From an uncultured Granulosicoccus sp. (GTDB lineage: Bacteria; Pseudomonadota; Gammaproteobacteria; Granulosicoccales; Granulosicoccaceae): a stretch of DNA of 64,000 nt. The notes beneath the pieces are model-generated. The model saw nothing but the letters and a program-made list of their open reading frames with translations. It was not told the DNA's origin and did not search any database. The stretch covers positions 1-64,000 of the forward strand of contig CALDSR010000050.1 of assembly GCA_937924505.1 (NCBI GenBank), in the 5' to 3' direction. Positions 1 to 64,000 of this stretch are shown piece after piece (position 1 is the first letter of the stretch; each line of letters starts with the position of its first letter). Both the position numbers and the translations under genes were made by a program.

Positions 1-560
1 AGGCGTTGTTGGGCGTGAGCACCTGCCAAACTCTTTCGAACGCTAACAGCACCGAGAATGAATACCGCACCGACGACAAGCAAGGTGACGATAGTCAACG
101 GAACCAGCAAACCAGCCCAGACACCGACGGTAACCGTGTCAAGATCAAGCACCAGTGGTAACAACGCCAGATAAAAAGCGATGGTTTTAGGATTTCCAAT
201 GGTAATCGCAAGCCCGGATACGGCCGCAGAAATGAGGTCCTTTCGTCGTGGCGTGTTACCCACCATGTCTTGACGATCTGCCGCCCAGAATTGCCAGGCA
301 AGAAAAAGTAAATAGACAATTGCGGCATAGCGAATGACAACGAAGAATCCGTGAAAGTGTTGGGCAATAAGCGAAAGACCGAACACAGCAAACGATAGGT
401 ACAACAAATCACCGACGATCAATCCCGCTAACATGCAAAAACCGGCTAGTGCACCGCTGCCAACACTGCGTGCAACCAGTGCAGTCATGCCGGGCCCAGG
501 AATGGCGGCAGCGATACCGAGTGCGACTATATAGGCAAGCAAATCTGCCGCACTAATCAT
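1..560 (-). CDS. LysE/RhtB-family amino-acid exporter (partial, runs off left edge)
   Basis: Inner-membrane exporter of the LysE/RhtB type, a family that pumps amino acids or their derivatives out of the cell. Reading leftward from the ATG at 558-560, the protein starts MISAADLLAYIVALGIAAAI followed by PGPG, the usual first helix and Pro-Gly-Pro-Gly turn of this family. Several hydrophobic helices follow, and GNPKT at the start of a later helix is also typical. About 186 codons are inside the window with no stop, so the C-terminus is missing. The start overlaps the stop of the upstream oxidoreductase by 4 nt (ATGA), so the two are co-translated. The pairing suggests export of a substrate or product of that oxidase, but the substrate cannot be read from sequence. 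Confidence 0.88.
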   Translation of the reverse strand, partial: MISAADLLAYIVALGIAAAIPGPGMTALVARSVGSGALAGFCMLAGLIVGDLLYLSFAVFGLSLIAQHFHGFFVVIRYAAIVYLLFLAWQFWAADRQDMVGNTPRRKDLISAAVSGLAITIGNPKTIAFYLALLPLVLDLDTVTVGVWAGLLVPLTIVTLLVVGAVFILGAVSVRKSLAGAHAQQR

Positions 561-1918
561 GTTTTGTTCCTCGACGATTGATTCGGGCCACTATCTGGAC
601 GCGAAACTGCAGAGCGCGCCTCTTGACGGTCCTTGCGTTCCATATAGGCCACAGCCAACTTGATGCCGACTCGATGAAATCGGTGGAAGGGATACGCTTT
701 GATACCCGTCACGGGAATCGGCATGTCTGCATCCCCCTTCCCCATAATGCGCTCAGCCAACAATCGCCCCATCACGCTGGCAAGCGCGACACCGCGTCCA
801 TTATAGCCAAGCCCTGCGATAACACCCGGCATCGGTTCATGCACATGGGGAAGATGATCCCGAGTAACGGCAATATGTCCGCCCCACACGTACTCCAGTG
901 TCAAATCGGGAAATTGCGGATAAACCGCACGCAAACCTCGGATCAACCTCTGATGCTCGGAAAGTCCGGGCGACTCGCCCTTGGTACCCGCACTACCGAA
1001 AACCAGCCGACCATCACCTGTCTTGCGAAAGTAGTAGATCACCCGTCTGGTGTCCGCCATGGTGCAACGACTGGGCAGTATTACCTCGGCTTCTTCGTCC
1101 GACAAGGGACGGGTTGCGCTTTGCAGGCTGACAACCGGAACAATCGACTCGCTAAGCCCGGGAATCAGTTTGCCAGAGTAACCGTTTGTCCCAACGATGA
1201 CTTTGTTTGCCCTTACCGATCCACCGGGTGTTCTGATCGCCCAGCGATCAGCGCGCGGTTGAAGCAACTCAACCTCACTATGTGTGTGGATGACGGCACC
1301 CGCCTTTTGTGCGGCGCGGGCAAGCCCGCGCGCGTAGGACAACGGTTGCACAGATCCGCCACTTGGCGCAAACCACGCTCGCTCATAAAGACGGCTGCCA
1401 GACATACGGGCCAGTTCTTCTCCCTCGAGCATTTGCAGTGACGCCCCGGCGACATTCCAGCCATCGAACATCGCATCAAAAGCCTTGCTGGCCGCCGGGC
1501 CGTGCAAGCCGCGTATCCAGCCATTCTGCTCTGCATCACAATCAATATCATGTGCGGACACCAGCGAAAAAACTTCATCCGCTGATTGAATCGTCACCGC
1601 GGTAAATTTTTCGGCGATGTCGGGCGCGCCATTTGCCCGCCAGTGCCGCGCTATCGTTTCCGGCGACTCATGCCCGATCGGATTAACTTGTCCGCCATTT
1701 CGGCCAGACGCGCCCCAACCTATATCTCCGGCATCAAGCACCACCACACGGATACCCGCCTCAGCGAGAACCAGCGATGCCCGCAACCCGGTAAACCCTG
1801 CACCAATGATGGCAACATCACAGTCAATATCAGCCGACAGAGGTGTCGTAATCGGCGGGGCCACGGCAGTCGCGGCCCAAAGGGAATCTGGAAGCACTCT
1901 TGGTGTCGTAGGTGACAT
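557..1918 (-). CDS. FAD-dependent oxidoreductase, DAO / gamma-glutamylputrescine oxidase-like
   Basis: Flavoprotein of the D-amino-acid oxidase fold, 453 aa from the chosen start. The N-terminal dinucleotide site reads VAIIGAGFTGL (Gly39, Gly41, Gly44) and is followed at about residues 67-77 by GWGASGRNGGQ, a signature of PuuB-like oxidases that act on secondary amines and gamma-glutamyl polyamines. A C-terminal GLGYNGRGVALAS motif completes the FAD site. The longer frame begins at a GTG at 1981, but the ATG at 1918 gives the usual short N-terminus. A clear Shine-Dalgarno is lacking for either. It is coupled to the LysE-type exporter by an ATGA overlap and diverges from the Lon-type protease. 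The exact amine or amino-acid substrate is unknown. Confidence 0.85.
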   Translation of the reverse strand: MSPTTPRVLPDSLWAATAVAPPITTPLSADIDCDVAIIGAGFTGLRASLVLAEAGIRVVVLDAGDIGWGASGRNGGQVNPIGHESPETIARHWRANGAPDIAEKFTAVTIQSADEVFSLVSAHDIDCDAEQNGWIRGLHGPAASKAFDAMFDGWNVAGASLQMLEGEELARMSGSRLYERAWFAPSGGSVQPLSYARGLARAAQKAGAVIHTHSEVELLQPRADRWAIRTPGGSVRANKVIVGTNGYSGKLIPGLSESIVPVVSLQSATRPLSDEEAEVILPSRCTMADTRRVIYYFRKTGDGRLVFGSAGTKGESPGLSEHQRLIRGLRAVYPQFPDLTLEYVWGGHIAVTRDHLPHVHEPMPGVIAGLGYNGRGVALASVMGRLLAERIMGKGDADMPIPVTGIKAYPFHRFHRVGIKLAVAYMERKDRQEARSAVSRPDSGPNQSSRNKT

Positions 1919-2068
1919 GGGCAAATCAATTACCGTATCACATGGGTTTCGGTCGACCAAGAATGCCAGAATATGGCGCACGACGTGTTAGCTGTAAATG
2001 GTGCTTGCCTGGAGCTTGAAAAAGCCCGGGAATCATATATGTTCCCCTTCTCTTGATGGAAATAGATC

Positions 2069-4483
2069 ATGGCGATGAAAGAGAGTGACGACGGAGTGGT
2101 AGTGGACGTCGATGATGGCTCTGAAGAAGAGTCTCTGAGTAACGCCAAGACCAATCTGGTGCTACCTGACCAGAATCTGCCCGACAAGCTTCTGTTGTTG
2201 CCGATTTTCGAGCGCCCCTTCTTTCCCGCTCAAGTTCAACCGCTGGTGATCGATGAAGACCCGTGGGAAGAAACCTTCGCCCGATTGGCGAAGATGGATC
2301 AACATATTCTTGGTCTCTGTTATGCCGGAGACCAGGATGATGAGGCAAAGGCATCATCAAGCGATTTTGCCGACACCGGGTGCGTGGTACGTCTGCACAA
2401 TGTTGTCCGTGGCAATGGCAAGATCCAGTTTATCGCTCAGGGTATGCAACGTTTTCGCATTGATAGCTGGCTAAGCAAGGAAGCACCGTTCGCTGCCAAA
2501 GTGTCCTATCCAGCAGAGCGCACGGGTAATACACCAGAGATCAAGGCCTATGCCATGGCTCTGATTCAGGCAATCAAGGAATTGATTCCACTGAATCCCT
2601 TGTACAACGAAGAGCTCAAGAACTTCCTGAATCATTTCAATTTGAATGACCCATCGCCGTTGGCAGACTTTGCCGCTGCCATCACCACAGCACACGGCCC
2701 GGACCTGCAACTGATTCTGGATACACTGCAGCTACAAAAGCGCATGGAACGTGTGCTGGTCTTGCTGCACAAGGAACTGGAAGTTGCGCGCCTGCAAGCG
2801 GAAATCCGCTCCGAAGTCGAGCAAAAGATGTCCAAACACCAAAGAGAATTCTTTTTGCGTGAAGAGCTCAAAATCATTCAGCGTGAGCTCGGCATTGCCA
2901 AAGATGACAAAACCTCGGATATCGATGAATTTGTCGCTCGCATGGAAACGCGCGACCCGCCCGAGCATGTCGTGAAACGGTTCAATGACGAAATCAACAA
3001 AATGTCAGTACTCGAGACTGGCTCGCCCGAATATGGCGTGACACGAAATTACGTTGATTGGCTTAGCTCTGTCCCCTGGGGTAGCTACTCCAAGGACAAA
3101 CTGTCCTTGCGATCAGCCAAACAAATTCTCAACCGCGACCATGCTGGCCTGACAGACATCAAGGAACGCATCCTGGAATTTCTTGCGATGGGTTCCTTCC
3201 GCGGTGAAATTGGCGGCTCGATCCTCCTCTTTGTGGGCCCGCCAGGCGTTGGCAAGACATCTATCGGCAAGTCAATCGCCGAGTGCCTCGGACGCAAATT
3301 CTATCGCTTCAGTGTTGGTGGCATGCGTGATGAGGCAGAAATCAAAGGTCATCGCCGTACCTACATCGGCGCCATGCCCGGCAAGCTTGTGCAAGCCTTG
3401 AAGGATGTTGACGTATCCAATCCGGTCATCATGCTCGACGAAATCGACAAGATGGGTGCATCCTATCAAGGTGATCCAGCCTCAGCGATGCTGGAGGTGC
3501 TGGACCCCGAACAAAACAGTGAGTTTCTGGATCACTATCTGGATGTTCGCGTAGATCTGTCAAAGGTTCTGTTTGTATGCACAGCCAACCAGCTCGACAC
3601 GATTCCGCGTCCCCTGCTTGATCGCATGGATATCATCAGACTCGGTGGCTACATCGCCAGCGAGAAACTCGACATTGCCAAACAACACCTGTGGCCTCGC
3701 TTGCTTGAGCGCAACAAGGTCAAGCCGAGCCAGGTCAAGATTTCCGATTCGGCTATCAAGGAATTGATCGAAGGCTATGCCCGTGAAGCCGGGGTCCGCA
3801 GTCTGGAAAAATTGCTGCACCGCGTGTTACGCAAAAGCATCGTGCAACTGCTCGGCAAAGCCACGAAGGTCAGTATCAGTGGACGTAATCTCAAGGACTA
3901 CGTCGGCGAACCCTACTTTCGGGCCGAAAAGCAATTGGGTGGCGTTGGTGTCATCACCGGGCTGGCCTGGACGGCAATGGGCGGCGCGACACTACCGATT
4001 GAGGCGACTCGCGTCCACGGTGAAGATCGCAACTTAAGACTGACTGGACAACTCGGCAAGGTCATGAACGAATCTGCGCAAATCGCACACAGCTATGCCA
4101 CGACAAATGCCAAACGCTTTGGCGTGAAGGATGATTGGTTTTTGAAAAACAGTCTGCATCTGCATGTTCCCGAGGGTGCAACGCCGAAGGACGGACCCAG
4201 CGCAGGCATCAGCATGACCAGTGCACTGTTTTCACTGGCATTGAAAAAAAGCGTGCGCAAGTCAATTGCCATGACCGGCGAAATTACATTAACCGGTGAA
4301 GTATTGCCGGTTGGCGGCATTCGCGAGAAACTGATAGCCGCACAACGAATAGGCATAAAAGAAGTCATACTGCCTGAAGGCAATCGCCGCGATGTTGGCG
4401 AACTACCCAAACATATCACCAAGGGGTTGAAGATTCACCACGCCAGCCGTTACGACGATGTATTCAAGGTTCTCTTCACCTGA
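2069..4483 (+). CDS. Lon-family ATP-dependent serine protease, AsrA-like paralogue
   Basis: AAA+ protease of 804 aa, a hexameric cytoplasmic enzyme that unfolds and degrades proteins. The N-terminal substrate domain begins near LLLLPIFERPFFPAQVQPL (about residue 40). Walker A is GPPGVGKT at 390-397. The catalytic dyad is Ser711 in KDGPSAG and Lys754 in GGIREK, 43 residues apart as in E. coli Lon (Ser679/Lys722). The N-domain wording (RPFFPAQVQP) is unlike canonical Lon (LPLRDVVVYPHMV) and resembles the second Lon class found in pseudomonads (AsrA). It also lacks the usual clpX-lon-hupB neighbours. It is probably an accessory Lon, with the housekeeping copy elsewhere. A weak inverted repeat without a T-run (4505-4525) lies between this gene and the convergent DUF3187 gene. 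Confidence 0.9.
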   Translation: MAMKESDDGVVVDVDDGSEEESLSNAKTNLVLPDQNLPDKLLLLPIFERPFFPAQVQPLVIDEDPWEETFARLAKMDQHILGLCYAGDQDDEAKASSSDFADTGCVVRLHNVVRGNGKIQFIAQGMQRFRIDSWLSKEAPFAAKVSYPAERTGNTPEIKAYAMALIQAIKELIPLNPLYNEELKNFLNHFNLNDPSPLADFAAAITTAHGPDLQLILDTLQLQKRMERVLVLLHKELEVARLQAEIRSEVEQKMSKHQREFFLREELKIIQRELGIAKDDKTSDIDEFVARMETRDPPEHVVKRFNDEINKMSVLETGSPEYGVTRNYVDWLSSVPWGSYSKDKLSLRSAKQILNRDHAGLTDIKERILEFLAMGSFRGEIGGSILLFVGPPGVGKTSIGKSIAECLGRKFYRFSVGGMRDEAEIKGHRRTYIGAMPGKLVQALKDVDVSNPVIMLDEIDKMGASYQGDPASAMLEVLDPEQNSEFLDHYLDVRVDLSKVLFVCTANQLDTIPRPLLDRMDIIRLGGYIASEKLDIAKQHLWPRLLERNKVKPSQVKISDSAIKELIEGYAREAGVRSLEKLLHRVLRKSIVQLLGKATKVSISGRNLKDYVGEPYFRAEKQLGGVGVITGLAWTAMGGATLPIEATRVHGEDRNLRLTGQLGKVMNESAQIAHSYATTNAKRFGVKDDWFLKNSLHLHVPEGATPKDGPSAGISMTSALFSLALKKSVRKSIAMTGEITLTGEVLPVGGIREKLIAAQRIGIKEVILPEGNRRDVGELPKHITKGLKIHHASRYDDVFKVLFT

Positions 4484-4554
4484 TAATCGAGACTGATGAA
4501 ACGCGTCTGCCCGATGGAGGCGGACCAGCAGAACTGTCAACGTCGCCAGATGCG

Positions 4555-5589
4555 TTAGCGGCGTGCCGAGGGCACGCGCGGGCGAAACGTCCAGGCAAGT
4601 CGTCCAGTGATATCCGGTGTCGTATCAACAGCGGCATCTTCACTGAATGACACTTCGATCGTGTGATAGCTGCCGATTAGCCAGCGTAAACCAAAGCTGA
4701 CAGACACAGCGGGATTACCAAGCTCGCGCAACTGACTTTCATAAAATGGCGTGTGCCAATCAAACTGTGCCAGCACTCGAAGATTCTGCCTGGCGATGAA
4801 CTGTGTACCGAGCGAGCCATACGCTGCGATTGAACGTTGCTCAGGTAGCTCACTATTACGTCCGATCAACAACACACCAACGGTCGTGCCTAGCCGCCAT
4901 CGCTCTGCGAGGCGCCAGACCGGCGATTGCCAGTCCGCGTACAAATCGAAACGACCACTTCCCTGCAAGGATGACACTGAACCGGTGGGCAGCTTGATGC
5001 CCATACGTACAATCGGCTCGGTTTTTCCGGAATCGGTTTGTGCGAAACAACCGATAAAGCGCTGTATGGAAAGCTGGATATCTCCAAGTCCTGACTGACT
5101 TGAGCTGACGCCACGCACTTCGCCGTTGGCGTCGGTATAGCTGTAATTCAAATCGTCGAAGGGAGCCTCGTCGCGGTTCGCATCAGGCAAGCCAAAAAAA
5201 CCATGCCAGTCGTCAATAGCGCGATCAAACACGCCACCGTTATGAAAAATCAGGGGCAAGACTGCCTCGCCTTGCCAGCACGGTGCCAAAATTTGCCGGT
5301 GGCGTACAACTAGCTCGGATGATTCACCATCGAGTAGCAATCGCTCATCGGCCGTCTCCCCACCCATGAATTGGTTATTGTGCTCCAGCGCAAACTGCCA
5401 TTCCAGCGTCTGAACGGCACGGGCCGCTGGCGTCGGAAGACCAATTAATGAATTAAGCGTGTGTTGTGAACGATGCGTCAGCAATGCCACATCATCACCC
5501 CGATCGGCAAATGCGGGTACCGATGCACACAGGTATATGGCGAGCGCACGCGGTGCAACGGAACAACAACGAAAAGGATCAGGCAACAT
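4555..5589 (-). CDS. DUF3187-family protein, probably outer-membrane or exported
   Basis: A 344-aa protein with an N-terminal hydrophobic signal ending near VPAFA, then a mature part rich in beta-type alternation with a terminal aromatic (the protein ends WTFRPRVPSARR). The internal motifs FFGLPDANRD and SGLGDIQLS match what I recall of the gammaproteobacterial DUF3187 family, whose role is unknown. The ATG at 5589 is chosen because it places the signal peptide near the start; an upstream in-frame start at 5601 is possible. It is the last gene of the xerD-dsbC-TPR series, about 23 nt after the TPR gene. It may be an envelope beta-barrel, but that is inference from alternation and signal only. 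Confidence 0.7.
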   Translation of the reverse strand: MLPDPFRCCSVAPRALAIYLCASVPAFADRGDDVALLTHRSQHTLNSLIGLPTPAARAVQTLEWQFALEHNNQFMGGETADERLLLDGESSELVVRHRQILAPCWQGEAVLPLIFHNGGVFDRAIDDWHGFFGLPDANRDEAPFDDLNYSYTDANGEVRGVSSSQSGLGDIQLSIQRFIGCFAQTDSGKTEPIVRMGIKLPTGSVSSLQGSGRFDLYADWQSPVWRLAERWRLGTTVGVLLIGRNSELPEQRSIAAYGSLGTQFIARQNLRVLAQFDWHTPFYESQLRELGNPAVSVSFGLRWLIGSYHTIEVSFSEDAAVDTTPDITGRLAWTFRPRVPSARR

Positions 5590-5612
5590 GCTGGAAAACA
5601 AGCCAGTTTGAA

Positions 5613-6179
5613 TCAGATTTTTTTACCAATTTCATCGCGCATGCGTTGTGCGCTTCGCTGTGCGTTTGAGGACGCTGGAGTGATTGCCAATACCTGTTCG
5701 AAAGCCTGTAAGGCTGCTTCAAAATTGCCTTGACGCATGAAGATCAGCCCAAGTCCTGAAATCGCACCAAAATGACGTGGTTCGAGGATAAGCGTTTCGC
5801 GGATATCATTAACTGATGCATCACTATTGCCCATCAGGTAGTGCACGGTCGCGCGCTTGTTCCATGCTTCTGAGAAATCAGGATTTGAATCCACCAACTG
5901 ATTACATAGCGCGAGCGCAAGATCCAGCTCACCCGCTTGCATGGCCAACGTCAACTGAGACATAAGAGCTGCGGCACCCTCATCAGGAGCTTGCAGCCAT
6001 AGTTGCCAGATGCGAGATTCAAGATCAGAAGCCGCGGTTTGATTTTCGGCGCTGCGAAGTTGTTCGAACAGCGCCGGTAGCTCGGAAGCGGTCTGATCAG
6101 CTGTTGCCAGACCGACAACCATCATCAAGCCTGCAAAGGTAGATACCAGAGAGGCCCGCCATGATAGTTGTCTGACCAT
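5613..6179 (-). CDS. Exported TPR-repeat protein
   Basis: A 188-aa protein with an N-terminal signal (hydrophobic stretch about residues 9-25, ending GLATA) and two to three tetratricopeptide repeats in the C-terminal half: around residues 80-110 (LALALCNQLVDSNPDFSEAW), 110-140 (ALILEPRHFGAISGLG-like pattern) and 145-178 (NFEAALQAFEQVLAITP). TPRs bind other proteins, so this is likely a periplasmic scaffold or chaperone-like adaptor. The start lies 1 nt past the dsbC stop, so it is in the same operon as xerD and dsbC. No enzymatic motif is visible and no specific partner can be assigned. Confidence 0.75.
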   Translation of the reverse strand: MVRQLSWRASLVSTFAGLMMVVGLATADQTASELPALFEQLRSAENQTAASDLESRIWQLWLQAPDEGAAALMSQLTLAMQAGELDLALALCNQLVDSNPDFSEAWNKRATVHYLMGNSDASVNDIRETLILEPRHFGAISGLGLIFMRQGNFEAALQAFEQVLAITPASSNAQRSAQRMRDEIGKKI

Positions 6180-6180
6180 A

Positions 6181-6915
6181 TTAGTTCTCGCTCAGTGGCT
6201 CCGACCCGTGGATCATGTTAGCGATAATAGTCGCTTCGCGATACCCTGGAATGCGTTCACCACTATCGAGATACATGAGCGGTGTGCCACGGAGTCCTAC
6301 ACGCTCTGCCAGCGCAACATGAGACTCGATAGGATTGTCACACGACTTCGCGACGATCTTGCCACCGGCCTTTGCCCGCGTCATGGCGGCTTGCGGATCA
6401 TCAGCGCACCAGACACTTTCCAGATCCTTATGACCCTGCGAACCAAGACCCGCTCGCGGAAACAACAAGTAACGAACCCGGACGCCCTCTTCCATCAAGG
6501 TATCGATCTCCGCATGCAGGCGTCTGCAAAAGCCACAACTGATATCAGTAAATATGGTCAGTGAACGATCGGATTCGGTAGGTGGCTCATAGATGAGCAT
6601 ATTTTCTTCACCCATTTCCGCGAACATGCCAAAGTGGAGTATTCCGAGGCGTGCTTCAGTCAGGTTTTGACGATTACTCAGCTGTATCAGACTGCCATCA
6701 AGCAAATACTCGCCAGTCCTGTTGATGTAGTACAACTGTCCGTCTGCAATGAGCTCGTACAGACCATCAACCGGAGTCTCAGTGACGCTTGAAATTGGCA
6801 CTCCAGGCAACAACGCCTCGATATTCTCGCGTAAATCACCAAGCTCATCCGCCGAAGCTGACAAAGCCGAAAAAGTCAGGACAAGAAATAGTCCGAGCAT
6901 CGAAAGTCGCTTCAT
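6181..6915 (-). CDS. dsbC: Thiol:disulfide interchange protein DsbC
   Basis: Periplasmic disulfide isomerase, 244 aa. A signal peptide (MKRLSMLGLFLVLTFSALSA) precedes an N-terminal dimerisation domain and a thioredoxin fold. The active site is CGFC at 127-130 (CGYC in E. coli), the cis-proline loop is GTP at 210-212, and Cys170 and Cys192 match the second structural disulfide of DsbC. An in-frame start at 7005 exists, but the ATG at 6915 begins exactly at a good signal peptide and has AAGG just upstream. It follows xerD, as in many gammaproteobacteria, and shuffles incorrect disulfides in exported proteins, with DsbD supplying electrons. Confidence 0.92.
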   Translation of the reverse strand: MKRLSMLGLFLVLTFSALSASADELGDLRENIEALLPGVPISSVTETPVDGLYELIADGQLYYINRTGEYLLDGSLIQLSNRQNLTEARLGILHFGMFAEMGEENMLIYEPPTESDRSLTIFTDISCGFCRRLHAEIDTLMEEGVRVRYLLFPRAGLGSQGHKDLESVWCADDPQAAMTRAKAGGKIVAKSCDNPIESHVALAERVGLRGTPLMYLDSGERIPGYREATIIANMIHGSEPLSEN

Positions 6916-7007
6916 AGACCTTGGTTTTCCGAGATAGGTTTTGTTTTGTAAGGACATTATGTTGATAAGTTCCTGAATTTGGCAACGATATGCAGAAATT
7001 TTCACAT

Positions 7008-7970
7008 TTACCCTCTGGGATGATGCGATTTATGCAACGCCTTCAAGCGCTCGCGGGCCACATGAGTATAAATCTGGGTAGTCGACAAGTCTGAATGACC
7101 AAGCAACAGTTGCACCACACGCAAATCTGCATCGTGATTAACCAGGTGTGTGGCAAAAGCATGACGCAAGGTATGCGGCGAAAGACTCGACTTTATGCCG
7201 GCAGTACGCCCATGGAGCTTGATTCTGTGCCAGAAGGTTTGACGCGTCATGACTTTGCCACGCTGTGAAAGAAACAGAGTGTCATTGGCTGTTCCGATCA
7301 AAGTGGGCCGCGCCGTTTTTTGGTAGCGCTTGATCCAGTCAATAGCGACATCACCCATCGGAACCAAACGTTCCTTGTTGCCCTTGCCCCACACTCGCAA
7401 AACACCCTGCGACAGATTGATTTGGTCAACGGTAAGCCCAACGAGCTCGGATACACGAAGGCCACAACCATAGAGACATTCCAGCATGGCCCGGTCACGC
7501 AAGCCCAGATCGGTTTCAACATCCGGGGCTGCGAGTAGGGATTTGACTTCCGATTCAGTCAGGCTTGTTGGTAATGGCCGCCCCGTTCCGGGAGAACTGA
7601 TCTGACGGGTTGGATCGTGAGCTATCTCACCTTCTCGCACCATCCAGATATAAAACCTGCGCAATGCAGACAAAGAACGAGCAGCAGACCGTGATGAGGT
7701 GCCACCGGAAACACGCTGCGCGAGATAAGCCATGACATCGCTGCGATCGACCGAATCGAGTCGCTTGTCAGCCGGAACAAGACCACGGGCGAAGCCTTTG
7801 AGATCGGTCTGATAAGCGGAGATGGTATTGGATGATAATCCACGCTCGATCAACTGACTGTCCGCGAACCGACGTAACAGTTTGCTGTTTTCAGGCGACA
7901 AAGGCACAACGCTTTTTACGCGTTTATCCGCCTTTGCTGACTGCTTGGCGTTAGCATGTACTGATCCCAT
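7008..7970 (-). CDS. xerD: Tyrosine recombinase XerD
   Basis: Site-specific recombinase of 320 aa that works with XerC at dif to resolve chromosome dimers. All six catalytic residues are visible: Arg172 (GLRVSEL), Lys196 (GKGNKER), His266 and Arg269 (PHTLRH), His292 (LGHSDL) and the nucleophile Tyr301 (TQIYTHV). The N-terminal SAM-like core-binding domain is at about residues 28-115. The call XerD rather than XerC rests on the downstream dsbC and on the sequence LSSNTISAYQTDLKGF. The first ~25 residues are lysine- and alanine-rich and longer than usual. The start is only 21 nt from the divergent moeA start, so both promoters must overlap coding DNA or each other. Confidence 0.92.
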   Translation of the reverse strand: MGSVHANAKQSAKADKRVKSVVPLSPENSKLLRRFADSQLIERGLSSNTISAYQTDLKGFARGLVPADKRLDSVDRSDVMAYLAQRVSGGTSSRSAARSLSALRRFYIWMVREGEIAHDPTRQISSPGTGRPLPTSLTESEVKSLLAAPDVETDLGLRDRAMLECLYGCGLRVSELVGLTVDQINLSQGVLRVWGKGNKERLVPMGDVAIDWIKRYQKTARPTLIGTANDTLFLSQRGKVMTRQTFWHRIKLHGRTAGIKSSLSPHTLRHAFATHLVNHDADLRVVQLLLGHSDLSTTQIYTHVARERLKALHKSHHPRG

Positions 7971-7991
7971 AGACTGTCAAGGATACACAGG

Positions 7992-9242
7992 ATGTCAGAA
8001 AGTGCATCGTTACCAGATGCCGATCCCACAGCCCTGACGATAGACGCCGCTCGCGCGGCCATACTCAGAGCGTTGACGCCAAGCAGCAGAACGGTTCGAA
8101 TCCCGACTGCCGAAGCGCTTGGTCGGATTCTCGCGACTGATGTTGAATCACCCGTAGACGTGCCCCCTTTTCGCGCCTCGGCAATGGACGGCTATGCATT
8201 GCGATTTGCGGAACACAAGACCTTGCTCCGTATCTCTGGTGCATCATTGGCAGGACATCCCGAGGCGGACAGTTTCCCCCCGGAATGCTGTGTTCGTGTG
8301 ACAACCGGCGCGCGTGTCCCGGATGATGCAGACACGGTCGTGCAACAGGAAAACGTTGAGATTCAAGACAATCACGTGCGCGTTATCAAAACCCCTGAAA
8401 AAGGGCTGCACGTTCGTGTCGCCGGCAGTGATTCAGCTAAAGGTCGCCGGTTATTGAACCATGGCGCCCGCTTGGGAAGCGCCGAGCTCGCAGTGCTGGC
8501 CGCACACGGCATCGCTGAATTATTGGTGTTTGAAAAACTCAAGGTTGGCGTATTTTCCACCGGTGACGAGCTTGTCACTGTCAAAGAGACTCCTCGCAAG
8601 GGTCAGATATTCAATGCGAATGGACAGTTGCTTGAATCATTGCTCCACAGTGAAGCAATTTCTGTCGTTGATCTGGGCATTGTCGCGGATACACCCGAGG
8701 CCCTGAGAGCAATGCTCGAATCATCGAAAGACTGTGACGTTCTGGTATCCAGCGGCGGCGTTTCGGTCGGAGACGCAGATCATGTCCGCGAGGTACTCGG
8801 CGAGAACGGCAGTGTTGATTTGTGGAAAATTGCGATGAAACCGGGTCGGCCGCTGACGTTTGGGTTTACCGGACGGCAGCAACCCTTCTTCGGATTACCC
8901 GGCAATCCGGTTTCAGCAGCCGTTACAGCGCTGCTGTTTGTGCGTCCCGCTTTGAATCACTTGCTCAACACACAGACCGCCGAACTCCCCCCTTTGCACT
9001 TGCCAGTCGTGTCAACGCTCAAGAAACTCCCTGGCCGAGTTGAGTTTCAACGCGGAATCATGAAGCAGAACCAAACAGGGGAATGGCAAGTCGACACCAC
9101 CGGACTGCAGGACTCACACGTGTTGAGTTCCTTGCAAAAGGCAAACTGCTTGATTGAGCTGTCGTTGGAATCAGCGGGCGCTGATATCGGGGATACGGTT
9201 CGGGTATATCCGTACCAGTACTTCTCGCACGCTACCCTGTAA
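7992..9242 (+). CDS. moeA: Molybdopterin molybdenumtransferase MoeA
   Basis: Cytoplasmic enzyme of molybdenum cofactor synthesis, 416 aa: it inserts molybdate into adenylylated molybdopterin made by MogA/MoaB. The N-terminal motif VPPFRASAMDGYAL, the central GDEL and GQIFNANG, the MPT-binding SGGVSVGDADHV and the C-terminal FGLPGNPVSA are all family signatures in the expected order. It diverges from xerD and is the only molybdenum-cofactor gene in the window. The strong hairpin just downstream ends the transcript. Confidence 0.95.
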   Translation: MSESASLPDADPTALTIDAARAAILRALTPSSRTVRIPTAEALGRILATDVESPVDVPPFRASAMDGYALRFAEHKTLLRISGASLAGHPEADSFPPECCVRVTTGARVPDDADTVVQQENVEIQDNHVRVIKTPEKGLHVRVAGSDSAKGRRLLNHGARLGSAELAVLAAHGIAELLVFEKLKVGVFSTGDELVTVKETPRKGQIFNANGQLLESLLHSEAISVVDLGIVADTPEALRAMLESSKDCDVLVSSGGVSVGDADHVREVLGENGSVDLWKIAMKPGRPLTFGFTGRQQPFFGLPGNPVSAAVTALLFVRPALNHLLNTQTAELPPLHLPVVSTLKKLPGRVEFQRGIMKQNQTGEWQVDTTGLQDSHVLSSLQKANCLIELSLESAGADIGDTVRVYPYQYFSHATL

Positions 9243-9274
9243 GGCCGGGAAGCGAAGACTGGGAAGCGGAAAAG

Positions 9275-9302
9275 AAAAAGGGGTGGCAAGCCACCCCTTT
9301 TT
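9275..9302. terminator. Bidirectional intrinsic terminator
   Basis: A perfect 12-bp stem (AAAAAGGGGTGG, loop CAAG, CCACCCCTTTTT). The A-run on one side and T-run on the other let it work in both directions. It sits between the convergent moeA and lysine-rich gene ends. Confidence 0.9.
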
Positions 9303-9319
9303 CAGGTCGGCAAGCCGAA

Positions 9320-9784
9320 TTACTTCTTCTTACGACCACGAGACTTCTTTTTGGAAGCTCGCTTCTTGCCAGACGCTTTTTTCTTGCCTCTGGCCTTCTT
9401 CTTGCCGCGGGCTTTTTTCTTACCCCGGGCCTTTTTCTTGCCGCGGGCTTTTTTCTTGCCTCTGGCCTTCTTCTTACCGCGAGCCTTTTTCTTACCTGCG
9501 GCCTTTTTCTTGCCGCGGGCTTTTTTCTTGCCTCTGGCCTTTTTCTTACCCCGGGCTTTCTTCTTACCCGCGGCCTTCTTCTTGGTGGAGCGCTTTTTCT
9601 TGCTAGCGCGCTTTTTACCCGCTGCCTTCTTCTTGGTGGAGCGTTTCTTCTTACTACTCGCTTTTTTCTTACTGCTAGCTTTTTTCTTGCTAGCGCGCTT
9701 CTTCGAAGAGCGCTTTTTACCGCGAGCCTTCTTTTTTCCAGCTTTAGCAGGTTTCGCTGCTGCTGGCTTAGCTATACGAGCCAT
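9320..9784 (-). CDS. Lysine/alanine-rich histone H1-like (AlgP/Hc1-type) protein
   Basis: A 154-aa protein that is roughly half lysine, with Ala, Arg, Ser and Gly making up nearly all the rest. A short head (MARIAKPAAAKPAKAGKKKA) leads into Ser/Thr-Lys blocks (KKKASS, KKKRST) and then twelve hexapeptide units of the form GKKKAR (residues 73-144). There is no folded domain. Such tails bind DNA or RNA non-specifically through charge, as in bacterial histone H1-like proteins (AlgP, Hc1, Hc2), so nucleoid or RNA binding is the likely role. A good Shine-Dalgarno (CAGGAG, about 9792-9797) precedes the ATG, which argues that it is expressed. The opposite strand is also open, but only because the codons are so biased. 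Confidence 0.82.
   Translation of the reverse strand: MARIAKPAAAKPAKAGKKKARGKKRSSKKRASKKKASSKKKASSKKKRSTKKKAAGKKRASKKKRSTKKKAAGKKKARGKKKARGKKKARGKKKAAGKKKARGKKKARGKKKARGKKKARGKKKARGKKKARGKKKASGKKRASKKKSRGRKKK
9353..9568 (-). repeat. 18-bp tandem coding repeat, 12 units (GKKKAR)
   Basis: Twelve consecutive 18-bp units encode GKKKAR with variants GKKKAA, GKKKAS and GKKRAS. The units differ at third positions, so the array has drifted, but copies such as CTTGCCGCGGGCTTTTTT recur. Unit number probably varies between strains by slippage without breaking the frame. Confidence 0.85.
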
Positions 9785-10280
9785 GGTCTAACTCCTGACT
9801 AATTGAGTTGAACAAACTAAAAACGGGAGCCATGACACTGGACTCCTCTGTTCTTGACGATCACGTTGGAGATTCCCTCGATGACCGGTACTGAAGATCC
9901 TGATTTTGCGAAGGCTCAGAATGACTCCCAACCACTTTCACCAAACCGGACCCCTCGCCTGCCTATCAACCAATCACAATGATCGGATCGATAAAACGGG
10001 CCAAACAAAATCGAATTTCAAACTACTCGAAATATAAAATAGCTTGCAAATCGAATGTGCGCATTGTCCACATAGTGCATAACTATTTCAACTGCAAGTT
10101 GTTACGATTTTAAATTAATTTCAATCATCATGCTTGTTTACATGTCCAATGAATCAATTTTTACTTACATTCGTACATTGAACTACACATTCAGCGTCAA
10201 CTATCGCACTTGTCGTGCCGGAATTGTTTAAGACGCCTTACACCTAAATATCGCTATAAAAACCGTTAAAAACAAATACC
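9785..10280. other. Gene-free region, AT-rich in its right half
   Basis: About 496 bp without a credible coding frame. The left part (to about 9960) must hold the promoter of the lysine-rich gene. The right part (about 9990-10280) is markedly AT-rich and leads into the RDD gene. I see no tRNA, terminator or convincing operator here. Confidence 0.6.
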
Positions 10281-10688
10281 ATGCAAAACAGTTCATCCTC
10301 TTTCTCATTGTTATGTCGACGATCGCTCGCGTTTCTTTATGACAGCCTGTTACTCGTATCCGTGTTCTTTCTTGTCACTGCTATCGCTTTATCGATGAAC
10401 GATGGACAAGCAATCGAACATTTTTTGTACAAGTTGTTCCTGTTCGGGATTGGATATTTGTTTTTTGACTGGTTCTGGCGACATGGCGGTCAAACACTTG
10501 GCATGCGTGCCTGGAAACTTCAATTGAAGACAGAAAATGGCAGGAAAATAACCCGTATTCAAACCTTGAATAGATACATTTCAGGGTTTCTACTATTCGG
10601 ATTTACCTTGGTTTTTATTCTATTTTCGACGCGAAATGAAGCACTTCACGACCGTATTTCAAAGTCGTATATTACTTTAAAATCATAG
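10281..10688 (+). CDS. RDD-family membrane protein
   Basis: A small integral membrane protein of 135 aa with the RDD pattern: an Arg in the first helix (RRSLAFLYDSLLL), the family's Asp in that helix (Asp21), GQTLGMRAWKLQL in the middle and LHDRISKSYI at the end. Three hydrophobic segments lie at about residues 15-38, 47-65 and 98-117. Some RDD proteins act as sodium/proton antiporters, but most are uncharacterised. It stands alone between an AT-rich gap and the convergent lptG end. Base composition is richer in A+T than its neighbours. Confidence 0.85.
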   Translation: MQNSSSSFSLLCRRSLAFLYDSLLLVSVFFLVTAIALSMNDGQAIEHFLYKLFLFGIGYLFFDWFWRHGGQTLGMRAWKLQLKTENGRKITRIQTLNRYISGFLLFGFTLVFILFSTRNEALHDRISKSYITLKS

Positions 10689-10740
10689 AGTTAGAGATTA
10701 TATCGAATATTCAACTTATATTTCAGAACACCACCAGTGT

Positions 10741-11865
10741 TCAAGTTGTTCGCAATATTCCCCATATGGCGATCAACAAAAAAACAAGCAATGGCAACAG
10801 CGCACTGATTAAAGGCGACAAACCGTTCGCAAGACCCAGTTGAGTGAGTAATTTGTTCACCAGAACATAGGCAATCCCGAGCATGATGCCGATAAATATC
10901 TTTTGACCGGCACCACCTGCTCGTTGCGATGCAAAGACAAACGGCATCGACAACATCAGCATGACAAGCGTTGCTAATGGACTGGTCACTTTTGTCCAGA
11001 ATGCCAATTCGATTCGCTTGCTATCGAGCTGATTTTCGTTCAAATAACTCACTTGATCATACAAATTTTTTGCTGAAAGACTCTCTGGAGAAATTGAAAG
11101 GCTTTTCAGAACGTTGGCACTGACAAGGCTTGGGATGTCATTTTTTTCACCATCTTCCGACGATGTGACAAAATTTCGACGCGCAAGCGCTTGCCAACTG
11201 ATCTTGTCTATTTGTTCGGTAACAGGCACATCGTTTTCAAAACGAGTCAGCTGAACATCTTCAAGGTGCCAATCGACCTCTTCACGCTGCGCCCTTTTCG
11301 CATGAATGGCTGTTGCGAGTTTTCGTCCCTCAAAATGATGAACATTGATATCGAGTAACGTGAAATCCGGCATGACGGTAGAAATATGCACAAATCTGCC
11401 GGATGACTTGAACCATAAGCCATTTCCACCTTTAACCGACAAACGCCGTTCAAGCGATGTCAAGCGTAGCTCTTCGGCAATCTGTTCTGCACGAGGCATG
11501 ATGGTTTCACCAACAAGCGCTATAAGCAGCATCAACGCAACACCGATGAGGCTCACGGCACGAATTATTCTCCCCGTGGAGACCCCTGCAGCCCGCATGA
11601 CTGTCAGCTCACTATTACTGGCAAGCGCGCCAAGACCGAGCAAACTGCCGAGCAAAACAGCAGGTGCGAACAATAGATACGCCTTTCCTGGCATCGTTAG
11701 AAACACATACTGAGCGGCGGTAATCACGCCGTAATTGCCTTTGCCGACGTCATCAAGCTCGCTGATGAACGCAAATATGCTGGCCAATGCGACCAATGTC
11801 ATCAACACCAGTAAACTTGTTGTCAGGATTGAGCGAGCGATATACCGGTCAAGCGTTAAAAACAT
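10741..11865 (-). CDS. lptG: LPS export permease LptG
   Basis: One of two inner-membrane permeases of the LptB2FG ABC transporter that extracts lipopolysaccharide and passes it to LptC. The ATG at 11865 gives 374 aa starting MFLTLDRYIARSILTTSLLV, the normal LptG/YjgQ start; the open frame extends further upstream into lptF but that part is spurious. Layout is six transmembrane helices with a periplasmic beta-jellyroll between helices 3 and 4 (about residues 120-270). The lptF stop and lptG start overlap in TGATG, so translation is coupled. Confidence 0.92.
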   Translation of the reverse strand: MFLTLDRYIARSILTTSLLVLMTLVALASIFAFISELDDVGKGNYGVITAAQYVFLTMPGKAYLLFAPAVLLGSLLGLGALASNSELTVMRAAGVSTGRIIRAVSLIGVALMLLIALVGETIMPRAEQIAEELRLTSLERRLSVKGGNGLWFKSSGRFVHISTVMPDFTLLDINVHHFEGRKLATAIHAKRAQREEVDWHLEDVQLTRFENDVPVTEQIDKISWQALARRNFVTSSEDGEKNDIPSLVSANVLKSLSISPESLSAKNLYDQVSYLNENQLDSKRIELAFWTKVTSPLATLVMLMLSMPFVFASQRAGGAGQKIFIGIMLGIAYVLVNKLLTQLGLANGLSPLISALLPLLVFLLIAIWGILRTT

Positions 11866-12962
11866 CAGTTGCTCACCTGCCGTTGTGCCAGAAACCATCG
11901 CCAGCCGACGCGACGAATCAACAGCCAGACGATCAACAGGAACACGAGAAAGTGCACCGGCCATAAACCAATCCATGCTGGCATACTGCCTGCGGCGATC
12001 CACTTTCTGGCCAACACCAGGAGATTCGCGTAGGGGATATAGATAAGGATAGCGACAGCAATTTTGCCAAAGCGCCCTTCACGCGGAGACGTATAACTCA
12101 AAGGCACAGCCAATAGCGCCAACAAAAGCGCCGCAAGTGGTATTGATACCCGCCATTGCAACTCCGCCTGATCCGCGGTATCCCCTGTGTTCAGCAACTG
12201 TGAAAAGAGTTTCGCCTTGGTACGTAAACGCGGCTCACTGGATTCTTCCTTGGGCCGGAGCACGCCTTGACGTTTGAATTCAGTAATGGTGTACGCCGCC
12301 TCACCGGGATTCCCGATACTCGTCTGGCCATCGGTAAATATCAGATACTCGTCGCCGGTTTTGTCATCTATCTGGTAGGTCGCCAGTCGCGCCGTGTCGA
12401 TCGCTGGCAACTGGTTTTCCTTCTGCCGACGCATGAACACATCAGTAAATTGCGTGCCGGTCCCATTACTCTCGTGAACAAAAAATACGGTCTCACCATT
12501 GCTGGACTCGATGAACTTGCCAGGCGTCAAGAGGGATAGTGCAGATTGCTCTCGAATAGTTTGCTTGAGTGTCTGTTCATAACGAGCAGCCCATGGCGAA
12601 GCGAATATGGTCAGGGTTGTTATCAGGACCACGCCAATCAGACCGACCACAGCAGTCGGACGTAATAGATCCTTCCAACCGATGCCGCATGCATGCATCA
12701 CGGCCATTTCATTATCGCGATAGAAACGACCGTGGGCGAGCAAAATACCGAGATACAGGCCGAGCGGAATCAACGTCACGAGCAAACTGACCGATTTCAC
12801 CCCCACCAACACCAGCAAGGTGTCAGGCGTAATCGCACCGTCGGTTACGCTGCTCAGACTACGCGCCAGCACATTACCAATCATGATGACCAACAGCACG
12901 ATCAGCACGGCTGCGAAGGTCACCAACATCTCCTTCATAAGGTAACGGTCAAGAATGCGCAC
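11865..12962 (-). CDS. lptF: LPS export permease LptF
   Basis: Partner permease of LptG in the LPS transporter. From the GTG at 12962 the protein is 365 aa and starts VRILDRYLMKEMLVTF, matching the family start and length (366 in E. coli). A longer frame begins at a TTG at 13019 with a fair Shine-Dalgarno (GAAGGA), so the true start is not certain. Six transmembrane helices flank a periplasmic jellyroll domain (about residues 120-260). It is divergent from pepA, as in E. coli and many relatives, with the shared promoters in about 12963-13101. Confidence 0.9.
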   Translation of the reverse strand: MRILDRYLMKEMLVTFAAVLIVLLVIMIGNVLARSLSSVTDGAITPDTLLVLVGVKSVSLLVTLIPLGLYLGILLAHGRFYRDNEMAVMHACGIGWKDLLRPTAVVGLIGVVLITTLTIFASPWAARYEQTLKQTIREQSALSLLTPGKFIESSNGETVFFVHESNGTGTQFTDVFMRRQKENQLPAIDTARLATYQIDDKTGDEYLIFTDGQTSIGNPGEAAYTITEFKRQGVLRPKEESSEPRLRTKAKLFSQLLNTGDTADQAELQWRVSIPLAALLLALLAVPLSYTSPREGRFGKIAVAILIYIPYANLLVLARKWIAAGSMPAWIGLWPVHFLVFLLIVWLLIRRVGWRWFLAQRQVSN

Positions 12963-13101
12963 GAGACACGGTCTTCTAGAAATTCTATGAAACAGCGACA
13001 GTTGTTTGAACGAAAACAACTCGGATCCTTCAATTTAGCATTGGTGACGCTGTCGCACCAGTTCACTACACTGTTCTTCACTGAAACTGGAGCTTGATGT
13101 C

Positions 13102-14595
13102 GTGAAAATCAACGTAGTCAGTCGAGAGCCAACGACTCTCAAAAACGCCTGTCGAATTATCGGTGTCTTCGAGGATGGCAAACTTGTTGGTTCGGCAGCT
13201 GCCATCGACAAGGCCAGTGGTGGCAGTATCCGAAAGCTGATCGATCGTGGCGACTTTGTGGGTGAACTTGGCCAGAACGCTCTGCTGCACGATGTCAAAG
13301 GTGCTAAGACAGAACGGGTGTTACTCGTCGGATTTGGCCGGCGAACAGCTCTGAACCCCAACAAATGGCGAACGGCAGTCGAGGCGATGGCCAAGACCCT
13401 GCTTGACACGAAAGCCTCCTCTGCCCTCACCGACATTCCCTTTGCAGTTGACTGCAAGGGACTCAAGCCATCGGAAGCTTGTGAACAACTGTGCCGACTG
13501 TTGTATGCAGCGAGTTATCGCTTTACCGGGCATTCGCGTCAAAAACAGGCATCGGCTCCAACCTTGGAGCAATTGTCGATAGTCGCGCCGAGCAAACACA
13601 AAAGTTCCGCAGAGCGTTCAGCACTACACGGTCTTGCCACCGCTCAGGGCATGGCTTTGACCCGCGATCTGGGCAACCTTGCCCCGAATATCTGTACACC
13701 TCTTTATCTCGAATCGATTGCCCTGGAACTAGACGCAAAATTTGACAAGATCAACGCGAGCGCACTCAATGAAGATGATATGGCAAAGCTTGGTATGGGT
13801 GCCTTCCTCGCCGTTTCCAACGGTAGCGATCAGCCAGGACGATTGGTGATCATGCAGTATCAAGGCCGTAAAAAATCAGGCAAACCGATCGTGCTCGTAG
13901 GCAAGGGAATCACATTCGATACAGGCGGAATCTCCATAAAACCTTCAGACAGCATGGACGAAATGAAATTCGACATGTGTGGCGCAGCCACCGTTTTTGG
14001 GGTGATGCAAGCTGTCGCAACCCTTGATCTGGATATCAACGTTATAGGCGTGGTAGCGGCGGCCGAAAACATGCCCGACGGCAAGGCCTGTCGTCCCGGC
14101 GATGTCGTCACAACCTTGTCGGGACAAAGCGTGGAAATTCTGAATACCGATGCTGAGGGGCGACTGGTCCTGTGTGACACCTTGACCTACGTGGAGAAAT
14201 TCAAGCCCGCCGTCGTTATCGACATGGCCACCTTGACCGGTGCCTGCATTATCGCTCTCGGGCATGTGGCCAGCGCACTGCTTGGCAATAACGAAAAAAT
14301 TATTCAGGAATTGCTTGGCGCGGGTGAAGCGTCTGGAGATCGTGCCTGGCAATTGCCACTATGGGATGAATATCAACAACAGCTCGATTCCAATTTTGCC
14401 GACATGGGCAACATCGGTGGGCGGCCAGCGGGTACCATCACAGCAGCGTGCTTTCTGTCCCGCTTTGCCGAAAAGTACCCGTGGGCACATCTGGATATCG
14501 CGGGCGTCGCATCGCATTCCGGCAAGGATAAGGGCGCGAGTGGGCGTCCCGTGCCGATGCTGATGCATTTCCTTTGTAAACGAGCTGATAAATGA
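13102..14595 (+). CDS. pepA: Cytosol (leucyl) aminopeptidase PepA
   Basis: Hexameric M17 metallopeptidase, 497 aa, that removes N-terminal residues from peptides and in E. coli also binds DNA as an accessory factor in Xer recombination. The C-terminal catalytic domain has VGKGITFDTGG (metal and catalytic Lys), DMCGAATV and the signature NTDAEGRL at 348-355. The start is GTG at 13102: the nearby ATG at 13097 runs into a stop after one codon. It diverges from lptF and overlaps holC by 4 nt. Confidence 0.95.
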   Translation: MKINVVSREPTTLKNACRIIGVFEDGKLVGSAAAIDKASGGSIRKLIDRGDFVGELGQNALLHDVKGAKTERVLLVGFGRRTALNPNKWRTAVEAMAKTLLDTKASSALTDIPFAVDCKGLKPSEACEQLCRLLYAASYRFTGHSRQKQASAPTLEQLSIVAPSKHKSSAERSALHGLATAQGMALTRDLGNLAPNICTPLYLESIALELDAKFDKINASALNEDDMAKLGMGAFLAVSNGSDQPGRLVIMQYQGRKKSGKPIVLVGKGITFDTGGISIKPSDSMDEMKFDMCGAATVFGVMQAVATLDLDINVIGVVAAAENMPDGKACRPGDVVTTLSGQSVEILNTDAEGRLVLCDTLTYVEKFKPAVVIDMATLTGACIIALGHVASALLGNNEKIIQELLGAGEASGDRAWQLPLWDEYQQQLDSNFADMGNIGGRPAGTITAACFLSRFAEKYPWAHLDIAGVASHSGKDKGASGRPVPMLMHFLCKRADK

Positions 14596-15023
14596 CGCGA
14601 ATCGATTTCTATGTACTGCGCGGCAAGGACCCTGTCGCTCGCTATGAACTGATAGCAAAGCTCAGTGAAAAAGCCGCTGGACGCAAACAGAACGTATTTG
14701 TGTTCAGTGAGGATAAGGATGAACTTGCAAACCTCGACGAGATCTTGTGGAATTTTCGCGCGGTCAGCTTCGTGCCGCATGCACGCATTGATGACCCGGT
14801 GTCGAGCTTGATCGATACCGATCCGGTACAGCTCTCTTCATCCGAGCCTGGATTCGATCGACAGGTCTTGATCAACCTCTCCGCAAAGGTGCCACCGTTT
14901 TTCAGCCGCTTCGAACGAACCCTGGAAGTCGTCAACGATGATCCGAGCGTGCGTGATCCGGGCCGCGACCGCTATCGCTTCTACCAGCAGCGGGGATACC
15001 CGCTGAAGCACCACAAAATGTAG
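14592..15023 (+). CDS. holC: DNA polymerase III chi subunit
   Basis: A 143-aa protein that links the clamp loader of the replicative polymerase to single-strand-binding protein. It begins MTRIDFYVL, has DELANLDEILWNF and ends FYQQRGYPLKHHKM, all typical of HolC. The ATG overlaps the pepA stop (ATGA), and the pepA-holC-valS order is conserved across gammaproteobacteria. Confidence 0.92.
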   Translation: MTRIDFYVLRGKDPVARYELIAKLSEKAAGRKQNVFVFSEDKDELANLDEILWNFRAVSFVPHARIDDPVSSLIDTDPVQLSSSEPGFDRQVLINLSAKVPPFFSRFERTLEVVNDDPSVRDPGRDRYRFYQQRGYPLKHHKM

Positions 15024-15091
15024 CTTCTATACTCTTGTCCATGACGGCGCTTGCAGCGCTTCGACCCTTGCCGTCGTGGGAGACTAATAAG

Positions 15092-15493
15092 ATGAGCTAT
15101 GACGATGAAGATCTACCCGTCCTGAACGACGTGGTCAGAACTGGCAATGAATCGATCATCCAATCAACCCGCCTTGAGCTCGAAGTTGAAGGCGAAATCG
15201 AATCACTGCAAAACGCAACGGTAGAATTCGATCTCCCCGCACATCTGCAACTTGGCGTTCAAGCAGACGAAGCAAGCGACATAACTGACCTCGATATTGC
15301 GAACGCTCCCACGATGGAACTGGGGACCAGTCTTGAAGAAATCGAAGGTGCCTTGATCGCCGATCTCGACGTACAACAGAGCGTCGACGATGAGCTTGAA
15401 TTGCTGATTGACGATATTGTTGACAGACACGTCACAAGTTTGCGCCGCGACTTGCGCGCATTACTCGAAAGAGCAAGTCGCCTGCGACCATAG
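15092..15493 (+). CDS. Acidic hypothetical protein between holC and valS
   Basis: A 133-aa, strongly acidic protein (many Asp and Glu) with a short basic tail (SLRRDLRALLERASRLRP). The open frame extends upstream to 15035, but the ATG at 15092 has GGGAG 9 nt away and a natural start (MSYDDEDLPVLND). No domain is recognised. The C-terminal 45 residues are predicted helical (DELELLIDDIVDRHVTSLRR) and could pair as a short coiled coil. A small gene of unknown function is common at this site between holC and valS, so a tie to translation or replication is possible but unproven. Confidence 0.7.
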   Translation: MSYDDEDLPVLNDVVRTGNESIIQSTRLELEVEGEIESLQNATVEFDLPAHLQLGVQADEASDITDLDIANAPTMELGTSLEEIEGALIADLDVQQSVDDELELLIDDIVDRHVTSLRRDLRALLERASRLRP

Positions 15494-15526
15494 GCAGTTC
15501 CCCGGATAGGCAGTACACTTAGACGT

Positions 15527-18334
15527 ATGGAAAAAACATACGACCCAAGTGCGATAGAAGAGCGCTGGTACAACACCTGGGAAGAGAGTGGCTATTTTGC
15601 TCCCCGTGGTGACGGTGACCCTTACTGCATCATGATCCCGCCACCCAATGTGACGGGGACCTTACATATGGGTCATGCGTTTCAGGACACCATCATGGAC
15701 ACCTTGATTCGCTACCACAGGATGCTTGGCGACAAGACCCTATGGCAACCGGGCTGTGATCATGCCGGTATCGCCACGCAAATGCTGGTGGAACGACAGC
15801 TGAATCGTGAAGGTAAAACACGTCACGATCTCGGTCGTGACGCGTTTATCGAAAAAGTGTGGGAATGGAAGGAAGAATCGGGCGGCACTATCACTCGCCA
15901 GCTACGGCGCCTCGGCGCCTCGCCTGATTGGTCGCGTGAACGCTTTACGATGGATGAAGGCATGTCGGCAGCCGTGTCAGACGTCTTTGTTCGTCTGTTC
16001 AACGAGGGTCTCATCTATCGCGGCAAGCGTCTTGTCAATTGGGATCCGGTTCTGCATACCGCACTGTCTGATCTCGAAGTGCTCAGTGAGGAGGAAAACG
16101 GTTCCCTCTGGCACTTCAAATATCCGCTGAGTGACGGCAGCGGTTCGCTCACCGTCGCGACCACTCGACCAGAAACCATGCTCGGTGACACCGCAGTAGC
16201 GGTACATCCGGATGATGAACGGTTCTCTGCCCTCGTCGGAAACACCATCGACCTGCCACTGGTGGGACGGCAGATTCCTATCGTCGCCGACGACTATGTC
16301 GATCCCGAGTTCGGTTCGGGTTGCGTAAAAATCACCCCCGCCCACGATTTCAATGACTATGCATTGGGTCAGCGACATGATCTGGAAATCATCAACGTAC
16401 TGACCGATGATGCTGCGATGAATGACAACGTGCCGGAGCCCTATCGTGGCCTCGACCGCTACGAGGCGCGCAAACGCGTCGTCGCTGATCTCGACGCACT
16501 TGGTTTTCTTGCCGAAATCAAACCGCACAAGCTCATGGTCCCACGTGGAGACCGTTCAAACGCGGTGGTTGAACCCTATCTGACCGATCAGTGGTACGTC
16601 GATCTGACGCGTGACGTACAGGAAGATGGTCGACCCGGTGGCCACACCGCGATTATCCAGCCGTCGCTGGATGCAGTCGCCAAAGGTGACATCCGCTTCG
16701 TACCAGGGAACTGGAGCCGAACGTACAACCAATGGCTCGAGAATATTGAAGACTGGTGTATCAGTCGTCAGATTTGGTGGGGCCACCGTATACCGGCCTG
16801 GTATGACGACGCCGGCAATGTCTATGTGGGCAAAGACGAACAAGCCGTTCGCGCGCAGCATGACCTGGATGCAAGCACTCGTTTACGCCAGGACGATGAT
16901 GTTCTCGACACATGGTTCTCCTCTGCCCTTTGGCCATTTTCGACCCTTGGCTGGCCGGAGAAAACGGACGCCTTGAAAACCTTTTACCCGGGCTCGGTCC
17001 TGGTCACAGGCTTTGACATCATCTTTTTCTGGGTGGCCCGCATGATCATGTTCGGCACCCGGTTCATGGATGGCGAAGTGCCATTCCGTGATGTATACAT
17101 CCATGGTCTGGTACGGGATGCCAGTGGTCAGAAAATGTCCAAATCCAAGGGCAATGTGCTCGATCCACTCGACATCATTGATGGTATTGAACTCGAAGCA
17201 CTGGTGACAAAACGCACCAGCAATCTGATGCAGGACCACAAGAGCTCTGCAATAGAAAAGCAAACGCGCCAGGAATTCCCGGACGGTATCCCGGGCTATG
17301 GAACCGATGCACTGCGCTTCACCTTTGCGTCTCTGGCCTCCAATGGCCGCGATGTGCGTTTTGACCTGAAACGGGTCGAAGGCTACCGAAATTTCTGCAA
17401 CAAGCTGTACAACGCCACGCGTTATGTACTGATGAACACGCAAGATATCGAGGGCGGATTCAATCCAGATGATGTCCCTGAGCAACGCAACACAGCCGAC
17501 AATTGGATTGTAAGCCGCCTGCAAGAAACCGAAGCGCAAGTCGCTGAACACATTAACGAGTATCGCTTCGACCTCGCTGCCAACGCTTTATACGAATTCA
17601 TCTGGAACGAGTACTGTGATTGGTACGTCGAGCTGGCCAAACCGATTCTCAACGGCGATACCAGTCCGGCACAGAAACAAGCAACACGTGTAACCCTGCT
17701 TAGGGTACTCGAAGCCACGCTCCGCCTCGCGCACCCGATGATGCCGTTCATCACTGAAGAACTCTGGCAGCAAGTAGCACCGCTCGCAGGCAAAAGCGGA
17801 CCAAGCATTTCACTGCAAGCCTACCCCATCAGCGACGCCAGCCGAATTGATCAACAGGCGCTCGATGACATCAATTGGGTCAAGGAAGTGGTTATGGGCG
17901 TGCGGCGTATTCGTTCCGAAATGAACATCAATCCAGGCAAGAAACTGGGCGTACTGGTCGCTGACGCAAGTAAGCTGGATCTTGAACGCCTGAAAAAACA
18001 TGAGTCCCTGCTCACCTCACTGGCGCGGCTGGAATCGATCACAAAGATCGACGGCAACGAAGCGCCTGAATCAGCGATTGCCCTGGTTGATCAGATGCGC
18101 GTTCTGATTCCGATGGCAGGATTGATCGACAAGAATGCAGAACTTGCCCGCCTTGACAAGGAAGTTGATCGACTTGAAAAAGAGGTTACACGCCTGGGCG
18201 CCAAGTTAAGTAACAAGGGATTTACCGACAAAGCCCCTGCAGCGGTTGTAGCGGGTGAGCAAAAGAAGCTCGATGAGGCAAAATCATCGTTAACTCAAAT
18301 GCAGGAACAGAAAGACAAAATTGCAGCGCTTTGA
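15527..18334 (+). CDS. valS: Valyl-tRNA synthetase
   Basis: Class Ia aminoacyl-tRNA synthetase, 935 aa, that charges tRNA-Val. The HIGH motif reads HMGH at 47-50 within [13 protein letters not shown], and the KMSKS loop is at 536-540. The CP1 editing domain lies between about residues 190 and 340. An anticodon-binding domain follows, and a C-terminal coiled coil (about 870-930, [18 protein letters not shown]) is characteristic of ValRS. It is the last gene of the pepA-holC run, with a hairpin downstream. Confidence 0.97.
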
Positions 18335-18368
18335 TCGAGCAAATTCAAAAAATACAAGCAGGTTCAAG

Positions 18369-18393
18369 CACTCTCTACATAGAGAGTGTTTGA
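18369..18393 (+). terminator. Candidate terminator after valS
   Basis: Perfect 8-bp stem CACTCTCT, loop ACAT, AGAGAGTG, followed by a weak T-rich stretch (TTTGATT). It lies 35 nt past the valS stop and before the convergent MocR gene. Confidence 0.55.
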
Positions 18394-18412
18394 TTGCAAG
18401 GATCGAACAACA

Positions 18413-19924
18413 TCAAGTTGATTCCACCGATTTCAATGCGCGTTTAAGTCGGGCAACGGCATCGCCTATTCCCAAGGTATCAACATTGCCAAGTCCGATG
18501 ACCAGCGCCTTACAGCGCTTCGGATCTTTCACGCGCCAGTCCAGATGTTCCAAGGGCTGGGGGCCGATACCCTGATCGGCCAAGCTGTCTGTCAACGGCG
18601 ATAGGGCCACACTTTGTTTAAGTCGCAAAACCAGACTTAAACAAGCACTTGAATTTTCCACCGGAAATACGCTGTCACAATCGCCAAGAGCCGCGACAAG
18701 CTGCTTTCGGCGTTGCCCGTATACTTGCCTTGCACGTTTAAGATGCCTTGCGATTGACCCGTTATCGAGCAATTCGGCAACAGCGGCTTGCGCAATAGTG
18801 TTGTTCCCTCCCCCAATGACCCGCAAATATTGATTGGCAGCGTCAGCACAGGATTCTGGAACCACCAGCCAGGCTACCCGCACGGCCGGAAACAGGAGCT
18901 TGGAGAACGTTCCGGCGTGGAGCACCCGCGCACCGCCTGGTTCGGCAGCCAGTGCCGGACGTGGTTGAAGGCTGTCGCGAAATTCACTGTCATAGTCATC
19001 TTCAAACACGACACTACCGTGCTTTTTGGACAACAATAAAAGTTCTGTCCGACGCACAGAATTCAAAGACATACCTAGCGGATATTGAAAACAAGGGGTC
19101 AGGTAAATCAATGAAGGCCCGCGACTTTTTGATGGTGGGACGAGACCAGCCGAATCAACTTTGCAAGGAATGACATCCAGCCCATGCAGGCGAAACGCAT
19201 CTACGGCACCGACATAACCAGGGCACTCAGCCCAGGCTACATCTCCGGCCTTGGTAAACATTGCCGTCGCAAGGTTGAGACTTTGGCGTGTGCTCGTTGT
19301 AACGATAATCTGTCTGGGGCTGACATATAACGACCGATAAGTCGCCAGATACCTGGCGATAGCTTCACGTGTCTCTTGCAACGATTCACGTTGATAACCT
19401 AGTTGATCGATACCTAAACGGTGCGTCTTGTCCAGTGCTTTTCGCCATTGCACTGCTGGAAACAACGAGCTGTCAGGCTCTCCTGGTGCCAGAACGCGAC
19501 TCCGGCCCTGTTTGGAAAGGAACGCAGAGCACCTGTCGGACAACGGCCATCGAACAACATTAGTTGTCGATCTGGCAGCGGCAGTAACCTTGCGAGCGAC
19601 ACGAGTTCCTCTTCGCCCATCAGCATGCAATAAACCTTCAGCGGTCAGTTGCTCATAAACACTGATGACCGTATTCCGCCCCAGTCCTAGCAGTAACGCC
19701 ATCTGTCGAGTCGATGGCAACTGACTGTCAAACGGCAGGTGTCCAAGCTCTATAGCGTCATACAACTTCAAATACAGCTGTCGAACCTTCGGCAAGGGAT
19801 GATCGCCTGTCGGGCGCAGCGCATCCAACAATTCGATGCTCAGCGGTACGCATTCCTCTGACAATCGGGATGTCCGACTTTCAAGTGGCTCGTCGTCCAG
19901 GCTTTCGCGTTGTCCATTTTTCAT
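18413..19924 (-). CDS. MocR-family (GntR/aminotransferase) transcriptional regulator
   Basis: A 503-aa fusion regulator. The N-terminal winged helix-turn-helix (about residues 45-110, LPSTRQMALLLGLGRNTVISVYEQLTAEG) is of the GntR type. The remainder is a fold-type I aminotransferase domain with the PLP-lysine motif GTFSKLLFPAVRVAWLV. MocR proteins sense PLP or an amino compound bound to PLP (PdxR, GabR, TauR) and often control a divergent gene. Here the divergent gene is a flavin-type oxidoreductase of the PPOx fold, starting about 100 bp away, so it is the likely target along with autoregulation. An extra N-terminal ~40 acidic residues precede the HTH. Confidence 0.9.
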   Translation of the reverse strand: MKNGQRESLDDEPLESRTSRLSEECVPLSIELLDALRPTGDHPLPKVRQLYLKLYDAIELGHLPFDSQLPSTRQMALLLGLGRNTVISVYEQLTAEGLLHADGRRGTRVARKVTAAARSTTNVVRWPLSDRCSAFLSKQGRSRVLAPGEPDSSLFPAVQWRKALDKTHRLGIDQLGYQRESLQETREAIARYLATYRSLYVSPRQIIVTTSTRQSLNLATAMFTKAGDVAWAECPGYVGAVDAFRLHGLDVIPCKVDSAGLVPPSKSRGPSLIYLTPCFQYPLGMSLNSVRRTELLLLSKKHGSVVFEDDYDSEFRDSLQPRPALAAEPGGARVLHAGTFSKLLFPAVRVAWLVVPESCADAANQYLRVIGGGNNTIAQAAVAELLDNGSIARHLKRARQVYGQRRKQLVAALGDCDSVFPVENSSACLSLVLRLKQSVALSPLTDSLADQGIGPQPLEHLDWRVKDPKRCKALVIGLGNVDTLGIGDAVARLKRALKSVEST

Positions 19925-19929
19925 TTTGG

Positions 19930-19990
19930 CTCTATCAATCTCGTCATTTTATACCTATCCAGAGGAACCAAAATGGAGCAGTCTATCAGC
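19930..19990. promoter_or_regulatory. Candidate MocR operator region (three CTATC boxes)
   Basis: The short divergent space carries the pentamer CTATC three times on the plus strand (19932, 19955, 19983), two of them as TCTATCA. A CATTTTGG/CCAAAATG inverted pair (19922-19929, 19968-19975) is also present. MocR-type regulators usually bind direct repeats with two-turn spacing; the spacings here are 23 and 28 bp. This is inference from pattern only. Confidence 0.35.
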
Positions 19991-20024
19991 TGATCAATTT
20001 AATTTGAACAGCGAGGTAAATTTT

Positions 20025-20684
20025 GTGAACAGCCCAGCAATGCCCGAGAAAGGCGATAAAAGACGCGTCAGACAAGCACCGAAACGAGCCCGGTATGACC
20101 GCGATTCCCTGAATCAGGTACTCGATGTCTGCACGATCGGCCATGTCAGCTTCAGCGACAAAGGCTGGCCACAATCAGTCCCGACGGCTATTGCGCGCAT
20201 CGGTGATTTTCTGTACTTGCACGGTCATCCGAAAAGTCGCCTATACAAAATTCTCGCAGACGGTGAACGGGTTTGCGTATCGGTTTGCCGGGTCGATGCA
20301 CTTGTAAAAGCACGATCCGCTTTTCACTGTTCCATGAACTACCGAAGTGCGGTTGTGTTTGGTTGTGGTGAGCTTGTGAACGATGAGGAGAAACGCGATT
20401 TACTTGATCTGTTTACCGACAAGCTGATTCCCGGCAGCCTCAACGACTACCGCCCGCATCTTGCAAAAGAATTGAAAGGTACAGTGTTAGTACGAATCGC
20501 TCTCGATGATTTTTCGGTAAAAATCAGGACGGGTGACCCGGTGGATGACGACGAAGATTTACACTCGCCACATTGGGCCGGCATCATACCGATCGAGTCG
20601 CGATACGGCGCGCCTTTGGCCGCCGACAATCTGATTGATGACGTGCATCCGAGCAGCATGCTGTTGGCCGGTGCTAATCCTTAG
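20025..20684 (+). CDS. Pyridoxamine 5'-phosphate oxidase-fold (FMN-binding split-barrel) protein
   Basis: A 219-aa protein of the PNPOx-like split-barrel superfamily, closer to the NimA-type flavin-nucleotide-binding group than to true PdxH. The core runs from RARYDRDSLNQVLDVCTIGHV through LYLHGHPKSRLYKIL, and the C-terminal IPIESRYGAPLAADNL is also usual in the group. The GTG at 20025 has GAGG 8 nt upstream; the frame is open further left, but that overlaps the regulator and its promoter. It diverges from the MocR gene, which probably controls it. Substrate unknown; FMN or heme binding is expected. Confidence 0.78.
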   Translation: MNSPAMPEKGDKRRVRQAPKRARYDRDSLNQVLDVCTIGHVSFSDKGWPQSVPTAIARIGDFLYLHGHPKSRLYKILADGERVCVSVCRVDALVKARSAFHCSMNYRSAVVFGCGELVNDEEKRDLLDLFTDKLIPGSLNDYRPHLAKELKGTVLVRIALDDFSVKIRTGDPVDDDEDLHSPHWAGIIPIESRYGAPLAADNLIDDVHPSSMLLAGANP

Positions 20685-20814
20685 CGTAGAGGGCCTGTCC
20701 TGTTTATGGGTGGTGGTGTGGCATTGCTGGCCGGTTTGGCAGACCTGAATGGCAACCGGTCGGTTCCTGCAACACTATATTGCCCAATGTAAATTTTTGT
20801 CGTGCTAACTACTA

Positions 20815-20852
20815 CTTGCAATCAACTGCTTGCAATCAACTGCTTGCAATCA
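20815..20852. repeat. 14-bp tandem repeat, 2.7 copies
   Basis: CTTGCAATCAACTG occurs twice in tandem (20815-20828, 20829-20842) and a third copy is truncated (20843-20852). It overlaps the 3' end of the DUF2970 gene: the stop codon lies in copy two, so earlier copies fall outside the gene. Confidence 0.85.
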
Positions 20853-21063
20853 CTAGTTTAACCAGCAACCACACAGCCAACAAAAACAGCAAAGTCCCGA
20901 TCAACCCACCGACAATGAAATGAATCGGTTTGCCTTGCGTAAAATCACGTTCCTTGTTTTTGCTCGATTGCACGCCAATCATTGCTGCACCAACACTCTT
21001 GGCTACATTCCAGAAACCGGTACCGCTACGAGTGTTGTCGCTCTCCTTCTCCGAGCTGCACAT
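20836..21063 (-). CDS. DUF2970 small membrane protein
   Basis: A 75-aa protein with the DUF2970 pattern: FWNVAKSVGAAMIGVQSSKN, then ERDFTQGKP, then one C-terminal transmembrane helix (about residues 50-73). Family function is unknown. The last codons are made by the 14-bp tandem repeat, so the C-terminus could change length through repeat slippage. It is just downstream of the beta-rich outer-membrane protein gene (11 nt gap). Confidence 0.8.
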   Translation of the reverse strand: MCSSEKESDNTRSGTGFWNVAKSVGAAMIGVQSSKNKERDFTQGKPIHFIVGGLIGTLLFLLAVWLLVKLVIASS

Positions 21064-21074
21064 TTTTCTGATCT

Positions 21075-21809
21075 TCAGAACCTAAGACCAAATTTGGCGG
21101 AGAAGGTCGTGAAATCACCGGTGCGATCGGCTTCGACAGTCAAACCCAAACCTGCATTCAATGATGCACCGATGAACATTTTTTCGAGCGTGAAATTTTC
21201 ATCCTCAAGGTTCCCGAAATTTGCTTCGGCATTGGTGCGCACGACACCAACACCCCCGTAAGGCGTAAAGAACAAGAACCCTTTACTGATCGTCAATTCC
21301 AATGCCGTATTATTCAATTCAAAATCAGCTATGCCCTGCACCATACTGTAGCTGCCGCGAAGCGCAATCGCAGGCTTTAAAATACTTCCTTTAGCCAAGG
21401 AAAGGCGTAGCTCCGCGCCCACAACCGACAGATCAGTATCCGGTATTGCGCTCAGGAACGCCCCCACATCAAGACCGAAAGGCAGGCCTTTGTGCGCGTG
21501 TATCCGCGGTAAAACCAGCGCATCGGCTTCGAACGATCCGTCGCTAGCCAGATCAAAAACATCCTGATCGATTTCAGTACTGGATAATTCGAACCCAACA
21601 TCGAGACCGAGTACACCGAGCGACTCGGCTGGAATCACACCTTTGTAATGAGTCGCAGCACTCAAGTTTCTAGCCAGCATCTCAAACGTACGTTGGTCGA
21701 GATTGCGCAGTGAGTCGAACGACTCGGCGTGCGTCGCAACTGGAATAAGCGAAGCGATGACGAGACTGCTTGTGAGGCTGATCGTCGTGAGACAGCGTTT
21801 GAAGATCAT
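21075..21809 (-). CDS. Predicted outer-membrane beta-barrel protein
   Basis: A 244-aa protein with a signal peptide (hydrophobic about residues 8-24, ending ATHA) and a mature part with alternating beta strands ending in a C-terminal aromatic (FSAKFGLRF), typical of barrels inserted by BAM. Internal strands include FGLDVGAFLSAIPDTDLSV, GAELRLSL and TPYGGVGVVRTNAEANFG. The start at 21809 is chosen for the signal peptide; the frame extends to 21914 inside yheS. It is 4 nt after yheS and may be co-transcribed. No substrate or family can be named with confidence. Confidence 0.7.
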   Translation of the reverse strand: MIFKRCLTTISLTSSLVIASLIPVATHAESFDSLRNLDQRTFEMLARNLSAATHYKGVIPAESLGVLGLDVGFELSSTEIDQDVFDLASDGSFEADALVLPRIHAHKGLPFGLDVGAFLSAIPDTDLSVVGAELRLSLAKGSILKPAIALRGSYSMVQGIADFELNNTALELTISKGFLFFTPYGGVGVVRTNAEANFGNLEDENFTLEKMFIGASLNAGLGLTVEADRTGDFTTFSAKFGLRF

Positions 21810-21813
21810 GTTG

Positions 21814-23736
21814 TTACCTGGTTGCTTGTGCCTCTGCCTCTTCAAGTGCCTGCATGCAAGCAAGCAAGTTATCTTCACAGTCAGACAGTGCCTTACGCAC
21901 ACCGGCTTCCTCATTGAGCAACTTGTTCAAGGCAGATTTCTGGTCTTCATTGTACATTGCCTCATCACCCAGCTTCGTTTGTATCGCAGCTAGCGCCAAA
22001 CTAGTGTCATCCAGTGCGCGCTCTGCAGCACTTACCTTGCGCCTTAACGGTGCCAGCTTCTGTCGCCTGTCCGCCTCGTCACGTTTCTGCTGCTTTCTGT
22101 CCACAGCATTGTTAGCACCGCCATCAGTTGAATCAAGTGCCTGTGATGCCATCGTCTGATCATTCGTTTTGTTTGCGCGATCATTCAACCAGCGTGCATA
22201 TCCATCCAGATCATCATCGAAGCTCGTCAAGGAACCGCGACTGACCAGCCATAAGGCATCAACCACAGCACGCAACATGATGCGATCGTGCGAGATAACA
22301 ACAATAGCTCCTTCAAAAGACACCAGTGCATCAGCCAGCGCCTGTCGCATATCGATGTCCAGATGATTGGTCGGTTCATCGAGAAGCAAAAGATTCGGTT
22401 GCGTTTGAACGATCAGCGCAAGGCTCAAGCGCGCCCGCTCCCCACCCGACAATGTCCCGGTGGCCTGCATGGCTTGTTCACCCTGAAAACCGAAACTGCC
22501 TAGATAAGTTCTCGCGTCAGCATCACTTATTTTCGCGTCCTGTTTTTGCAGTGCCTGTAATGGGGTTAGCTCATCACGTAGTTGATCGACCTGATGCTGA
22601 GCAAAGTAACCAACCTTGAGCTTCTGCGCGGGAATACGTTTTCCGGCTTTTGCTTCAAGATCACCGACAAGTGATTTCACAAGCGTTGATTTACCTGCGC
22701 CGTTAACACCCAAAAGACCAATTCGATCACCACTATGGATGGTCAAATTGATATTCGACAAGACCGTGTGCTCGCCATAAGCCAACACGACATCCTGCAG
22801 AACGATCAGCGGGCTCGGCATGCTGGTCGGCGGCTTGAATCGAAAGGTAAACGGCGAATCAATCCGTACGGCTGATGTTTCTTCGAGACGTTCCAGCATT
22901 TTCAATCTGCTCTGCGCCTGTCGTGCCTTGGTCGCCTTGGCGCGAAATCGATCGACAAAACCCTGCAGCTCCTTACGCCTCTTTTCTGTTTTTTCATGAA
23001 CCGCTTGCTGGTTCTGCATTCGTGCCGCACGCCAGACTTCAAATGCACTGTAGTTACCCGTCACATAGGACAGACTGCCCGCGGCTATATGTAATGTGTG
23101 GGTTGTCACCGAGTCGAGAAATTCTCGGTCGTGCGACACGAGTATCAATGTGCCCTTGCGTTGCTTTAACCACTGCTCAAGCCACAACACGGCATCCAGA
23201 TCAAGGTGGTTGGTCGGTTCGTCGAGCAACAGAAGTTCGTTTGGGCTCATCAATGCCTGGCCGAGATTAAGGCGCATACGCCAGCCACCGGAAAATTGCT
23301 TGACTGACCATTGGTGCTGCTCATCGCTGAAACCCAATCCGTTGAGCAATGCACCGGCACGAGAACGCACCTGATAACCACCAGCCTGTTCATACTCTGC
23401 CAGAACATTTGCGTGACGCACACCATCATCGACGCTGGCCTCAATGGCTTGCTCCAAATCGCGAATTCGACGGTCCCCATCGATAATGTAATCAATGGCC
23501 GATTGATCAGACGATGGAGTCTCTTGCGCAACGTGTGTGATTTTTATTTGCTGCTGCAGCGATATAGTGCCCGTATCAGGCTCCAGAGTGCCTTGAATCA
23601 TCGCGAACAAACTACTCTTGCCGCAGCCGTTAGCCCCAGTCAGACCCACTTTCTGACCGGCATGCACAACCGCATTCATGCCGCCAAACAGCATTTTCCC
23701 GTCTCGACGACAGCCCACATCAGAAAAACTCAGCAT
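21814..23736 (-). CDS. yheS: ABC-F ATPase YheS
   Basis: A 640-aa soluble protein with two ABC ATPase domains and no membrane part, of the ABC-F class that acts on ribosomes. Walker A motifs are GANGCGKSS (about 35) and GVNGAGKST (about 345); signatures are FSGGWRMRL and LSGGERARL; Walker B is LLLLDEPTNHLDLD in each half. The linker between domains (about 245-290, VDRFRAKATKARQAQSRLKM) and the long charged C-terminal coiled coil match E. coli YheS closely along the whole length. It probably helps ribosomes past difficult nascent chains. Confidence 0.93.
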   Translation of the reverse strand: MLSFSDVGCRRDGKMLFGGMNAVVHAGQKVGLTGANGCGKSSLFAMIQGTLEPDTGTISLQQQIKITHVAQETPSSDQSAIDYIIDGDRRIRDLEQAIEASVDDGVRHANVLAEYEQAGGYQVRSRAGALLNGLGFSDEQHQWSVKQFSGGWRMRLNLGQALMSPNELLLLDEPTNHLDLDAVLWLEQWLKQRKGTLILVSHDREFLDSVTTHTLHIAAGSLSYVTGNYSAFEVWRAARMQNQQAVHEKTEKRRKELQGFVDRFRAKATKARQAQSRLKMLERLEETSAVRIDSPFTFRFKPPTSMPSPLIVLQDVVLAYGEHTVLSNINLTIHSGDRIGLLGVNGAGKSTLVKSLVGDLEAKAGKRIPAQKLKVGYFAQHQVDQLRDELTPLQALQKQDAKISDADARTYLGSFGFQGEQAMQATGTLSGGERARLSLALIVQTQPNLLLLDEPTNHLDIDMRQALADALVSFEGAIVVISHDRIMLRAVVDALWLVSRGSLTSFDDDLDGYARWLNDRANKTNDQTMASQALDSTDGGANNAVDRKQQKRDEADRRQKLAPLRRKVSAAERALDDTSLALAAIQTKLGDEAMYNEDQKSALNKLLNEEAGVRKALSDCEDNLLACMQALEEAEAQATR

Positions 23737-23815
23737 ATTGATATTTTACGCTTTAACTTAAGCCCGTGGAGTCGGTTCTGTTATGATTCGGCGCATTCAG
23801 ACGGGGATGATCTTC

Positions 23816-24409
23816 ATGAATAAATCAACTCGACTTTACTTGGTTCTGGCAACCAGCTTGCTGCTTGGTAGCTGTGGTATCAACAACATTCCTACCTTTG
23901 ATGAAGCTGTCAACGGTGCCTGGAGTGAAGTACAGAACACCTACAAGCGTCGGGCCGACCTCATCCCGAACCTCATCGCGACCGTTGAGGGTTTTGCTGC
24001 ACAGGAAAAAGACGTACTGACCGAAATTACCGAAGCGCGAACTCGTGTAACACAAATGAACATCTCGCCCGAGTTACTCAGCGACCCGGCGGCGTTTCAA
24101 CAATTTCAGCAGAATCAAGGCGCACTGACGTCTGCCTTGCAAAAATTAATGGTTGTTGTCGAAGCCTATCCGGACCTCAAATCAAATGAGAACTTTCTTG
24201 CCTTGCAGCAACAGCTCGAAGGTACCGAAAACCGGATTGCAGTAGCGCGACGTGATTACATTCAAGCCGTGCAACGATACAACACCGAGCTTCGTACCAT
24301 TCCCGGTCGCTGGTGGCGCAAATTCATGTACGCCGAAATGCAACCCAAGGAAAACTTCAGCGTGTCAGAAGCCGATACCGTAAATCCAACGGTCAATTTC
24401 GGTAATTAG
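23816..24409 (+). CDS. lemA: LemA-family lipoprotein
   Basis: A 197-aa protein starting with a lipoprotein signal; lipobox LLGSC puts the lipidated Cys near residue 20. The body is the LemA helical bundle with the family motifs AWSEVQNTYKRRADLIPNL and VEAYPDLKSNENFLALQQQL, and RWWRKFMYAEMQPKENF near the end. The frame opens at 23783, but the ATG at 23816 begins the signal peptide. It is followed at once by two TPM-domain genes, the standard LemA-TPM arrangement, which suggests a membrane-associated complex of unknown role. Confidence 0.93.
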   Translation: MNKSTRLYLVLATSLLLGSCGINNIPTFDEAVNGAWSEVQNTYKRRADLIPNLIATVEGFAAQEKDVLTEITEARTRVTQMNISPELLSDPAAFQQFQQNQGALTSALQKLMVVVEAYPDLKSNENFLALQQQLEGTENRIAVARRDYIQAVQRYNTELRTIPGRWWRKFMYAEMQPKENFSVSEADTVNPTVNFGN

Positions 24410-24434
24410 AAACCTTGACGCCTCGGACCGCGTC

Positions 24435-25385
24435 ATGAGGTACGCCGTTCACTGGATACTGCTCTGCCTGCTTGGTTTGGTGAGCACCGCCGTCCCGGCT
24501 CAAACTGCGGGCAGCAGCCCCCAGGAAAGCGCAACTGTCGCAAGCCCAACTGTCGGTAGCCCAGCATCAGGCTTCCCAACACTGACCGGCCGGATTGTTG
24601 ATCAGGCGCAAATTCTCGACGAGGCGACCGAAGCGAGCCTCAGCGCAAAGCTTGAGGAACACGAGGCGGCGACCAGCAACCAACTTGTTGTTGTGACTAT
24701 TCCGGATCTTCAAGGTTTTGCGATTGCCGACTACGCAAACCGGCTTGGTCGTCATTGGGGTGTCGGTACCGCGGAAAAAAACAATGGCGTAATACTTTTG
24801 ATCGCCCCCGAGGAGCGCAAACTGCGCATAGAGGTTGGTTACGGTCTTGAAGGCGCACTGCCCGATGCAACCGCCAGTCTGATTATTCAGCGCGAGATCT
24901 ATCCTCGTTTTCGCGAATCGGACTACGCCGGCGGCGTGTCGCAAGGCGTCGACAGCATTCTTGACGCAATCGCCGGCGAGTACACCCCTTCGCCCGCACC
25001 TGCCAAGGCTGGAGACAAGTTCAATGACAAGGTCGGCGGATTCATGCCGCTGTTTTTCATTGCCGTGTTCTTCATTCCTGAACTATTACGCCGACGCGGC
25101 TTGCGCCGCATTGGCAACGCCGCTTTCCCCGCAGGTTTTATAGGATTGATGGCAACGGTTATCAGCGGCAATTTCCTGGTCGGTCTGATACTCACGTTAC
25201 TTGTTTTCGCTATCGTGTTTGTGATTTATTCCAACAAACCAAGGACCCCGCATTCGCAAGGCGAGCTCAGTAAAACCGGACACCGAAGTGACTGGGTTGG
25301 AAGGCCCGGGGGTGGATTCGGTGGTGGTGGCTTCAGTGGTGGTGGCGGCAGTTTCGGTGGCGGCGGCGCCTCGGGGAGTTGGTAG
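24435..25385 (+). CDS. TPM-domain membrane protein (YgcG-like)
   Basis: A 316-aa protein: signal peptide (1-23, ending VPAQ), periplasmic TPM domain (about 50-175, GRIVDQAQILDE through GVGTAEKNNGVILLIAPEER and EVGYGLEGALPDA), two transmembrane stretches (about 205-220 and 232-265), and a Gly/Ser-rich tail (GGGFGGGGFSGGGGSFGGG). TPM domains are proposed to act in photosystem repair in plants; in bacteria the role is unclear. It is 25 nt after lemA and ends 1 nt before the next TPM gene. Confidence 0.9.
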   Translation: MRYAVHWILLCLLGLVSTAVPAQTAGSSPQESATVASPTVGSPASGFPTLTGRIVDQAQILDEATEASLSAKLEEHEAATSNQLVVVTIPDLQGFAIADYANRLGRHWGVGTAEKNNGVILLIAPEERKLRIEVGYGLEGALPDATASLIIQREIYPRFRESDYAGGVSQGVDSILDAIAGEYTPSPAPAKAGDKFNDKVGGFMPLFFIAVFFIPELLRRRGLRRIGNAAFPAGFIGLMATVISGNFLVGLILTLLVFAIVFVIYSNKPRTPHSQGELSKTGHRSDWVGRPGGGFGGGGFSGGGGSFGGGGASGSW

Positions 25386-25386
25386 C

Positions 25387-26055
25387 ATGATCGGTCACAA
25401 GCCTTTTCTGACAGCTCCTGAAAAAGCGGCACTTGAGCAACGCATTGCCGATGCAGAAGCGAGCACGCGTGCCGAAATCATGACAGTGATTGCCCAACAA
25501 AGTGATGGCTATCGGTACATCCCTGTGTTGTGGGCCGCATTGTTTGCGCTGAGTGTCCCCGGTTTGTATTTTCTCTACAGCACGCTTGCCAACGATGGAT
25601 GGATCTACCCCGGCACGGAAAACCCTGCGATCATTTACCCCATTCAGGTCCTCGCTTTTTTCGGATTAGGCATGTTGTTCCAACTACCCGCGGCACGACT
25701 CTGGATGATTCCAAATGTTGTCAAACAGCAGCGTGCCGCACGTCATGCACGTGAGCAGTTCTTCTTGCAAAATCTGCATCAGACTGTTGATCACACCGGT
25801 GTGTTGATCTTTGTGTCCGTTGCGGAGCACTATGTCGAAATCATCGTTGACAGCGGTATAAGCGAGAAAGTCGACAATCAGGAATGGCAGGAATCAGTTC
25901 ACGCTTTTATTGAAGATGTACGACGCGGTGACATCGCAGGTGGTTTTGACCGCGCTATCGATCATTGCGAGCGCGTGCTGTCCGAGCACTTCCCGGCCGA
26001 TACAACGCGGACTGCAAATCAGAATGAATTGCCTAATCATCTGATTGAGGTTTGA
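25387..26055 (+). CDS. Second TPM-domain membrane protein
   Basis: A 222-aa protein starting MIGHKPFLTAPEKAALEQRI. Its TPM domain is interrupted by two transmembrane helices (about residues 37-55 and 75-98). The later part, HTGVLIFVSVAEHYVEIIVDSG through GGFDRAIDHCERVL, matches TPM proteins paired with LemA. The ATG at 25387 follows the preceding stop by 1 nt; the longer frame opens inside the upstream gene. The 3' end overlaps the convergent MFS gene by 23 bp, so converging transcripts form a short sense-antisense pair. Confidence 0.85.
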   Translation: MIGHKPFLTAPEKAALEQRIADAEASTRAEIMTVIAQQSDGYRYIPVLWAALFALSVPGLYFLYSTLANDGWIYPGTENPAIIYPIQVLAFFGLGMLFQLPAARLWMIPNVVKQQRAARHAREQFFLQNLHQTVDHTGVLIFVSVAEHYVEIIVDSGISEKVDNQEWQESVHAFIEDVRRGDIAGGFDRAIDHCERVLSEHFPADTTRTANQNELPNHLIEV

Positions 26056-27199
26056 TCTGACCAGACAGTACGAAGGTCAAAAACGCAAACGGCACGAGCA
26101 CAGCCAGTGCGGTCCGCAAATCAAACGCATCTGACAAAAATCCAATCAATGGTGGTGCCAGCAAGAAAGCGCTGAACGCAATCATGTTCAAGGCCGATAC
26201 GTTATCCGCTGAACTGCGCCCGGGACGATTGGCGGCGGCGGTCACGGCCAATGGAAAGACTACAGCAACCCCGGCACCGCACAAGGCTGCCGCTACCAGT
26301 GCAAAGGCTGTGTTCGGCGCCAATGCAAACATCGCTATGCCAATCGTTGCGGCTAGAGCGCTGACACGTACCAGGGCAAGATCACCAAAGCGCGTTGCCA
26401 AAAAATCGCCAGCCATACGTACCGCTGCCATGACGATGGAAAAAAACGAATAGGTGATGCCGATGACCCAAGGGCTGGCACTCAGTACATCTCGCATGAA
26501 CACAGCCGACCAATCTATAAAAGCACCTTCAACCATCATGATGCCGAGCGGCATGACGCACAGCAGCACGATACCTTTGTGCGGGAGACGAAAGACCGAC
26601 TCAGTGCCGTTATTACTGTCTTCAGCCCGTTGCTCATCGGCTCGACCCAATGCCGGCAGCATAGACGCTGCAAAAAATCCGGCGACGGCAATAAACGGTA
26701 GAACCACAAGAAAATGCACGCCTACGCTGATAGACGCATCGGCGAACGCCGCACCCATCAGTGCTCCGGCCATGGTCCCCAAGCTCCAGAAACCATGACA
26801 GCGCGACATCAGACGCTTGCCGGCATGACGTTCGATTCTCGCCGCTTCAGTATTCATCGCGGTTTCACACACGCCAATCGCAACACCCGAGAACACCAAT
26901 ACGATCATCAGACCGACGAGTGTCGTCACCCAACCGGTTCCAATGAAAATTAGCGAAAAGAGAGGCAAGGCGATGCGACAGGATTGGCGCAAACCGATGC
27001 GCGCAATCAATGATCCTGCAATGGATAGGCCGACTATCGTGCCCAGTGGGAACGCAAGCAACGCTAGTCCCAGCTCAGAGTCACTCAAGTCGAGTGACGA
27101 CTTTATATCAGGAATCCTCGGTATCCATTGTCCGATAACTGATGATTCGAAAAAGAAGACGCCGAAAATCGCCAGCACCGACCAGCGTTGAGCAGTCAT
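26033..27199 (-). CDS. MFS transporter (YbjJ-like)
   Basis: A 388-aa major facilitator with about 12 hydrophobic helices. The first helix is followed by WIPRIPDIKSSLDLSDSELG, and the loop between helices 2 and 3 carries GSLIARIGLRQSCR, as in the fucose-permease/YbjJ type group. SRCHGFWSLGTMAGALMG in helix 5 is also typical of that group. The substrate cannot be stated. It is convergent with, and overlaps by 23 bp, the second TPM gene. Confidence 0.85.
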   Translation of the reverse strand: MTAQRWSVLAIFGVFFFESSVIGQWIPRIPDIKSSLDLSDSELGLALLAFPLGTIVGLSIAGSLIARIGLRQSCRIALPLFSLIFIGTGWVTTLVGLMIVLVFSGVAIGVCETAMNTEAARIERHAGKRLMSRCHGFWSLGTMAGALMGAAFADASISVGVHFLVVLPFIAVAGFFAASMLPALGRADEQRAEDSNNGTESVFRLPHKGIVLLCVMPLGIMMVEGAFIDWSAVFMRDVLSASPWVIGITYSFFSIVMAAVRMAGDFLATRFGDLALVRVSALAATIGIAMFALAPNTAFALVAAALCGAGVAVVFPLAVTAAANRPGRSSADNVSALNMIAFSAFLLAPPLIGFLSDAFDLRTALAVLVPFAFLTFVLSGQIKPQSDD

Positions 27200-27287
27200 T
27201 AAGTCATTGCCATTAAACCAATGGCATGAGCATACCTGAAGTCTCTGGACGGTTGATCGCCGTCTCGGTTTTTACAGCGTTGACTGC

Positions 27288-28202
27288 CTATTTTTTGGTC
27301 TTACTCATCGGCACGATCTTGCTTTTTTCGGAAGCGCGCAAGGCATCGAGATAGGCTCGGAACTCTTCACCGACTTCTTCATGCTCGAGCGCAAACTCGA
27401 CCTGTGCCTTCAGATACCCTAACTTGCTGCCACAATCAAAGCGACGACCCTTGAAGTTATACGACAACACGCGCTGCTCTTCCAGCAAATCGGCAATGGC
27501 GTCGGTCAGCTGAATTTCATTGCCGGCGCCACGCTGCGTTTTTTCCAGCAGATCAAAGATTCGGGGGGTCAGAATGTATCGCCCGACTACAGCGACATTA
27601 CTGGGTGCCTTGTCTGAGGACGGTTTCTCGACGATGCCGGAAACCTCCATCAGTCCAGGGCGAACTTCGGTACCTGCAACGATACCGTATGAGCTGACAT
27701 CTTCGATCGGAACAGGCTCGGTGCCGAGAATCGAACAATGTTGATATTCGAACAGGTCAACCATCTGACTCAGGCAGGGTTGATCACTGAAATTGATCAA
27801 GTCATCTGCCAGAATGACGGCGAATGGCTCGTCGTTGACTACCGGGCGGGCGCACAAGACCGCATGTCCAAGCCCAAGGGCTTGAGACTGACGAATAAAG
27901 ACACATTTGACGTGTGGCGGCAAAATATTTCGCAGCACCTCCAGCATCTTTTTCTTGTTCTTGGCTTCAAGCTCACGTTCAAGCTCGTAGGCGGTGTCAA
28001 AATGATCTTCAATCGAGCGTTTATTACGCCCAGTGACGAAAATCAGCGTATCGATCCCAGCCGCAACAGCTTCTTCTGCGGCATACTGGATCAGAGGCTT
28101 ATCGACAACCGGCAGCATTTCCTTCGGATTTGCCTTGGTGGCGGGCAGAAAACGTGTTCCCATGCCAGCTACCGGAAATACTGCTTTTTTAATTTCTTTC
28201 AT
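27288..28202 (-). CDS. galU: UTP-glucose-1-phosphate uridylyltransferase
   Basis: Cytoplasmic enzyme making UDP-glucose for envelope polysaccharides and trehalose, 304 aa from the ATG at 28202. The nucleotide-binding motif is [20 protein letters not shown]; downstream GLGHAVLCA, the metal-site LADDL and the C-terminal [13 protein letters not shown] are all family signatures. The frame extends to 28253 but the upstream part has no family match. It is divergent from fdxA. Confidence 0.95.
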
Positions 28203-28306
28203 GCTTTGCTCCAACTGGCCAAATCCACTGGCCGCTCCGCTGCCTCGCAGCACCTTGAATTTGCTAATATTTGCAAAAGTAAAGCCAACTATCTGAGAAC
28301 TGCGTC

Positions 28307-28630
28307 ATGACTTTTGTGGTTACCGAAAACTGCATTCGCTGCAAATACACAGACTGCGTCGAAGTCTGCCCTGTCGATTGTTTCCATGAGGGCCCCAACT
28401 TTCTCGTCATCGACCCCGAAGAGTGCATCGATTGTTCCTTATGTGAGCCTGAGTGCCCTATCAACGCGATTGTTGCCGAGGAAGACATGAAACCTGAGGA
28501 TGAACCGTATCTCGCGCTTAATGCCGAACTGTCTGCTATCTGGCCTGTCATCACGATTCAGAAAGATCCTCCCGAGGACGCCAAGGAATGGGAAAACAAA
28601 CCCGACAAACTTCAGCACCTCGAACGATAA
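28307..28630 (+). CDS. fdxA: Seven-iron ferredoxin FdxA
   Basis: A 107-aa electron carrier with one [3Fe-4S] and one [4Fe-4S] cluster. Cysteines 9, 17 and 50 are placed for the 3Fe site, and 21, 40, 43 and 46 for the 4Fe site, the same spacing as Azotobacter ferredoxin I; Cys12 and Cys25 are extra. The C-terminal half ([20 protein letters not shown]) is the usual FdxA tail. It stands alone, divergent from galU. Confidence 0.95.
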
Positions 28631-28653
28631 CGTTCTTCGTCACGCTTGTTTGA

Positions 28654-28678
28654 CCGACACCGTAATCAATTGTGTCGG
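28654..28678 (+). terminator. Candidate terminator between fdxA and alr
   Basis: Perfect 7-bp inverted repeat CCGACAC / GTGTCGG with an 11-nt loop, 24 nt past the fdxA stop. There is no T-run, so the call is weak. Confidence 0.4.
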
Positions 28679-28698
28679 CTAAAAGGGTTTCATCCGGG

Positions 28699-29802
28699 TC
28701 ACGATTCCGATGTGTAATGGCGTTCCCCACGTATGCGTGTCAACAGCTCATAGCTTATCGTCCCTGCCGATGCCGCAAGCGAATTGATTGCGGCATTATT
28801 ACCCCACAACTCGACTCGCATCATACGTCGCGGGTGCGCCAGTGCCCGTAAATCAACCGCCATCGAATCCATTGAGACCCGCCCGATTACAGGACAGCGA
28901 ACGCCTTCGATCACCACGCTCGCAGACTGGTCCAACACACGCGGCACACCATCGCGATATCCTGCACCAACATAACCCACCGCCATGTCCTCGGGACAAC
29001 GCCAGGTTTGCGCGTAGCCGATACCACTTCCCGCAGCATAGTGCTTGACTGATACCAATGGTGCGGTAACCGTCATGGCAGGTTTCAGCTCAACCCCATC
29101 AGGCAACTGAGCATCCAGCGGATTGCTGCCGTAGAGCATGATGCCCGGTCTCGCCCAATCCCGAATCGATTTTGGCCAGGCAAGAATTGCCGCGGAGTTA
29201 GCAAGGCTGTGATCAAGGTCACCGGCAACTGCTTGCACGTCGTTATAGGATTCGATTTGTTTTAGAGTGAAATCATTTTTCGTTTCATCCGCACTGGCAA
29301 AGTGACTCATGACACCGATCCACTTGATACCTGTCTCAGACTGCAACACTTCTACGGCTTGCGATGGAGCCAGTCCCAGACGCCCCATTCCCGTATCAAC
29401 CTTGAGCCAGGCCGGGATCATCGACCGTCGCGGGTAGGTTTCAAACCACTCAAGTTGTTCCAGATCATGTATGACCGGCCAGAGCTTGGCAGCAGCGATC
29501 GCCTCGAATTCGCTAATCGTCCGGGGACCTTGCAGCACCAAGATCGGTACGGTTATACCCGCATGGCGAAGCTCCAACGCTTCGCCTAATGTCACAACAG
29601 CAAAACCGTCGGCATTCTCACGCGTGTCGAGACTACTGCTCAGCGCTTCCGCCACGGCAACAGCGCCATGACCGTAGGCATCAGCCTTGACCGTGGCGAA
29701 TAGCTTACTTGCGCCACTCAATCGGCGAGCAACGGCAAGGTTATGCCTCAAGTGGTTCAGATGAATGGTGATCGTGACTGAACGAGGATCAGTTTGTTGC
29801 AT
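28699..29802 (-). CDS. alr: Alanine racemase
   Basis: PLP enzyme, 367 aa, interconverting L- and D-alanine for peptidoglycan. The PLP lysine is Lys39 in TVKADAYGHG. The second catalytic region GSGIGYAQTWRCPEDM carries the Tyr that serves as the other base, followed by GYVGAGYRDG and the conserved GRVSMDSMAVDL. It starts 12 nt after dnaB, the common gammaproteobacterial dnaB-alr order. Confidence 0.95.
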   Translation of the reverse strand: MQQTDPRSVTITIHLNHLRHNLAVARRLSGASKLFATVKADAYGHGAVAVAEALSSSLDTRENADGFAVVTLGEALELRHAGITVPILVLQGPRTISEFEAIAAAKLWPVIHDLEQLEWFETYPRRSMIPAWLKVDTGMGRLGLAPSQAVEVLQSETGIKWIGVMSHFASADETKNDFTLKQIESYNDVQAVAGDLDHSLANSAAILAWPKSIRDWARPGIMLYGSNPLDAQLPDGVELKPAMTVTAPLVSVKHYAAGSGIGYAQTWRCPEDMAVGYVGAGYRDGVPRVLDQSASVVIEGVRCPVIGRVSMDSMAVDLRALAHPRRMMRVELWGNNAAINSLAASAGTISYELLTRIRGERHYTSES

Positions 29803-29813
29803 GATGCAGTGGC

Positions 29814-31400
29814 TCAGGAAAACTCACCGGTCATGATTTCAGGGGAATAGTTTTCAAAGCGCGTGTATTGACCAAGAAACGTCAAGGCGACCGAACCAAT
29901 AGGACCATTACGCTGTTTTCTGATCAGGATCTCAGCCTTACCCTTACTTTCTTCATCTTCCGGGTTATATACTTCGTCACGATAGATAAAGATGATGACA
30001 TCTGCATCCTGTTCAATCGCTCCGGATTCACGAAGATCGGACATAACCGGACGTTTGTCAGGACGTTGCTCCAGTGAACGGTTGAGCTGGGATAAAGCAA
30101 TTATTGGAACCTCAAGCTCCTTGGCCAGGGCTTTAAGCGAGCGCGAAATTTCTGAAATCTCGGTCGCGCGATTTTCACCGCCACCGGCGACCTGCATCAA
30201 CTGCAGATAATCAATTACGATCAAGCTCAATCCGTGCTCACGCGCCAGACGACGCGCACGGGCTCGAAGATCTGTGGGTGTCAACGCAGGCGTGTCGTCG
30301 ATATACACATTGCGCTTCTGGTTCAACAAGGTTATCGCAGACGTGATGCGCGGCCAGTCTTGTTCTGCAAGACGCCCGGTACGAAGTTTCTGCAATTCAA
30401 CACGCCCAAGCGATGCAATCATCCGCATGCCAATTTGTTCAGCCGGCATTTCCATACTGAAAACAGCGACGGGCGAATCCGCTTCCATGGCCGCGTTCTC
30501 GGCAATATTCATCGCAAACGTCGTCTTGCCCATCGACGGACGCCCGGCGACAATGATCAGGTCAGATTTCTGCAAACCACTGGTCTTTTCGTCCAGCTCC
30601 TTGAAACCCGTAGATACTCCGGTGATTGCCGAATCGGATTCGAACAAGTAATTAATGCGCTCGACGGCACCAGCCAGAACACTTTTGATGTCATGGAACC
30701 CACCACCGCTTTTCGCGGTTTGGTCGGCAATGGCAAAAACTTTGGTCTCCGCCTCATCCAGAAGATCCTTTGATGTGCGTCCTTCCGCATCATAAGCTGA
30801 GTCTGCGATTTCGTTGGCAACGGCAATCAGCTGCCGTAGCACTGAGCGTTCGCGAACGATATCCGCATACGCCTTGATATTACCGGCGCTGGGTGTGACT
30901 TCGGCAAGCGCATCAATGTAATGCAAGCCACCAGCGTCCTCCAGCAAACCATGCGAATCCAGATGACCACTGACGGTCACGATATCCGGATTGAGACTTT
31001 CGGTAACCAACGATGTGATGGCCCGAAAGATCAAACGATGGTTCAGTTGATAAAAATCGGTTTCGACAACGATGTCCGAGATTTTGTCAAAACCTTCGTT
31101 GGCCACCAGCATCAAGCAACCCAGCAGGGCCTGCTCGGCTTCAATGGAATGCGGTGGCGTATTGCTGCTTCGACGCGAGAGCTGACCAAGCAAGGCCTGC
31201 GTATCACTTTGCACTGCAGAACCGCTGATACCAAAATCTGCTGGGCTGGCATTGGCAGACATACCATAGTCTTCGTCACCGGCAGGTTCTATCCCCAACT
31301 CGGTAAAATCAGGCCCTGGTGGTAAATCAGGTAAGGCATCAGCGGGCATTCCTGATGGAGTGCCGGGAGGCGTATCGAATTCGTCTGGCGGATTGACCAT
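29814..31400 (-). CDS. dnaB: Replicative DNA helicase DnaB
   Basis: Hexameric 5'-3' helicase of the fork, 528 aa. The N-terminal collar begins with PPHSIEAEQALLGCLM (residue 82), and the RecA-like motor has Walker A in GRPSMGKTT and the L-motif DYLQLM. The ATG at 31400 starts MVNPPDEFDTPPGTP; the frame runs further to 31466 but without a family match. Compared with E. coli, the segment before the collar is about 55 residues longer, acidic and Pro/Gly/Asp-rich, probably disordered. The rest is canonical. Confidence 0.95.
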   Translation of the reverse strand: MVNPPDEFDTPPGTPSGMPADALPDLPPGPDFTELGIEPAGDEDYGMSANASPADFGISGSAVQSDTQALLGQLSRRSSNTPPHSIEAEQALLGCLMLVANEGFDKISDIVVETDFYQLNHRLIFRAITSLVTESLNPDIVTVSGHLDSHGLLEDAGGLHYIDALAEVTPSAGNIKAYADIVRERSVLRQLIAVANEIADSAYDAEGRTSKDLLDEAETKVFAIADQTAKSGGGFHDIKSVLAGAVERINYLFESDSAITGVSTGFKELDEKTSGLQKSDLIIVAGRPSMGKTTFAMNIAENAAMEADSPVAVFSMEMPAEQIGMRMIASLGRVELQKLRTGRLAEQDWPRITSAITLLNQKRNVYIDDTPALTPTDLRARARRLAREHGLSLIVIDYLQLMQVAGGGENRATEISEISRSLKALAKELEVPIIALSQLNRSLEQRPDKRPVMSDLRESGAIEQDADVIIFIYRDEVYNPEDEESKGKAEILIRKQRNGPIGSVALTFLGQYTRFENYSPEIMTGEFS

Positions 31401-31474
31401 GTCGCGATAATAGCAAGGGCCTTGAAGTCGGGAGGCTTCGAAGGGCTCGCCCGACGTTCGCCCCACCTAACTGC

Positions 31475-31494
31475 CCGGAGCCTGCAGGCCCCGG
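31475..31494 (-). terminator. GC-rich hairpin between rplI and dnaB
   Basis: On the minus strand an 8-bp stem (CCGGGGCC / GGCTCCGG, one G-U pair) closes a TGCA loop just after rplI. No T-run follows, so it may slow or trim the transcript (giving less dnaB than ribosomal-protein message) rather than end it. Confidence 0.45.
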
Positions 31495-31512
31495 ATTACC
31501 TGCCCAACCTAC

Positions 31513-31965
31513 CTAGACTTCTTCGCCAACCACATTGACCGTGATGGTCACATCAATATCGCTGTGCAGGTGCAAGACAACCGGATGTTCACCGATCATG
31601 CGCAAAGGCCCTTCAGGCATGCGGACTTCCTTCTTTTCAACCGGATGACCCGCTGCTTCACAGGCGCTGCGAATTTCCTCAGTGCCTATGGAACCAAACA
31701 ATTTGCCTTCGGTACCCGCACGCGAGGTGATGCTGACCGTCATGCCATCAAGTTGAGCCTTGCGAGCTTCAGCAGCAGCCAGCGCATCGGCTTGTTGCTT
31801 TTCAAGTTCTGCGCGGCGTTGATTGAATGCTTCTATATTGGCTTCGGTCGCCATTTCCGCTTTACCTTGTGGCAGCAGAAAGTTACGAGCAAAACCCGAT
31901 TTCACGTCAACAAGATCGCCCAGCAATCCAACGTTGTCTATTTTTTCAAGCAAGATAACTTGCAT
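31513..31965 (-). CDS. rplI: Ribosomal protein bL9
   Basis: Large-subunit protein, 150 aa, starting MQVILLEKIDNVGLLGDLVD with the Gly-rich rRNA-binding stretch GFARNFLLPQGKA. A long central helix (about 40-75) connects to the C-terminal domain with GKLFGSIGTEEI. It is fifth from the end of the rpsF-alr operon and in its usual place after DUF2232. Confidence 0.97.
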   Translation of the reverse strand: MQVILLEKIDNVGLLGDLVDVKSGFARNFLLPQGKAEMATEANIEAFNQRRAELEKQQADALAAAEARKAQLDGMTVSITSRAGTEGKLFGSIGTEEIRSACEAAGHPVEKKEVRMPEGPLRMIGEHPVVLHLHSDIDVTITVNVVGEEV

Positions 31966-31984
31966 TACCAGTCTCCGTTAAGTC

Positions 31985-32929
31985 TCAAGAGCGGCGAAGC
32001 CCGTAGAGGTTATCCGCCAAGCCCAGCGCCGAGAGCAACAGCGTTGTCTGCGGCACTATCATCAGCAGGTAAATACCCACCAACCAATTCCTGTTAAGCC
32101 CTCTCTCACGTACCAGCGAGTGAAGGACTGCCAAACCCTGCGTAAAAAACGCAAATAAAAATACCATCGCTGCCGCCCGCCACCATTGCCCACCAATGGC
32201 AAAGGCCAGCAAGACGACAACCACACAAACCAGCGACGCGCCACGACCTAATGACAGGGCATGAAACTCCTGCTTGAACCCACCTGGGTTCAACAGTGCC
32301 GCTTGCCAGCTTCTGGCAAGAAACAAGGCCCCCATCGCGAGTGTCATGACGGTCACACCGATGAATCCGGTCATCATCTGTGCAATTCCCAGCGACGCCG
32401 CTTCCATATCTTCAGCAGAGATTTGCAATTGCTCAGCTGGCAATTGCGAAAAGCTCTGTTCAAACTGCCCTTTCCAGAACGCAGTGCTATCAGGAAAAAA
32501 CAGCAATGTACCCACTACTGCTGCCAGGCCACATGCCAAAGTTGCCAGAACCGCAATATTCAGATTGCGGGTTCGTGCCAACACAATGGATGAAACGACA
32601 GCCGGCAACCAGAAACTTAATGTCGCGACCGGCATGGCGACCGCCGATCTGTATAGCATTAGAGACAATACGATCAACAAGACAACACACACCGCCATGA
32701 CTTGCAGCGCCGCCATTTCACCGTGGCGCAGTACCACAAACGAAACTATCGCTGCGCTAGCAATCAGCAAAGCGACCGACAGAAAACTTGCCACTAAAAA
32801 AAACAGCGGCGAGGAACCCGCCCCGGTTATCAAAAAGGCCGGCAACAACAGTGCCGCGAGAATCAGTCCCGCTGCAACTAATGCTGATGCAAAGGGACCT
32901 CGCTCAGCTAATCGCGCCAGCCAAAGCAT
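31985..32929 (-). CDS. DUF2232 (YybS-like) membrane protein
   Basis: A 314-aa polytopic membrane protein with about eight hydrophobic helices and little else that is polar. Its place between rpsR and rplI is the standard position of the DUF2232/YybS family in gammaproteobacteria. The motif RERGLNRNWLVGIYLLMI near the C-terminus fits the family. Function is unknown. It starts 6 nt after rpsR, so it is translated with the ribosomal-protein message. Confidence 0.8.
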   Translation of the reverse strand: MLWLARLAERGPFASALVAAGLILAALLLPAFLITGAGSSPLFFLVASFLSVALLIASAAIVSFVVLRHGEMAALQVMAVCVVLLIVLSLMLYRSAVAMPVATLSFWLPAVVSSIVLARTRNLNIAVLATLACGLAAVVGTLLFFPDSTAFWKGQFEQSFSQLPAEQLQISAEDMEAASLGIAQMMTGFIGVTVMTLAMGALFLARSWQAALLNPGGFKQEFHALSLGRGASLVCVVVVLLAFAIGGQWWRAAAMVFLFAFFTQGLAVLHSLVRERGLNRNWLVGIYLLMIVPQTTLLLSALGLADNLYGLRRS

Positions 32930-32935
32930 GCATTA

Positions 32936-33160
32936 CTAGTGCTGATCGGTATATGGCAACAAGGCCAGATATCGCGATCGTTTGATTGCTGTTGCCAACT
33001 GTCGCTGATAACGGGCTTTGGTTCCAGTGATACGACTTGGGACAATCTTGCCGGTCTCCGTGACAAAGCCTTTGAGCAATTCAAGATCTTTGTAATCGAT
33101 CTCGGTGATGCCCTCAGCGGTAAAACGGCAGTATTTGCGTCGACGAAAATAACGAGACAT
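32936..33160 (-). CDS. rpsR: Ribosomal protein bS18
   Basis: Small-subunit protein, 74 aa, with the usual basic [10 protein letters not shown] start and [20 protein letters not shown] core. It binds 16S rRNA as a dimer with bS6, encoded just upstream. Confidence 0.97.
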
Positions 33161-33179
33161 GACTTTTCCTTAGAGTTCT

Positions 33180-33608
33180 TTATTCAGCAGCGGGGGCTTC
33201 GGCAGCCGGGGCATCATCAGTTGCGTCACCAAGAGCGGGCGCTTCGTCAGATTCGGCGCGGGCGCGACGCTCCTCATCACCACGGGAGTCTTCTTTCTTG
33301 ATCAGCGGCGAAGGCTCGGTCATTGCGCGATCCTGCAACAAGACCATGTGACGGATTACCGCATCATTAAATTTGAACGCGCTGGTCAGCTCGTCGATCG
33401 TTTGCTGACCACACTCGATATTCATCAGTGTGTAATGAGCTTTGTAAATTTTGTTGATCGGGTACGCCAGCTGACGCCGCCCCCAATCTTCCTGACGATG
33501 GATAACCCCGTCATGGCTTTCAATAATGCCGCGATAACGCTCGATCATTGCAGGCACCTGCTCGCTCTGGTCAGGGTGGACCAGAAACACAATTTCGTAA
33601 TGACGCAC
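33180..33608 (-). CDS. rpsF: Ribosomal protein bS6
   Basis: Small-subunit protein, 142 aa, start [19 protein letters not shown] and conserved [18 protein letters not shown]. The last 40 residues are a charged, Ala/Glu/Asp-rich tail, a region that varies widely between species. The start codon is GTG at 33608 with AGGGAG 5 nt upstream. It is the first gene of the rpsF-rpsR-DUF2232-rplI-dnaB-alr operon. Confidence 0.96.
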
Positions 33609-33720
33609 AATAGCTCCCTGTGGGTTTCGCCCGCCGTGCCCAGCTCCGGGATACCCGGTAGGCGTCCGACTGGACGAGGAAGTGGTTAACTACAAGACTG
33701 TAGCCGGCGAATCATAGCTG
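33609..33720 (-). promoter_or_regulatory. rpsF leader with a GC hairpin (candidate S6:S18 autoregulatory site)
   Basis: The 5' leader of the rpsF message contains a perfect CCGGG/CCCGG hairpin with a 3-nt loop (33646-33658), followed by GC-rich sequence up to the Shine-Dalgarno. bS6:bS18 is known to bind its own leader in many bacteria through a CCG-containing bulged hairpin. The sequence here fits loosely but I cannot confirm the motif by eye. Confidence 0.35.
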
Positions 33721-33796
33721 ATTGAGAAAATCCCTGCAATCAGCTCTTAACAAACTATCTCGACATTGATCGCATTTCACGAGCCCGCCCCTGCAT

Positions 33797-34549
33797 TCAG
33801 CGCTGTTGACGCCGTGCTTCGAACAGGGCGATTCCGGCGGCAACCGATACATTCAGGCTCTCCACCTTCCCCAGCATGGGAATACTGAAAAGCGAGTCAC
33901 AAGCATCGCGCGTCAATCGACGCATCCCCTTGCCCTCAGCACCGAGCACCAAAGCGACTGATCCGGTCAAATCCAGCTCATACAGAGTATCGCTGGCCTC
34001 CCCGGCCGCCCCATAGACCCAAAAGCCGAGTTTCTGCAAGTCGGCAATTGCTCGTTTGAGGTTGGTGATCTGCACCAGTGAAACGGTTTCGGCGGCACCT
34101 GATGCGACCTTGCGCACCACCGGTGTCACGCCGACGCTGTTGTCGACCGGAATAACGACCGCGTCGGCCGCCACCGCATCTGCCGAGCGGAGACAGGCAC
34201 CCAGATTGTGGGGGTCCTGAATTTCATCAAGTACCAGGACCAACAAGGGACGGTTCGCCTGCGCCCGCCGTGATTCGATAACAGCAACCAGATCGGTCAC
34301 CGGTTCGACTGCGGATTCTCCACTGAAAACCGCCACTACCCCCTGGTGTTGAACATCAGCCACCAGAGCATCGAGCGTCTTTCTGTCGACTTCGGCAACG
34401 CGCAACTTGTTGGCACGCGCCAAATCCAAAACCGCACGTAACCTTGAATCACGACGACCACGTTGAACGAGTACGCGATCGATTTTCTCCGGCGCCGACT
34501 TCAACAGCGCCTTGACACTGTGCATACCGCCCACATGTTGCTCGGTCAC
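33797..34549 (-). CDS. rlmB: 23S rRNA (Gm2251) 2'-O-methyltransferase RlmB
   Basis: SpoU/TrmH-family knotted methyltransferase, 250 aa. The N-terminal RNA-binding domain starts GGMHSVKALL. Motif 1 is DPHNLGACLRSADA, motif 2 LVLGAEGKGM and motif 3 IPMLGKVESLNVSVAAGIAL, all in place. It begins with GTG, overlapping the rnr stop by 4 nt (GTGA). The rnr-rlmB pair is conserved in gammaproteobacteria. Confidence 0.95.
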   Translation of the reverse strand: MTEQHVGGMHSVKALLKSAPEKIDRVLVQRGRRDSRLRAVLDLARANKLRVAEVDRKTLDALVADVQHQGVVAVFSGESAVEPVTDLVAVIESRRAQANRPLLVLVLDEIQDPHNLGACLRSADAVAADAVVIPVDNSVGVTPVVRKVASGAAETVSLVQITNLKRAIADLQKLGFWVYGAAGEASDTLYELDLTGSVALVLGAEGKGMRRLTRDACDSLFSIPMLGKVESLNVSVAAGIALFEARRQQR

Positions 34550-37548
34550 GAGCGTTTGCGCTGCTGTTGTGTCTTGCCCCGGGCTTTCTTGGCGGCGGTT
34601 TTCTTGGTTGCTGTTTTCTTCTTGGTTGCTGTTTTCTTACGTGTATTGTTACGCGTTTTCTTTTTCACAAGCGCCGAGGACGCGTCGGGTTTTCCGCCAC
34701 CGGACGCATTTCGCGAAACCGATTTTTTACTCACCTTTTTTCGCGCGACCTTTTTCTGCTGCTGTTTACGCGTCACCTGTCGTTGCGATGTTTTTTTGTT
34801 TCGCGCCTCGCTCGTAGCCTTTTTCGTGACTTTTTTCGTGACTTTTTTCTTGGCTACTTTCTTGGCGACTTTCTTGGCAACCTTACTTTGGCCTTGCTTG
34901 TTGCTATGAACTTGCTGCGTATTTGTTTTTCTCGTTGCCGAGCTCGAACTTGATCTGGATTGCTTTTTCTCGGTCGTGTTGCGGGAAGCTGCCTTTTTTG
35001 CCGCAGCTTTTTTACTGGCGAATTTTTTGCTCCTCGCATTTTTGGTCGAAGCCTTCTTGCTGGCAACAGATAGCGTTGCAACTTTTTTACCGGCAACCTT
35101 CCTGCCAGAAACTTTCTTGCCTCTTTTCCTCTTCGGCGTGCCAGGTTGCGAGTGTTTTGCGTGTGTTTGCGAGGTAGCTTCCGATGTAGGGGCACCGCTA
35201 GTCAGCTGAAGAATTTCGTCAAACACCTCTTGTGCCTTCTCCTTGACCTCCTGCTTGTCCTCACGCCGAGATTTTTTTCGATTTCGACGTGATTTTTCAC
35301 GCGATTTACCCGCAGTTTTTCCGGACGACTTGCCCGATCGTTTGCCGGTCTTTCCGGACTCATGCGCAATTTCAATGAAGTCAATTTTACGCTCTTCGAG
35401 ATTCACCGCAGCCACCTGTACGGTTATGGCATCGCCCAAATGGTATTGCTGGCCGGTTCGTTCCCCGATCAGCGCATGCGCAGCTTGATCGAACTGATAA
35501 AAATCACGCGATAAATTGGTCACATGAATCAAACCCTCAACATGAATATCCTTAAGCGCTACAAACAACCCAAATGAAGTAACGGCAGATACGACACCTG
35601 GGAATTCGCTGCCCACATGCGCTTGCATGTACTCGCATTTCAACCAGGCGGTGACATCACGCGACGCCTCTTCGGCACGTCGTTCGGTCGTTGAACAACT
35701 TTCGCCAAGACTCTGCACATTGTCCTGCGAATATCTGAATTTGGACTTCGCCACCCGACTCAACACATGTTTAATTGCCCGATGCACCATCAGATCCGGA
35801 TAACGTCGAATCGGCGAGGTAAAATGTGCGTATTGCGTTAATGCCAAACCAAAGTGCCCTTCGTTTTTCGGTTGGTACACCGCCTGCTGCATCGACCTGA
35901 GCATGACGGTCTGTATAACCAGCCGATCTGGCCGCTCCTTGATCTGACGACTCAAGGCCGCATAGTCCAAAGCACTCGGGGAATCGCCACCACCGAGTGA
36001 CAGGCTTCTCAACGCAAGAAACGATCGAAGATCTTCCAGTCGATCGGCCTTTGGCCCGTTGTGCACGCGGTACAGAGTCGGCATTTCATGATGCTCGAGA
36101 AATGCCGCGGCTGCGATGTTCGCGAGGATCATGCATTCTTCGATCAGTTTGTGAGCATCATTACGTATCACCGGCACAATCTCACTGATTTTCTTTTCAT
36201 CATCAAAGAGAATACGCGTCTCTGTTGAATCAAATTCGATTGCACCTCGCGTGGCTCGCACTGCAGCCAGCGCCTTATACAAGCGATGCAGCTCTTCCAG
36301 CATCGGCATCAGTGCATTGTGCCGGGTGCGCAAGGACGACGTCGGCTCAGTCAACATTTCATTGACTTCAGAATACGTCAGACGCGCATGCGAGCGCATG
36401 ATGCCGTTGTAGAAGCTCGCTCGACGAATCGCACCAGTATCCGTGATAGTGATCTCGCACAACATACAAAGACGATCAAGCTCTGGGTTCAAGGAGCAAA
36501 GCCCATTGGACAAGACTTCCGGCAACATCGGCACGACTCGCCCGGGAAAATAGACCGAGGTGCCGCGTTTGATTGCCTCTTCATCGAGTGGCGAATCAGG
36601 CTCAACGTAATGGGCAACATCAGCGATCGCAACAAGCAATCGCCAACCATCTTCAGTACGCTCACACCAGACGGCATCATCAAAATCCCGAGCATCACTG
36701 CCATCTATAGTGACCAAGGGCAGATCGCGTACATCCTTACGTCCTTTGGCAGCGCTGTTCGGCACCGTCGTGGAAAACGATGCAGCCTGATCCGTTACCG
36801 CATCTGGCCATTCGAACGGGATACCATGGCTGTGCAGGGCAACATCTATTTCCATACCCGGCCGCAGGTGCTGGCCCAATACCTCGACAACCTTTCCGAC
36901 TGCCTGGCGACGTCGGCTCGGTTGCTCGGTGATTTCAATCACCACAATATCGCCATTTTCAGCGCCCATCAGCTCATTGGGCGGGACCAGAACGTCCTGA
37001 TGAATGCGTTTGTTATCTGGCGAAACAACGATGGTGCCGCGCTCGATGATCAGTTTTCCGACCAGTGATTTATTGGCGCGCTCAACCACATCGACAATAC
37101 GGCCATCACGACGGCCTCGATGATCGATGCCAGTGACACAAACGACGACTCGATCGCCGTGCAAAACCTGGCGCATCTGTTTACCGTTGAGGTAAATGTC
37201 CTTTTCACCATCATCAGCAATGACAAACCCGAATCCATCAGGATGAGCGCTGATGCGGCCAGCGATCAATGCCTCCGTATCCACCGGAACCAATCCGCGT
37301 CGACGGTTCTGGATCAGTTGGCCATCACGCTTCATGGCGCCTACACGTCTGCGCAATGCCTCAAGGTCCACATCTGTACGCAGATCAAGATGTTCGGCCA
37401 ATGCCTCAAAATCCATCGGGCCTGAGTCACTGCGCAGCACCGATAAAATATGCTCTCGGCTGGCGATCGGCGAATCGTACTTCGCCTGTTCACGCTGACG
37501 ATGAGGATCTCGCCCCGATTTTGGTGACTGTTTTTTCTTGCTGTTCAT
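34546..37548 (-). CDS. rnr: Ribonuclease R with a 270-residue lysine-rich C-terminal tail
   Basis: Processive 3'-5' exoribonuclease that degrades structured RNA, 1000 aa against 813 in E. coli. The order is a winged-helix (about 28-90), cold-shock domains (about 95-225), RNB catalytic core with the metal-binding DGSDARDFDDA at 282-292 and TSPIRRYPDLMVHR at 577-590, then S1 (about 647-728). From residue 731 the rest is low-complexity, dominated by Lys, Arg, Ser, Thr and Ala, with KKVAKKV-type repeats and one acidic helix (EDKQEVKEKAQEVFDEILQL). The E. coli enzyme has a short basic tail that helps RNA unwinding; this one is far longer. AAGGGA precedes the ATG. Confidence 0.96.
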   Translation of the reverse strand: MNSKKKQSPKSGRDPHRQREQAKYDSPIASREHILSVLRSDSGPMDFEALAEHLDLRTDVDLEALRRRVGAMKRDGQLIQNRRRGLVPVDTEALIAGRISAHPDGFGFVIADDGEKDIYLNGKQMRQVLHGDRVVVCVTGIDHRGRRDGRIVDVVERANKSLVGKLIIERGTIVVSPDNKRIHQDVLVPPNELMGAENGDIVVIEITEQPSRRRQAVGKVVEVLGQHLRPGMEIDVALHSHGIPFEWPDAVTDQAASFSTTVPNSAAKGRKDVRDLPLVTIDGSDARDFDDAVWCERTEDGWRLLVAIADVAHYVEPDSPLDEEAIKRGTSVYFPGRVVPMLPEVLSNGLCSLNPELDRLCMLCEITITDTGAIRRASFYNGIMRSHARLTYSEVNEMLTEPTSSLRTRHNALMPMLEELHRLYKALAAVRATRGAIEFDSTETRILFDDEKKISEIVPVIRNDAHKLIEECMILANIAAAAFLEHHEMPTLYRVHNGPKADRLEDLRSFLALRSLSLGGGDSPSALDYAALSRQIKERPDRLVIQTVMLRSMQQAVYQPKNEGHFGLALTQYAHFTSPIRRYPDLMVHRAIKHVLSRVAKSKFRYSQDNVQSLGESCSTTERRAEEASRDVTAWLKCEYMQAHVGSEFPGVVSAVTSFGLFVALKDIHVEGLIHVTNLSRDFYQFDQAAHALIGERTGQQYHLGDAITVQVAAVNLEERKIDFIEIAHESGKTGKRSGKSSGKTAGKSREKSRRNRKKSRREDKQEVKEKAQEVFDEILQLTSGAPTSEATSQTHAKHSQPGTPKRKRGKKVSGRKVAGKKVATLSVASKKASTKNARSKKFASKKAAAKKAASRNTTEKKQSRSSSSSATRKTNTQQVHSNKQGQSKVAKKVAKKVAKKKVTKKVTKKATSEARNKKTSQRQVTRKQQQKKVARKKVSKKSVSRNASGGGKPDASSALVKKKTRNNTRKKTATKKKTATKKTAAKKARGKTQQQRKRS

Positions 37549-37590
37549 GGGTGTCCCTTGTCAGTATCGACAATCTTTTTGTACTGACGT

Positions 37591-37619
37591 TTGACTAAAG
37601 ATAGCTCGTTCGGTACATT
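37591..37619 (+). promoter_or_regulatory. Candidate sigma-70 promoter of the tRNA-Leu gene
   Basis: TTGACT (37591-37596), a 17-bp spacer and TACATT (37614-37619) end 28 nt before the tRNA. Spacing and -35 are good and the -10 is moderate. Confidence 0.55.
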
Positions 37620-37647
37620 TCGCGCTCTGATGTATTCCTGTGCACCT

Positions 37648-37734
37648 GCCGAGGTGGCGGAATTGGTAGACGCGCCAGCTTCAGGTGCTGGTGAGCTTAT
37701 GCTCGTGGAGGTTCAAGTCCTCTTCTCGGCACCA
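37648..37734 (+). tRNA. tRNA-Leu (anticodon CAG)
   Basis: An 87-nt gene with CCA encoded. The acceptor stem is GCCGAGG pairing with TCTCGGC (closing G-T wobble). The D-arm has the Leu-type GGCGGAATTGGTAGAC. The anticodon stem CCAGC/GCTGG encloses TTCAGGT, giving CAG at 37682-37684 (reads CUG). A long variable arm (class II) and T-arm GGTTCAAGTCC follow. Sequence is close to E. coli leu tRNA-CAG. A T-run directly follows the CCA. Confidence 0.97.
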
Positions 37735-37747
37735 TTTTTTATGTCTG

Positions 37748-37779
37748 GAATACTGGCCGTGGTACAACAGCCAGTATTC
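37748..37779. repeat. Perfect 10-bp inverted repeat after tRNA-Leu
   Basis: GAATACTGGC and GCCAGTATTC separated by 12 nt, 13 nt past the tRNA. A T-run lies before it, not after, so it is not a standard terminator. It could be a processing hairpin or a protein-binding site. Confidence 0.6.
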
Positions 37780-37837
37780 GCGGCCCGCTATCTCTCACAC
37801 CGTCCAACGTCTGATTCAACACTCGCTGACCTCAGAA

Positions 37838-37860
37838 ATCTATCTACCGATAGATATAAT
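37838..37860 (+). promoter_or_regulatory. Palindromic operator next to a consensus -10 (orphan promoter)
   Basis: ATCTATC-TACC-GATAGAT (37838-37855) is an 18-bp inverted repeat with a 4-nt centre, immediately overlapping a perfect TATAAT (37855-37860). No convincing -35 is seen 17 bp upstream. The layout is that of a TetR-type repressed promoter. Downstream there is only a nine-codon GTG frame (37876) and no gene, so the target gene appears lost. Confidence 0.5.
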
Positions 37861-37995
37861 ACCTTGCGGTGCTTTTGTGAAACTGGCCGCGCTGCATACC
37901 CCCTGACCACATAAGCCGGGCGTCATCACGAATACATGACTCTGGATGGCTTCCCGATAGAGCATTCCCAACTGCATGGTCTCGCATAATGCCAA

Positions 37996-38130
37996 TCATT
38001 TAAGTTGTGAAAATATGACATCTTTCTGCGCCTTCAAATATTGATGCGTATTGCCAATCCGATCCAATAGCAAGGCACCTTCCAGCCCTGCCACCATCGA
38101 CTTTGCCATGTCTATCATATGATAGGTTGA
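37996..38130 (-). pseudogene. C-terminal remnant of a TetR-family regulator
   Basis: The frame reads about 43 codons ending in TGA at 37996-37998. The recognisable part, MVAGLEGALLLDRIGNTH followed by QYLKAQKDVIFSQLK, looks like the last helices of TetR regulators (the common VASLEGALLLAR pattern followed by the final helix). A stop lies 17 codons upstream of the ATG at 38109, and no DNA-binding domain is present on this strand before the cupin gene, so this is a truncated remnant, not a gene. The call rests on motif memory and needs a profile search. Confidence 0.5.
38112..38125. promoter_or_regulatory. Perfect 14-bp palindrome CTATCATATGATAG
   Basis: A perfect palindrome 30 nt upstream of the cupin start. 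It shares the form CTATC-N4-GATAG with the palindrome at 37840-37853, so both are probably sites for one dimeric regulator, most likely TetR-type given the remnant beside it. Confidence 0.6.
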
Positions 38131-38155
38131 TCAGACTGCAAACTCGAGTTTTACC

Positions 38156-38854
38156 ATGGAACACAACTCAGATTTCACCGCGAGAGCCCTGGTCCATGCC
38201 GATTCTCTCGACTGGGCAAAATCCCCGATGAAAGGGGTGCATCGTCGTCTCCTGGATCGCGTTGGCGGCGAAGTCGCACGCGCAACATCGCTGGTCAAGT
38301 ATGCGCCAGGTAGCCATTTCTCCCCACACGTGCATACCGGCGGTGAAGAATTCATCGTACTCGAGGGTGTATTTCAGGACGAGCATGGTGATTTTCCCGC
38401 AGGCTCCTACATCCGCAATCCACCGGAGTCCAGCCACACGCCAGGCTCAAATCCCGGTTGCGTCATTTTCGTCAAACTGTGGCAATTTGATCTTGCCGAT
38501 AGAACGCATGTTCGCGCCGACATAAACAAGATCGGGCAAATCAAGGATGCCACTCGAAGCGGCGTTTGCGTCAGCACCCTGTTTGAAGATGATCGGGAAT
38601 GTGTGCGCCTTGAAAATTGGGATGCCAACAACGAGGTTTCGATAGATTCCGCAGGTGGCGTCGAAGTTTTTGTACTTGACGGCTCCTTCACTGAATCTGG
38701 CGATACCCTCGTCAAGCATTCGTGGTTGCGAGTACCCAGTGGCGGAAAATTCACCGCGACAACCGGCCCCACCGGCGCAAGCATCTGGATCAAGACAGGA
38801 CACCTTCGCTTCGTCGATGAGGAGATTCATCGGATCAGAAAACTTAACCCGTGA
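38156..38854 (+). CDS. Double-cupin protein, ChrR-like cupin family
   Basis: A 232-aa protein of two cupin barrels, similar to the C-terminal cupin of ChrR-type zinc anti-sigma factors but without the N-terminal sigma-binding part. The first barrel has the metal set His58, His60, Glu64 and His94 (SPHVHTGGEE ... SSHTPG). The second barrel (about 125-225) has lost the histidines. The start at 38156 follows a perfect palindrome by 30 nt, so repression by a TetR-type regulator is plausible. A role in metal binding or small-molecule dioxygenation is possible; substrate unknown. Confidence 0.82.
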   Translation: MEHNSDFTARALVHADSLDWAKSPMKGVHRRLLDRVGGEVARATSLVKYAPGSHFSPHVHTGGEEFIVLEGVFQDEHGDFPAGSYIRNPPESSHTPGSNPGCVIFVKLWQFDLADRTHVRADINKIGQIKDATRSGVCVSTLFEDDRECVRLENWDANNEVSIDSAGGVEVFVLDGSFTESGDTLVKHSWLRVPSGGKFTATTGPTGASIWIKTGHLRFVDEEIHRIRKLNP

Positions 38855-39432
38855 ACACGGACCTTCAATCGTTCGTACCTTGCAAACGCAACCACGATCC
38901 GAGATTACACCTTTAGTTTAGGTTACGAACCACAAAACGTCGTTTTCATCCCAATCTCCTTAGTCGAAGAAAAGCTCTCAGCCTTATTCGACTTATTACT
39001 TCACTTAAGACTTCCTCTCACCCTCGTGTCAGACCCTACAGCCAATGAACAAACGGTGACCTTGCGAATCATCGAATAAGTGCCACTGAAAGACGCCAAA
39101 TAAAGCCTTTTAAATGGCCATGTAACGAAATTTGGCGGACATCTACTCCGAGTTAGCACTTTAGTAACGCCGAATAATCTCGCCCTATTCTTAGGTACAG
39201 TCCGACATCGCCCACTGAAAGACATGCCATTAACCAAGTAATTTCAATATCAAACTGCAATCGAATAACACCAAGAAATAATTTCCTAACCTTTAGATTT
39301 AAACGGAACAAATGCCGCGCCTTTCTGTGAAGCAAACACTAATAACAAGACCATCAACTGTGAATCAGATTTAGATAACACACTTCTATTCATATGTAAT
39401 TGCGTCGTCATCTACTAACGGTAAATAACGAC
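38855..39432 (+). other. 578-bp gene-free leader of the curli-like locus
   Basis: No credible gene. The only frames (for example 39001-39237 minus) have no recognisable motif and odd composition. It contains a perfect 12-bp direct repeat and three CGAATAA boxes (listed separately) and is AT-rich towards the right end. It probably holds the promoter and regulator sites of the curli-like operon, but I cannot place a -35/-10 pair. Confidence 0.55.
39071..39268. repeat. Spaced direct repeats upstream of the curli-like genes
   Basis: CCACTGAAAGAC occurs perfectly at 39083-39094 and 39212-39223 (129 bp apart). CGAATAA occurs at 39073-39079, 39171-39177 and 39262-39268; the outer two are part of ATCGAATAA. 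The copies may be binding sites for an activator. Confidence 0.5.
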
Positions 39433-39948
39433 ATGGAAGCAAAGCATTACATCATTGCTCTGTCATTAACAGCGAACACATCTTTTGTACAGGCTTCCCA
39501 AAGCAAAATATTGGAAGCAGAAACAAAACAGCAAGCTGAAGATGAATGTGCCCCATTGCTCAGTGACAAGCACAAGCTTCTTATCACCCAATGCGAATCA
39601 ATCAATTTGTCCGCATCGACAGAAGGTGGCGATTTAATCCTGATCGAATCAAAAGGACACGGCAATTCGATCACTATTCACGTGGGGTCACCCGAAGAAC
39701 CGATCGATTCGCGAAAAACAAACAACGATGACCCAATAGACCAGGAGATGTCTGAAGCAGAGTTGATCAAAAGACTCCTGAAAAGACGAGATCTGTCCCC
39801 TGAAGCAATTCAACGCCACATCGATCGAATAAAGAAAAGGAAATCCAGTAACAAAGTAGAGCAGCACGGATGCATTGAAGGACAAAACTGCATCGACATA
39901 AACACAGAATATCCAATTGATGAACTAGAGCTGGAATCTTCAAAATGA
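39433..39948 (+). CDS. Secreted protein of unknown function, first gene of curli-like locus
   Basis: A 171-aa protein with a signal peptide (hydrophobic about residues 6-20, ending VQA). The mature part has five cysteines (two mid-protein, two near the C-terminus in GCIEGQNC), a stretch reminiscent of a curlin repeat (SKGHGNSITIHVG, about 83-95), and a charged helical region (about 118-145). It matches no Csg protein I know. The frame opens at a TTG at 39400, but the ATG at 39433 begins the signal; no good Shine-Dalgarno is seen. Position suggests a role with the curlins, such as nucleator, chaperone or cap; that is inference. Confidence 0.6.
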   Translation: MEAKHYIIALSLTANTSFVQASQSKILEAETKQQAEDECAPLLSDKHKLLITQCESINLSASTEGGDLILIESKGHGNSITIHVGSPEEPIDSRKTNNDDPIDQEMSEAELIKRLLKRRDLSPEAIQRHIDRIKKRKSSNKVEQHGCIEGQNCIDINTEYPIDELELESSK

Positions 39949-40024
39949 CCAGCAATTTCAATCATCAATTAGCCCCAACGAAAACTCGCCGATTCACCCA
40001 ACCTTATCGGCAACGATTCGTATC

Positions 40025-40075
40025 GAACCAATGTGGTTCATTTGTAGTGCCCTTTAAACCGGTGTCGAAAGACAC
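40025..40075 (+). promoter_or_regulatory. Two short hairpins in the leader of the large curlin gene
   Basis: GAACC-AATGT-GGTTC (40025-40039) and GTGTC-GAAA-GACAC (40062-40075), the second closed by a stable GNRA tetraloop. They lie 41-91 nt before the start. They may stabilise the message or regulate translation of an abundant product. Confidence 0.45.
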
Positions 40076-40115
40076 TATTTCGGCCGATTTGCGGTCATTT
40101 TTTTAGGAAATAATC

Positions 40116-41414
40116 ATGTTAAAGAAAAGTCTCATAGCTCTCGGAGTAGCGGCCGCTTTCCCCGCCGTCTCTTTTGCAGATATTGTTAATCCAATCGATC
40201 TGGATGTTCCAGAAAAAACACTTGAGTTACTTTATAGTCCTCCGGTTTCGTGGACATCTGACAAAGGAACCCATGGCAACCAGTCTGTGATCGGTCAGGA
40301 CAGTTCTTACAATTACGCTTTGGTTGACCAAGATGCCGGGTATGGAGATTCTGATTCACTGATCTTTCAAGGTGGCTACGGTGCTAATCTGGCCGTTGTT
40401 GAGCAAGATGGTTCCGATGTCAACTCAATCATCGACCAAACTGGCTTCAAACAGAAAGCTTTTACAACCATGAGCAATGGCGATGTTGGAAGCAACTCCC
40501 GAATTCAGCAACGTGGTGGGGAGTATAACTATGCCGACGTCACAATCGACGGCGACGAGAACAACAGTGTGGTTCTACAAGACCACGCATGGGGTGCGGA
40601 AGCTGAAGTTGTTATCTGGGGTGAAGGCAACACAAGCAATGTCTACCAAGGCGGCATTAGCAACACGGGAACTGTGTCTCTCTCAGGCAACAAAAACGTC
40701 AGCACCATGCACCAATGGGGAGACTTCAACACTTCTACCACAAACGTGACCGGGAACAAAAACCGTGTAACCTCTGAACAAGACGCATGGTCTTCAGATA
40801 TCAACGTGGAAATTGTAAATTCAGACAAAAACAAAATTAACTCCAATCAATTCGGCAGCGAAGATGACAACATATCCGTAAGGTTGGCTGGCCAGGCAAC
40901 GTCGAACGACGTTTATCTTCAGCAAGGCGGATCAAGGCACTCACAGTCCAACGATATTAATGTTCGTGTCGGAAACTCAGACGATAACTTGGTCGCGGCA
41001 CTACAAACTGGCAAGTACAACGATACAGATATCACTATCAGACAAGACTCGGACGATAACAGTGTTGTATCCAACCAAGTTGGATTCGGCAATAAAGCCG
41101 AATTAACTATCCATAGCGTCTCAATCGGAAACAGTGTTTTAACCGATCAACGTGGCATCTCTAACACGGTAAGAGCCGATATCGATTATTCCTGGGAAAA
41201 CGAAATTGGCGTAGAACAAAGGGGAGCAAAAAACAAAGCTGTTCTTGATCTGTATGACGCTGACTACAACTTCATTGCTGTTGCGCAAGCCGGCCTTTCT
41301 AATTTTGCAAAGGTAGATCTTGATACCGACGGCGGAACTGTTTCTATCCACCAGCATGGAATTAACAACAAAGCTTGTTCATCTTCAACTGGCACTTGCA
41401 GCTACACAAACTAA
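40116..41414 (+). CDS. Large curlin-repeat protein (CsgA-like amyloid subunit)
   Basis: A 432-aa secreted protein with a Sec signal (1-21, ending SFA) and a mature region made almost wholly of curlin-type units of 22-23 residues. Motifs of the form Q-x-G-x-x-N recur about 19 times (FQGGYGANLAVVEQDG, YQGGISN, DQRGISN, EQRGAKN, HQHGINNK). In CsgA such units stack as strand-turn-strand to build the amyloid. E. coli CsgA is 151 aa with five units, so this subunit is about three times longer. Many alternate strands have Asp, Asn and Ser in place of Gln, and the end carries two cysteines (NKACSSSTGTCSYTN). AGGA precedes the ATG. Probably the main fibre subunit. Confidence 0.85.
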   Translation: MLKKSLIALGVAAAFPAVSFADIVNPIDLDVPEKTLELLYSPPVSWTSDKGTHGNQSVIGQDSSYNYALVDQDAGYGDSDSLIFQGGYGANLAVVEQDGSDVNSIIDQTGFKQKAFTTMSNGDVGSNSRIQQRGGEYNYADVTIDGDENNSVVLQDHAWGAEAEVVIWGEGNTSNVYQGGISNTGTVSLSGNKNVSTMHQWGDFNTSTTNVTGNKNRVTSEQDAWSSDINVEIVNSDKNKINSNQFGSEDDNISVRLAGQATSNDVYLQQGGSRHSQSNDINVRVGNSDDNLVAALQTGKYNDTDITIRQDSDDNSVVSNQVGFGNKAELTIHSVSIGNSVLTDQRGISNTVRADIDYSWENEIGVEQRGAKNKAVLDLYDADYNFIAVAQAGLSNFAKVDLDTDGGTVSIHQHGINNKACSSSTGTCSYTN

Positions 41415-41454
41415 AGCGCCAGAAAATCGTCAACTTAATTTGAGTTGATAATTT

Positions 41455-41490
41455 GAATGCCTGTCTGCCCTCCTTTGCAGATAGGCATTC
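41455..41490 (+). promoter_or_regulatory. 14-bp hairpin between the two curlin genes
   Basis: GAATGCCTGTCTGC and GCAGATAGGCATTC pair over 14 bp with one G-U and an 8-nt loop. No T-run follows, so it is more likely a 3' stabiliser or partial attenuator that lets the large curlin be made in excess over downstream assembly genes. Confidence 0.65.
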
Positions 41491-41512
41491 ATTCACAGGA
41501 ACAATAAAGTCA

Positions 41513-42121
41513 ATGTCAAAATCCCTATCAACCGTTTCGCTGCTGACAACAATGTCGTTCGGTCTTGCGCCTTTTATTCATGCTTCGGAAATCGACATGT
41601 ATCAAAACAGTGACTACTCCGATATCAGTATCAATTATGACGTCAACCCAAGTGATATCGACGTGGACTTGCGTCAACTCGGGTCTAACAACTCGATTGA
41701 TTTAAATATCCAGAGCCAGGTAACTGCCAACATATCGCAGAACGCCAGTCACAGTTCAATTGACATGCGTATTCTTGACTCGATCGGATTACTTGATATC
41801 AACCAATACGGAAATTCAAACCGTATCAATTCAAACGTTACTGATAGCGTCTCTCGAATTGATTTGAATCAAAGTGGCGATGATAACAGTCTTAACATTG
41901 ATATTGACAATTTACTGAACTCCCTTGACGTCAATCAATACGGGGATACCAACAATATCCTATTCAAGCATTCAGGATACGGCGGCAATGCTGCATTAAC
42001 ACAGAGCGGCTCAGGCAATAGCCTTGAGATCATCACCTCGTCTGGCGGTCTGTCGGTAAATGTCACCCAAGAAGGTTCCGGAAGCTCGGTCAAGGTTATC
42101 AATGGATTTGAAAATTTATGA
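41513..42121 (+). CDS. Small acidic curlin-repeat protein (CsgB-like candidate)
   Basis: A 202-aa secreted protein with signal peptide (1-26, ending IHA) and about eight 22-residue units: DINQYGNSN, DLNQSGDDN, DVNQYGDTN, ALTQSGSGN and VTQEGSGSS mark the Q-x-G turns. It is rich in Asp, Ser, Asn and Ile and poor in aromatic residues, so it differs clearly from the large curlin. In curli operons a second curlin (CsgB) nucleates the fibre, and this is a natural candidate for that. The ATG at 41513 is chosen for the signal; the frame opens at a TTG in the upstream hairpin. Its stop overlaps the next ATG (ATGA). Confidence 0.82.
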   Translation: MSKSLSTVSLLTTMSFGLAPFIHASEIDMYQNSDYSDISINYDVNPSDIDVDLRQLGSNNSIDLNIQSQVTANISQNASHSSIDMRILDSIGLLDINQYGNSNRINSNVTDSVSRIDLNQSGDDNSLNIDIDNLLNSLDVNQYGDTNNILFKHSGYGGNAALTQSGSGNSLEIITSSGGLSVNVTQEGSGSSVKVINGFENL

Positions 42122-42519
42122 ACAACAAACACCACGGGATAACACTACTGTGCTGCTTATTTCTGGTCATACCGGCCATCAACAAAGCAACTGCTAACAG
42201 TGCGCCTAATGTTCAAAAGCGACAATTACAGGTATTCGCAACCGATGTTCGATCACCATATGCGTATGAAATTGTAAATCAGTTGACACTCATGCTTGTT
42301 AATGAAGGGCTAACTGTCAGACAGAATTTCAAGGTTGCAGAACGGACGAACCGCGGAGCACAACTGTCCTTGGAACTGAGTTCCGACGAAAATATTATTG
42401 GCGCAGTACCACTAAATGATAAACGCCAACTCACCAGAGAAGATCCGGTGGAGATTGCAAAAAAGCTCCTGAGCGCAGTGAAGCAAAGTGGTTTTTTAAT
42501 CTCCGCATCGCCCCTCTAG
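42118..42519 (+). CDS. Secreted protein of unknown function; possible very diverged CsgE
   Basis: A 133-aa protein with signal peptide (hydrophobic 9-22) and a small alpha-beta mature domain. It sits between the curlins and csgF, where an assembly factor is expected, and is translationally coupled to the small curlin (ATGA). It lacks the obvious CsgE sequence, but the run N-F-K-V-A-E-R followed by strand LSLEL and then AVPLNDKR resembles the layout of CsgE (NLTINERPSAR, ITITV, FPLKRD). This is a by-eye similarity only. It may be a diverged CsgE, a CsgC-like amyloid inhibitor or a new component. Confidence 0.55.
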   Translation: MNNKHHGITLLCCLFLVIPAINKATANSAPNVQKRQLQVFATDVRSPYAYEIVNQLTLMLVNEGLTVRQNFKVAERTNRGAQLSLELSSDENIIGAVPLNDKRQLTREDPVEIAKKLLSAVKQSGFLISASPL

Positions 42520-42561
42520 CACTAACACTAACAATGGAACCGAATTTAATCAGGAATCATC

Positions 42562-42981
42562 ATGAACAAAATAAAAACAATACTTGTCGTCGCAGCATTC
42601 TCCATAAGTCACTACGCTGCAGCTTCTGAACTTGTTTTTCGACCAACAAACCCTTCTTTTGGTGGAAATCCGAATAACAGTACGCATTTATTTTCACTAG
42701 CCAATACTCAAAACCAGTTTTTACCTGAGCGAGAAGAGTTAACACCACTTGAGGAATTTAACGAGCGTTTACAACGTGCATTGCTGGGGCGAATTTCAAA
42801 CGCTGTATCTCAGGACATTGTCGATGGGGATGGAAATATTGTCCCAGGTGTTTTTGAAACTCTCGATTACACAATCAACATTACTGATTTGGGTGGCGGT
42901 GTAATGCGCATAGATACAACAGACAAAGCCACAGGCAGCGTGACGACCATCGAAGTCAGAAACGATATCGATCCATTATAA
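42562..42981 (+). CDS. csgF: Curli assembly protein CsgF
   Basis: A 139-aa secreted protein. After the signal (1-21) the mature N-terminus SELVFRPTNPSFGGNPNN matches the E. coli CsgF region TFQFRNPNFGGNPNN, the part that inserts into the CsgG pore and forms a second constriction. The middle (LEEFNERLQRALLGRISNAV) matches the CsgF helix, and the C-terminal strands (VMRIDTTDKATGSVTTIEV) match its beta domain. In curli biogenesis CsgF couples the pore to fibre nucleation at the cell surface. It lies 42 nt after the unknown gene and 52 nt before csgG. Confidence 0.92.
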   Translation: MNKIKTILVVAAFSISHYAAASELVFRPTNPSFGGNPNNSTHLFSLANTQNQFLPEREELTPLEEFNERLQRALLGRISNAVSQDIVDGDGNIVPGVFETLDYTINITDLGGGVMRIDTTDKATGSVTTIEVRNDIDPL

Positions 42982-43033
42982 AAATAACAAGCTTTCACAC
43001 GGAAAGTCATCAGGAAGATTCGGGTAATCAATC

Positions 43034-44572
43034 ATGAATAAACTAATAGCACTATTAACAATATCAATCAGCGGATGCGCCTCATTTACCCCTCAAGGCG
43101 ATTTCCAACAACCGTTTGACCGAGCTACACCAACTGCAAGCACGGATACATTCAAAGAATTGGTAAGTTTACCTAGGCCTGTTGGCGCGATTCCCGCGGC
43201 AATCTACCAATTCCGCGATCAAACGGGACAATACAAGCCGGACCCATCCAATAATTTGTCTACCGCCGTCACCCAGGGCGCTGAATCTATATTGGTCAAG
43301 GCGTTGCTTGATTCAAGATGGTTTGTACCGTTAGAACGTTCAGGCTTGCAAAACATTTTGACTGAACGAAAAATCATCCAAACTGCAAACTTCGAACAAT
43401 CCGGAGAGCAGTCTGTATTGCCAGCGATGAGTGCAGCGCGAGTCGTTTTCGAGGGTAGCATCGTATCTTATGATTCAAATACCAGAACCGGCGGAAGTGG
43501 ATTACGCTTCCTCGGTGTCGGTGGCTCACATACGTACCGTGAGGACCGGGTAACGGTCAACTTGAGAGTTATCAACACCAACAACGGTACCATTTTACAC
43601 AGCGTAAACAGCACCAAAACAATCTTTTCACGACAGCTGAGTTCTGGCATTTTCAGCTTTGTCGACGAGGATAAAATACTAGAAGCGGAAGCGGGTTATT
43701 CATACAATGAACCCTCACATATAGCGGTGGTAGAAGCGATCGAATCTGCACTGATCAACATCATTGCAGAAGGCATAATTCGAAGTACATGGTCTCTTGC
43801 TGATATCCAGGGAATTTCCAGCGAAGCCTTTGATCGTTATATCAGTGATTCCGATAGGGACCAGTTCCTGTCACAAAAAACCGCACTGGCAGAAGCAACG
43901 GCAGAGCGACGTCGCGTTGCCGTGGCAGTACAAGAACGCATGAAGCGCGGGTTTTCCGGTGCAAACAAGTACTATGAGGACACCGCGGACGAACGACGTA
44001 AAATTCGCCAGAAAGCGGCCGCCGAGGTTGTACGCAAGCAAAAGAGCAAGAGCCGCAAAACAAACAAACTATCGCAGACGTTGGCTGCAGCGCCGAAACC
44101 GGTTCAGACTAATAAGCGGGCCCACACAGGCAACGTTTCCAATCAAACACATCCGCAAACAGACCAATTACCGATTCCCGCTGAATTAATCGAACGGCAG
44201 GCGCAACAATTGTTGAAATTGCAGGCGGACTTGCAAATCCGTGCGGCGAAACAAGCGTACAACAACGCAATGTACGCGCGAGAGTTGCTCAGACAACAGG
44301 AAACGGCTCATCAGAAACGTACAGCAGAACCAACGACAGAACCAACGGCCGCCCAGGAATCAACGGTAAGGCAAGCGGTCACGACTCCTAAAAGCGCAGC
44401 CTCTGAAAGCACAGACGTTGACAACATGGCGTCGACCAACGCTGTCGTTCGCGAATCACCGTCGGAGCCTGCACCGACGGCCAGCACTGAGTCTACACAA
44501 GACGACTCGCAACCACCGTCCCGCAAACCTTATCCGGTCAGCCCACCATGGCTTGATGTATCAATGCGCTAA
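43034..44572 (+). CDS. csgG: Curli secretion channel CsgG with a long C-terminal extension
   Basis: Nonameric outer-membrane lipoprotein channel for unfolded curlins. The lipobox ISGC gives lipidated Cys15. Residues about 38-258 align well with E. coli CsgG (TGQYKP, LLDSRWFVPLERSGLQNIL, ERKIIQ, VNLRVIN, GYSYNEP). The constriction loop reads KPDPSNNLSTAV where E. coli has KPYPASNFSTAV: the equivalents of Tyr51 and Phe56 are Asp70 and Leu75, while Asn55 is kept (Asn74). E. coli CsgG is 277 aa; here about 250 further residues follow: a charged helical part (about 275-340), a Gln/Ala-rich helical part (about 380-425) and a Thr/Ser/Pro-rich tail. In the known structure the C-terminus faces the periplasm. 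Confidence 0.93.
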   Translation: MNKLIALLTISISGCASFTPQGDFQQPFDRATPTASTDTFKELVSLPRPVGAIPAAIYQFRDQTGQYKPDPSNNLSTAVTQGAESILVKALLDSRWFVPLERSGLQNILTERKIIQTANFEQSGEQSVLPAMSAARVVFEGSIVSYDSNTRTGGSGLRFLGVGGSHTYREDRVTVNLRVINTNNGTILHSVNSTKTIFSRQLSSGIFSFVDEDKILEAEAGYSYNEPSHIAVVEAIESALINIIAEGIIRSTWSLADIQGISSEAFDRYISDSDRDQFLSQKTALAEATAERRRVAVAVQERMKRGFSGANKYYEDTADERRKIRQKAAAEVVRKQKSKSRKTNKLSQTLAAAPKPVQTNKRAHTGNVSNQTHPQTDQLPIPAELIERQAQQLLKLQADLQIRAAKQAYNNAMYARELLRQQETAHQKRTAEPTTEPTAAQESTVRQAVTTPKSAASESTDVDNMASTNAVVRESPSEPAPTASTESTQDDSQPPSRKPYPVSPPWLDVSMR

Positions 44573-44617
44573 GTAATGGATTAATGACAATATAACCATC
44601 ACCCATCGCATCGGATA

Positions 44618-47141
<2,524 letters not shown>

Positions 47142-47160
47142 GGTGATGTTTTATGGGTTG

Positions 47161-47346
47161 CTAGCGGACGAAGCCAAGAATGACAACACCGACAATCATA
47201 CTGGACAAGCCGAAGAGACGCAGCTGCGTCTCGTCAACTTCCAGCATACGCCGGATCATGGTCTTGTAACCACCGGGGCTGAGGAACGGCAAAACGCCCT
47301 CAAACACCAGCAGCAGACACAGCCCTGTCAGGATATCTTGCAGCAA
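47161..47346 (-). CDS. yjeT: DUF2065 small membrane protein YjeT
   Basis: A 61-aa inner-membrane protein with two hydrophobic helices (about 1-20 and 42-60) joined by a charged loop RRMLEVDETQLRLFG. It matches the DUF2065/YjeT family, which is nearly always found after hflC. The start abuts the hflC stop with no gap. Function unknown. Confidence 0.88.
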   Translation of the reverse strand: MLQDILTGLCLLLVFEGVLPFLSPGGYKTMIRRMLEVDETQLRLFGLSSMIVGVVILGFVR

Positions 47347-48231
47347 TTATTTCGCAGGTGCCGCGCCTATCGCGCCATTGAAAAACCTGAAAAATTCCGA
47401 ATCCGGCTTCAACAAGAGCACATCATTGCCACCACTGAAGGCTTTACGGTAGGCGCTCAAACTGCGGTACAGATTGTAGAATTCCGGATCCTGCGTATAG
47501 GCCTCGGCGTATATCTTGGCCGATTCGGCGTCGCCGGTACCCCGGGTCTCCTCGGCCTGTGCGTAGGCATTTGCCAGAGTCTGCTCGCGAATTCGGTCAG
47601 CCTCGGCACGAATCTTCTTCGCCTGCTCTTCCCCTTCTGAACGGATTTCCCGGGCGATCTTGGCACGATCTTTTTCCATTCGCTGGAACACCGACTCACG
47701 AACATCATCCGGCAATTCAACTTTCTTGATCCGCACATCAAAGACTTCGATACCCAGCTCTCTGGCTTGACCATCGACTGCGACAAGAATCTCTTCACGC
47801 AATGTCGAGCGTGCCGAGGACACAACCTCACGAACTGTACGTTTACCAAAGGCATCCTTGACACCTTCGCGGATGAACTGCGTCAATCGACTGCTGGCTC
47901 GAGATTCTATGCCGCCCAGTCTGATATAGAAGTCTTCAGGATCAGCAACCCGCCATTTGATGAAAGAGTTAACGATAACGTTCTTCTTTTCGCTGGTGAG
48001 TACCCGCTCCGGTTTGACATCAAGCGTAAGCAAACGCTTGTCAAACTTGATCACTCGTTCGACGAAAGGCAGTTTGAAATGCAGGCCCGCTGTGAATTCA
48101 GAACCAGTGATTTCACCTAGTCGAAGCTTGATCGCTTTCTGACTTTCACTAACCGTGAAGAACATGGAGCTGATCAGCAACAAGGCCAGTGCGGCAACCA
48201 CTAATGTCAAAGGATTGTTCAGGCGGTTCAT
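47347..48231 (-). CDS. hflC: HflC, regulator of FtsH protease
   Basis: A 294-aa SPFH-domain protein anchored by one N-terminal helix (about 8-26) with the body in the periplasm. With HflK it forms a large cage around FtsH and modulates its proteolysis. KAIKLRLGEI and the long C-terminal helix (IAREIRSEGEEQAKKIRAEA) are typical. Its start overlaps the hflK stop by 4 nt (ATGA). Confidence 0.95.
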   Translation of the reverse strand: MNRLNNPLTLVVAALALLLISSMFFTVSESQKAIKLRLGEITGSEFTAGLHFKLPFVERVIKFDKRLLTLDVKPERVLTSEKKNVIVNSFIKWRVADPEDFYIRLGGIESRASSRLTQFIREGVKDAFGKRTVREVVSSARSTLREEILVAVDGQARELGIEVFDVRIKKVELPDDVRESVFQRMEKDRAKIAREIRSEGEEQAKKIRAEADRIREQTLANAYAQAEETRGTGDAESAKIYAEAYTQDPEFYNLYRSLSAYRKAFSGGNDVLLLKPDSEFFRFFNGAIGAAPAK

Positions 48232-49439
48232 CGCAATGCTCCTCTATCGCGCGAACGCCCGTTGCCACGAGAGCTGTTGATAACATCGTTGGACAACTCC
48301 TCAAATCGAGTTCGATCAAGGGGCTGTATGGATCCACCTGACGGAGAGTTGAGGCTGGAAGTCGAGTTACCTGATTTCTGCTCAATCAATTTGTCAATCG
48401 GTAGGTACATCAAACTATTGCCACTGTCATTGTCTACAAGCACCTTGCTGGTGTTACTCAGAACCTCTTCCATGGATTCAATATACAGGCGATCACGAGT
48501 CACCTCCGGGGCTTTTTCGAACTCCTCCAGCAGTGACAAGAAACGTCGCGATTCACCGGTTGCCGCCTGTACCACACGGGTCTTGTAAGCTTCTGATTCT
48601 TCCAGATAACGCTGCGCATCACCTCGCGCACGTGGCAAAATTTCCCGCATATAGGCTTCGGCTTCGTTAATAAAACGTTCTTTGTCCTCTCGAGCCTTGA
48701 TCGCATCAGAGAACGCGGCCTGAACTTCTTCAGGCGGTTGCGCCCGCTCAAGGTTGACCGAGGTAATCGCAATACCGGATTCGTACCGATCCAGAACCGA
48801 TTGCAAGTCATCCTTTGTCGCACTCCAGATCGCGTTACTACCGGTAGTCAGAACCGAGTCCAGCAGCGTCGAACCAATAACTTCACGCAGGGCAGCTTCG
48901 ACGACCGACTCAAGCGTCTCATCCGGCCCTCGTACCCTGAATAGGAAATGTTCGGCACTCTTGATGTTGTACTGGACCGCAAGGTCGATATCGACCATGT
49001 TTTCATCCTGAGTCAGGATCAGTTGATCGGTCAGCCGCGTGGTACGGATTTGCTCGACATCGACCTTTTCAACCTCCTGAACTGGCCAGGGAATGCGCCA
49101 ATGAGGTCCCGGGGTTGTTGTCTTGACGTGTTTGCCGAATTGCGTGACAACGCCAGCCTGAGCGGGCTGAATCAGGTAGATACCGGACAGTGCCCACAAA
49201 CCGACCAGCACTGCTGCAATCAGGCCGATCCCCTTTCCGGATAAACTTCCGCCTGGCAGGCTTGGACCACGGCTAGCACCACCGCCGCCATTACCACCGC
49301 CCGACTTGCCGCCGCTGAGATCCGTAAACCACTTCTTGATGTTTTTGAAGACGTCATCGAGATCCGGTGGGCCGCCGCCTGAATTCTTGCGATTGCCCCA
49401 AGGATCGTTATCGTTACCGCCTGGCTCGTTCCAAGCCAT
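48228..49439 (-). CDS. hflK: HflK, partner of HflC
   Basis: A 403-aa SPFH protein, partner of HflC. The cytoplasmic N-terminal segment is Gly/Asn/Asp/Pro-rich (MAWNEPGGNDNDPWG, then SGGKSGGGNGGGGAS), one transmembrane helix lies at about 70-90 and the SPFH domain follows (AGVVTQFGKHVKT). The ATG at 49439 gives the classic MAWNEPG start; the frame extends 6 codons further. Confidence 0.95.
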   Translation of the reverse strand: MAWNEPGGNDNDPWGNRKNSGGGPPDLDDVFKNIKKWFTDLSGGKSGGGNGGGGASRGPSLPGGSLSGKGIGLIAAVLVGLWALSGIYLIQPAQAGVVTQFGKHVKTTTPGPHWRIPWPVQEVEKVDVEQIRTTRLTDQLILTQDENMVDIDLAVQYNIKSAEHFLFRVRGPDETLESVVEAALREVIGSTLLDSVLTTGSNAIWSATKDDLQSVLDRYESGIAITSVNLERAQPPEEVQAAFSDAIKAREDKERFINEAEAYMREILPRARGDAQRYLEESEAYKTRVVQAATGESRRFLSLLEEFEKAPEVTRDRLYIESMEEVLSNTSKVLVDNDSGNSLMYLPIDKLIEQKSGNSTSSLNSPSGGSIQPLDRTRFEELSNDVINSSRGNGRSRDRGALR

Positions 49440-49494
49440 ATTATGTATATGCTCCAAAGGTTACCGGCAAGCCGCCGGCCAACACGTTATTGTA

Positions 49495-50844
49495 TTAAGC
49501 CCGAGTAGAGGCCGCAAGCGCCCCGATCACGGGAGTCAGTTCATTGATACGATGTTCACGGGCCAAACGTTCATAATCTGATTTATCCATGGCCAATCTA
49601 ATGTCCACCGAGCCATCTTCAAGCTGGTGTTCCTCAATTATCGCATTCGCAGCAAATAACTGAGCCCGAAGTTTCCCTTGTGCAGGCGTCACCCGGAGCC
49701 AGCCCTCCGTCCAACCTCCAGACACCCTGATGGCAATTGCTTCCAGAAGTCCGTCCAGGCCGTCATTTTTCAGCGCAGATACCCAAACAGAGGCCGGTTC
49801 ACCATTTTCGGCGAATTCGATTTTAGGCGAATGCCCCGAGCGATCGATCTTGTTGAATACCAGTAGCTGAGGCACGTCTGCAGCGCCAATCCCTGACAGT
49901 ACCCTATTGACGTCCGCGATGCGTTGATCTCTTTCGTCATCGCTCTCGTCTATGACGTGCAAAATAAGGTCAGATTCCAGGGTTTCGGTCAATGTGGAGC
50001 GAAATGCATCGACGAGCTCATGTGGCAGATCGCGAATGAATCCGACCGTATCAGCAAGGACTGTGGCTGTGCCACCGCGCAAATCGAGACGTCTGAGCGT
50101 CGGGTCCAGCGTCGCGAACAATTGATCGGCTGCGTAGACTTTTTCATTGGTCAGTCGGTTGAACAGTGTTGACTTGCCCGCATTGGTGTAACCGACCAAG
50201 GCGACGGTCGCAATGCCCGACTTGCCACGTTTGTTACGCCCCTGCTCGCGCTGTTGGCGAACCTTTGCCAGTCGTTTTTTCAGCACCCGCACCCGCTCGT
50301 TGAGCAAGCGTCTGTCCGTCTCGAGCTGAGTTTCACCCGGCCCCCGCAGACCGATACCGCCTTTTTGCCGCTCAAGGTGAGTCCAGCCTCGGACCAGACG
50401 CGTCGACAGATGCACCAATTGCGCAAGCTCCACCTGTAACTTGCCTTCAAAAGTGCGCGCTCGCTGCGCGAAAATATCGAGTATCAGGCTGTTGCGATCC
50501 AACACACGCACTTTGAGCTCAGCTTCGAGATTTCGTTCTTGACTCGGTGACAAGGTCTGCCCGAACAACACGACATCCGCTTCATGTTCTTTCAGCAGTA
50601 GAGCGATTTCTTCGATTTTGCCCTTGCCAATAAAATGGCGAGCGCTGGGTCGCTGCCGACTACCCACTACCGTGCGGAGCACCTCCAGACCAGCCGATGT
50701 CGCAAGTTCATGAAACTCTGCACGTTCGGCTTCTAGATCGGACGCATTATCCAAAACCTCATTAGACGTATGGCCTCGGGGTTTCTGGCGAATATCAATG
50801 TGGACGAGGAGCGCTTTGTCTCCGGTGTCAGGACGCTCGAACAA
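49495..50844 (-). CDS. hflX: Ribosome-associated GTPase HflX
   Basis: A 449-aa GTPase that splits stalled ribosomes, especially after heat stress. The N-terminal ATP-binding domain includes GKGKIEEI and LSPSQERNLE; the linker reads GLRGPGETQLETDRRL; the G domain has G1 GYTNAGKST, DTVGFI (G3) and NKID (G4). The start is TTG, 3 nt after the hfq stop, and the resulting MFERPDTGDKALLVHI matches the family start (E. coli MFDRYDAGEQAVLVHI). A TTG start so close to hfq suggests dependence on hfq translation. Confidence 0.95.
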   Translation of the reverse strand: MFERPDTGDKALLVHIDIRQKPRGHTSNEVLDNASDLEAERAEFHELATSAGLEVLRTVVGSRQRPSARHFIGKGKIEEIALLLKEHEADVVLFGQTLSPSQERNLEAELKVRVLDRNSLILDIFAQRARTFEGKLQVELAQLVHLSTRLVRGWTHLERQKGGIGLRGPGETQLETDRRLLNERVRVLKKRLAKVRQQREQGRNKRGKSGIATVALVGYTNAGKSTLFNRLTNEKVYAADQLFATLDPTLRRLDLRGGTATVLADTVGFIRDLPHELVDAFRSTLTETLESDLILHVIDESDDERDQRIADVNRVLSGIGAADVPQLLVFNKIDRSGHSPKIEFAENGEPASVWVSALKNDGLDGLLEAIAIRVSGGWTEGWLRVTPAQGKLRAQLFAANAIIEEHQLEDGSVDIRLAMDKSDYERLAREHRINELTPVIGALAASTRA

Positions 50845-50846
50845 AT

Positions 50847-51107
<261 letters not shown>

Positions 51108-51190
51108 TCATAGTTTGAACGAACAGCCTGCGAATTGTCACCGTATGGACAGCCCATGTCAATGTAATGTGGGGTTCCCCGCAAAATTAG

Positions 51191-51210
51191 GCGGGCTATT
51201 GCGGGCTATT
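51191..51210. repeat. Perfect tandem repeat GCGGGCTATT x2
   Basis: Two adjacent identical 10-mers in the space between hfq and the divergent anchored-protein gene, possibly a regulator site or a slippage product. Confidence 0.6.
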
Positions 51211-51284
51211 AAGGGGTTGTTCAGGGATCGACTTGTATTCTTTGCCTCAAGTACCCAAAAAGGTCCTGGTAAAAGGAATCTCTC

Positions 51285-52040
51285 ATGCATAAAAACGCCA
51301 TTTCATTGGCTTTACTCGGTGTCGCCGGCACCCTTGCCACCTCAGCAGATGCGCTAGAAATCCGCTTCAGCGATCTCGATAACAAACATCGAGTGATCGA
51401 ACGGATAGTGGGCAGCGATGAGGAGTTGGCCGCCAGCGCAGAGCGTGCACTGCAAGACGCCTCGTATCGCCATCGACCCGATCTCGATTTTGCCGACACG
51501 TGGGTTGCCGAAATCGGCACGCTGCTAACGCACGACCTTGACGGCGACGGCTATTTTACCGGCTTCAGCCTGAGCGTCGATGTCGACACCTATCGAACCG
51601 ATGAGGACATTTACCTCGCGCTCTATACGCGCAATCGCAGCGGCACGGTGTCCCCGCTACACGTAACTCGGGATTTTTCGATATACGGCGACGCCCTGTA
51701 TGACGAGTACGAGATCGATATCGATCTCCTCACCCGTTATCCAGCCGATGCCTACGACCTCATTATCGATGTCCACGACGCCCGAAGTGACCGGATCCTG
51801 GATACGGTCGATGACCGAATTTTCTCTAATCTGAGCCGCCTGCCACTTGAGTCCGAAGATCTGGACATAGCACCAAACCCGCCGATCAATCGGCCCGGTG
51901 TCCCAGTCAACGATGATGGGCCAGCGTCCATCGGCAGTATCCGCGTTGAAGAGCATGCAGGTAGTGGCAGTGTTTGGTGGCTTGCAGGGTTACTCATATT
52001 AGCTGCCCGCGCTCGCCGTGGCAGCCACCCGAGAGTTTAA
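51285..52040 (+). CDS. Exported protein with C-terminal GlyGly-CTERM-like anchor (choice-of-anchor H type)
   Basis: A 251-aa protein with a signal peptide (1-24, ending ADA), an acidic mature domain and a tripartite C-terminal signal: a short Gly/Ser patch (AGSGS), a hydrophobic helix (WWLAGLLILAA) and a basic end (RARRGS). This tail is like GlyGly-CTERM signals processed by rhombosortase. The domain contains THDLDGDGYFTGFSLSVDVDTY, which fits the choice-of-anchor H family as I remember it. It is divergent from hfq and followed by a promoter-like TATAAT for the prp genes. Function unknown. Confidence 0.65.
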   Translation: MHKNAISLALLGVAGTLATSADALEIRFSDLDNKHRVIERIVGSDEELAASAERALQDASYRHRPDLDFADTWVAEIGTLLTHDLDGDGYFTGFSLSVDVDTYRTDEDIYLALYTRNRSGTVSPLHVTRDFSIYGDALYDEYEIDIDLLTRYPADAYDLIIDVHDARSDRILDTVDDRIFSNLSRLPLESEDLDIAPNPPINRPGVPVNDDGPASIGSIRVEEHAGSGSVWWLAGLLILAARARRGSHPRV

Positions 52041-52072
52041 AACCCGGAGGACCCGAGTTCCTGTGGAGTCCT

Positions 52073-52105
52073 TATAATGACGAGAGTCCGGCCATCAGTG
52101 GTCGG
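52073..52105 (+). promoter_or_regulatory. Consensus -10 and 7-bp hairpin before prpE
   Basis: TATAAT at 52073-52078, 33 nt after the previous stop, with no clear -35. A CCGGCCA-TCAG-TGGTCGG hairpin (52088-52105) follows inside the leader. GGGA sits just before the prpE ATG. Confidence 0.4.
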
Positions 52106-52128
52106 GCCCGACGCATTAAGGGACACCC

Positions 52129-54030
52129 ATGAGCGCTTATCAGTCTGAACACCAGCAATCACTAAACGATCCGTGCGGCTACTGGCTAGACGTCGCTGAA
52201 AATGTCAGCTGGTATAAAAAACCTCGTCACGGTGTCGATACGAGTAACAGTCCATTTAACACCTGGTTCGCCGATGGCGAAATCAATGCATGCTTCAATG
52301 CGCTCGATGTCCATGTCACCGAGGGCCGCGGGGATCAGCTGGCGTTGATCCACGACAGCCCGATCACCGGCACGCAACGTAAACTCACGTATCAGGAACT
52401 GCTGGATCTGGTCAAGACTTTCGCCGGCGCGCTTAAAGCGGAAGGTGTTGAAAAAGGCGATCGTGTGCTTATTTATATGCCCATGGTGCCCGAAGCTGTG
52501 ATCGCGGTACTGGCATCAGCCCGACTGGGCGCCGTTCATTCAGTGGTGTTTGGTGGGTTCGCGGCAAAAGAGCTCGCCATCAGAATCGATGACTGTGCGC
52601 CTAAGATCGTCGTTACCGCTTCCTGCGGCATTGAACCCGGGCGCATCATTGAATATAAACCCTTGCTTGATGAAGCGATTAACCTTGCGACACACAAAGT
52701 GCCGCGCTGCATCATGCTGCAAAGAGAACAATGCACTGCTGAACTGACTGACGGTCGCGACATTGACTGGCAACAGAGTATGTCAGCAGCTGTTCCAGCC
52801 GATTGCGTACCGGTCAAAAGTACTGATCCCTTATATATCCTTTATACGTCTGGCACGACGGGCGCACCCAAAGGTGTTGTTCGTGATACCGGCGGCTCCA
52901 TCGTGGCATTGAAATGGACCATGTCAGCTATCTATGACACAAACCCGGGTGACGTGTACTGGGCGGCCTCTGATATTGGTTGGGTAGTCGGCCATTCCTA
53001 CATTATCTACGGCCCGTTGTTTCAAGGCTGCACGACCATCATGTATGAAGGTAAACCGGTTGGTACACCCGATGCTGGGGCATTCTGGCGTGTAATCAGT
53101 GAGCACAAGGTCAAGGTGTTGTTTACTGCACCTACCGCGTTTCGCGCCATCAAGAAAGATGACCCTGACGGCGCATTGCTCGATAAGTACGACCTTTCCT
53201 GCCTCGAGGCCTTGTACCTTGCCGGAGAACGTTGTGATCCGGATACGCTCGAATGGGCACAGGACAAACTTGATATCCCGGTAATTGATCATTGGTGGCA
53301 GACAGAAACGGGCTCATCAATAGCCGCAAACTGTCGCGGCATTGAAGCATTGCCTGTCATTCCCGGTTCGCCATCAGTCGCCGTGCCTGGTCATGACGTG
53401 CTGGTACTCGATAACGAAGGCCAGCCCGTTGCTGCAGGTGATATCGGCGCCATCGTCGTTCGCCTGCCACTGCCACCCGGGACTTTCATCGATTTATGGA
53501 ATGCCAGCGAACGCTTTCAGTCAGCCTACTTCGAACGTTATCCCGGCTACTACGAAACGGGAGACGCCGGGTTTATCGACGACAAGGGTTATATCTTTGT
53601 CATGTCGAGGACCGACGATGTCATCAATGTCGCCGGGCATCGCTTGTCGACAGGTGCGATGGAAGAAGTGCTGGCGGGTCATCCTGACGTTGCCGAATGT
53701 GCCGTCATGGGTGTTCATGATGATCTGAAAGGCCAATTACCCGTCGGCCTGGTCATTCTGAATGCCGGGTGTAATAAAAGTCAGGATGATATCTGCACAG
53801 AACTGATCACCAAGGTCAGAAAGGATATCGGCCCGGTGGCCGCATTCAAATCGGTGGCCGTTGTCGAGCGATTGCCGAAAACGCGTTCTGGCAAGATTCT
53901 TCGCGGTACGCTTCGATCGATCGCAGATAACAAAGAGTGGAATATGCCCGCGACCATAGAGGACCCTACCGTGCTTGACGAAATAACCACGAGTCTTGAA
54001 GCGCTCGGATATGGTCGATCACGCTCATGA
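52129..54030 (+). CDS. prpE: Propionyl-CoA synthetase PrpE (acyl-CoA synthetase)
   Basis: A 633-aa AMP-forming acyl-CoA synthetase that activates propionate. The N-terminal segment [19 protein letters not shown] is typical of the acetyl/propionyl-CoA group. AMP-binding motifs are [14 protein letters not shown] and WWQTETGSS; the C-terminal Lys in [10 protein letters not shown] is the usual acetylation-regulated catalytic lysine. It overlaps pccB by 4 nt, so activation and carboxylation of propionyl-CoA are coupled in one operon. Acetate or other short acids are possible substrates, but the pcc neighbours favour propionate. Confidence 0.88.
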
Positions 54031-55559
54031 CCGACGTTCATACTCGACTGGCCGATATGCGTAGTGCGGCCTTGGCAGGCGGCGGAAAGCGTCGTGTTGA
54101 CGCTCAGCATGCCAAAGGCAAATTAACCGCCCGTGAACGGCTTGCAGTACTGTTTGATCCGCACAGTTTTCGTGAATGGGACATGTTTGTTGAACATGAT
54201 TGCCATGACTTCGGCATGGAAGACAATCGCGTCCCGGGCGATGGTGTGGTCATAGGCTACGGTCAGATTAATGGTCGGCTGGTATTTGCCTTCAGCCAGG
54301 ACTTCACGGTACTCGGTGGTTCATTGTCTGCAGCACATGCACGCAAGATCTGCAAACTGATGGACCATGCCATGAAGGTCCAGGCACCGGTCATCGGCAT
54401 CAACGATTCGGGCGGTGCCCGGATTCAGGAAGGCGTCGCATCATTGGGCGGTTATGCCGATGTGTTTCAAAAGAACGTGCTCGCCTCGGGGGTCGTACCG
54501 CAGATCTCTCTGGTCATGGGTCCTTGCGCAGGGGGCGCTGTGTATTCCCCGGCCATGACCGACTTCATTTTTATGGTGCGTGACTCTTCTTACATGTTTG
54601 TGACCGGTCCGGAAGTCGTAAAAACCGTCACCCATGAGGAAGTGACGCAGGAAGAGCTCGGTGGCGCTGGCACGCACACCAGCAAGAGTAGCGTCGCTGA
54701 TGCGGCATTTGAAAATGACATCGATGCACTTCTTGAAGTACGGCGTTTCATGCACTTTCTGCCATCGAACAATCGAGAAACCGCACCGCTTCGTTCAACC
54801 ATGGATCCACCGGGGCGAGAGATCCCCGCACTCAATACCTTGGTACCGGAAAACCCCAACCTGCCCTATGATATTCGGGAGCTGGTAAAACAAGTCTGCG
54901 ATGAGCAGGAGTTTTTCGAAATTCAGGAAGATTTCGCTGCCAACATTGTTATCGGCTTTGGCCGACTCAATGGCGAGACTGTTGGCTTTGTCGCCAACCA
55001 GCCGATGGTGTTGGCCGGTTGTCTGGATATCAATGCCAGTCGCAAAGGCGCACGCTTCGTTCGCTTCTGCGATGCCTTTTCAATTCCAATCGTGACCTTC
55101 GTCGATGTGCCCGGCTTCCTGCCAGGCACGGCGCAGGAGTATGGCGGCATCATCAAACACGGTGCGAAATTACTCTTTGCCTATGGTGAAGCCACGGTAC
55201 CGAAAATTACAATCATTACTCGCAAGGCCTACGGTGGTGCCTATGACGTCATGGCGTCCAAGCATCTACGTGGTGATATCAATTACGCCTACCCAACGGC
55301 TGAGATCGCAGTCATGGGACCAAAAGGTGCGGTTGAAATCATATTCCGCGCCGACAAGAACGATCCCGAAAAGATCGAAGCAAGAACCGAAGAGTATCGC
55401 GACAAGTTTGCCAACCCATTCGTTGCGAGCAAGCTTGGTTTTATCGACGATGTCATCAGACCACAAAGCACACGCATGCATTTGTGTCGAGATCTTGAAA
55501 TGCTCCGTGGCAAAGAGCTCAAGAATCCCTGGAAAAAACACGACAACATTCCGCTCTAG
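54027..55559 (+). CDS. pccB: Propionyl-CoA carboxylase beta chain (carboxyltransferase)
   Basis: A 510-aa crotonase-fold carboxyltransferase that moves CO2 from biotin to propionyl-CoA. Family motifs include [51 protein letters not shown] and the C-terminal [15 protein letters not shown]. The ATG overlaps the prpE stop (ATGA). It forms an alpha6-beta6 enzyme with PccA encoded 3 nt downstream. Confidence 0.95.
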
Positions 55560-55562
55560 ACG

Positions 55563-57623
55563 ATGACTCGGCCAGATAACATTATGCCCATTAAAAAAAT
55601 ACTCATCGCCAATCGGGGTGAAATTGCCTGCCGCGTCATTCGCACCGCCCGTCGACTCGGAATTGCAACGGTCGCTGTCTACTCCGATGCTGACAAACAA
55701 GCCCTGCATGTTCGTCAGGCAGATGAGGCCGTACACATTGGCGGCAATGCATCCGCCGAAAGCTATCTCTCGATAGACAATATTCTCAAGGCCATCAAGG
55801 ATACCGGCGCCGATGCCGTGCACCCTGGCTTCGGTTTTTTGTCAGAGAATTCAAGCTTTGCTAAAGCTTTGGAAAAAGCCGGTGTGATCTTTATCGGCCC
55901 CGGTGTCCATGCCATCGAAGTCATGGGCGACAAGATAGAATCCAAAAAGCTCGCCAATGATGCAGGTGTCAATACCGTTCCAGGACACCCGGATGCGGTG
56001 GCCGACGCAGATGAAGCGTATCGCATCGCTGAAAAAATTGGCTGCCCGGTCATGCTCAAGGCCTCAGCGGGTGGTGGCGGTAAAGGTATGCGAGTCGCGA
56101 CAAGTCTTGATGAAGTCCGTGAAGGATTCATTGCCGCACAAAATGAAGCGCGCAATGCCTTTGGTGATGATCGTGTGTTTGTTGAAAAATTCATTGAGCA
56201 ACCGCGACATATCGAAATTCAACTGATTGCCGACGCACATGGCAACACAGTCTATCTCGGTGAACGAGAGTGTTCGATTCAACGCCGCCATCAAAAGGTT
56301 ATCGAGGAGGCCCCCTCTTCTTTTATCAGTCAGGCAACGCGTAAAGCGATGGGGGAACAAGCCGTGGCACTTGCCAAGGCCGTGCAATACCGGTCGGCTG
56401 GCACTGTCGAGTTCATTGTCGATGCACAAGAGCAGTTTTACTTTCTTGAAATGAATACCCGGCTTCAGGTTGAACACCCGGTAACCGAATGCGTTACCGG
56501 TGTTGATCTGGTCGCGTTGATGATCGATGTCGCGGCTGGGGAAAAACTTCCTTTACAGCAGTCGGATGTAAAGCTAAATGGTTGGTCGTTTGAAGCACGT
56601 GTCTATGCAGAAGATCCGGATCGAGGCTTCTTGCCGTCAACTGGTCGGGTCAGCCATTACGAACCACCCGCGACAGATAATGCCGAATCCGACAACGATG
56701 CAAACAGTGACACCACCTGCAACGAACCTTATACAAGAGTGGATACCGGCATCGATGCCGGTGGCGAAATCTCGATGTTCTATGACCCGATGATCGCCAA
56801 GCTGATCACATGGGCGCCAAGTCGCGAGGAAGCTATCGCGCAAATGCAAGGTGCACTTGAGAGCTATCAGATTATCGGGGTCAAACATAATTTATCCTTT
56901 CTATCGGCATTGTTTGCCCATGAAGCCTTGCAACGCGGGGATCTGACAACTCGTTTTATCGAGGATCATTTTCCGGACGGGTTCAACAGCCAGACGCACG
57001 ACGCACCAGGCAATGACGTGTTAGCAATTATCGTTGCATGGCTCGAATGGCAAACACGGTTAAGAGATCAACAGACCACATCAACACCAACCTTACAAAG
57101 CTCTTCTGTCATGGTCGGCACTGAAAGCTCAGATGAGGAAACCCTCGTTGTATTTTCCGGAGATCCGGTTGATAGCGATTCATCCGTCGATGTCTCTATC
57201 GAAAAGCTGGCGTCCATCGACAGCCATTGGGCACCGGGTGACTGGTTATTTGAAGGCACCATCGATGAAGTTGCCATGAAAGTGCGGGTTGAACGCAAAG
57301 GGCACATGTGGCGTTTGTATCAGGCCGGCGCTGCACGAGACTTCATTGTCGTTGATCCCCACGTGGCCGGGCTGATGAGCTTGATGCCAATCAAAGAAGC
57401 ACAAGACCTATCCCGCTTTTTGTTGTCCCCGATGCCAGGCCTTCTCGTCAAAGTCATGGTCGCGGAAGGTGATGAGGTTACTGTGGGGCAAGATCTCGCC
57501 ATTATCGAAGCAATGAAAATGGAAAACACCCTCACCAGTGACATCAATGGCACGGTTGCGAAGATTGTTGCAGACGCCGGTGAAAGTCTCGCGGTGGACG
57601 CAATCATCATGGAATTCGAATAA
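55563..57623 (+). CDS. pccA: Propionyl-CoA carboxylase alpha chain (biotin carboxylase + BCCP)
   Basis: A 686-aa protein with biotin carboxylase (about 8-455), a BT linker domain and a C-terminal biotinyl domain with the lysine in EAMKMENTL. ATP-grasp motifs include KASAGGGGKGMRV and VEKFIEQPRHIEIQ, and FLEMNTRLQVEHPVTE is present. Either the ATG at 55563 or that at 55584 (giving MPIKKILIANRGEIA) could start it; neither has a clear Shine-Dalgarno. In the last part of the carboxylase domain about 17 extra acidic residues (about 370-388, DNAESDNDANSD) separate STGRVSHYEPP from RVDTGIDAGGE; most relatives have no such insert. Confidence 0.95.
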   Translation: MTRPDNIMPIKKILIANRGEIACRVIRTARRLGIATVAVYSDADKQALHVRQADEAVHIGGNASAESYLSIDNILKAIKDTGADAVHPGFGFLSENSSFAKALEKAGVIFIGPGVHAIEVMGDKIESKKLANDAGVNTVPGHPDAVADADEAYRIAEKIGCPVMLKASAGGGGKGMRVATSLDEVREGFIAAQNEARNAFGDDRVFVEKFIEQPRHIEIQLIADAHGNTVYLGERECSIQRRHQKVIEEAPSSFISQATRKAMGEQAVALAKAVQYRSAGTVEFIVDAQEQFYFLEMNTRLQVEHPVTECVTGVDLVALMIDVAAGEKLPLQQSDVKLNGWSFEARVYAEDPDRGFLPSTGRVSHYEPPATDNAESDNDANSDTTCNEPYTRVDTGIDAGGEISMFYDPMIAKLITWAPSREEAIAQMQGALESYQIIGVKHNLSFLSALFAHEALQRGDLTTRFIEDHFPDGFNSQTHDAPGNDVLAIIVAWLEWQTRLRDQQTTSTPTLQSSSVMVGTESSDEETLVVFSGDPVDSDSSVDVSIEKLASIDSHWAPGDWLFEGTIDEVAMKVRVERKGHMWRLYQAGAARDFIVVDPHVAGLMSLMPIKEAQDLSRFLLSPMPGLLVKVMVAEGDEVTVGQDLAIIEAMKMENTLTSDINGTVAKIVADAGESLAVDAIIMEFE

Positions 57624-57645
57624 CGATGCACGGTATGCAAAGATC

Positions 57646-58059
57646 ATGATCGGACGACTGAATCACGTAGCGCTGGTTGTCGATGATCTTGATGTCGCCG
57701 AACGCACCTGGAAAGAAACCCTCGGTGCAACCGTATCAGCGCGTCAGGCCCTACCCGAGCACGGCGTAACGGTCGTATTCATTGACCTACCTAACACCCG
57801 TATCGAATTGCTCGAGCCGTTGGGCGACGGTTCACCCGTCAGTAAATTTCTGGAACAACACACGGGTGGCGGTATGCATCACCTGTGTCTGGAGGTAAGT
57901 GATATTGTTGCCGCGCGCGATGAGCTGATCAATAAAGGCGCACGCGTACTCGGTGATGGTGAACCAAAGATTGGTGCACATGGAAACCCCGTGCTGTTCT
58001 TGCATCCCAAGGACATGCACGGGACCTTGATTGAGCTCGAGGAAGTGTCGAGCCCCTGA
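57646..58059 (+). CDS. mce: Methylmalonyl-CoA epimerase
   Basis: A 137-aa VOC-fold metalloenzyme that converts (S)- to (R)-methylmalonyl-CoA. Metal ligands are visible: His7 (LNHVALVV), the His in GGGMHHLCLEV and Glu in GTLIELEE. The ATG at 57646 gives the normal length; the frame opens inside pccA. With prpE-pccB-pccA it carries propionate to (R)-methylmalonyl-CoA; methylmalonyl-CoA mutase must be elsewhere. Confidence 0.93.
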   Translation: MIGRLNHVALVVDDLDVAERTWKETLGATVSARQALPEHGVTVVFIDLPNTRIELLEPLGDGSPVSKFLEQHTGGGMHHLCLEVSDIVAARDELINKGARVLGDGEPKIGAHGNPVLFLHPKDMHGTLIELEEVSSP

Positions 58060-58074
58060 ATCAAACAACCTGAA

Positions 58075-58764
58075 TCAGGATACGACCGGTTTCTGCAATG
58101 ACTGGACAAGCTCATCCGACAGATTCAGCGCACTTGCAAGCTCCGCAAGATAGGCCTTTTCTCGGTCACCCTCACCGTCAATAACCATTGCTGACGCTAA
58201 ATACATTTCAGCTGCGGCTTCCGGTGAATCGGCAAGTATCGCGATCCGACTTACATCATGCGGTAAAGACATCTCCTCCAGCAAGAAGTGTGCGACGTCT
58301 TTATCAAGGTTCATCGAATTGATGCGTTCCTTGATACGCGCTTGCTCTTCGGCGTCAACGTGGCCATCGGCCCTGGCCGCAGAGATCATCGCCTTGATAA
58401 CATGCTCACTACGAGCGGAGGCCAAATTTGAAGGCAGTTGTGCAATGGGGTCTCCAAGATCCTGTGGCGCTGCAGCACCTGAGTTCGCCTGCCAATCTTT
58501 CAGGGCTTTGTAGGCATAGCCACCGATCGCCGCGGTACCGCCGACCTTGAGTGCGGTCGTGGTCAGACGCCGACCACTCTTGCTACCGAGCAACAAGGCC
58601 AGCGCTCCAGCGGCCGCCGCCCCCGCGCCCAGCCCCTTGAGCATCGCATCGCGCTCCTCGCCTTCAGGCGGTAGCAACTGCTTGTCTTCGGCCATCTCAA
58701 TACCAGCTCTGGTCGCTGCCTGTGATTTGTCCAGTAAAGAATCAAGAATAGCTTTCGGGTCCAT
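58075..58764 (-). CDS. DUF533 (YebE/TerB-like) protein
   Basis: A 229-aa protein: N-terminal helical part, one Gly/Ala-rich hydrophobic segment (about 44-62, GLGAGAAAAGALALLLG), then GGYAYKALKDWQ and a TerB-like helical domain (about 115-220, MISAARADGHVDAEEQARI). This is the normal DUF533/YebE layout. Function unknown, thought to be at the inner membrane. Convergent with mce (15-nt gap). Confidence 0.88.
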   Translation of the reverse strand: MDPKAILDSLLDKSQAATRAGIEMAEDKQLLPPEGEERDAMLKGLGAGAAAAGALALLLGSKSGRRLTTTALKVGGTAAIGGYAYKALKDWQANSGAAAPQDLGDPIAQLPSNLASARSEHVIKAMISAARADGHVDAEEQARIKERINSMNLDKDVAHFLLEEMSLPHDVSRIAILADSPEAAAEMYLASAMVIDGEGDREKAYLAELASALNLSDELVQSLQKPVVS

Positions 58765-58914
58765 AGTCTTTTTCCGATTACAGTTTTAAAAAATCTGAAA
58801 CCTGTCGTGTGAATTTTACCGGGCGCTTGTTCACGGAGCCGGTACGCGGTATATCCTAGAAGAACATATGTGTGAACTTCAAAAAAACAAGCTCTCACCA
58901 AGGGGCGACAGGCA

Positions 58915-59910
58915 ATGAGCGAAGCGAACTCACAGCAGCCGTATCTTCGGCGGTTGTTTGATGGCCAGACTCACGAGCTCAGGGAAGGCAATACCATCAT
59001 TGGACGCAGTGAGGATTGCAACCTGGTACTCGATGAACCCGGCCTATCGCGAAAACATGTGCGCATTACTGTCGATGCGGAACTTATTATCCTTTTCGAT
59101 CTAGGATCACTGAACGGCACACTGGTTAACGGCAGTGAGGCACTTGGCAAACTGCCTCTACACCACGGCGACATCATTATATTTGACGAGTTTGAATACG
59201 AATTGCTGAGATCGGTTCCGGTTACCAATAAATCAAAATCGACTGTGCAAATCGAAACCGTCGTCGCCAATCGCCACGAACGAGACCGAGAGGAATTGAT
59301 ACAGCCTGAAGTACGCGTGGTGGATGAGGCATTTCTGGCACGCGATTCGAGCAATGATCCGGAAGCCGAAAACACCCCAATTTCGTCGATTGGCCAACCG
59401 ACCTTTATCGTCAGAGGGATCGGCGCCTCAGGCGTCAGAATCCCCCTCGACATGAGCCGCACGAAGTGGACCATCGGTTCATCCAACGCTCACGATATAT
59501 CAATCTCTCATCCATCGGTGGCCGGCACGCACGCCGTGCTGAGCACAGACACCGGACAATGGTTTCTGAGTGCCAACGGCGCGGCCGATGCGCTTCGGAT
59601 CAATGGACAAACCACGCAAGGCATGACCATTTCCAGTGGCGATGTCATCAGTATTGGCGAAATCGATTGCCTGTTTGTCTGTCCACGTGAATACAGTCCG
59701 ACCGGCAATAACCCGGAGCAAGGCGGTAAAGAAAATCACCAACCGAGATACACGCAGACATTTGACACGACAGACATGGAGCCGGTTGCCTGGCGAGATA
59801 CCCGCACGCCGTCGCCGAAAAGGCGATCCAAAGTGTTGATCATGATTGTCTCAGTGCTGACTTTGACCCTGATCACCAGCGCATATTTTTACTGGCGGAA
59901 CAGCAACTGA
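58915..59910 (+). CDS. Membrane-anchored protein with two FHA domains
   Basis: A 331-aa protein. FHA 1 (about 10-95) has the conserved IIGRS, LSRKHVRI and LGSLNGTLVNG; FHA 2 (about 160-258) has WTIGSS and HPSVAGTHAVL, with a weaker loop (the usual Arg/Ser/Asn set is partly lost, so it may not bind phosphothreonine). After a linker comes one transmembrane helix (about 305-325) and a short tail. FHA domains read phosphothreonine, so a Ser/Thr kinase partner is expected, but none is in the window. It is divergent from DUF533. Confidence 0.82.
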   Translation: MSEANSQQPYLRRLFDGQTHELREGNTIIGRSEDCNLVLDEPGLSRKHVRITVDAELIILFDLGSLNGTLVNGSEALGKLPLHHGDIIIFDEFEYELLRSVPVTNKSKSTVQIETVVANRHERDREELIQPEVRVVDEAFLARDSSNDPEAENTPISSIGQPTFIVRGIGASGVRIPLDMSRTKWTIGSSNAHDISISHPSVAGTHAVLSTDTGQWFLSANGAADALRINGQTTQGMTISSGDVISIGEIDCLFVCPREYSPTGNNPEQGGKENHQPRYTQTFDTTDMEPVAWRDTRTPSPKRRSKVLIMIVSVLTLTLITSAYFYWRNSN

Positions 59911-59964
59911 ACTAAGCTTCCGGGTTCTCGTATACTCAGTAGATCAACACCGGCAAATTTCTGC

Positions 59965-61194
59965 ATGATTCTGTTCTATATTTCCGCGGCAATACTCGTG
60001 GTCCTGTGCCTTGCGTGGCTCATCTTCGGGCTCAAACGCTCAGGAAAAACAAGCTCCGATCAGGAAGCGGCAAATATCCTGATTGCGCGCGAAAAGCTTG
60101 CAACTCTCGATACCGCAAAAGCCAGCGGCGCGGTTGACGCAACCGCCTATGCGCAAGAGCGACAACAGCTGGAACAGGCACTTGCCAGTGAACTGCAGGT
60201 CGCCAAGAATCAGAACCGCGAGGATCGCGACGGTAGTATTGTGGCCACTGTCATTGTAGCGATCTTTCTACCCATCAGTGCCGGCGCACTGTATTTGTTT
60301 CTGGGAACCCCGGAAGCTATCAACAACACAAACTCTGCTGCCGCTCTGGGGACTGCTCAAACGACAGCTGGTAACGGCATCCCTGCAGGACAGCAAGCGC
60401 CAAACCTGGACGAGTTGCTGCCGCAACTCGAGGCTCGTCTTCTCGAAGCACCCGACGATGTTAACGGTTGGCGTCTTTTGGGGCGTACCTACCTGACCAT
60501 GTCCCGATTCGACAAGGCAGCGGAAGCCTTGGAAAAAGCCGTCGCACTTGACGATCAACACCTCGACACAATCGCCAGCCTGGCTGAAAGCCTGGCAATG
60601 CAACAAGACGGGAACTTGTCCGGCCGTCCACTGCAATTGATCAAGGACGCCCTCGCTCTGGATGAAAACCATCCACGATCGCTGTGGCTATATGCAATCG
60701 GCACACAACAAGCGGGGGATCACAAAACAGCGTTACAACAGTTTGACAAACTGTCGGTGGTCGCGGCAGGCAATGCTGAAGCCCTCGCAACGATCAGGCA
60801 AATGCGCGTAAACTCCGAAAAAGCGCTCGGTGTTGTGGCCGAGCCCTCGGTGGCAATTGAAGTCAGTGTCGATTTGTCCAACGATGCCAGAAATTCAGTC
60901 AATGAAACCGATTCCGTGTTTATTTTCGCTCGCGCACAAACGGGACCTCCGATGCCCCTGGCAGTATCTCGTCACACGGTCAGGGATCTTCCGATCACCA
61001 TAACGCTGGATGAAAGCATGGCCATGATTCCGAACATGACCCTGGCAAACTTTCCCGAAGTGGTTATCGGTGCGCGAGTGTCCCCTTCGGGTAATCCCAT
61101 CGCACAGTCGGGCGACTGGTTTGCCGAATCCAACATCACCGTCACTGACAAACGTGCCGCAACAAAGCTGCTGATTAACGAGCAAACGCCCTAG
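59965..61194 (+). CDS. ccmI: Cytochrome c maturation protein CcmI (CycH-like)
   Basis: A 409-aa protein: two transmembrane helices (about 3-22 and 93-113) with a cytoplasmic coiled segment between them (REKLATLDTAKASGAVDATAYAQERQQLEQAL), then a periplasmic TPR domain (about 145-280) and a C-terminal beta-rich domain. In c-type cytochrome assembly, CcmI presents apocytochrome to CcmF/H. The gene stands apart from ccmA-H, which are not in the window, so this is an orphan position. The stop overlaps the next start (TAGTG). Confidence 0.82.
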   Translation: MILFYISAAILVVLCLAWLIFGLKRSGKTSSDQEAANILIAREKLATLDTAKASGAVDATAYAQERQQLEQALASELQVAKNQNREDRDGSIVATVIVAIFLPISAGALYLFLGTPEAINNTNSAAALGTAQTTAGNGIPAGQQAPNLDELLPQLEARLLEAPDDVNGWRLLGRTYLTMSRFDKAAEALEKAVALDDQHLDTIASLAESLAMQQDGNLSGRPLQLIKDALALDENHPRSLWLYAIGTQQAGDHKTALQQFDKLSVVAAGNAEALATIRQMRVNSEKALGVVAEPSVAIEVSVDLSNDARNSVNETDSVFIFARAQTGPPMPLAVSRHTVRDLPITITLDESMAMIPNMTLANFPEVVIGARVSPSGNPIAQSGDWFAESNITVTDKRAATKLLINEQTP

Positions 61195-62093
61195 TGCCCG
61201 TAAACAACCTTCGTGGAGCCGTGTTGATGGTAGTGGCCATCGCATTGCTCTCGATGATGGACGCGACGGTCAAGTGGTTGGTTACCAACCAGGTTGAGGT
61301 CATGCAGATCCTCGCCGTGAGAAGCATCATTATCGTGTTGTTCATGGCACTGATTTATCAATTGCGTGGACAAGCGAACGCCATTCTTCCAACCCGCCCT
61401 GTTGCACAAATGGCACGCGGTCTTTTCGGTTTTATCGCACCCTTCAGTTTTTTTCTGGGCTTGAAATACGTTCCGCTGACCGATGCGGTCGTTGTGTTCT
61501 TCTCGTCAATTTTCGTCGTCAGCCTGTTATCAATGGTATTCCTTGGCGAACGCGTCGGTCCACATCGTTGGGTGTCAATCATTATCGGCTACATAGGCGT
61601 GGTCATCGTCGCTCAGCCACAAGGCGGCGGACAATTATTCGGTTATGCCCTGGTCTTGCTGTCAAGCTCCTCTTACGCTGTCCTGTTTGTCAGTGGTCGT
61701 TACCTGTCCCGCACTGAATCGACGCCTTCATTGGTTGTCAGTTACAACCTCGGTGTTGGCTTACTCGCCTTTGTTTTCCTGCCCTGGTTCTGGGTGCCAT
61801 TGAACCTTGAGCAAGTCGTCTTCATTCTGGCGGCAACGGTTCTGGCCGGCTGTGGTCACTTCGCCATGACCAGCGCCTTTGCCCAGGGAGAAGCCTCGTT
61901 TATCGCACCCTTTGAATACACCGCGCTTATCTGGGCCGTGATGTTCGATCTGATGATCTGGCGTCATCAGCCGGGTTCGGCCACCTTGTTCGGCGCTGCA
62001 ATCATTATCGGCAGTGGGCTTTACGTGGCTTATCGAGAACAGCTCGCCACGCGCGAAGTATCGGCCGCGCTGCGCAACACCAATGTTCATTAG
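61194..62093 (+). CDS. EamA/DMT-family transporter
   Basis: A 299-aa protein with ten hydrophobic helices in two EamA repeats. Helix 3-4 carries LFGFIAPFSFFLGLKYVPLTDA and helix 5 has LGERVGPHRW, typical of this drug/metabolite transporter group. GTG at 61194 shares a base with the ccmI stop. The direction and substrate cannot be told. It precedes preT by 108 nt. Confidence 0.85.
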   Translation: MPVNNLRGAVLMVVAIALLSMMDATVKWLVTNQVEVMQILAVRSIIIVLFMALIYQLRGQANAILPTRPVAQMARGLFGFIAPFSFFLGLKYVPLTDAVVVFFSSIFVVSLLSMVFLGERVGPHRWVSIIIGYIGVVIVAQPQGGGQLFGYALVLLSSSSYAVLFVSGRYLSRTESTPSLVVSYNLGVGLLAFVFLPWFWVPLNLEQVVFILAATVLAGCGHFAMTSAFAQGEASFIAPFEYTALIWAVMFDLMIWRHQPGSATLFGAAIIIGSGLYVAYREQLATREVSAALRNTNVH

Positions 62094-62201
62094 TCAAAGA
62101 ACAACGTTAACGATCCGCGCGGATTCACGATGGTCTCGATAAATTTGACCAATTGGATAAAATTTGTTTGAATGCTGTCAAATCCAGCTTGAGAAGCGTT
62201 C

Positions 62202-63503
62202 ATGGCGAATCAACGTCTACAGAGCCTGTGCGAGGAATTGCATCCACCGCTGACACCCCACGAGGCCGGGGTCGAATCTGACCGCTGTTACTTCTGTTTT
62301 GATGCACCCTGCATAACAGCGTGTCCGACCGGAATAGACATTCCGCTGTTCATCCGGCAAATAAAGGCTGACAACCCAAAGGGGGCAGCCATAACCATCT
62401 TCAACGAAAACATTCTCGGGGGCATGTGCGCCCGCGTCTGCCCAACGGAAACCTTATGTGAAGAAGCCTGTGTGCGAAACACACAGGAAGAAAAACCGGT
62501 ACGCATCGGCGAGCTGCAACGATTTGCTACCGACACAATGATGGCCACCAACAAGCAACCTTATGTACGAGCTGCCGAGACCGGCAGAAAGGTTGCGGTT
62601 GTCGGCGCAGGACCCGCTGGTCTGAGTTGCGCCCATCGCCTTGCACTGCTCGGTCATGGCGTCACGATCTTTGAAGCGAGACCCAAACCCGGTGGCTTGA
62701 ACGAGTACGGCATTGCCGCCTACAAGACCATCGATAACTTTGCCCAACGCGAAGTTGATTACGTTCTGTCGATCGGTGGCATTGATGTCGAATACAACAA
62801 AGCCCTGGGTACGTCCCTGTCACTCAGCGATTTGAAGAATCGCTTTGACGCGGTTTTTCTGGGAATGGGGCTTGATGATACCAATAGCTTGAATGTCGAC
62901 GGCCATGACATTGATGGCATCCATGATGCGGTTGATTTTATCGCTGAACTCCGACAATCAGAACAACCCGATACGCTGGACGTGGGCAATGACGTTCTGG
63001 TTATCGGTGGCGGCATGACCGCCATTGATGCAGCTGTGCAATCTCGCCTGCTCGGGGCCGACGATGTAACCGTTGTCTATCGGCGCGATCAGAATTCGAT
63101 GAATGCCAGCGCCTTTGAACAACAGATAGCGCAAACGCAGGGCGTATTGCTGAAAACCAATTGGCAACCCGTGCGCATTGTTGCGGACAACGGCAAACTC
63201 ACCGGCGTCGAGTTTGAACAGACCGAAACCCGCGACGGCGCACTTCAGGGCACCGGTGTCAAACGAATCTTCAACTGCGACCGCCTGTTGCTTGCAATAG
63301 GACAACAGTTTGGGGCGGCCGAATCACTCGATGGTGTGACACTTGAACATAAGCGTATCGCGGTGGATGCCAACGGACGCACCAGCGACACCCAGATCTG
63401 GGCGGGTGGCGATTGCGTCGCCGGAGGTGAAGATCTGACCGTCAGCGCTGTGCAAGCGGGAAAACTCGCCGCCATGTCCATCCACGACGTCTTGTCGGCT
63501 TAA
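62202..63503 (+). CDS. preT: Dihydropyrimidine dehydrogenase, NAD-binding subunit PreT
   Basis: A 433-aa Fe-S flavoprotein that feeds electrons from NADH to PreA for reduction of uracil and thymine. Eight N-terminal cysteines (29, 32, 37, 41 and 76, 80, 86, 90) form two cluster motifs like those of glutamate synthase small subunit. FAD binding is at VAVVGAGPAGLSCAHRLALLG and NAD at LVIGGGMTAIDAA. It is followed 19 nt later by preA, so the pair makes the PreTA enzyme. Other GltD-like proteins look similar, but the preA neighbour settles it. Confidence 0.92.
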   Translation: MANQRLQSLCEELHPPLTPHEAGVESDRCYFCFDAPCITACPTGIDIPLFIRQIKADNPKGAAITIFNENILGGMCARVCPTETLCEEACVRNTQEEKPVRIGELQRFATDTMMATNKQPYVRAAETGRKVAVVGAGPAGLSCAHRLALLGHGVTIFEARPKPGGLNEYGIAAYKTIDNFAQREVDYVLSIGGIDVEYNKALGTSLSLSDLKNRFDAVFLGMGLDDTNSLNVDGHDIDGIHDAVDFIAELRQSEQPDTLDVGNDVLVIGGGMTAIDAAVQSRLLGADDVTVVYRRDQNSMNASAFEQQIAQTQGVLLKTNWQPVRIVADNGKLTGVEFEQTETRDGALQGTGVKRIFNCDRLLLAIGQQFGAAESLDGVTLEHKRIAVDANGRTSDTQIWAGGDCVAGGEDLTVSAVQAGKLAAMSIHDVLSA

Positions 63504-63522
63504 CCCTTTACAGGAGAACAGT

Positions 63523-64000
63523 ATGGTTGACTTGCAGTCCAACTTTCTCGGCATCAAATCACCGAACCCGTTCTGGCTGGCCTCTGCCCCACCGACGGAC
63601 AAGGAAATCAATGTTGTCCGCGCCTTTGAAGCGGGTTGGGGTGGCGTTGTGTGGAAGACGCTGGGCGAGGATCCACACATCGTCAATGTCAATGGGCCAC
63701 GTTATGGGGCTGTCTATTCATCAGACAGAACCTTGATGGGACTTAACAATATCGAACTCATCACTGACCGACCGCTACAAACCAACCTTGACGAAATAAA
63801 ACGTGTCAAACGAGACTGGCCCGATCGTGCTGTCGTTGTGTCTTTGATGGTGCCGTGCGAAGAACGCAATTGGGCCGACATACTCAAACAGGTGGAAGAC
63901 ACGGGCGCTGATGGTGTTGAACTGAACTTTGGTTGTCCGCACGGGATGTCAGAACGTGGCATGGGAGCAGCCGTTGGACAAGTCCCCGAATACATCGAGA
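63523..64000 (+). CDS. preA: Dihydropyrimidine dehydrogenase, catalytic subunit PreA (partial, runs off right edge)
   Basis: The first 159 codons of an FMN-containing TIM-barrel dehydrogenase, reading MVDLQSNFLGIKSPNPFWLA, WGGVVWKTLGEDPHIVN and VELNFGCPHGMSERGMG, a close fit to PreA/DPYD. Substrate-loop sequences and the C-terminal ferredoxin part are beyond the window. CAGGAGA gives a strong Shine-Dalgarno. PreTA starts reductive pyrimidine breakdown, which yields beta-alanine. Confidence 0.92.
   Translation, partial: MVDLQSNFLGIKSPNPFWLASAPPTDKEINVVRAFEAGWGGVVWKTLGEDPHIVNVNGPRYGAVYSSDRTLMGLNNIELITDRPLQTNLDEIKRVKRDWPDRAVVVSLMVPCEERNWADILKQVEDTGADGVELNFGCPHGMSERGMGAAVGQVPEYIE

Follow-up and report, generated by a model that had tools for sequence, protein, structure and literature searches.

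Within the window, a stretch of 64,000 nucleotides from an uncultured Granulosicoccus sp. (assembly GCA_937924505.1, contig CALDSR010000050.1), we found a run of six genes at positions 39433-44572, flanked by a cupin gene and by purA, the latter named from its translation. In the open reading frame list of the window the six frames are open and co-oriented, as a previous sequence-only reading of this DNA had described, and with all six open there is no sign of decay in the window. The features of the run, all on the plus strand, are the following.

39433..39948, +, small protein, first gene of the run; 171 aa from this ATG, signal-peptide-like N-terminus by eye
40116..41414, +, major curlin (CsgA-type), 432 aa; PF07012 1.9e-9 in 8 stretches, 8 QxGxxN motifs
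41513..42121, +, minor curlin, 202 aa counted from the ATG at 41513; PF07012 2.4e-5 in 3 stretches, 5 QxGxxN motifs; CsgB-type by size and place
42118..42519, +, divergent CsgE as judged from the csgE slot between curlin and csgF and from a profile-profile match, 133 aa
42562..42981, +, CsgF, 139 aa; PF10614 4.9e-27
43034..44572, +, CsgG, 512 aa; PF03783 5.7e-63, lipoprotein-type N-terminus by eye, core about residues 1-257
43256..43258, +, codon of CsgG Leu75 at the place of E. coli Phe56; alignment to the solved CsgG and residue survey
43847..44086, +, CsgG extension helix 1, residues 272-351; AF2 prediction, pLDDT by block 84-95, falling to 63 at the end
44180..44326, +, CsgG extension helix 2, residues 383-431; AF2 prediction, pLDDT by block 68-90, conserved island
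44327..44569, +, variable tail of CsgG, predicted to be disordered; AF2 pLDDT mostly <50, conservation 0.25

The intergenic gaps in the run measure 42 to 167 bases, and the start of 42118 and the stop of the minor curlin share 4 bases. By Pfam, the parts of a type VIII (curli) system are present, namely a CsgG-family pore, CsgF and secreted curlin-repeat subunits, and the earlier identification of a clear CsgF, a clear CsgG and two curlin-repeat proteins holds. NCBIfam agrees with Pfam on the six-gene run, with scores below the NCBIfam curated cut-offs. Promoter and terminator scans of positions 38800-44700 gave no clear excess over shuffles (6 vs 8.9 and 9 vs 6.9, respectively). The locus reads as a complete type VIII (curli) operon, which is probably working. 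Elsewhere in the window, an RNase R-type protein of 1000 aa is encoded at 34546-37548 on the minus strand; its Pfam domains end at residue 724 and are followed by a long Lys/Arg/Ser-rich tail.

Several traits that had been taken as odd, the lack of CsgC among them, are found in the window but ordinary elsewhere. The main curlin is indeed very long, and no GerE (CsgD-like) domain was found among the 37 other window proteins scanned, a set that leaves out purA, hisZ, hflC, hflK and shorter frames. However, the order curlin-curlin-E-F-G and long curlins recur in other csg loci (e.g. L001, L003 and L018), and in the available part of Dueholm et al. 2012 (PMC3521004) CsgA reaches up to 529 aa, csgC is reported only in Enterobacteriales and Aeromonadales, csgD lies apart from the other csg genes in several groups, and CsgG size does not follow CsgA size. 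For our own survey, the best 80 loci were kept from a sample of at least 589 matched genome-contig stretches, at least 525 of which encode a CsgG relative. A CsgE profile built from these 80 loci finds CsgE in 78; the two exceptions, L017 and L050, have their CsgG near a contig end. The CsgG frames of the 80 loci range from 228 (cut off) to 325 aa, except for L005 with 470 aa, where the extra length is N-terminal in the called frame; all these lengths run from the first possible start codon, and some are too long. From the locus survey and the available part of PMC3521004, neither the long curlin nor the lack of CsgC and CsgD calls for a separate explanation, whereas the long CsgG does.

The protein of the first gene, 39433, has no Pfam family at E<=10. 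Its single relative, of 95 aa, is encoded in the corresponding position of L122, ahead of the long curlin (phmmer 3.1e-6 with the frames of three loci as database; weak at genome scale, 0.0026 with the whole L122 genome searched), and a gene of this type occurs in 1 of 48 genomes of the order. The similarity lies in the first half of the two proteins and includes two Cys and the stretch S-K-G-x-x-N-S-I. Our guess is that the product is a secreted accessory protein. A curlin-like half repeat noticed by eye was rejected, as equally good scores came from 63 of 2000 shuffled versions of the window protein and from 649 of 2000 of its relative.

The real novelty of the locus is its CsgG. That this protein is almost twice the normal length was a good observation of the earlier reading: the match of the solved CsgG (8.3e-66) covers residues 6-257 and leaves 255 residues beyond. 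In the same alignment Leu75 falls on E. coli Phe56, and the place of Tyr51 is taken by Asp in the window CsgG and in its relatives P0006-P0008, with the numbering (Phe56, Tyr51) counted from what we take to be the E. coli CsgG sequence. According to the available part of PMC9245180, Phe56, Tyr51 and Asn55 form the constriction surface of CsgG. By a pattern count, Leu stands at the Phe56 place in the window protein, in L122, L123 and L124 and in 24 of the 25 database proteins P0005-P0029 (P0028, a fragment, was unparsed). Phe was counted in 76 of the 81 CsgG frames of the 80 loci, in all ten of P0030-P0039 and in 80 of the 85 of P0040-P0124, the remainder being unparsed.

A tree of 105 CsgG cores (41 of the 81 locus frames, that is every second one, 10 further locus frames and 54 of the best 120 proteins) groups the Leu-type proteins in one clade of 28 rows with support 99/95, and 27 of these 28 have Leu. 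P0036 lies inside the clade with Phe, so that at least two changes are needed. The sister group consists of L001, L092 and P0030, none of them with Leu, and the joining fork has support 100/97. In L001 and L092 CsgG has 281 and 283 aa, respectively, and CsgE is canonical. A 369-genome sample of the class gave five CsgG matches at 1e-60, none of the window type, while a 293-genome sample of the order of G017 held 26 genomes with a CsgG match at 1e-50, several of them long CsgGs.

Among the best 120 of 1170 matches, the closest database CsgGs (P0006-P0008) are 79-81% identical and 527-535 aa long; they are followed by 21 proteins at 44-59% identity, and lengths in this set vary from 334 to 535 aa. 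Many members of the Leu clade have a C-terminal extension, which stays conserved among relatives of 44-59% identity and most strongly so in helix 2. From all 25 rows, AF2 predicts helix 1 at 272-351, helix 2 at 383-431 and disorder in the tail, in a model that is weak overall (mean pLDDT 65.9, pTM 0.47); charged, Ala-rich sequence is often turned into long isolated helices by AF2. Over 16 sequences, the commonest residue has a mean frequency of 0.77 in the core and 0.64 in helix 2, as compared with 0.32 in the linker and 0.25 in the tail. Helix 2 thus stands out as a conserved island between linker and tail, its value being somewhat inflated by the four near-copies P0005-P0008 in the sample. 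An extension profile made with 16 of the 25 rows of alignment A2 picks up all 9 left-out rows at 3.9e-5 or better, some by a short match beside the core. It gives E 0.65 or worse with L113, L114, L115, L116 and L005 and no match at E<=10 with L111 and L112. The CsgG tails of L123 and L124 differ from that of the window and are likewise unmatched by it, and several members of the Leu clade carry only the first part of the extension. In the open-licence PubMed Central literature we found no paper that links CsgG and CsgE with a C-terminal extension, none on CsgG with a SPOR domain and none on curli in Granulosicoccus, and such work may exist in print elsewhere; 'helical extension' together with CsgG led, in the available parts of that literature, only to a Pel exporter.

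Long CsgGs of other kinds were met in the survey. Among the loci taken from the G017-order sample, SPOR-like tails behind a linker are found in CsgGs of 495-535 aa at L111:6325-7932 (-), L112:6898-8415 (+) and L115:6575-8062 (+), and those of L113 and L114 look SPOR-like by eye; SPOR scores over the Pfam cut-off in L112 and below it in L111, L115 and P0024. In L111, L112 and L115 a canonical CsgE adjoins this CsgG, and a long CsgG alone hence does not imply a divergent CsgE. P0085 joins CsgG to an OmpA domain (1.5e-21), and P0105 has a precomputed PF13505 domain. At L116:5735-6874 (-), from the same G017-order sample, CsgG has a CsgF-like C-terminus (3.3e-7 with our own profile, below the Pfam cut-off) and a separate CsgF lies beside it; this is possibly a CsgG-CsgF fusion. 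At G017:C16:19408-20433 (L089, L091) the CsgG match extends past an in-frame TAG and TAA into the extension region, the open frame itself having 288 aa and lying beside CsgF and CsgE. A SPOR identity of the L123 and L124 tails, suggested by eye, was dropped: no SPOR was found in L123 at 0.01, and the tails of L123, L124 and P0024 reached an hhalign P of only 0.13 against SPOR-type tails.

What the window extension does can be read in several ways. A serious rival, which we consider well possible, holds that it anchors CsgG to peptidoglycan or another envelope part and has no part in subunit handling. Other CsgGs do end in known anchoring domains (OmpA in P0085; SPOR in L112 and, below cut-off, in L111, L115 and P0024), and P0024 itself belongs to the Leu56 clade. 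However, the window CsgG has no Pfam match to SPOR or OmpA at E<=10, its tail is unmatched by the SPOR-tail profile, and helices are not known as a peptidoglycan-binding module. It is rather unlikely that the extension and the CsgE changes are neutral drift under weak constraint, with the system working like ordinary curli. The poorly conserved linker and tail and the spread of CsgG lengths among the best 120 of 1170 matches agree with drift, and the available part of PMC6050966 places the CsgE tail residues outside the CsgA contact; the conservation of helix 2, even if somewhat inflated by near-copies, and the Leu retained in 27 of the 28 clade rows speak against it.

The earlier reading had recognised no CsgE and had listed the products of 39433 and 42118 as two secreted proteins of unknown type. 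Like the first, the 42118 protein has no Pfam match at E<=10, PF10627 included, and is not filed as a PF10627 member, but its position and profile-profile comparison identify it as a divergent CsgE. An HMM of CsgE built from the csg loci gives it only 0.8 bits, a search of about 5.8 billion proteins finds three relatives besides itself at E<=1, and a search of solved structures returned one chance match. The family alignment was made from 42118 and the csgE-slot proteins of three related genomes (L122, L123 and L124); as a query, its seven rows found two more relatives, P0125 and P0126, the latter (source name: Granulosicoccus sp. 3-233) being identical to the L123 protein from MRKLF onward. 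Taken with the hisZ result, this identity places the window, with moderate strength, near Granulosicoccaceae (Gammaproteobacteria, Chromatiales in the NCBI taxonomy). Against the CsgE profile, the seven rows give P 2.5e-6 (CsgF control 0.17) and the nine rows 3.2e-6, with 0.013 as the best of 200 column shuffles; P is 6.4e-5 without the window group and only 0.0094 (hhalign) for the four window-type rows alone. An equivalent divergent gene occupies the same slot in four loci, the window included. PF10627 is found in none of the three genomes with a divergent CsgE-like protein and in all five comparison genomes. Since PF10627 misses proteins of the 42118 type, a verdict of 'csgE absent' from standard profiles can be a false negative.

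The AF2 model of 42118 has a b-a-b-b-b-a core. CsgE (2na4) ranks fourth with Foldseek and third with VIA-align and is not separated from unrelated proteins, HPF, VtrA and others fitting the model as well. In the alignment, the Gly, Gly and Phe of 78-79 of 79 CsgEs are V, A and I in 42118, and the acidic C-terminal motif is absent. A basic segment remains, E-R-T-N-R-G against the CsgE consensus E-R-P-t-A-R-w-G, which may sit in a shorter beta1-beta2 loop; in our reading of the alignment its two Arg would be equivalent to those of CsgE. In the available part of PMC6050966, the head of CsgE that contacts CsgA is assigned to Arg47 of the beta1-beta2 loop, purifying selection is found to act on Arg43 and Arg47, and the acidic tails are not implicated in CsgA contact. 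It is very improbable that 42118 is an unrelated small periplasmic protein of a common fold that has moved into the csgE slot and may also have taken on the work of CsgE: the failed PF10627 and HMM searches, the modest hhalign value of the four rows, the equally good structural matches and the lost residues would suit such a protein, but the seven- and nine-row matches, their persistence without the window group and over all shuffles, and the same slot filled in four loci point to CsgE.

With 42118 as a divergent CsgE, the changes can be placed on the tree. As the sister group has an ordinary CsgG and a canonical CsgE, the constriction and CsgE changes appear, on the evidence of the four loci seen, to lie on or near the stem of the Leu clade. 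They fall within one clade and may be one historical event, so that they form an association and not proof of joint function. The sequence-only reading had named adjacent csgE or csgD homologues at this locus in close relatives as evidence that would count against its view, and these exist in part: the divergent gene in the same slot of three relatives, canonical csgE in the sister group and, in L122, a LuxR-type HTH frame next to csgG (GerE 3.5e-16). The latter belongs to pieces of a receiver-LuxR-type regulator on both strands (L122:4600-5760), an arrangement due to an inversion or an assembly error; the regulator is a CsgD-like candidate. The conclusion that this is a distinct branch stands, though mostly for other reasons than those first given: the CsgG clade, the constriction Leu, the C-terminal extensions and a CsgE below PF10627 detection in four loci.

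Overall, we are fairly confident that this is a complete and probably working curli operon with a divergent CsgE, in whose lineage the constriction, CsgE and the CsgG C-terminus have been altered. Gene content, homology, clade and conservation are read directly from the sequences, and by them a single lineage carries a changed constriction, a changed cap and a C-terminal extension of CsgG. Several points stand against this: 42118 is identified as CsgE neither by single-sequence nor by profile HMM searches, the divergent CsgE was seen in four loci only, and the extension is not uniform in the clade. In the proposed mechanism, the curlin subunits would reach the periplasm by Sec, the divergent CsgE would collect them where the CsgG pore opens to the periplasm, and after leaving through CsgG they would be held and nucleated at the surface by the minor curlin and CsgF. 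The path would differ from the standard one in three ways: the constriction Phe is replaced by Leu; CsgE lacks near-invariant residues, may keep the CsgE fold and retains the basic segment of the beta1-beta2 loop; and CsgG carries a C-terminal extension, in the window presumably two long helices.

If the C-terminus of CsgG faces the periplasm, nine copies of the extension would surround the cap. We infer a periplasmic position of the helices about the CsgE cap, where they might assist in capturing or retaining subunits or tether the pore to another envelope part. Most likely, the extension acts at the periplasmic entrance, be it in subunit catching, cap holding or anchoring. It is a more doubtful idea that nine long helices form a periplasmic basket which, together with a weakened CsgE cap or partly replacing it, feeds the re-tuned constriction; if true, the curli system would have a second way to guard the export of amyloid. 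In the available part of PMC6957492, nonamers of CsgE form the cap over the periplasmic entrance of CsgG and are considered to bring CsgA repeats into this entrance, and this role as cap and CsgA carrier also appears in the available part of PMC6050966.

The locus marks a distinct, little-studied branch of a known export system and bears on how CsgE and CsgG hold unfolded amyloid subunits and release them safely. A natural lineage that departs from standard curli at the constriction, in the cap and on the C-terminal face of the pore offers ready-made variants for testing which parts must match. Moreover, CsgG is in use as a sequencing nanopore, where a naturally different constriction chemistry (Leu for Phe56, Asp for Tyr51) may be of practical use.

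With E. coli curli (csgBAC, csgDEFG) the locus shares CsgF, the CsgG pore, curlin-repeat subunits and, by profile comparison, a CsgE homologue. It differs in a CsgG of nearly twice the length with a C-terminal extension and Leu for Phe56, in a CsgE below family detection, in lacking csgC and an adjacent csgD, in the extra gene 39433 and in a long curlin, which is ordinary outside Enterobacteriales in the available part of PMC3521004. Single-operon csg loci from environmental gammaproteobacteria (e.g. L001 and L018; csgBAEFG of Alteromonas and Pseudoalteromonas in the same part of that source) have the same order and a long curlin, but a canonical CsgE and a CsgG of about 260-325 aa. The Granulosicoccus-type loci L123 and L124 are alike in the CsgG clade, the Leu at the Phe56 place, the divergent CsgE-like gene and a genome without PF10627; they differ in the kind of CsgG extension, csgG lies upstream of the curlins in L123, and a 39433-type gene was not found in them. 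SPOR- and OmpA-tailed CsgGs (L112, P0085) also combine the CsgG core with a C-terminal addition, but theirs are known anchoring domains, and canonical CsgE is kept in L111, L112 and L115. FapF, the pore of the Pseudomonas amyloid, resembles the window CsgG only in how it might work, as its helical periplasmic part is proposed to regulate access and recruit subunits, whereas the protein itself is an unrelated trimeric 12-stranded barrel with an N-terminal coiled coil (available part of PMC5557850).
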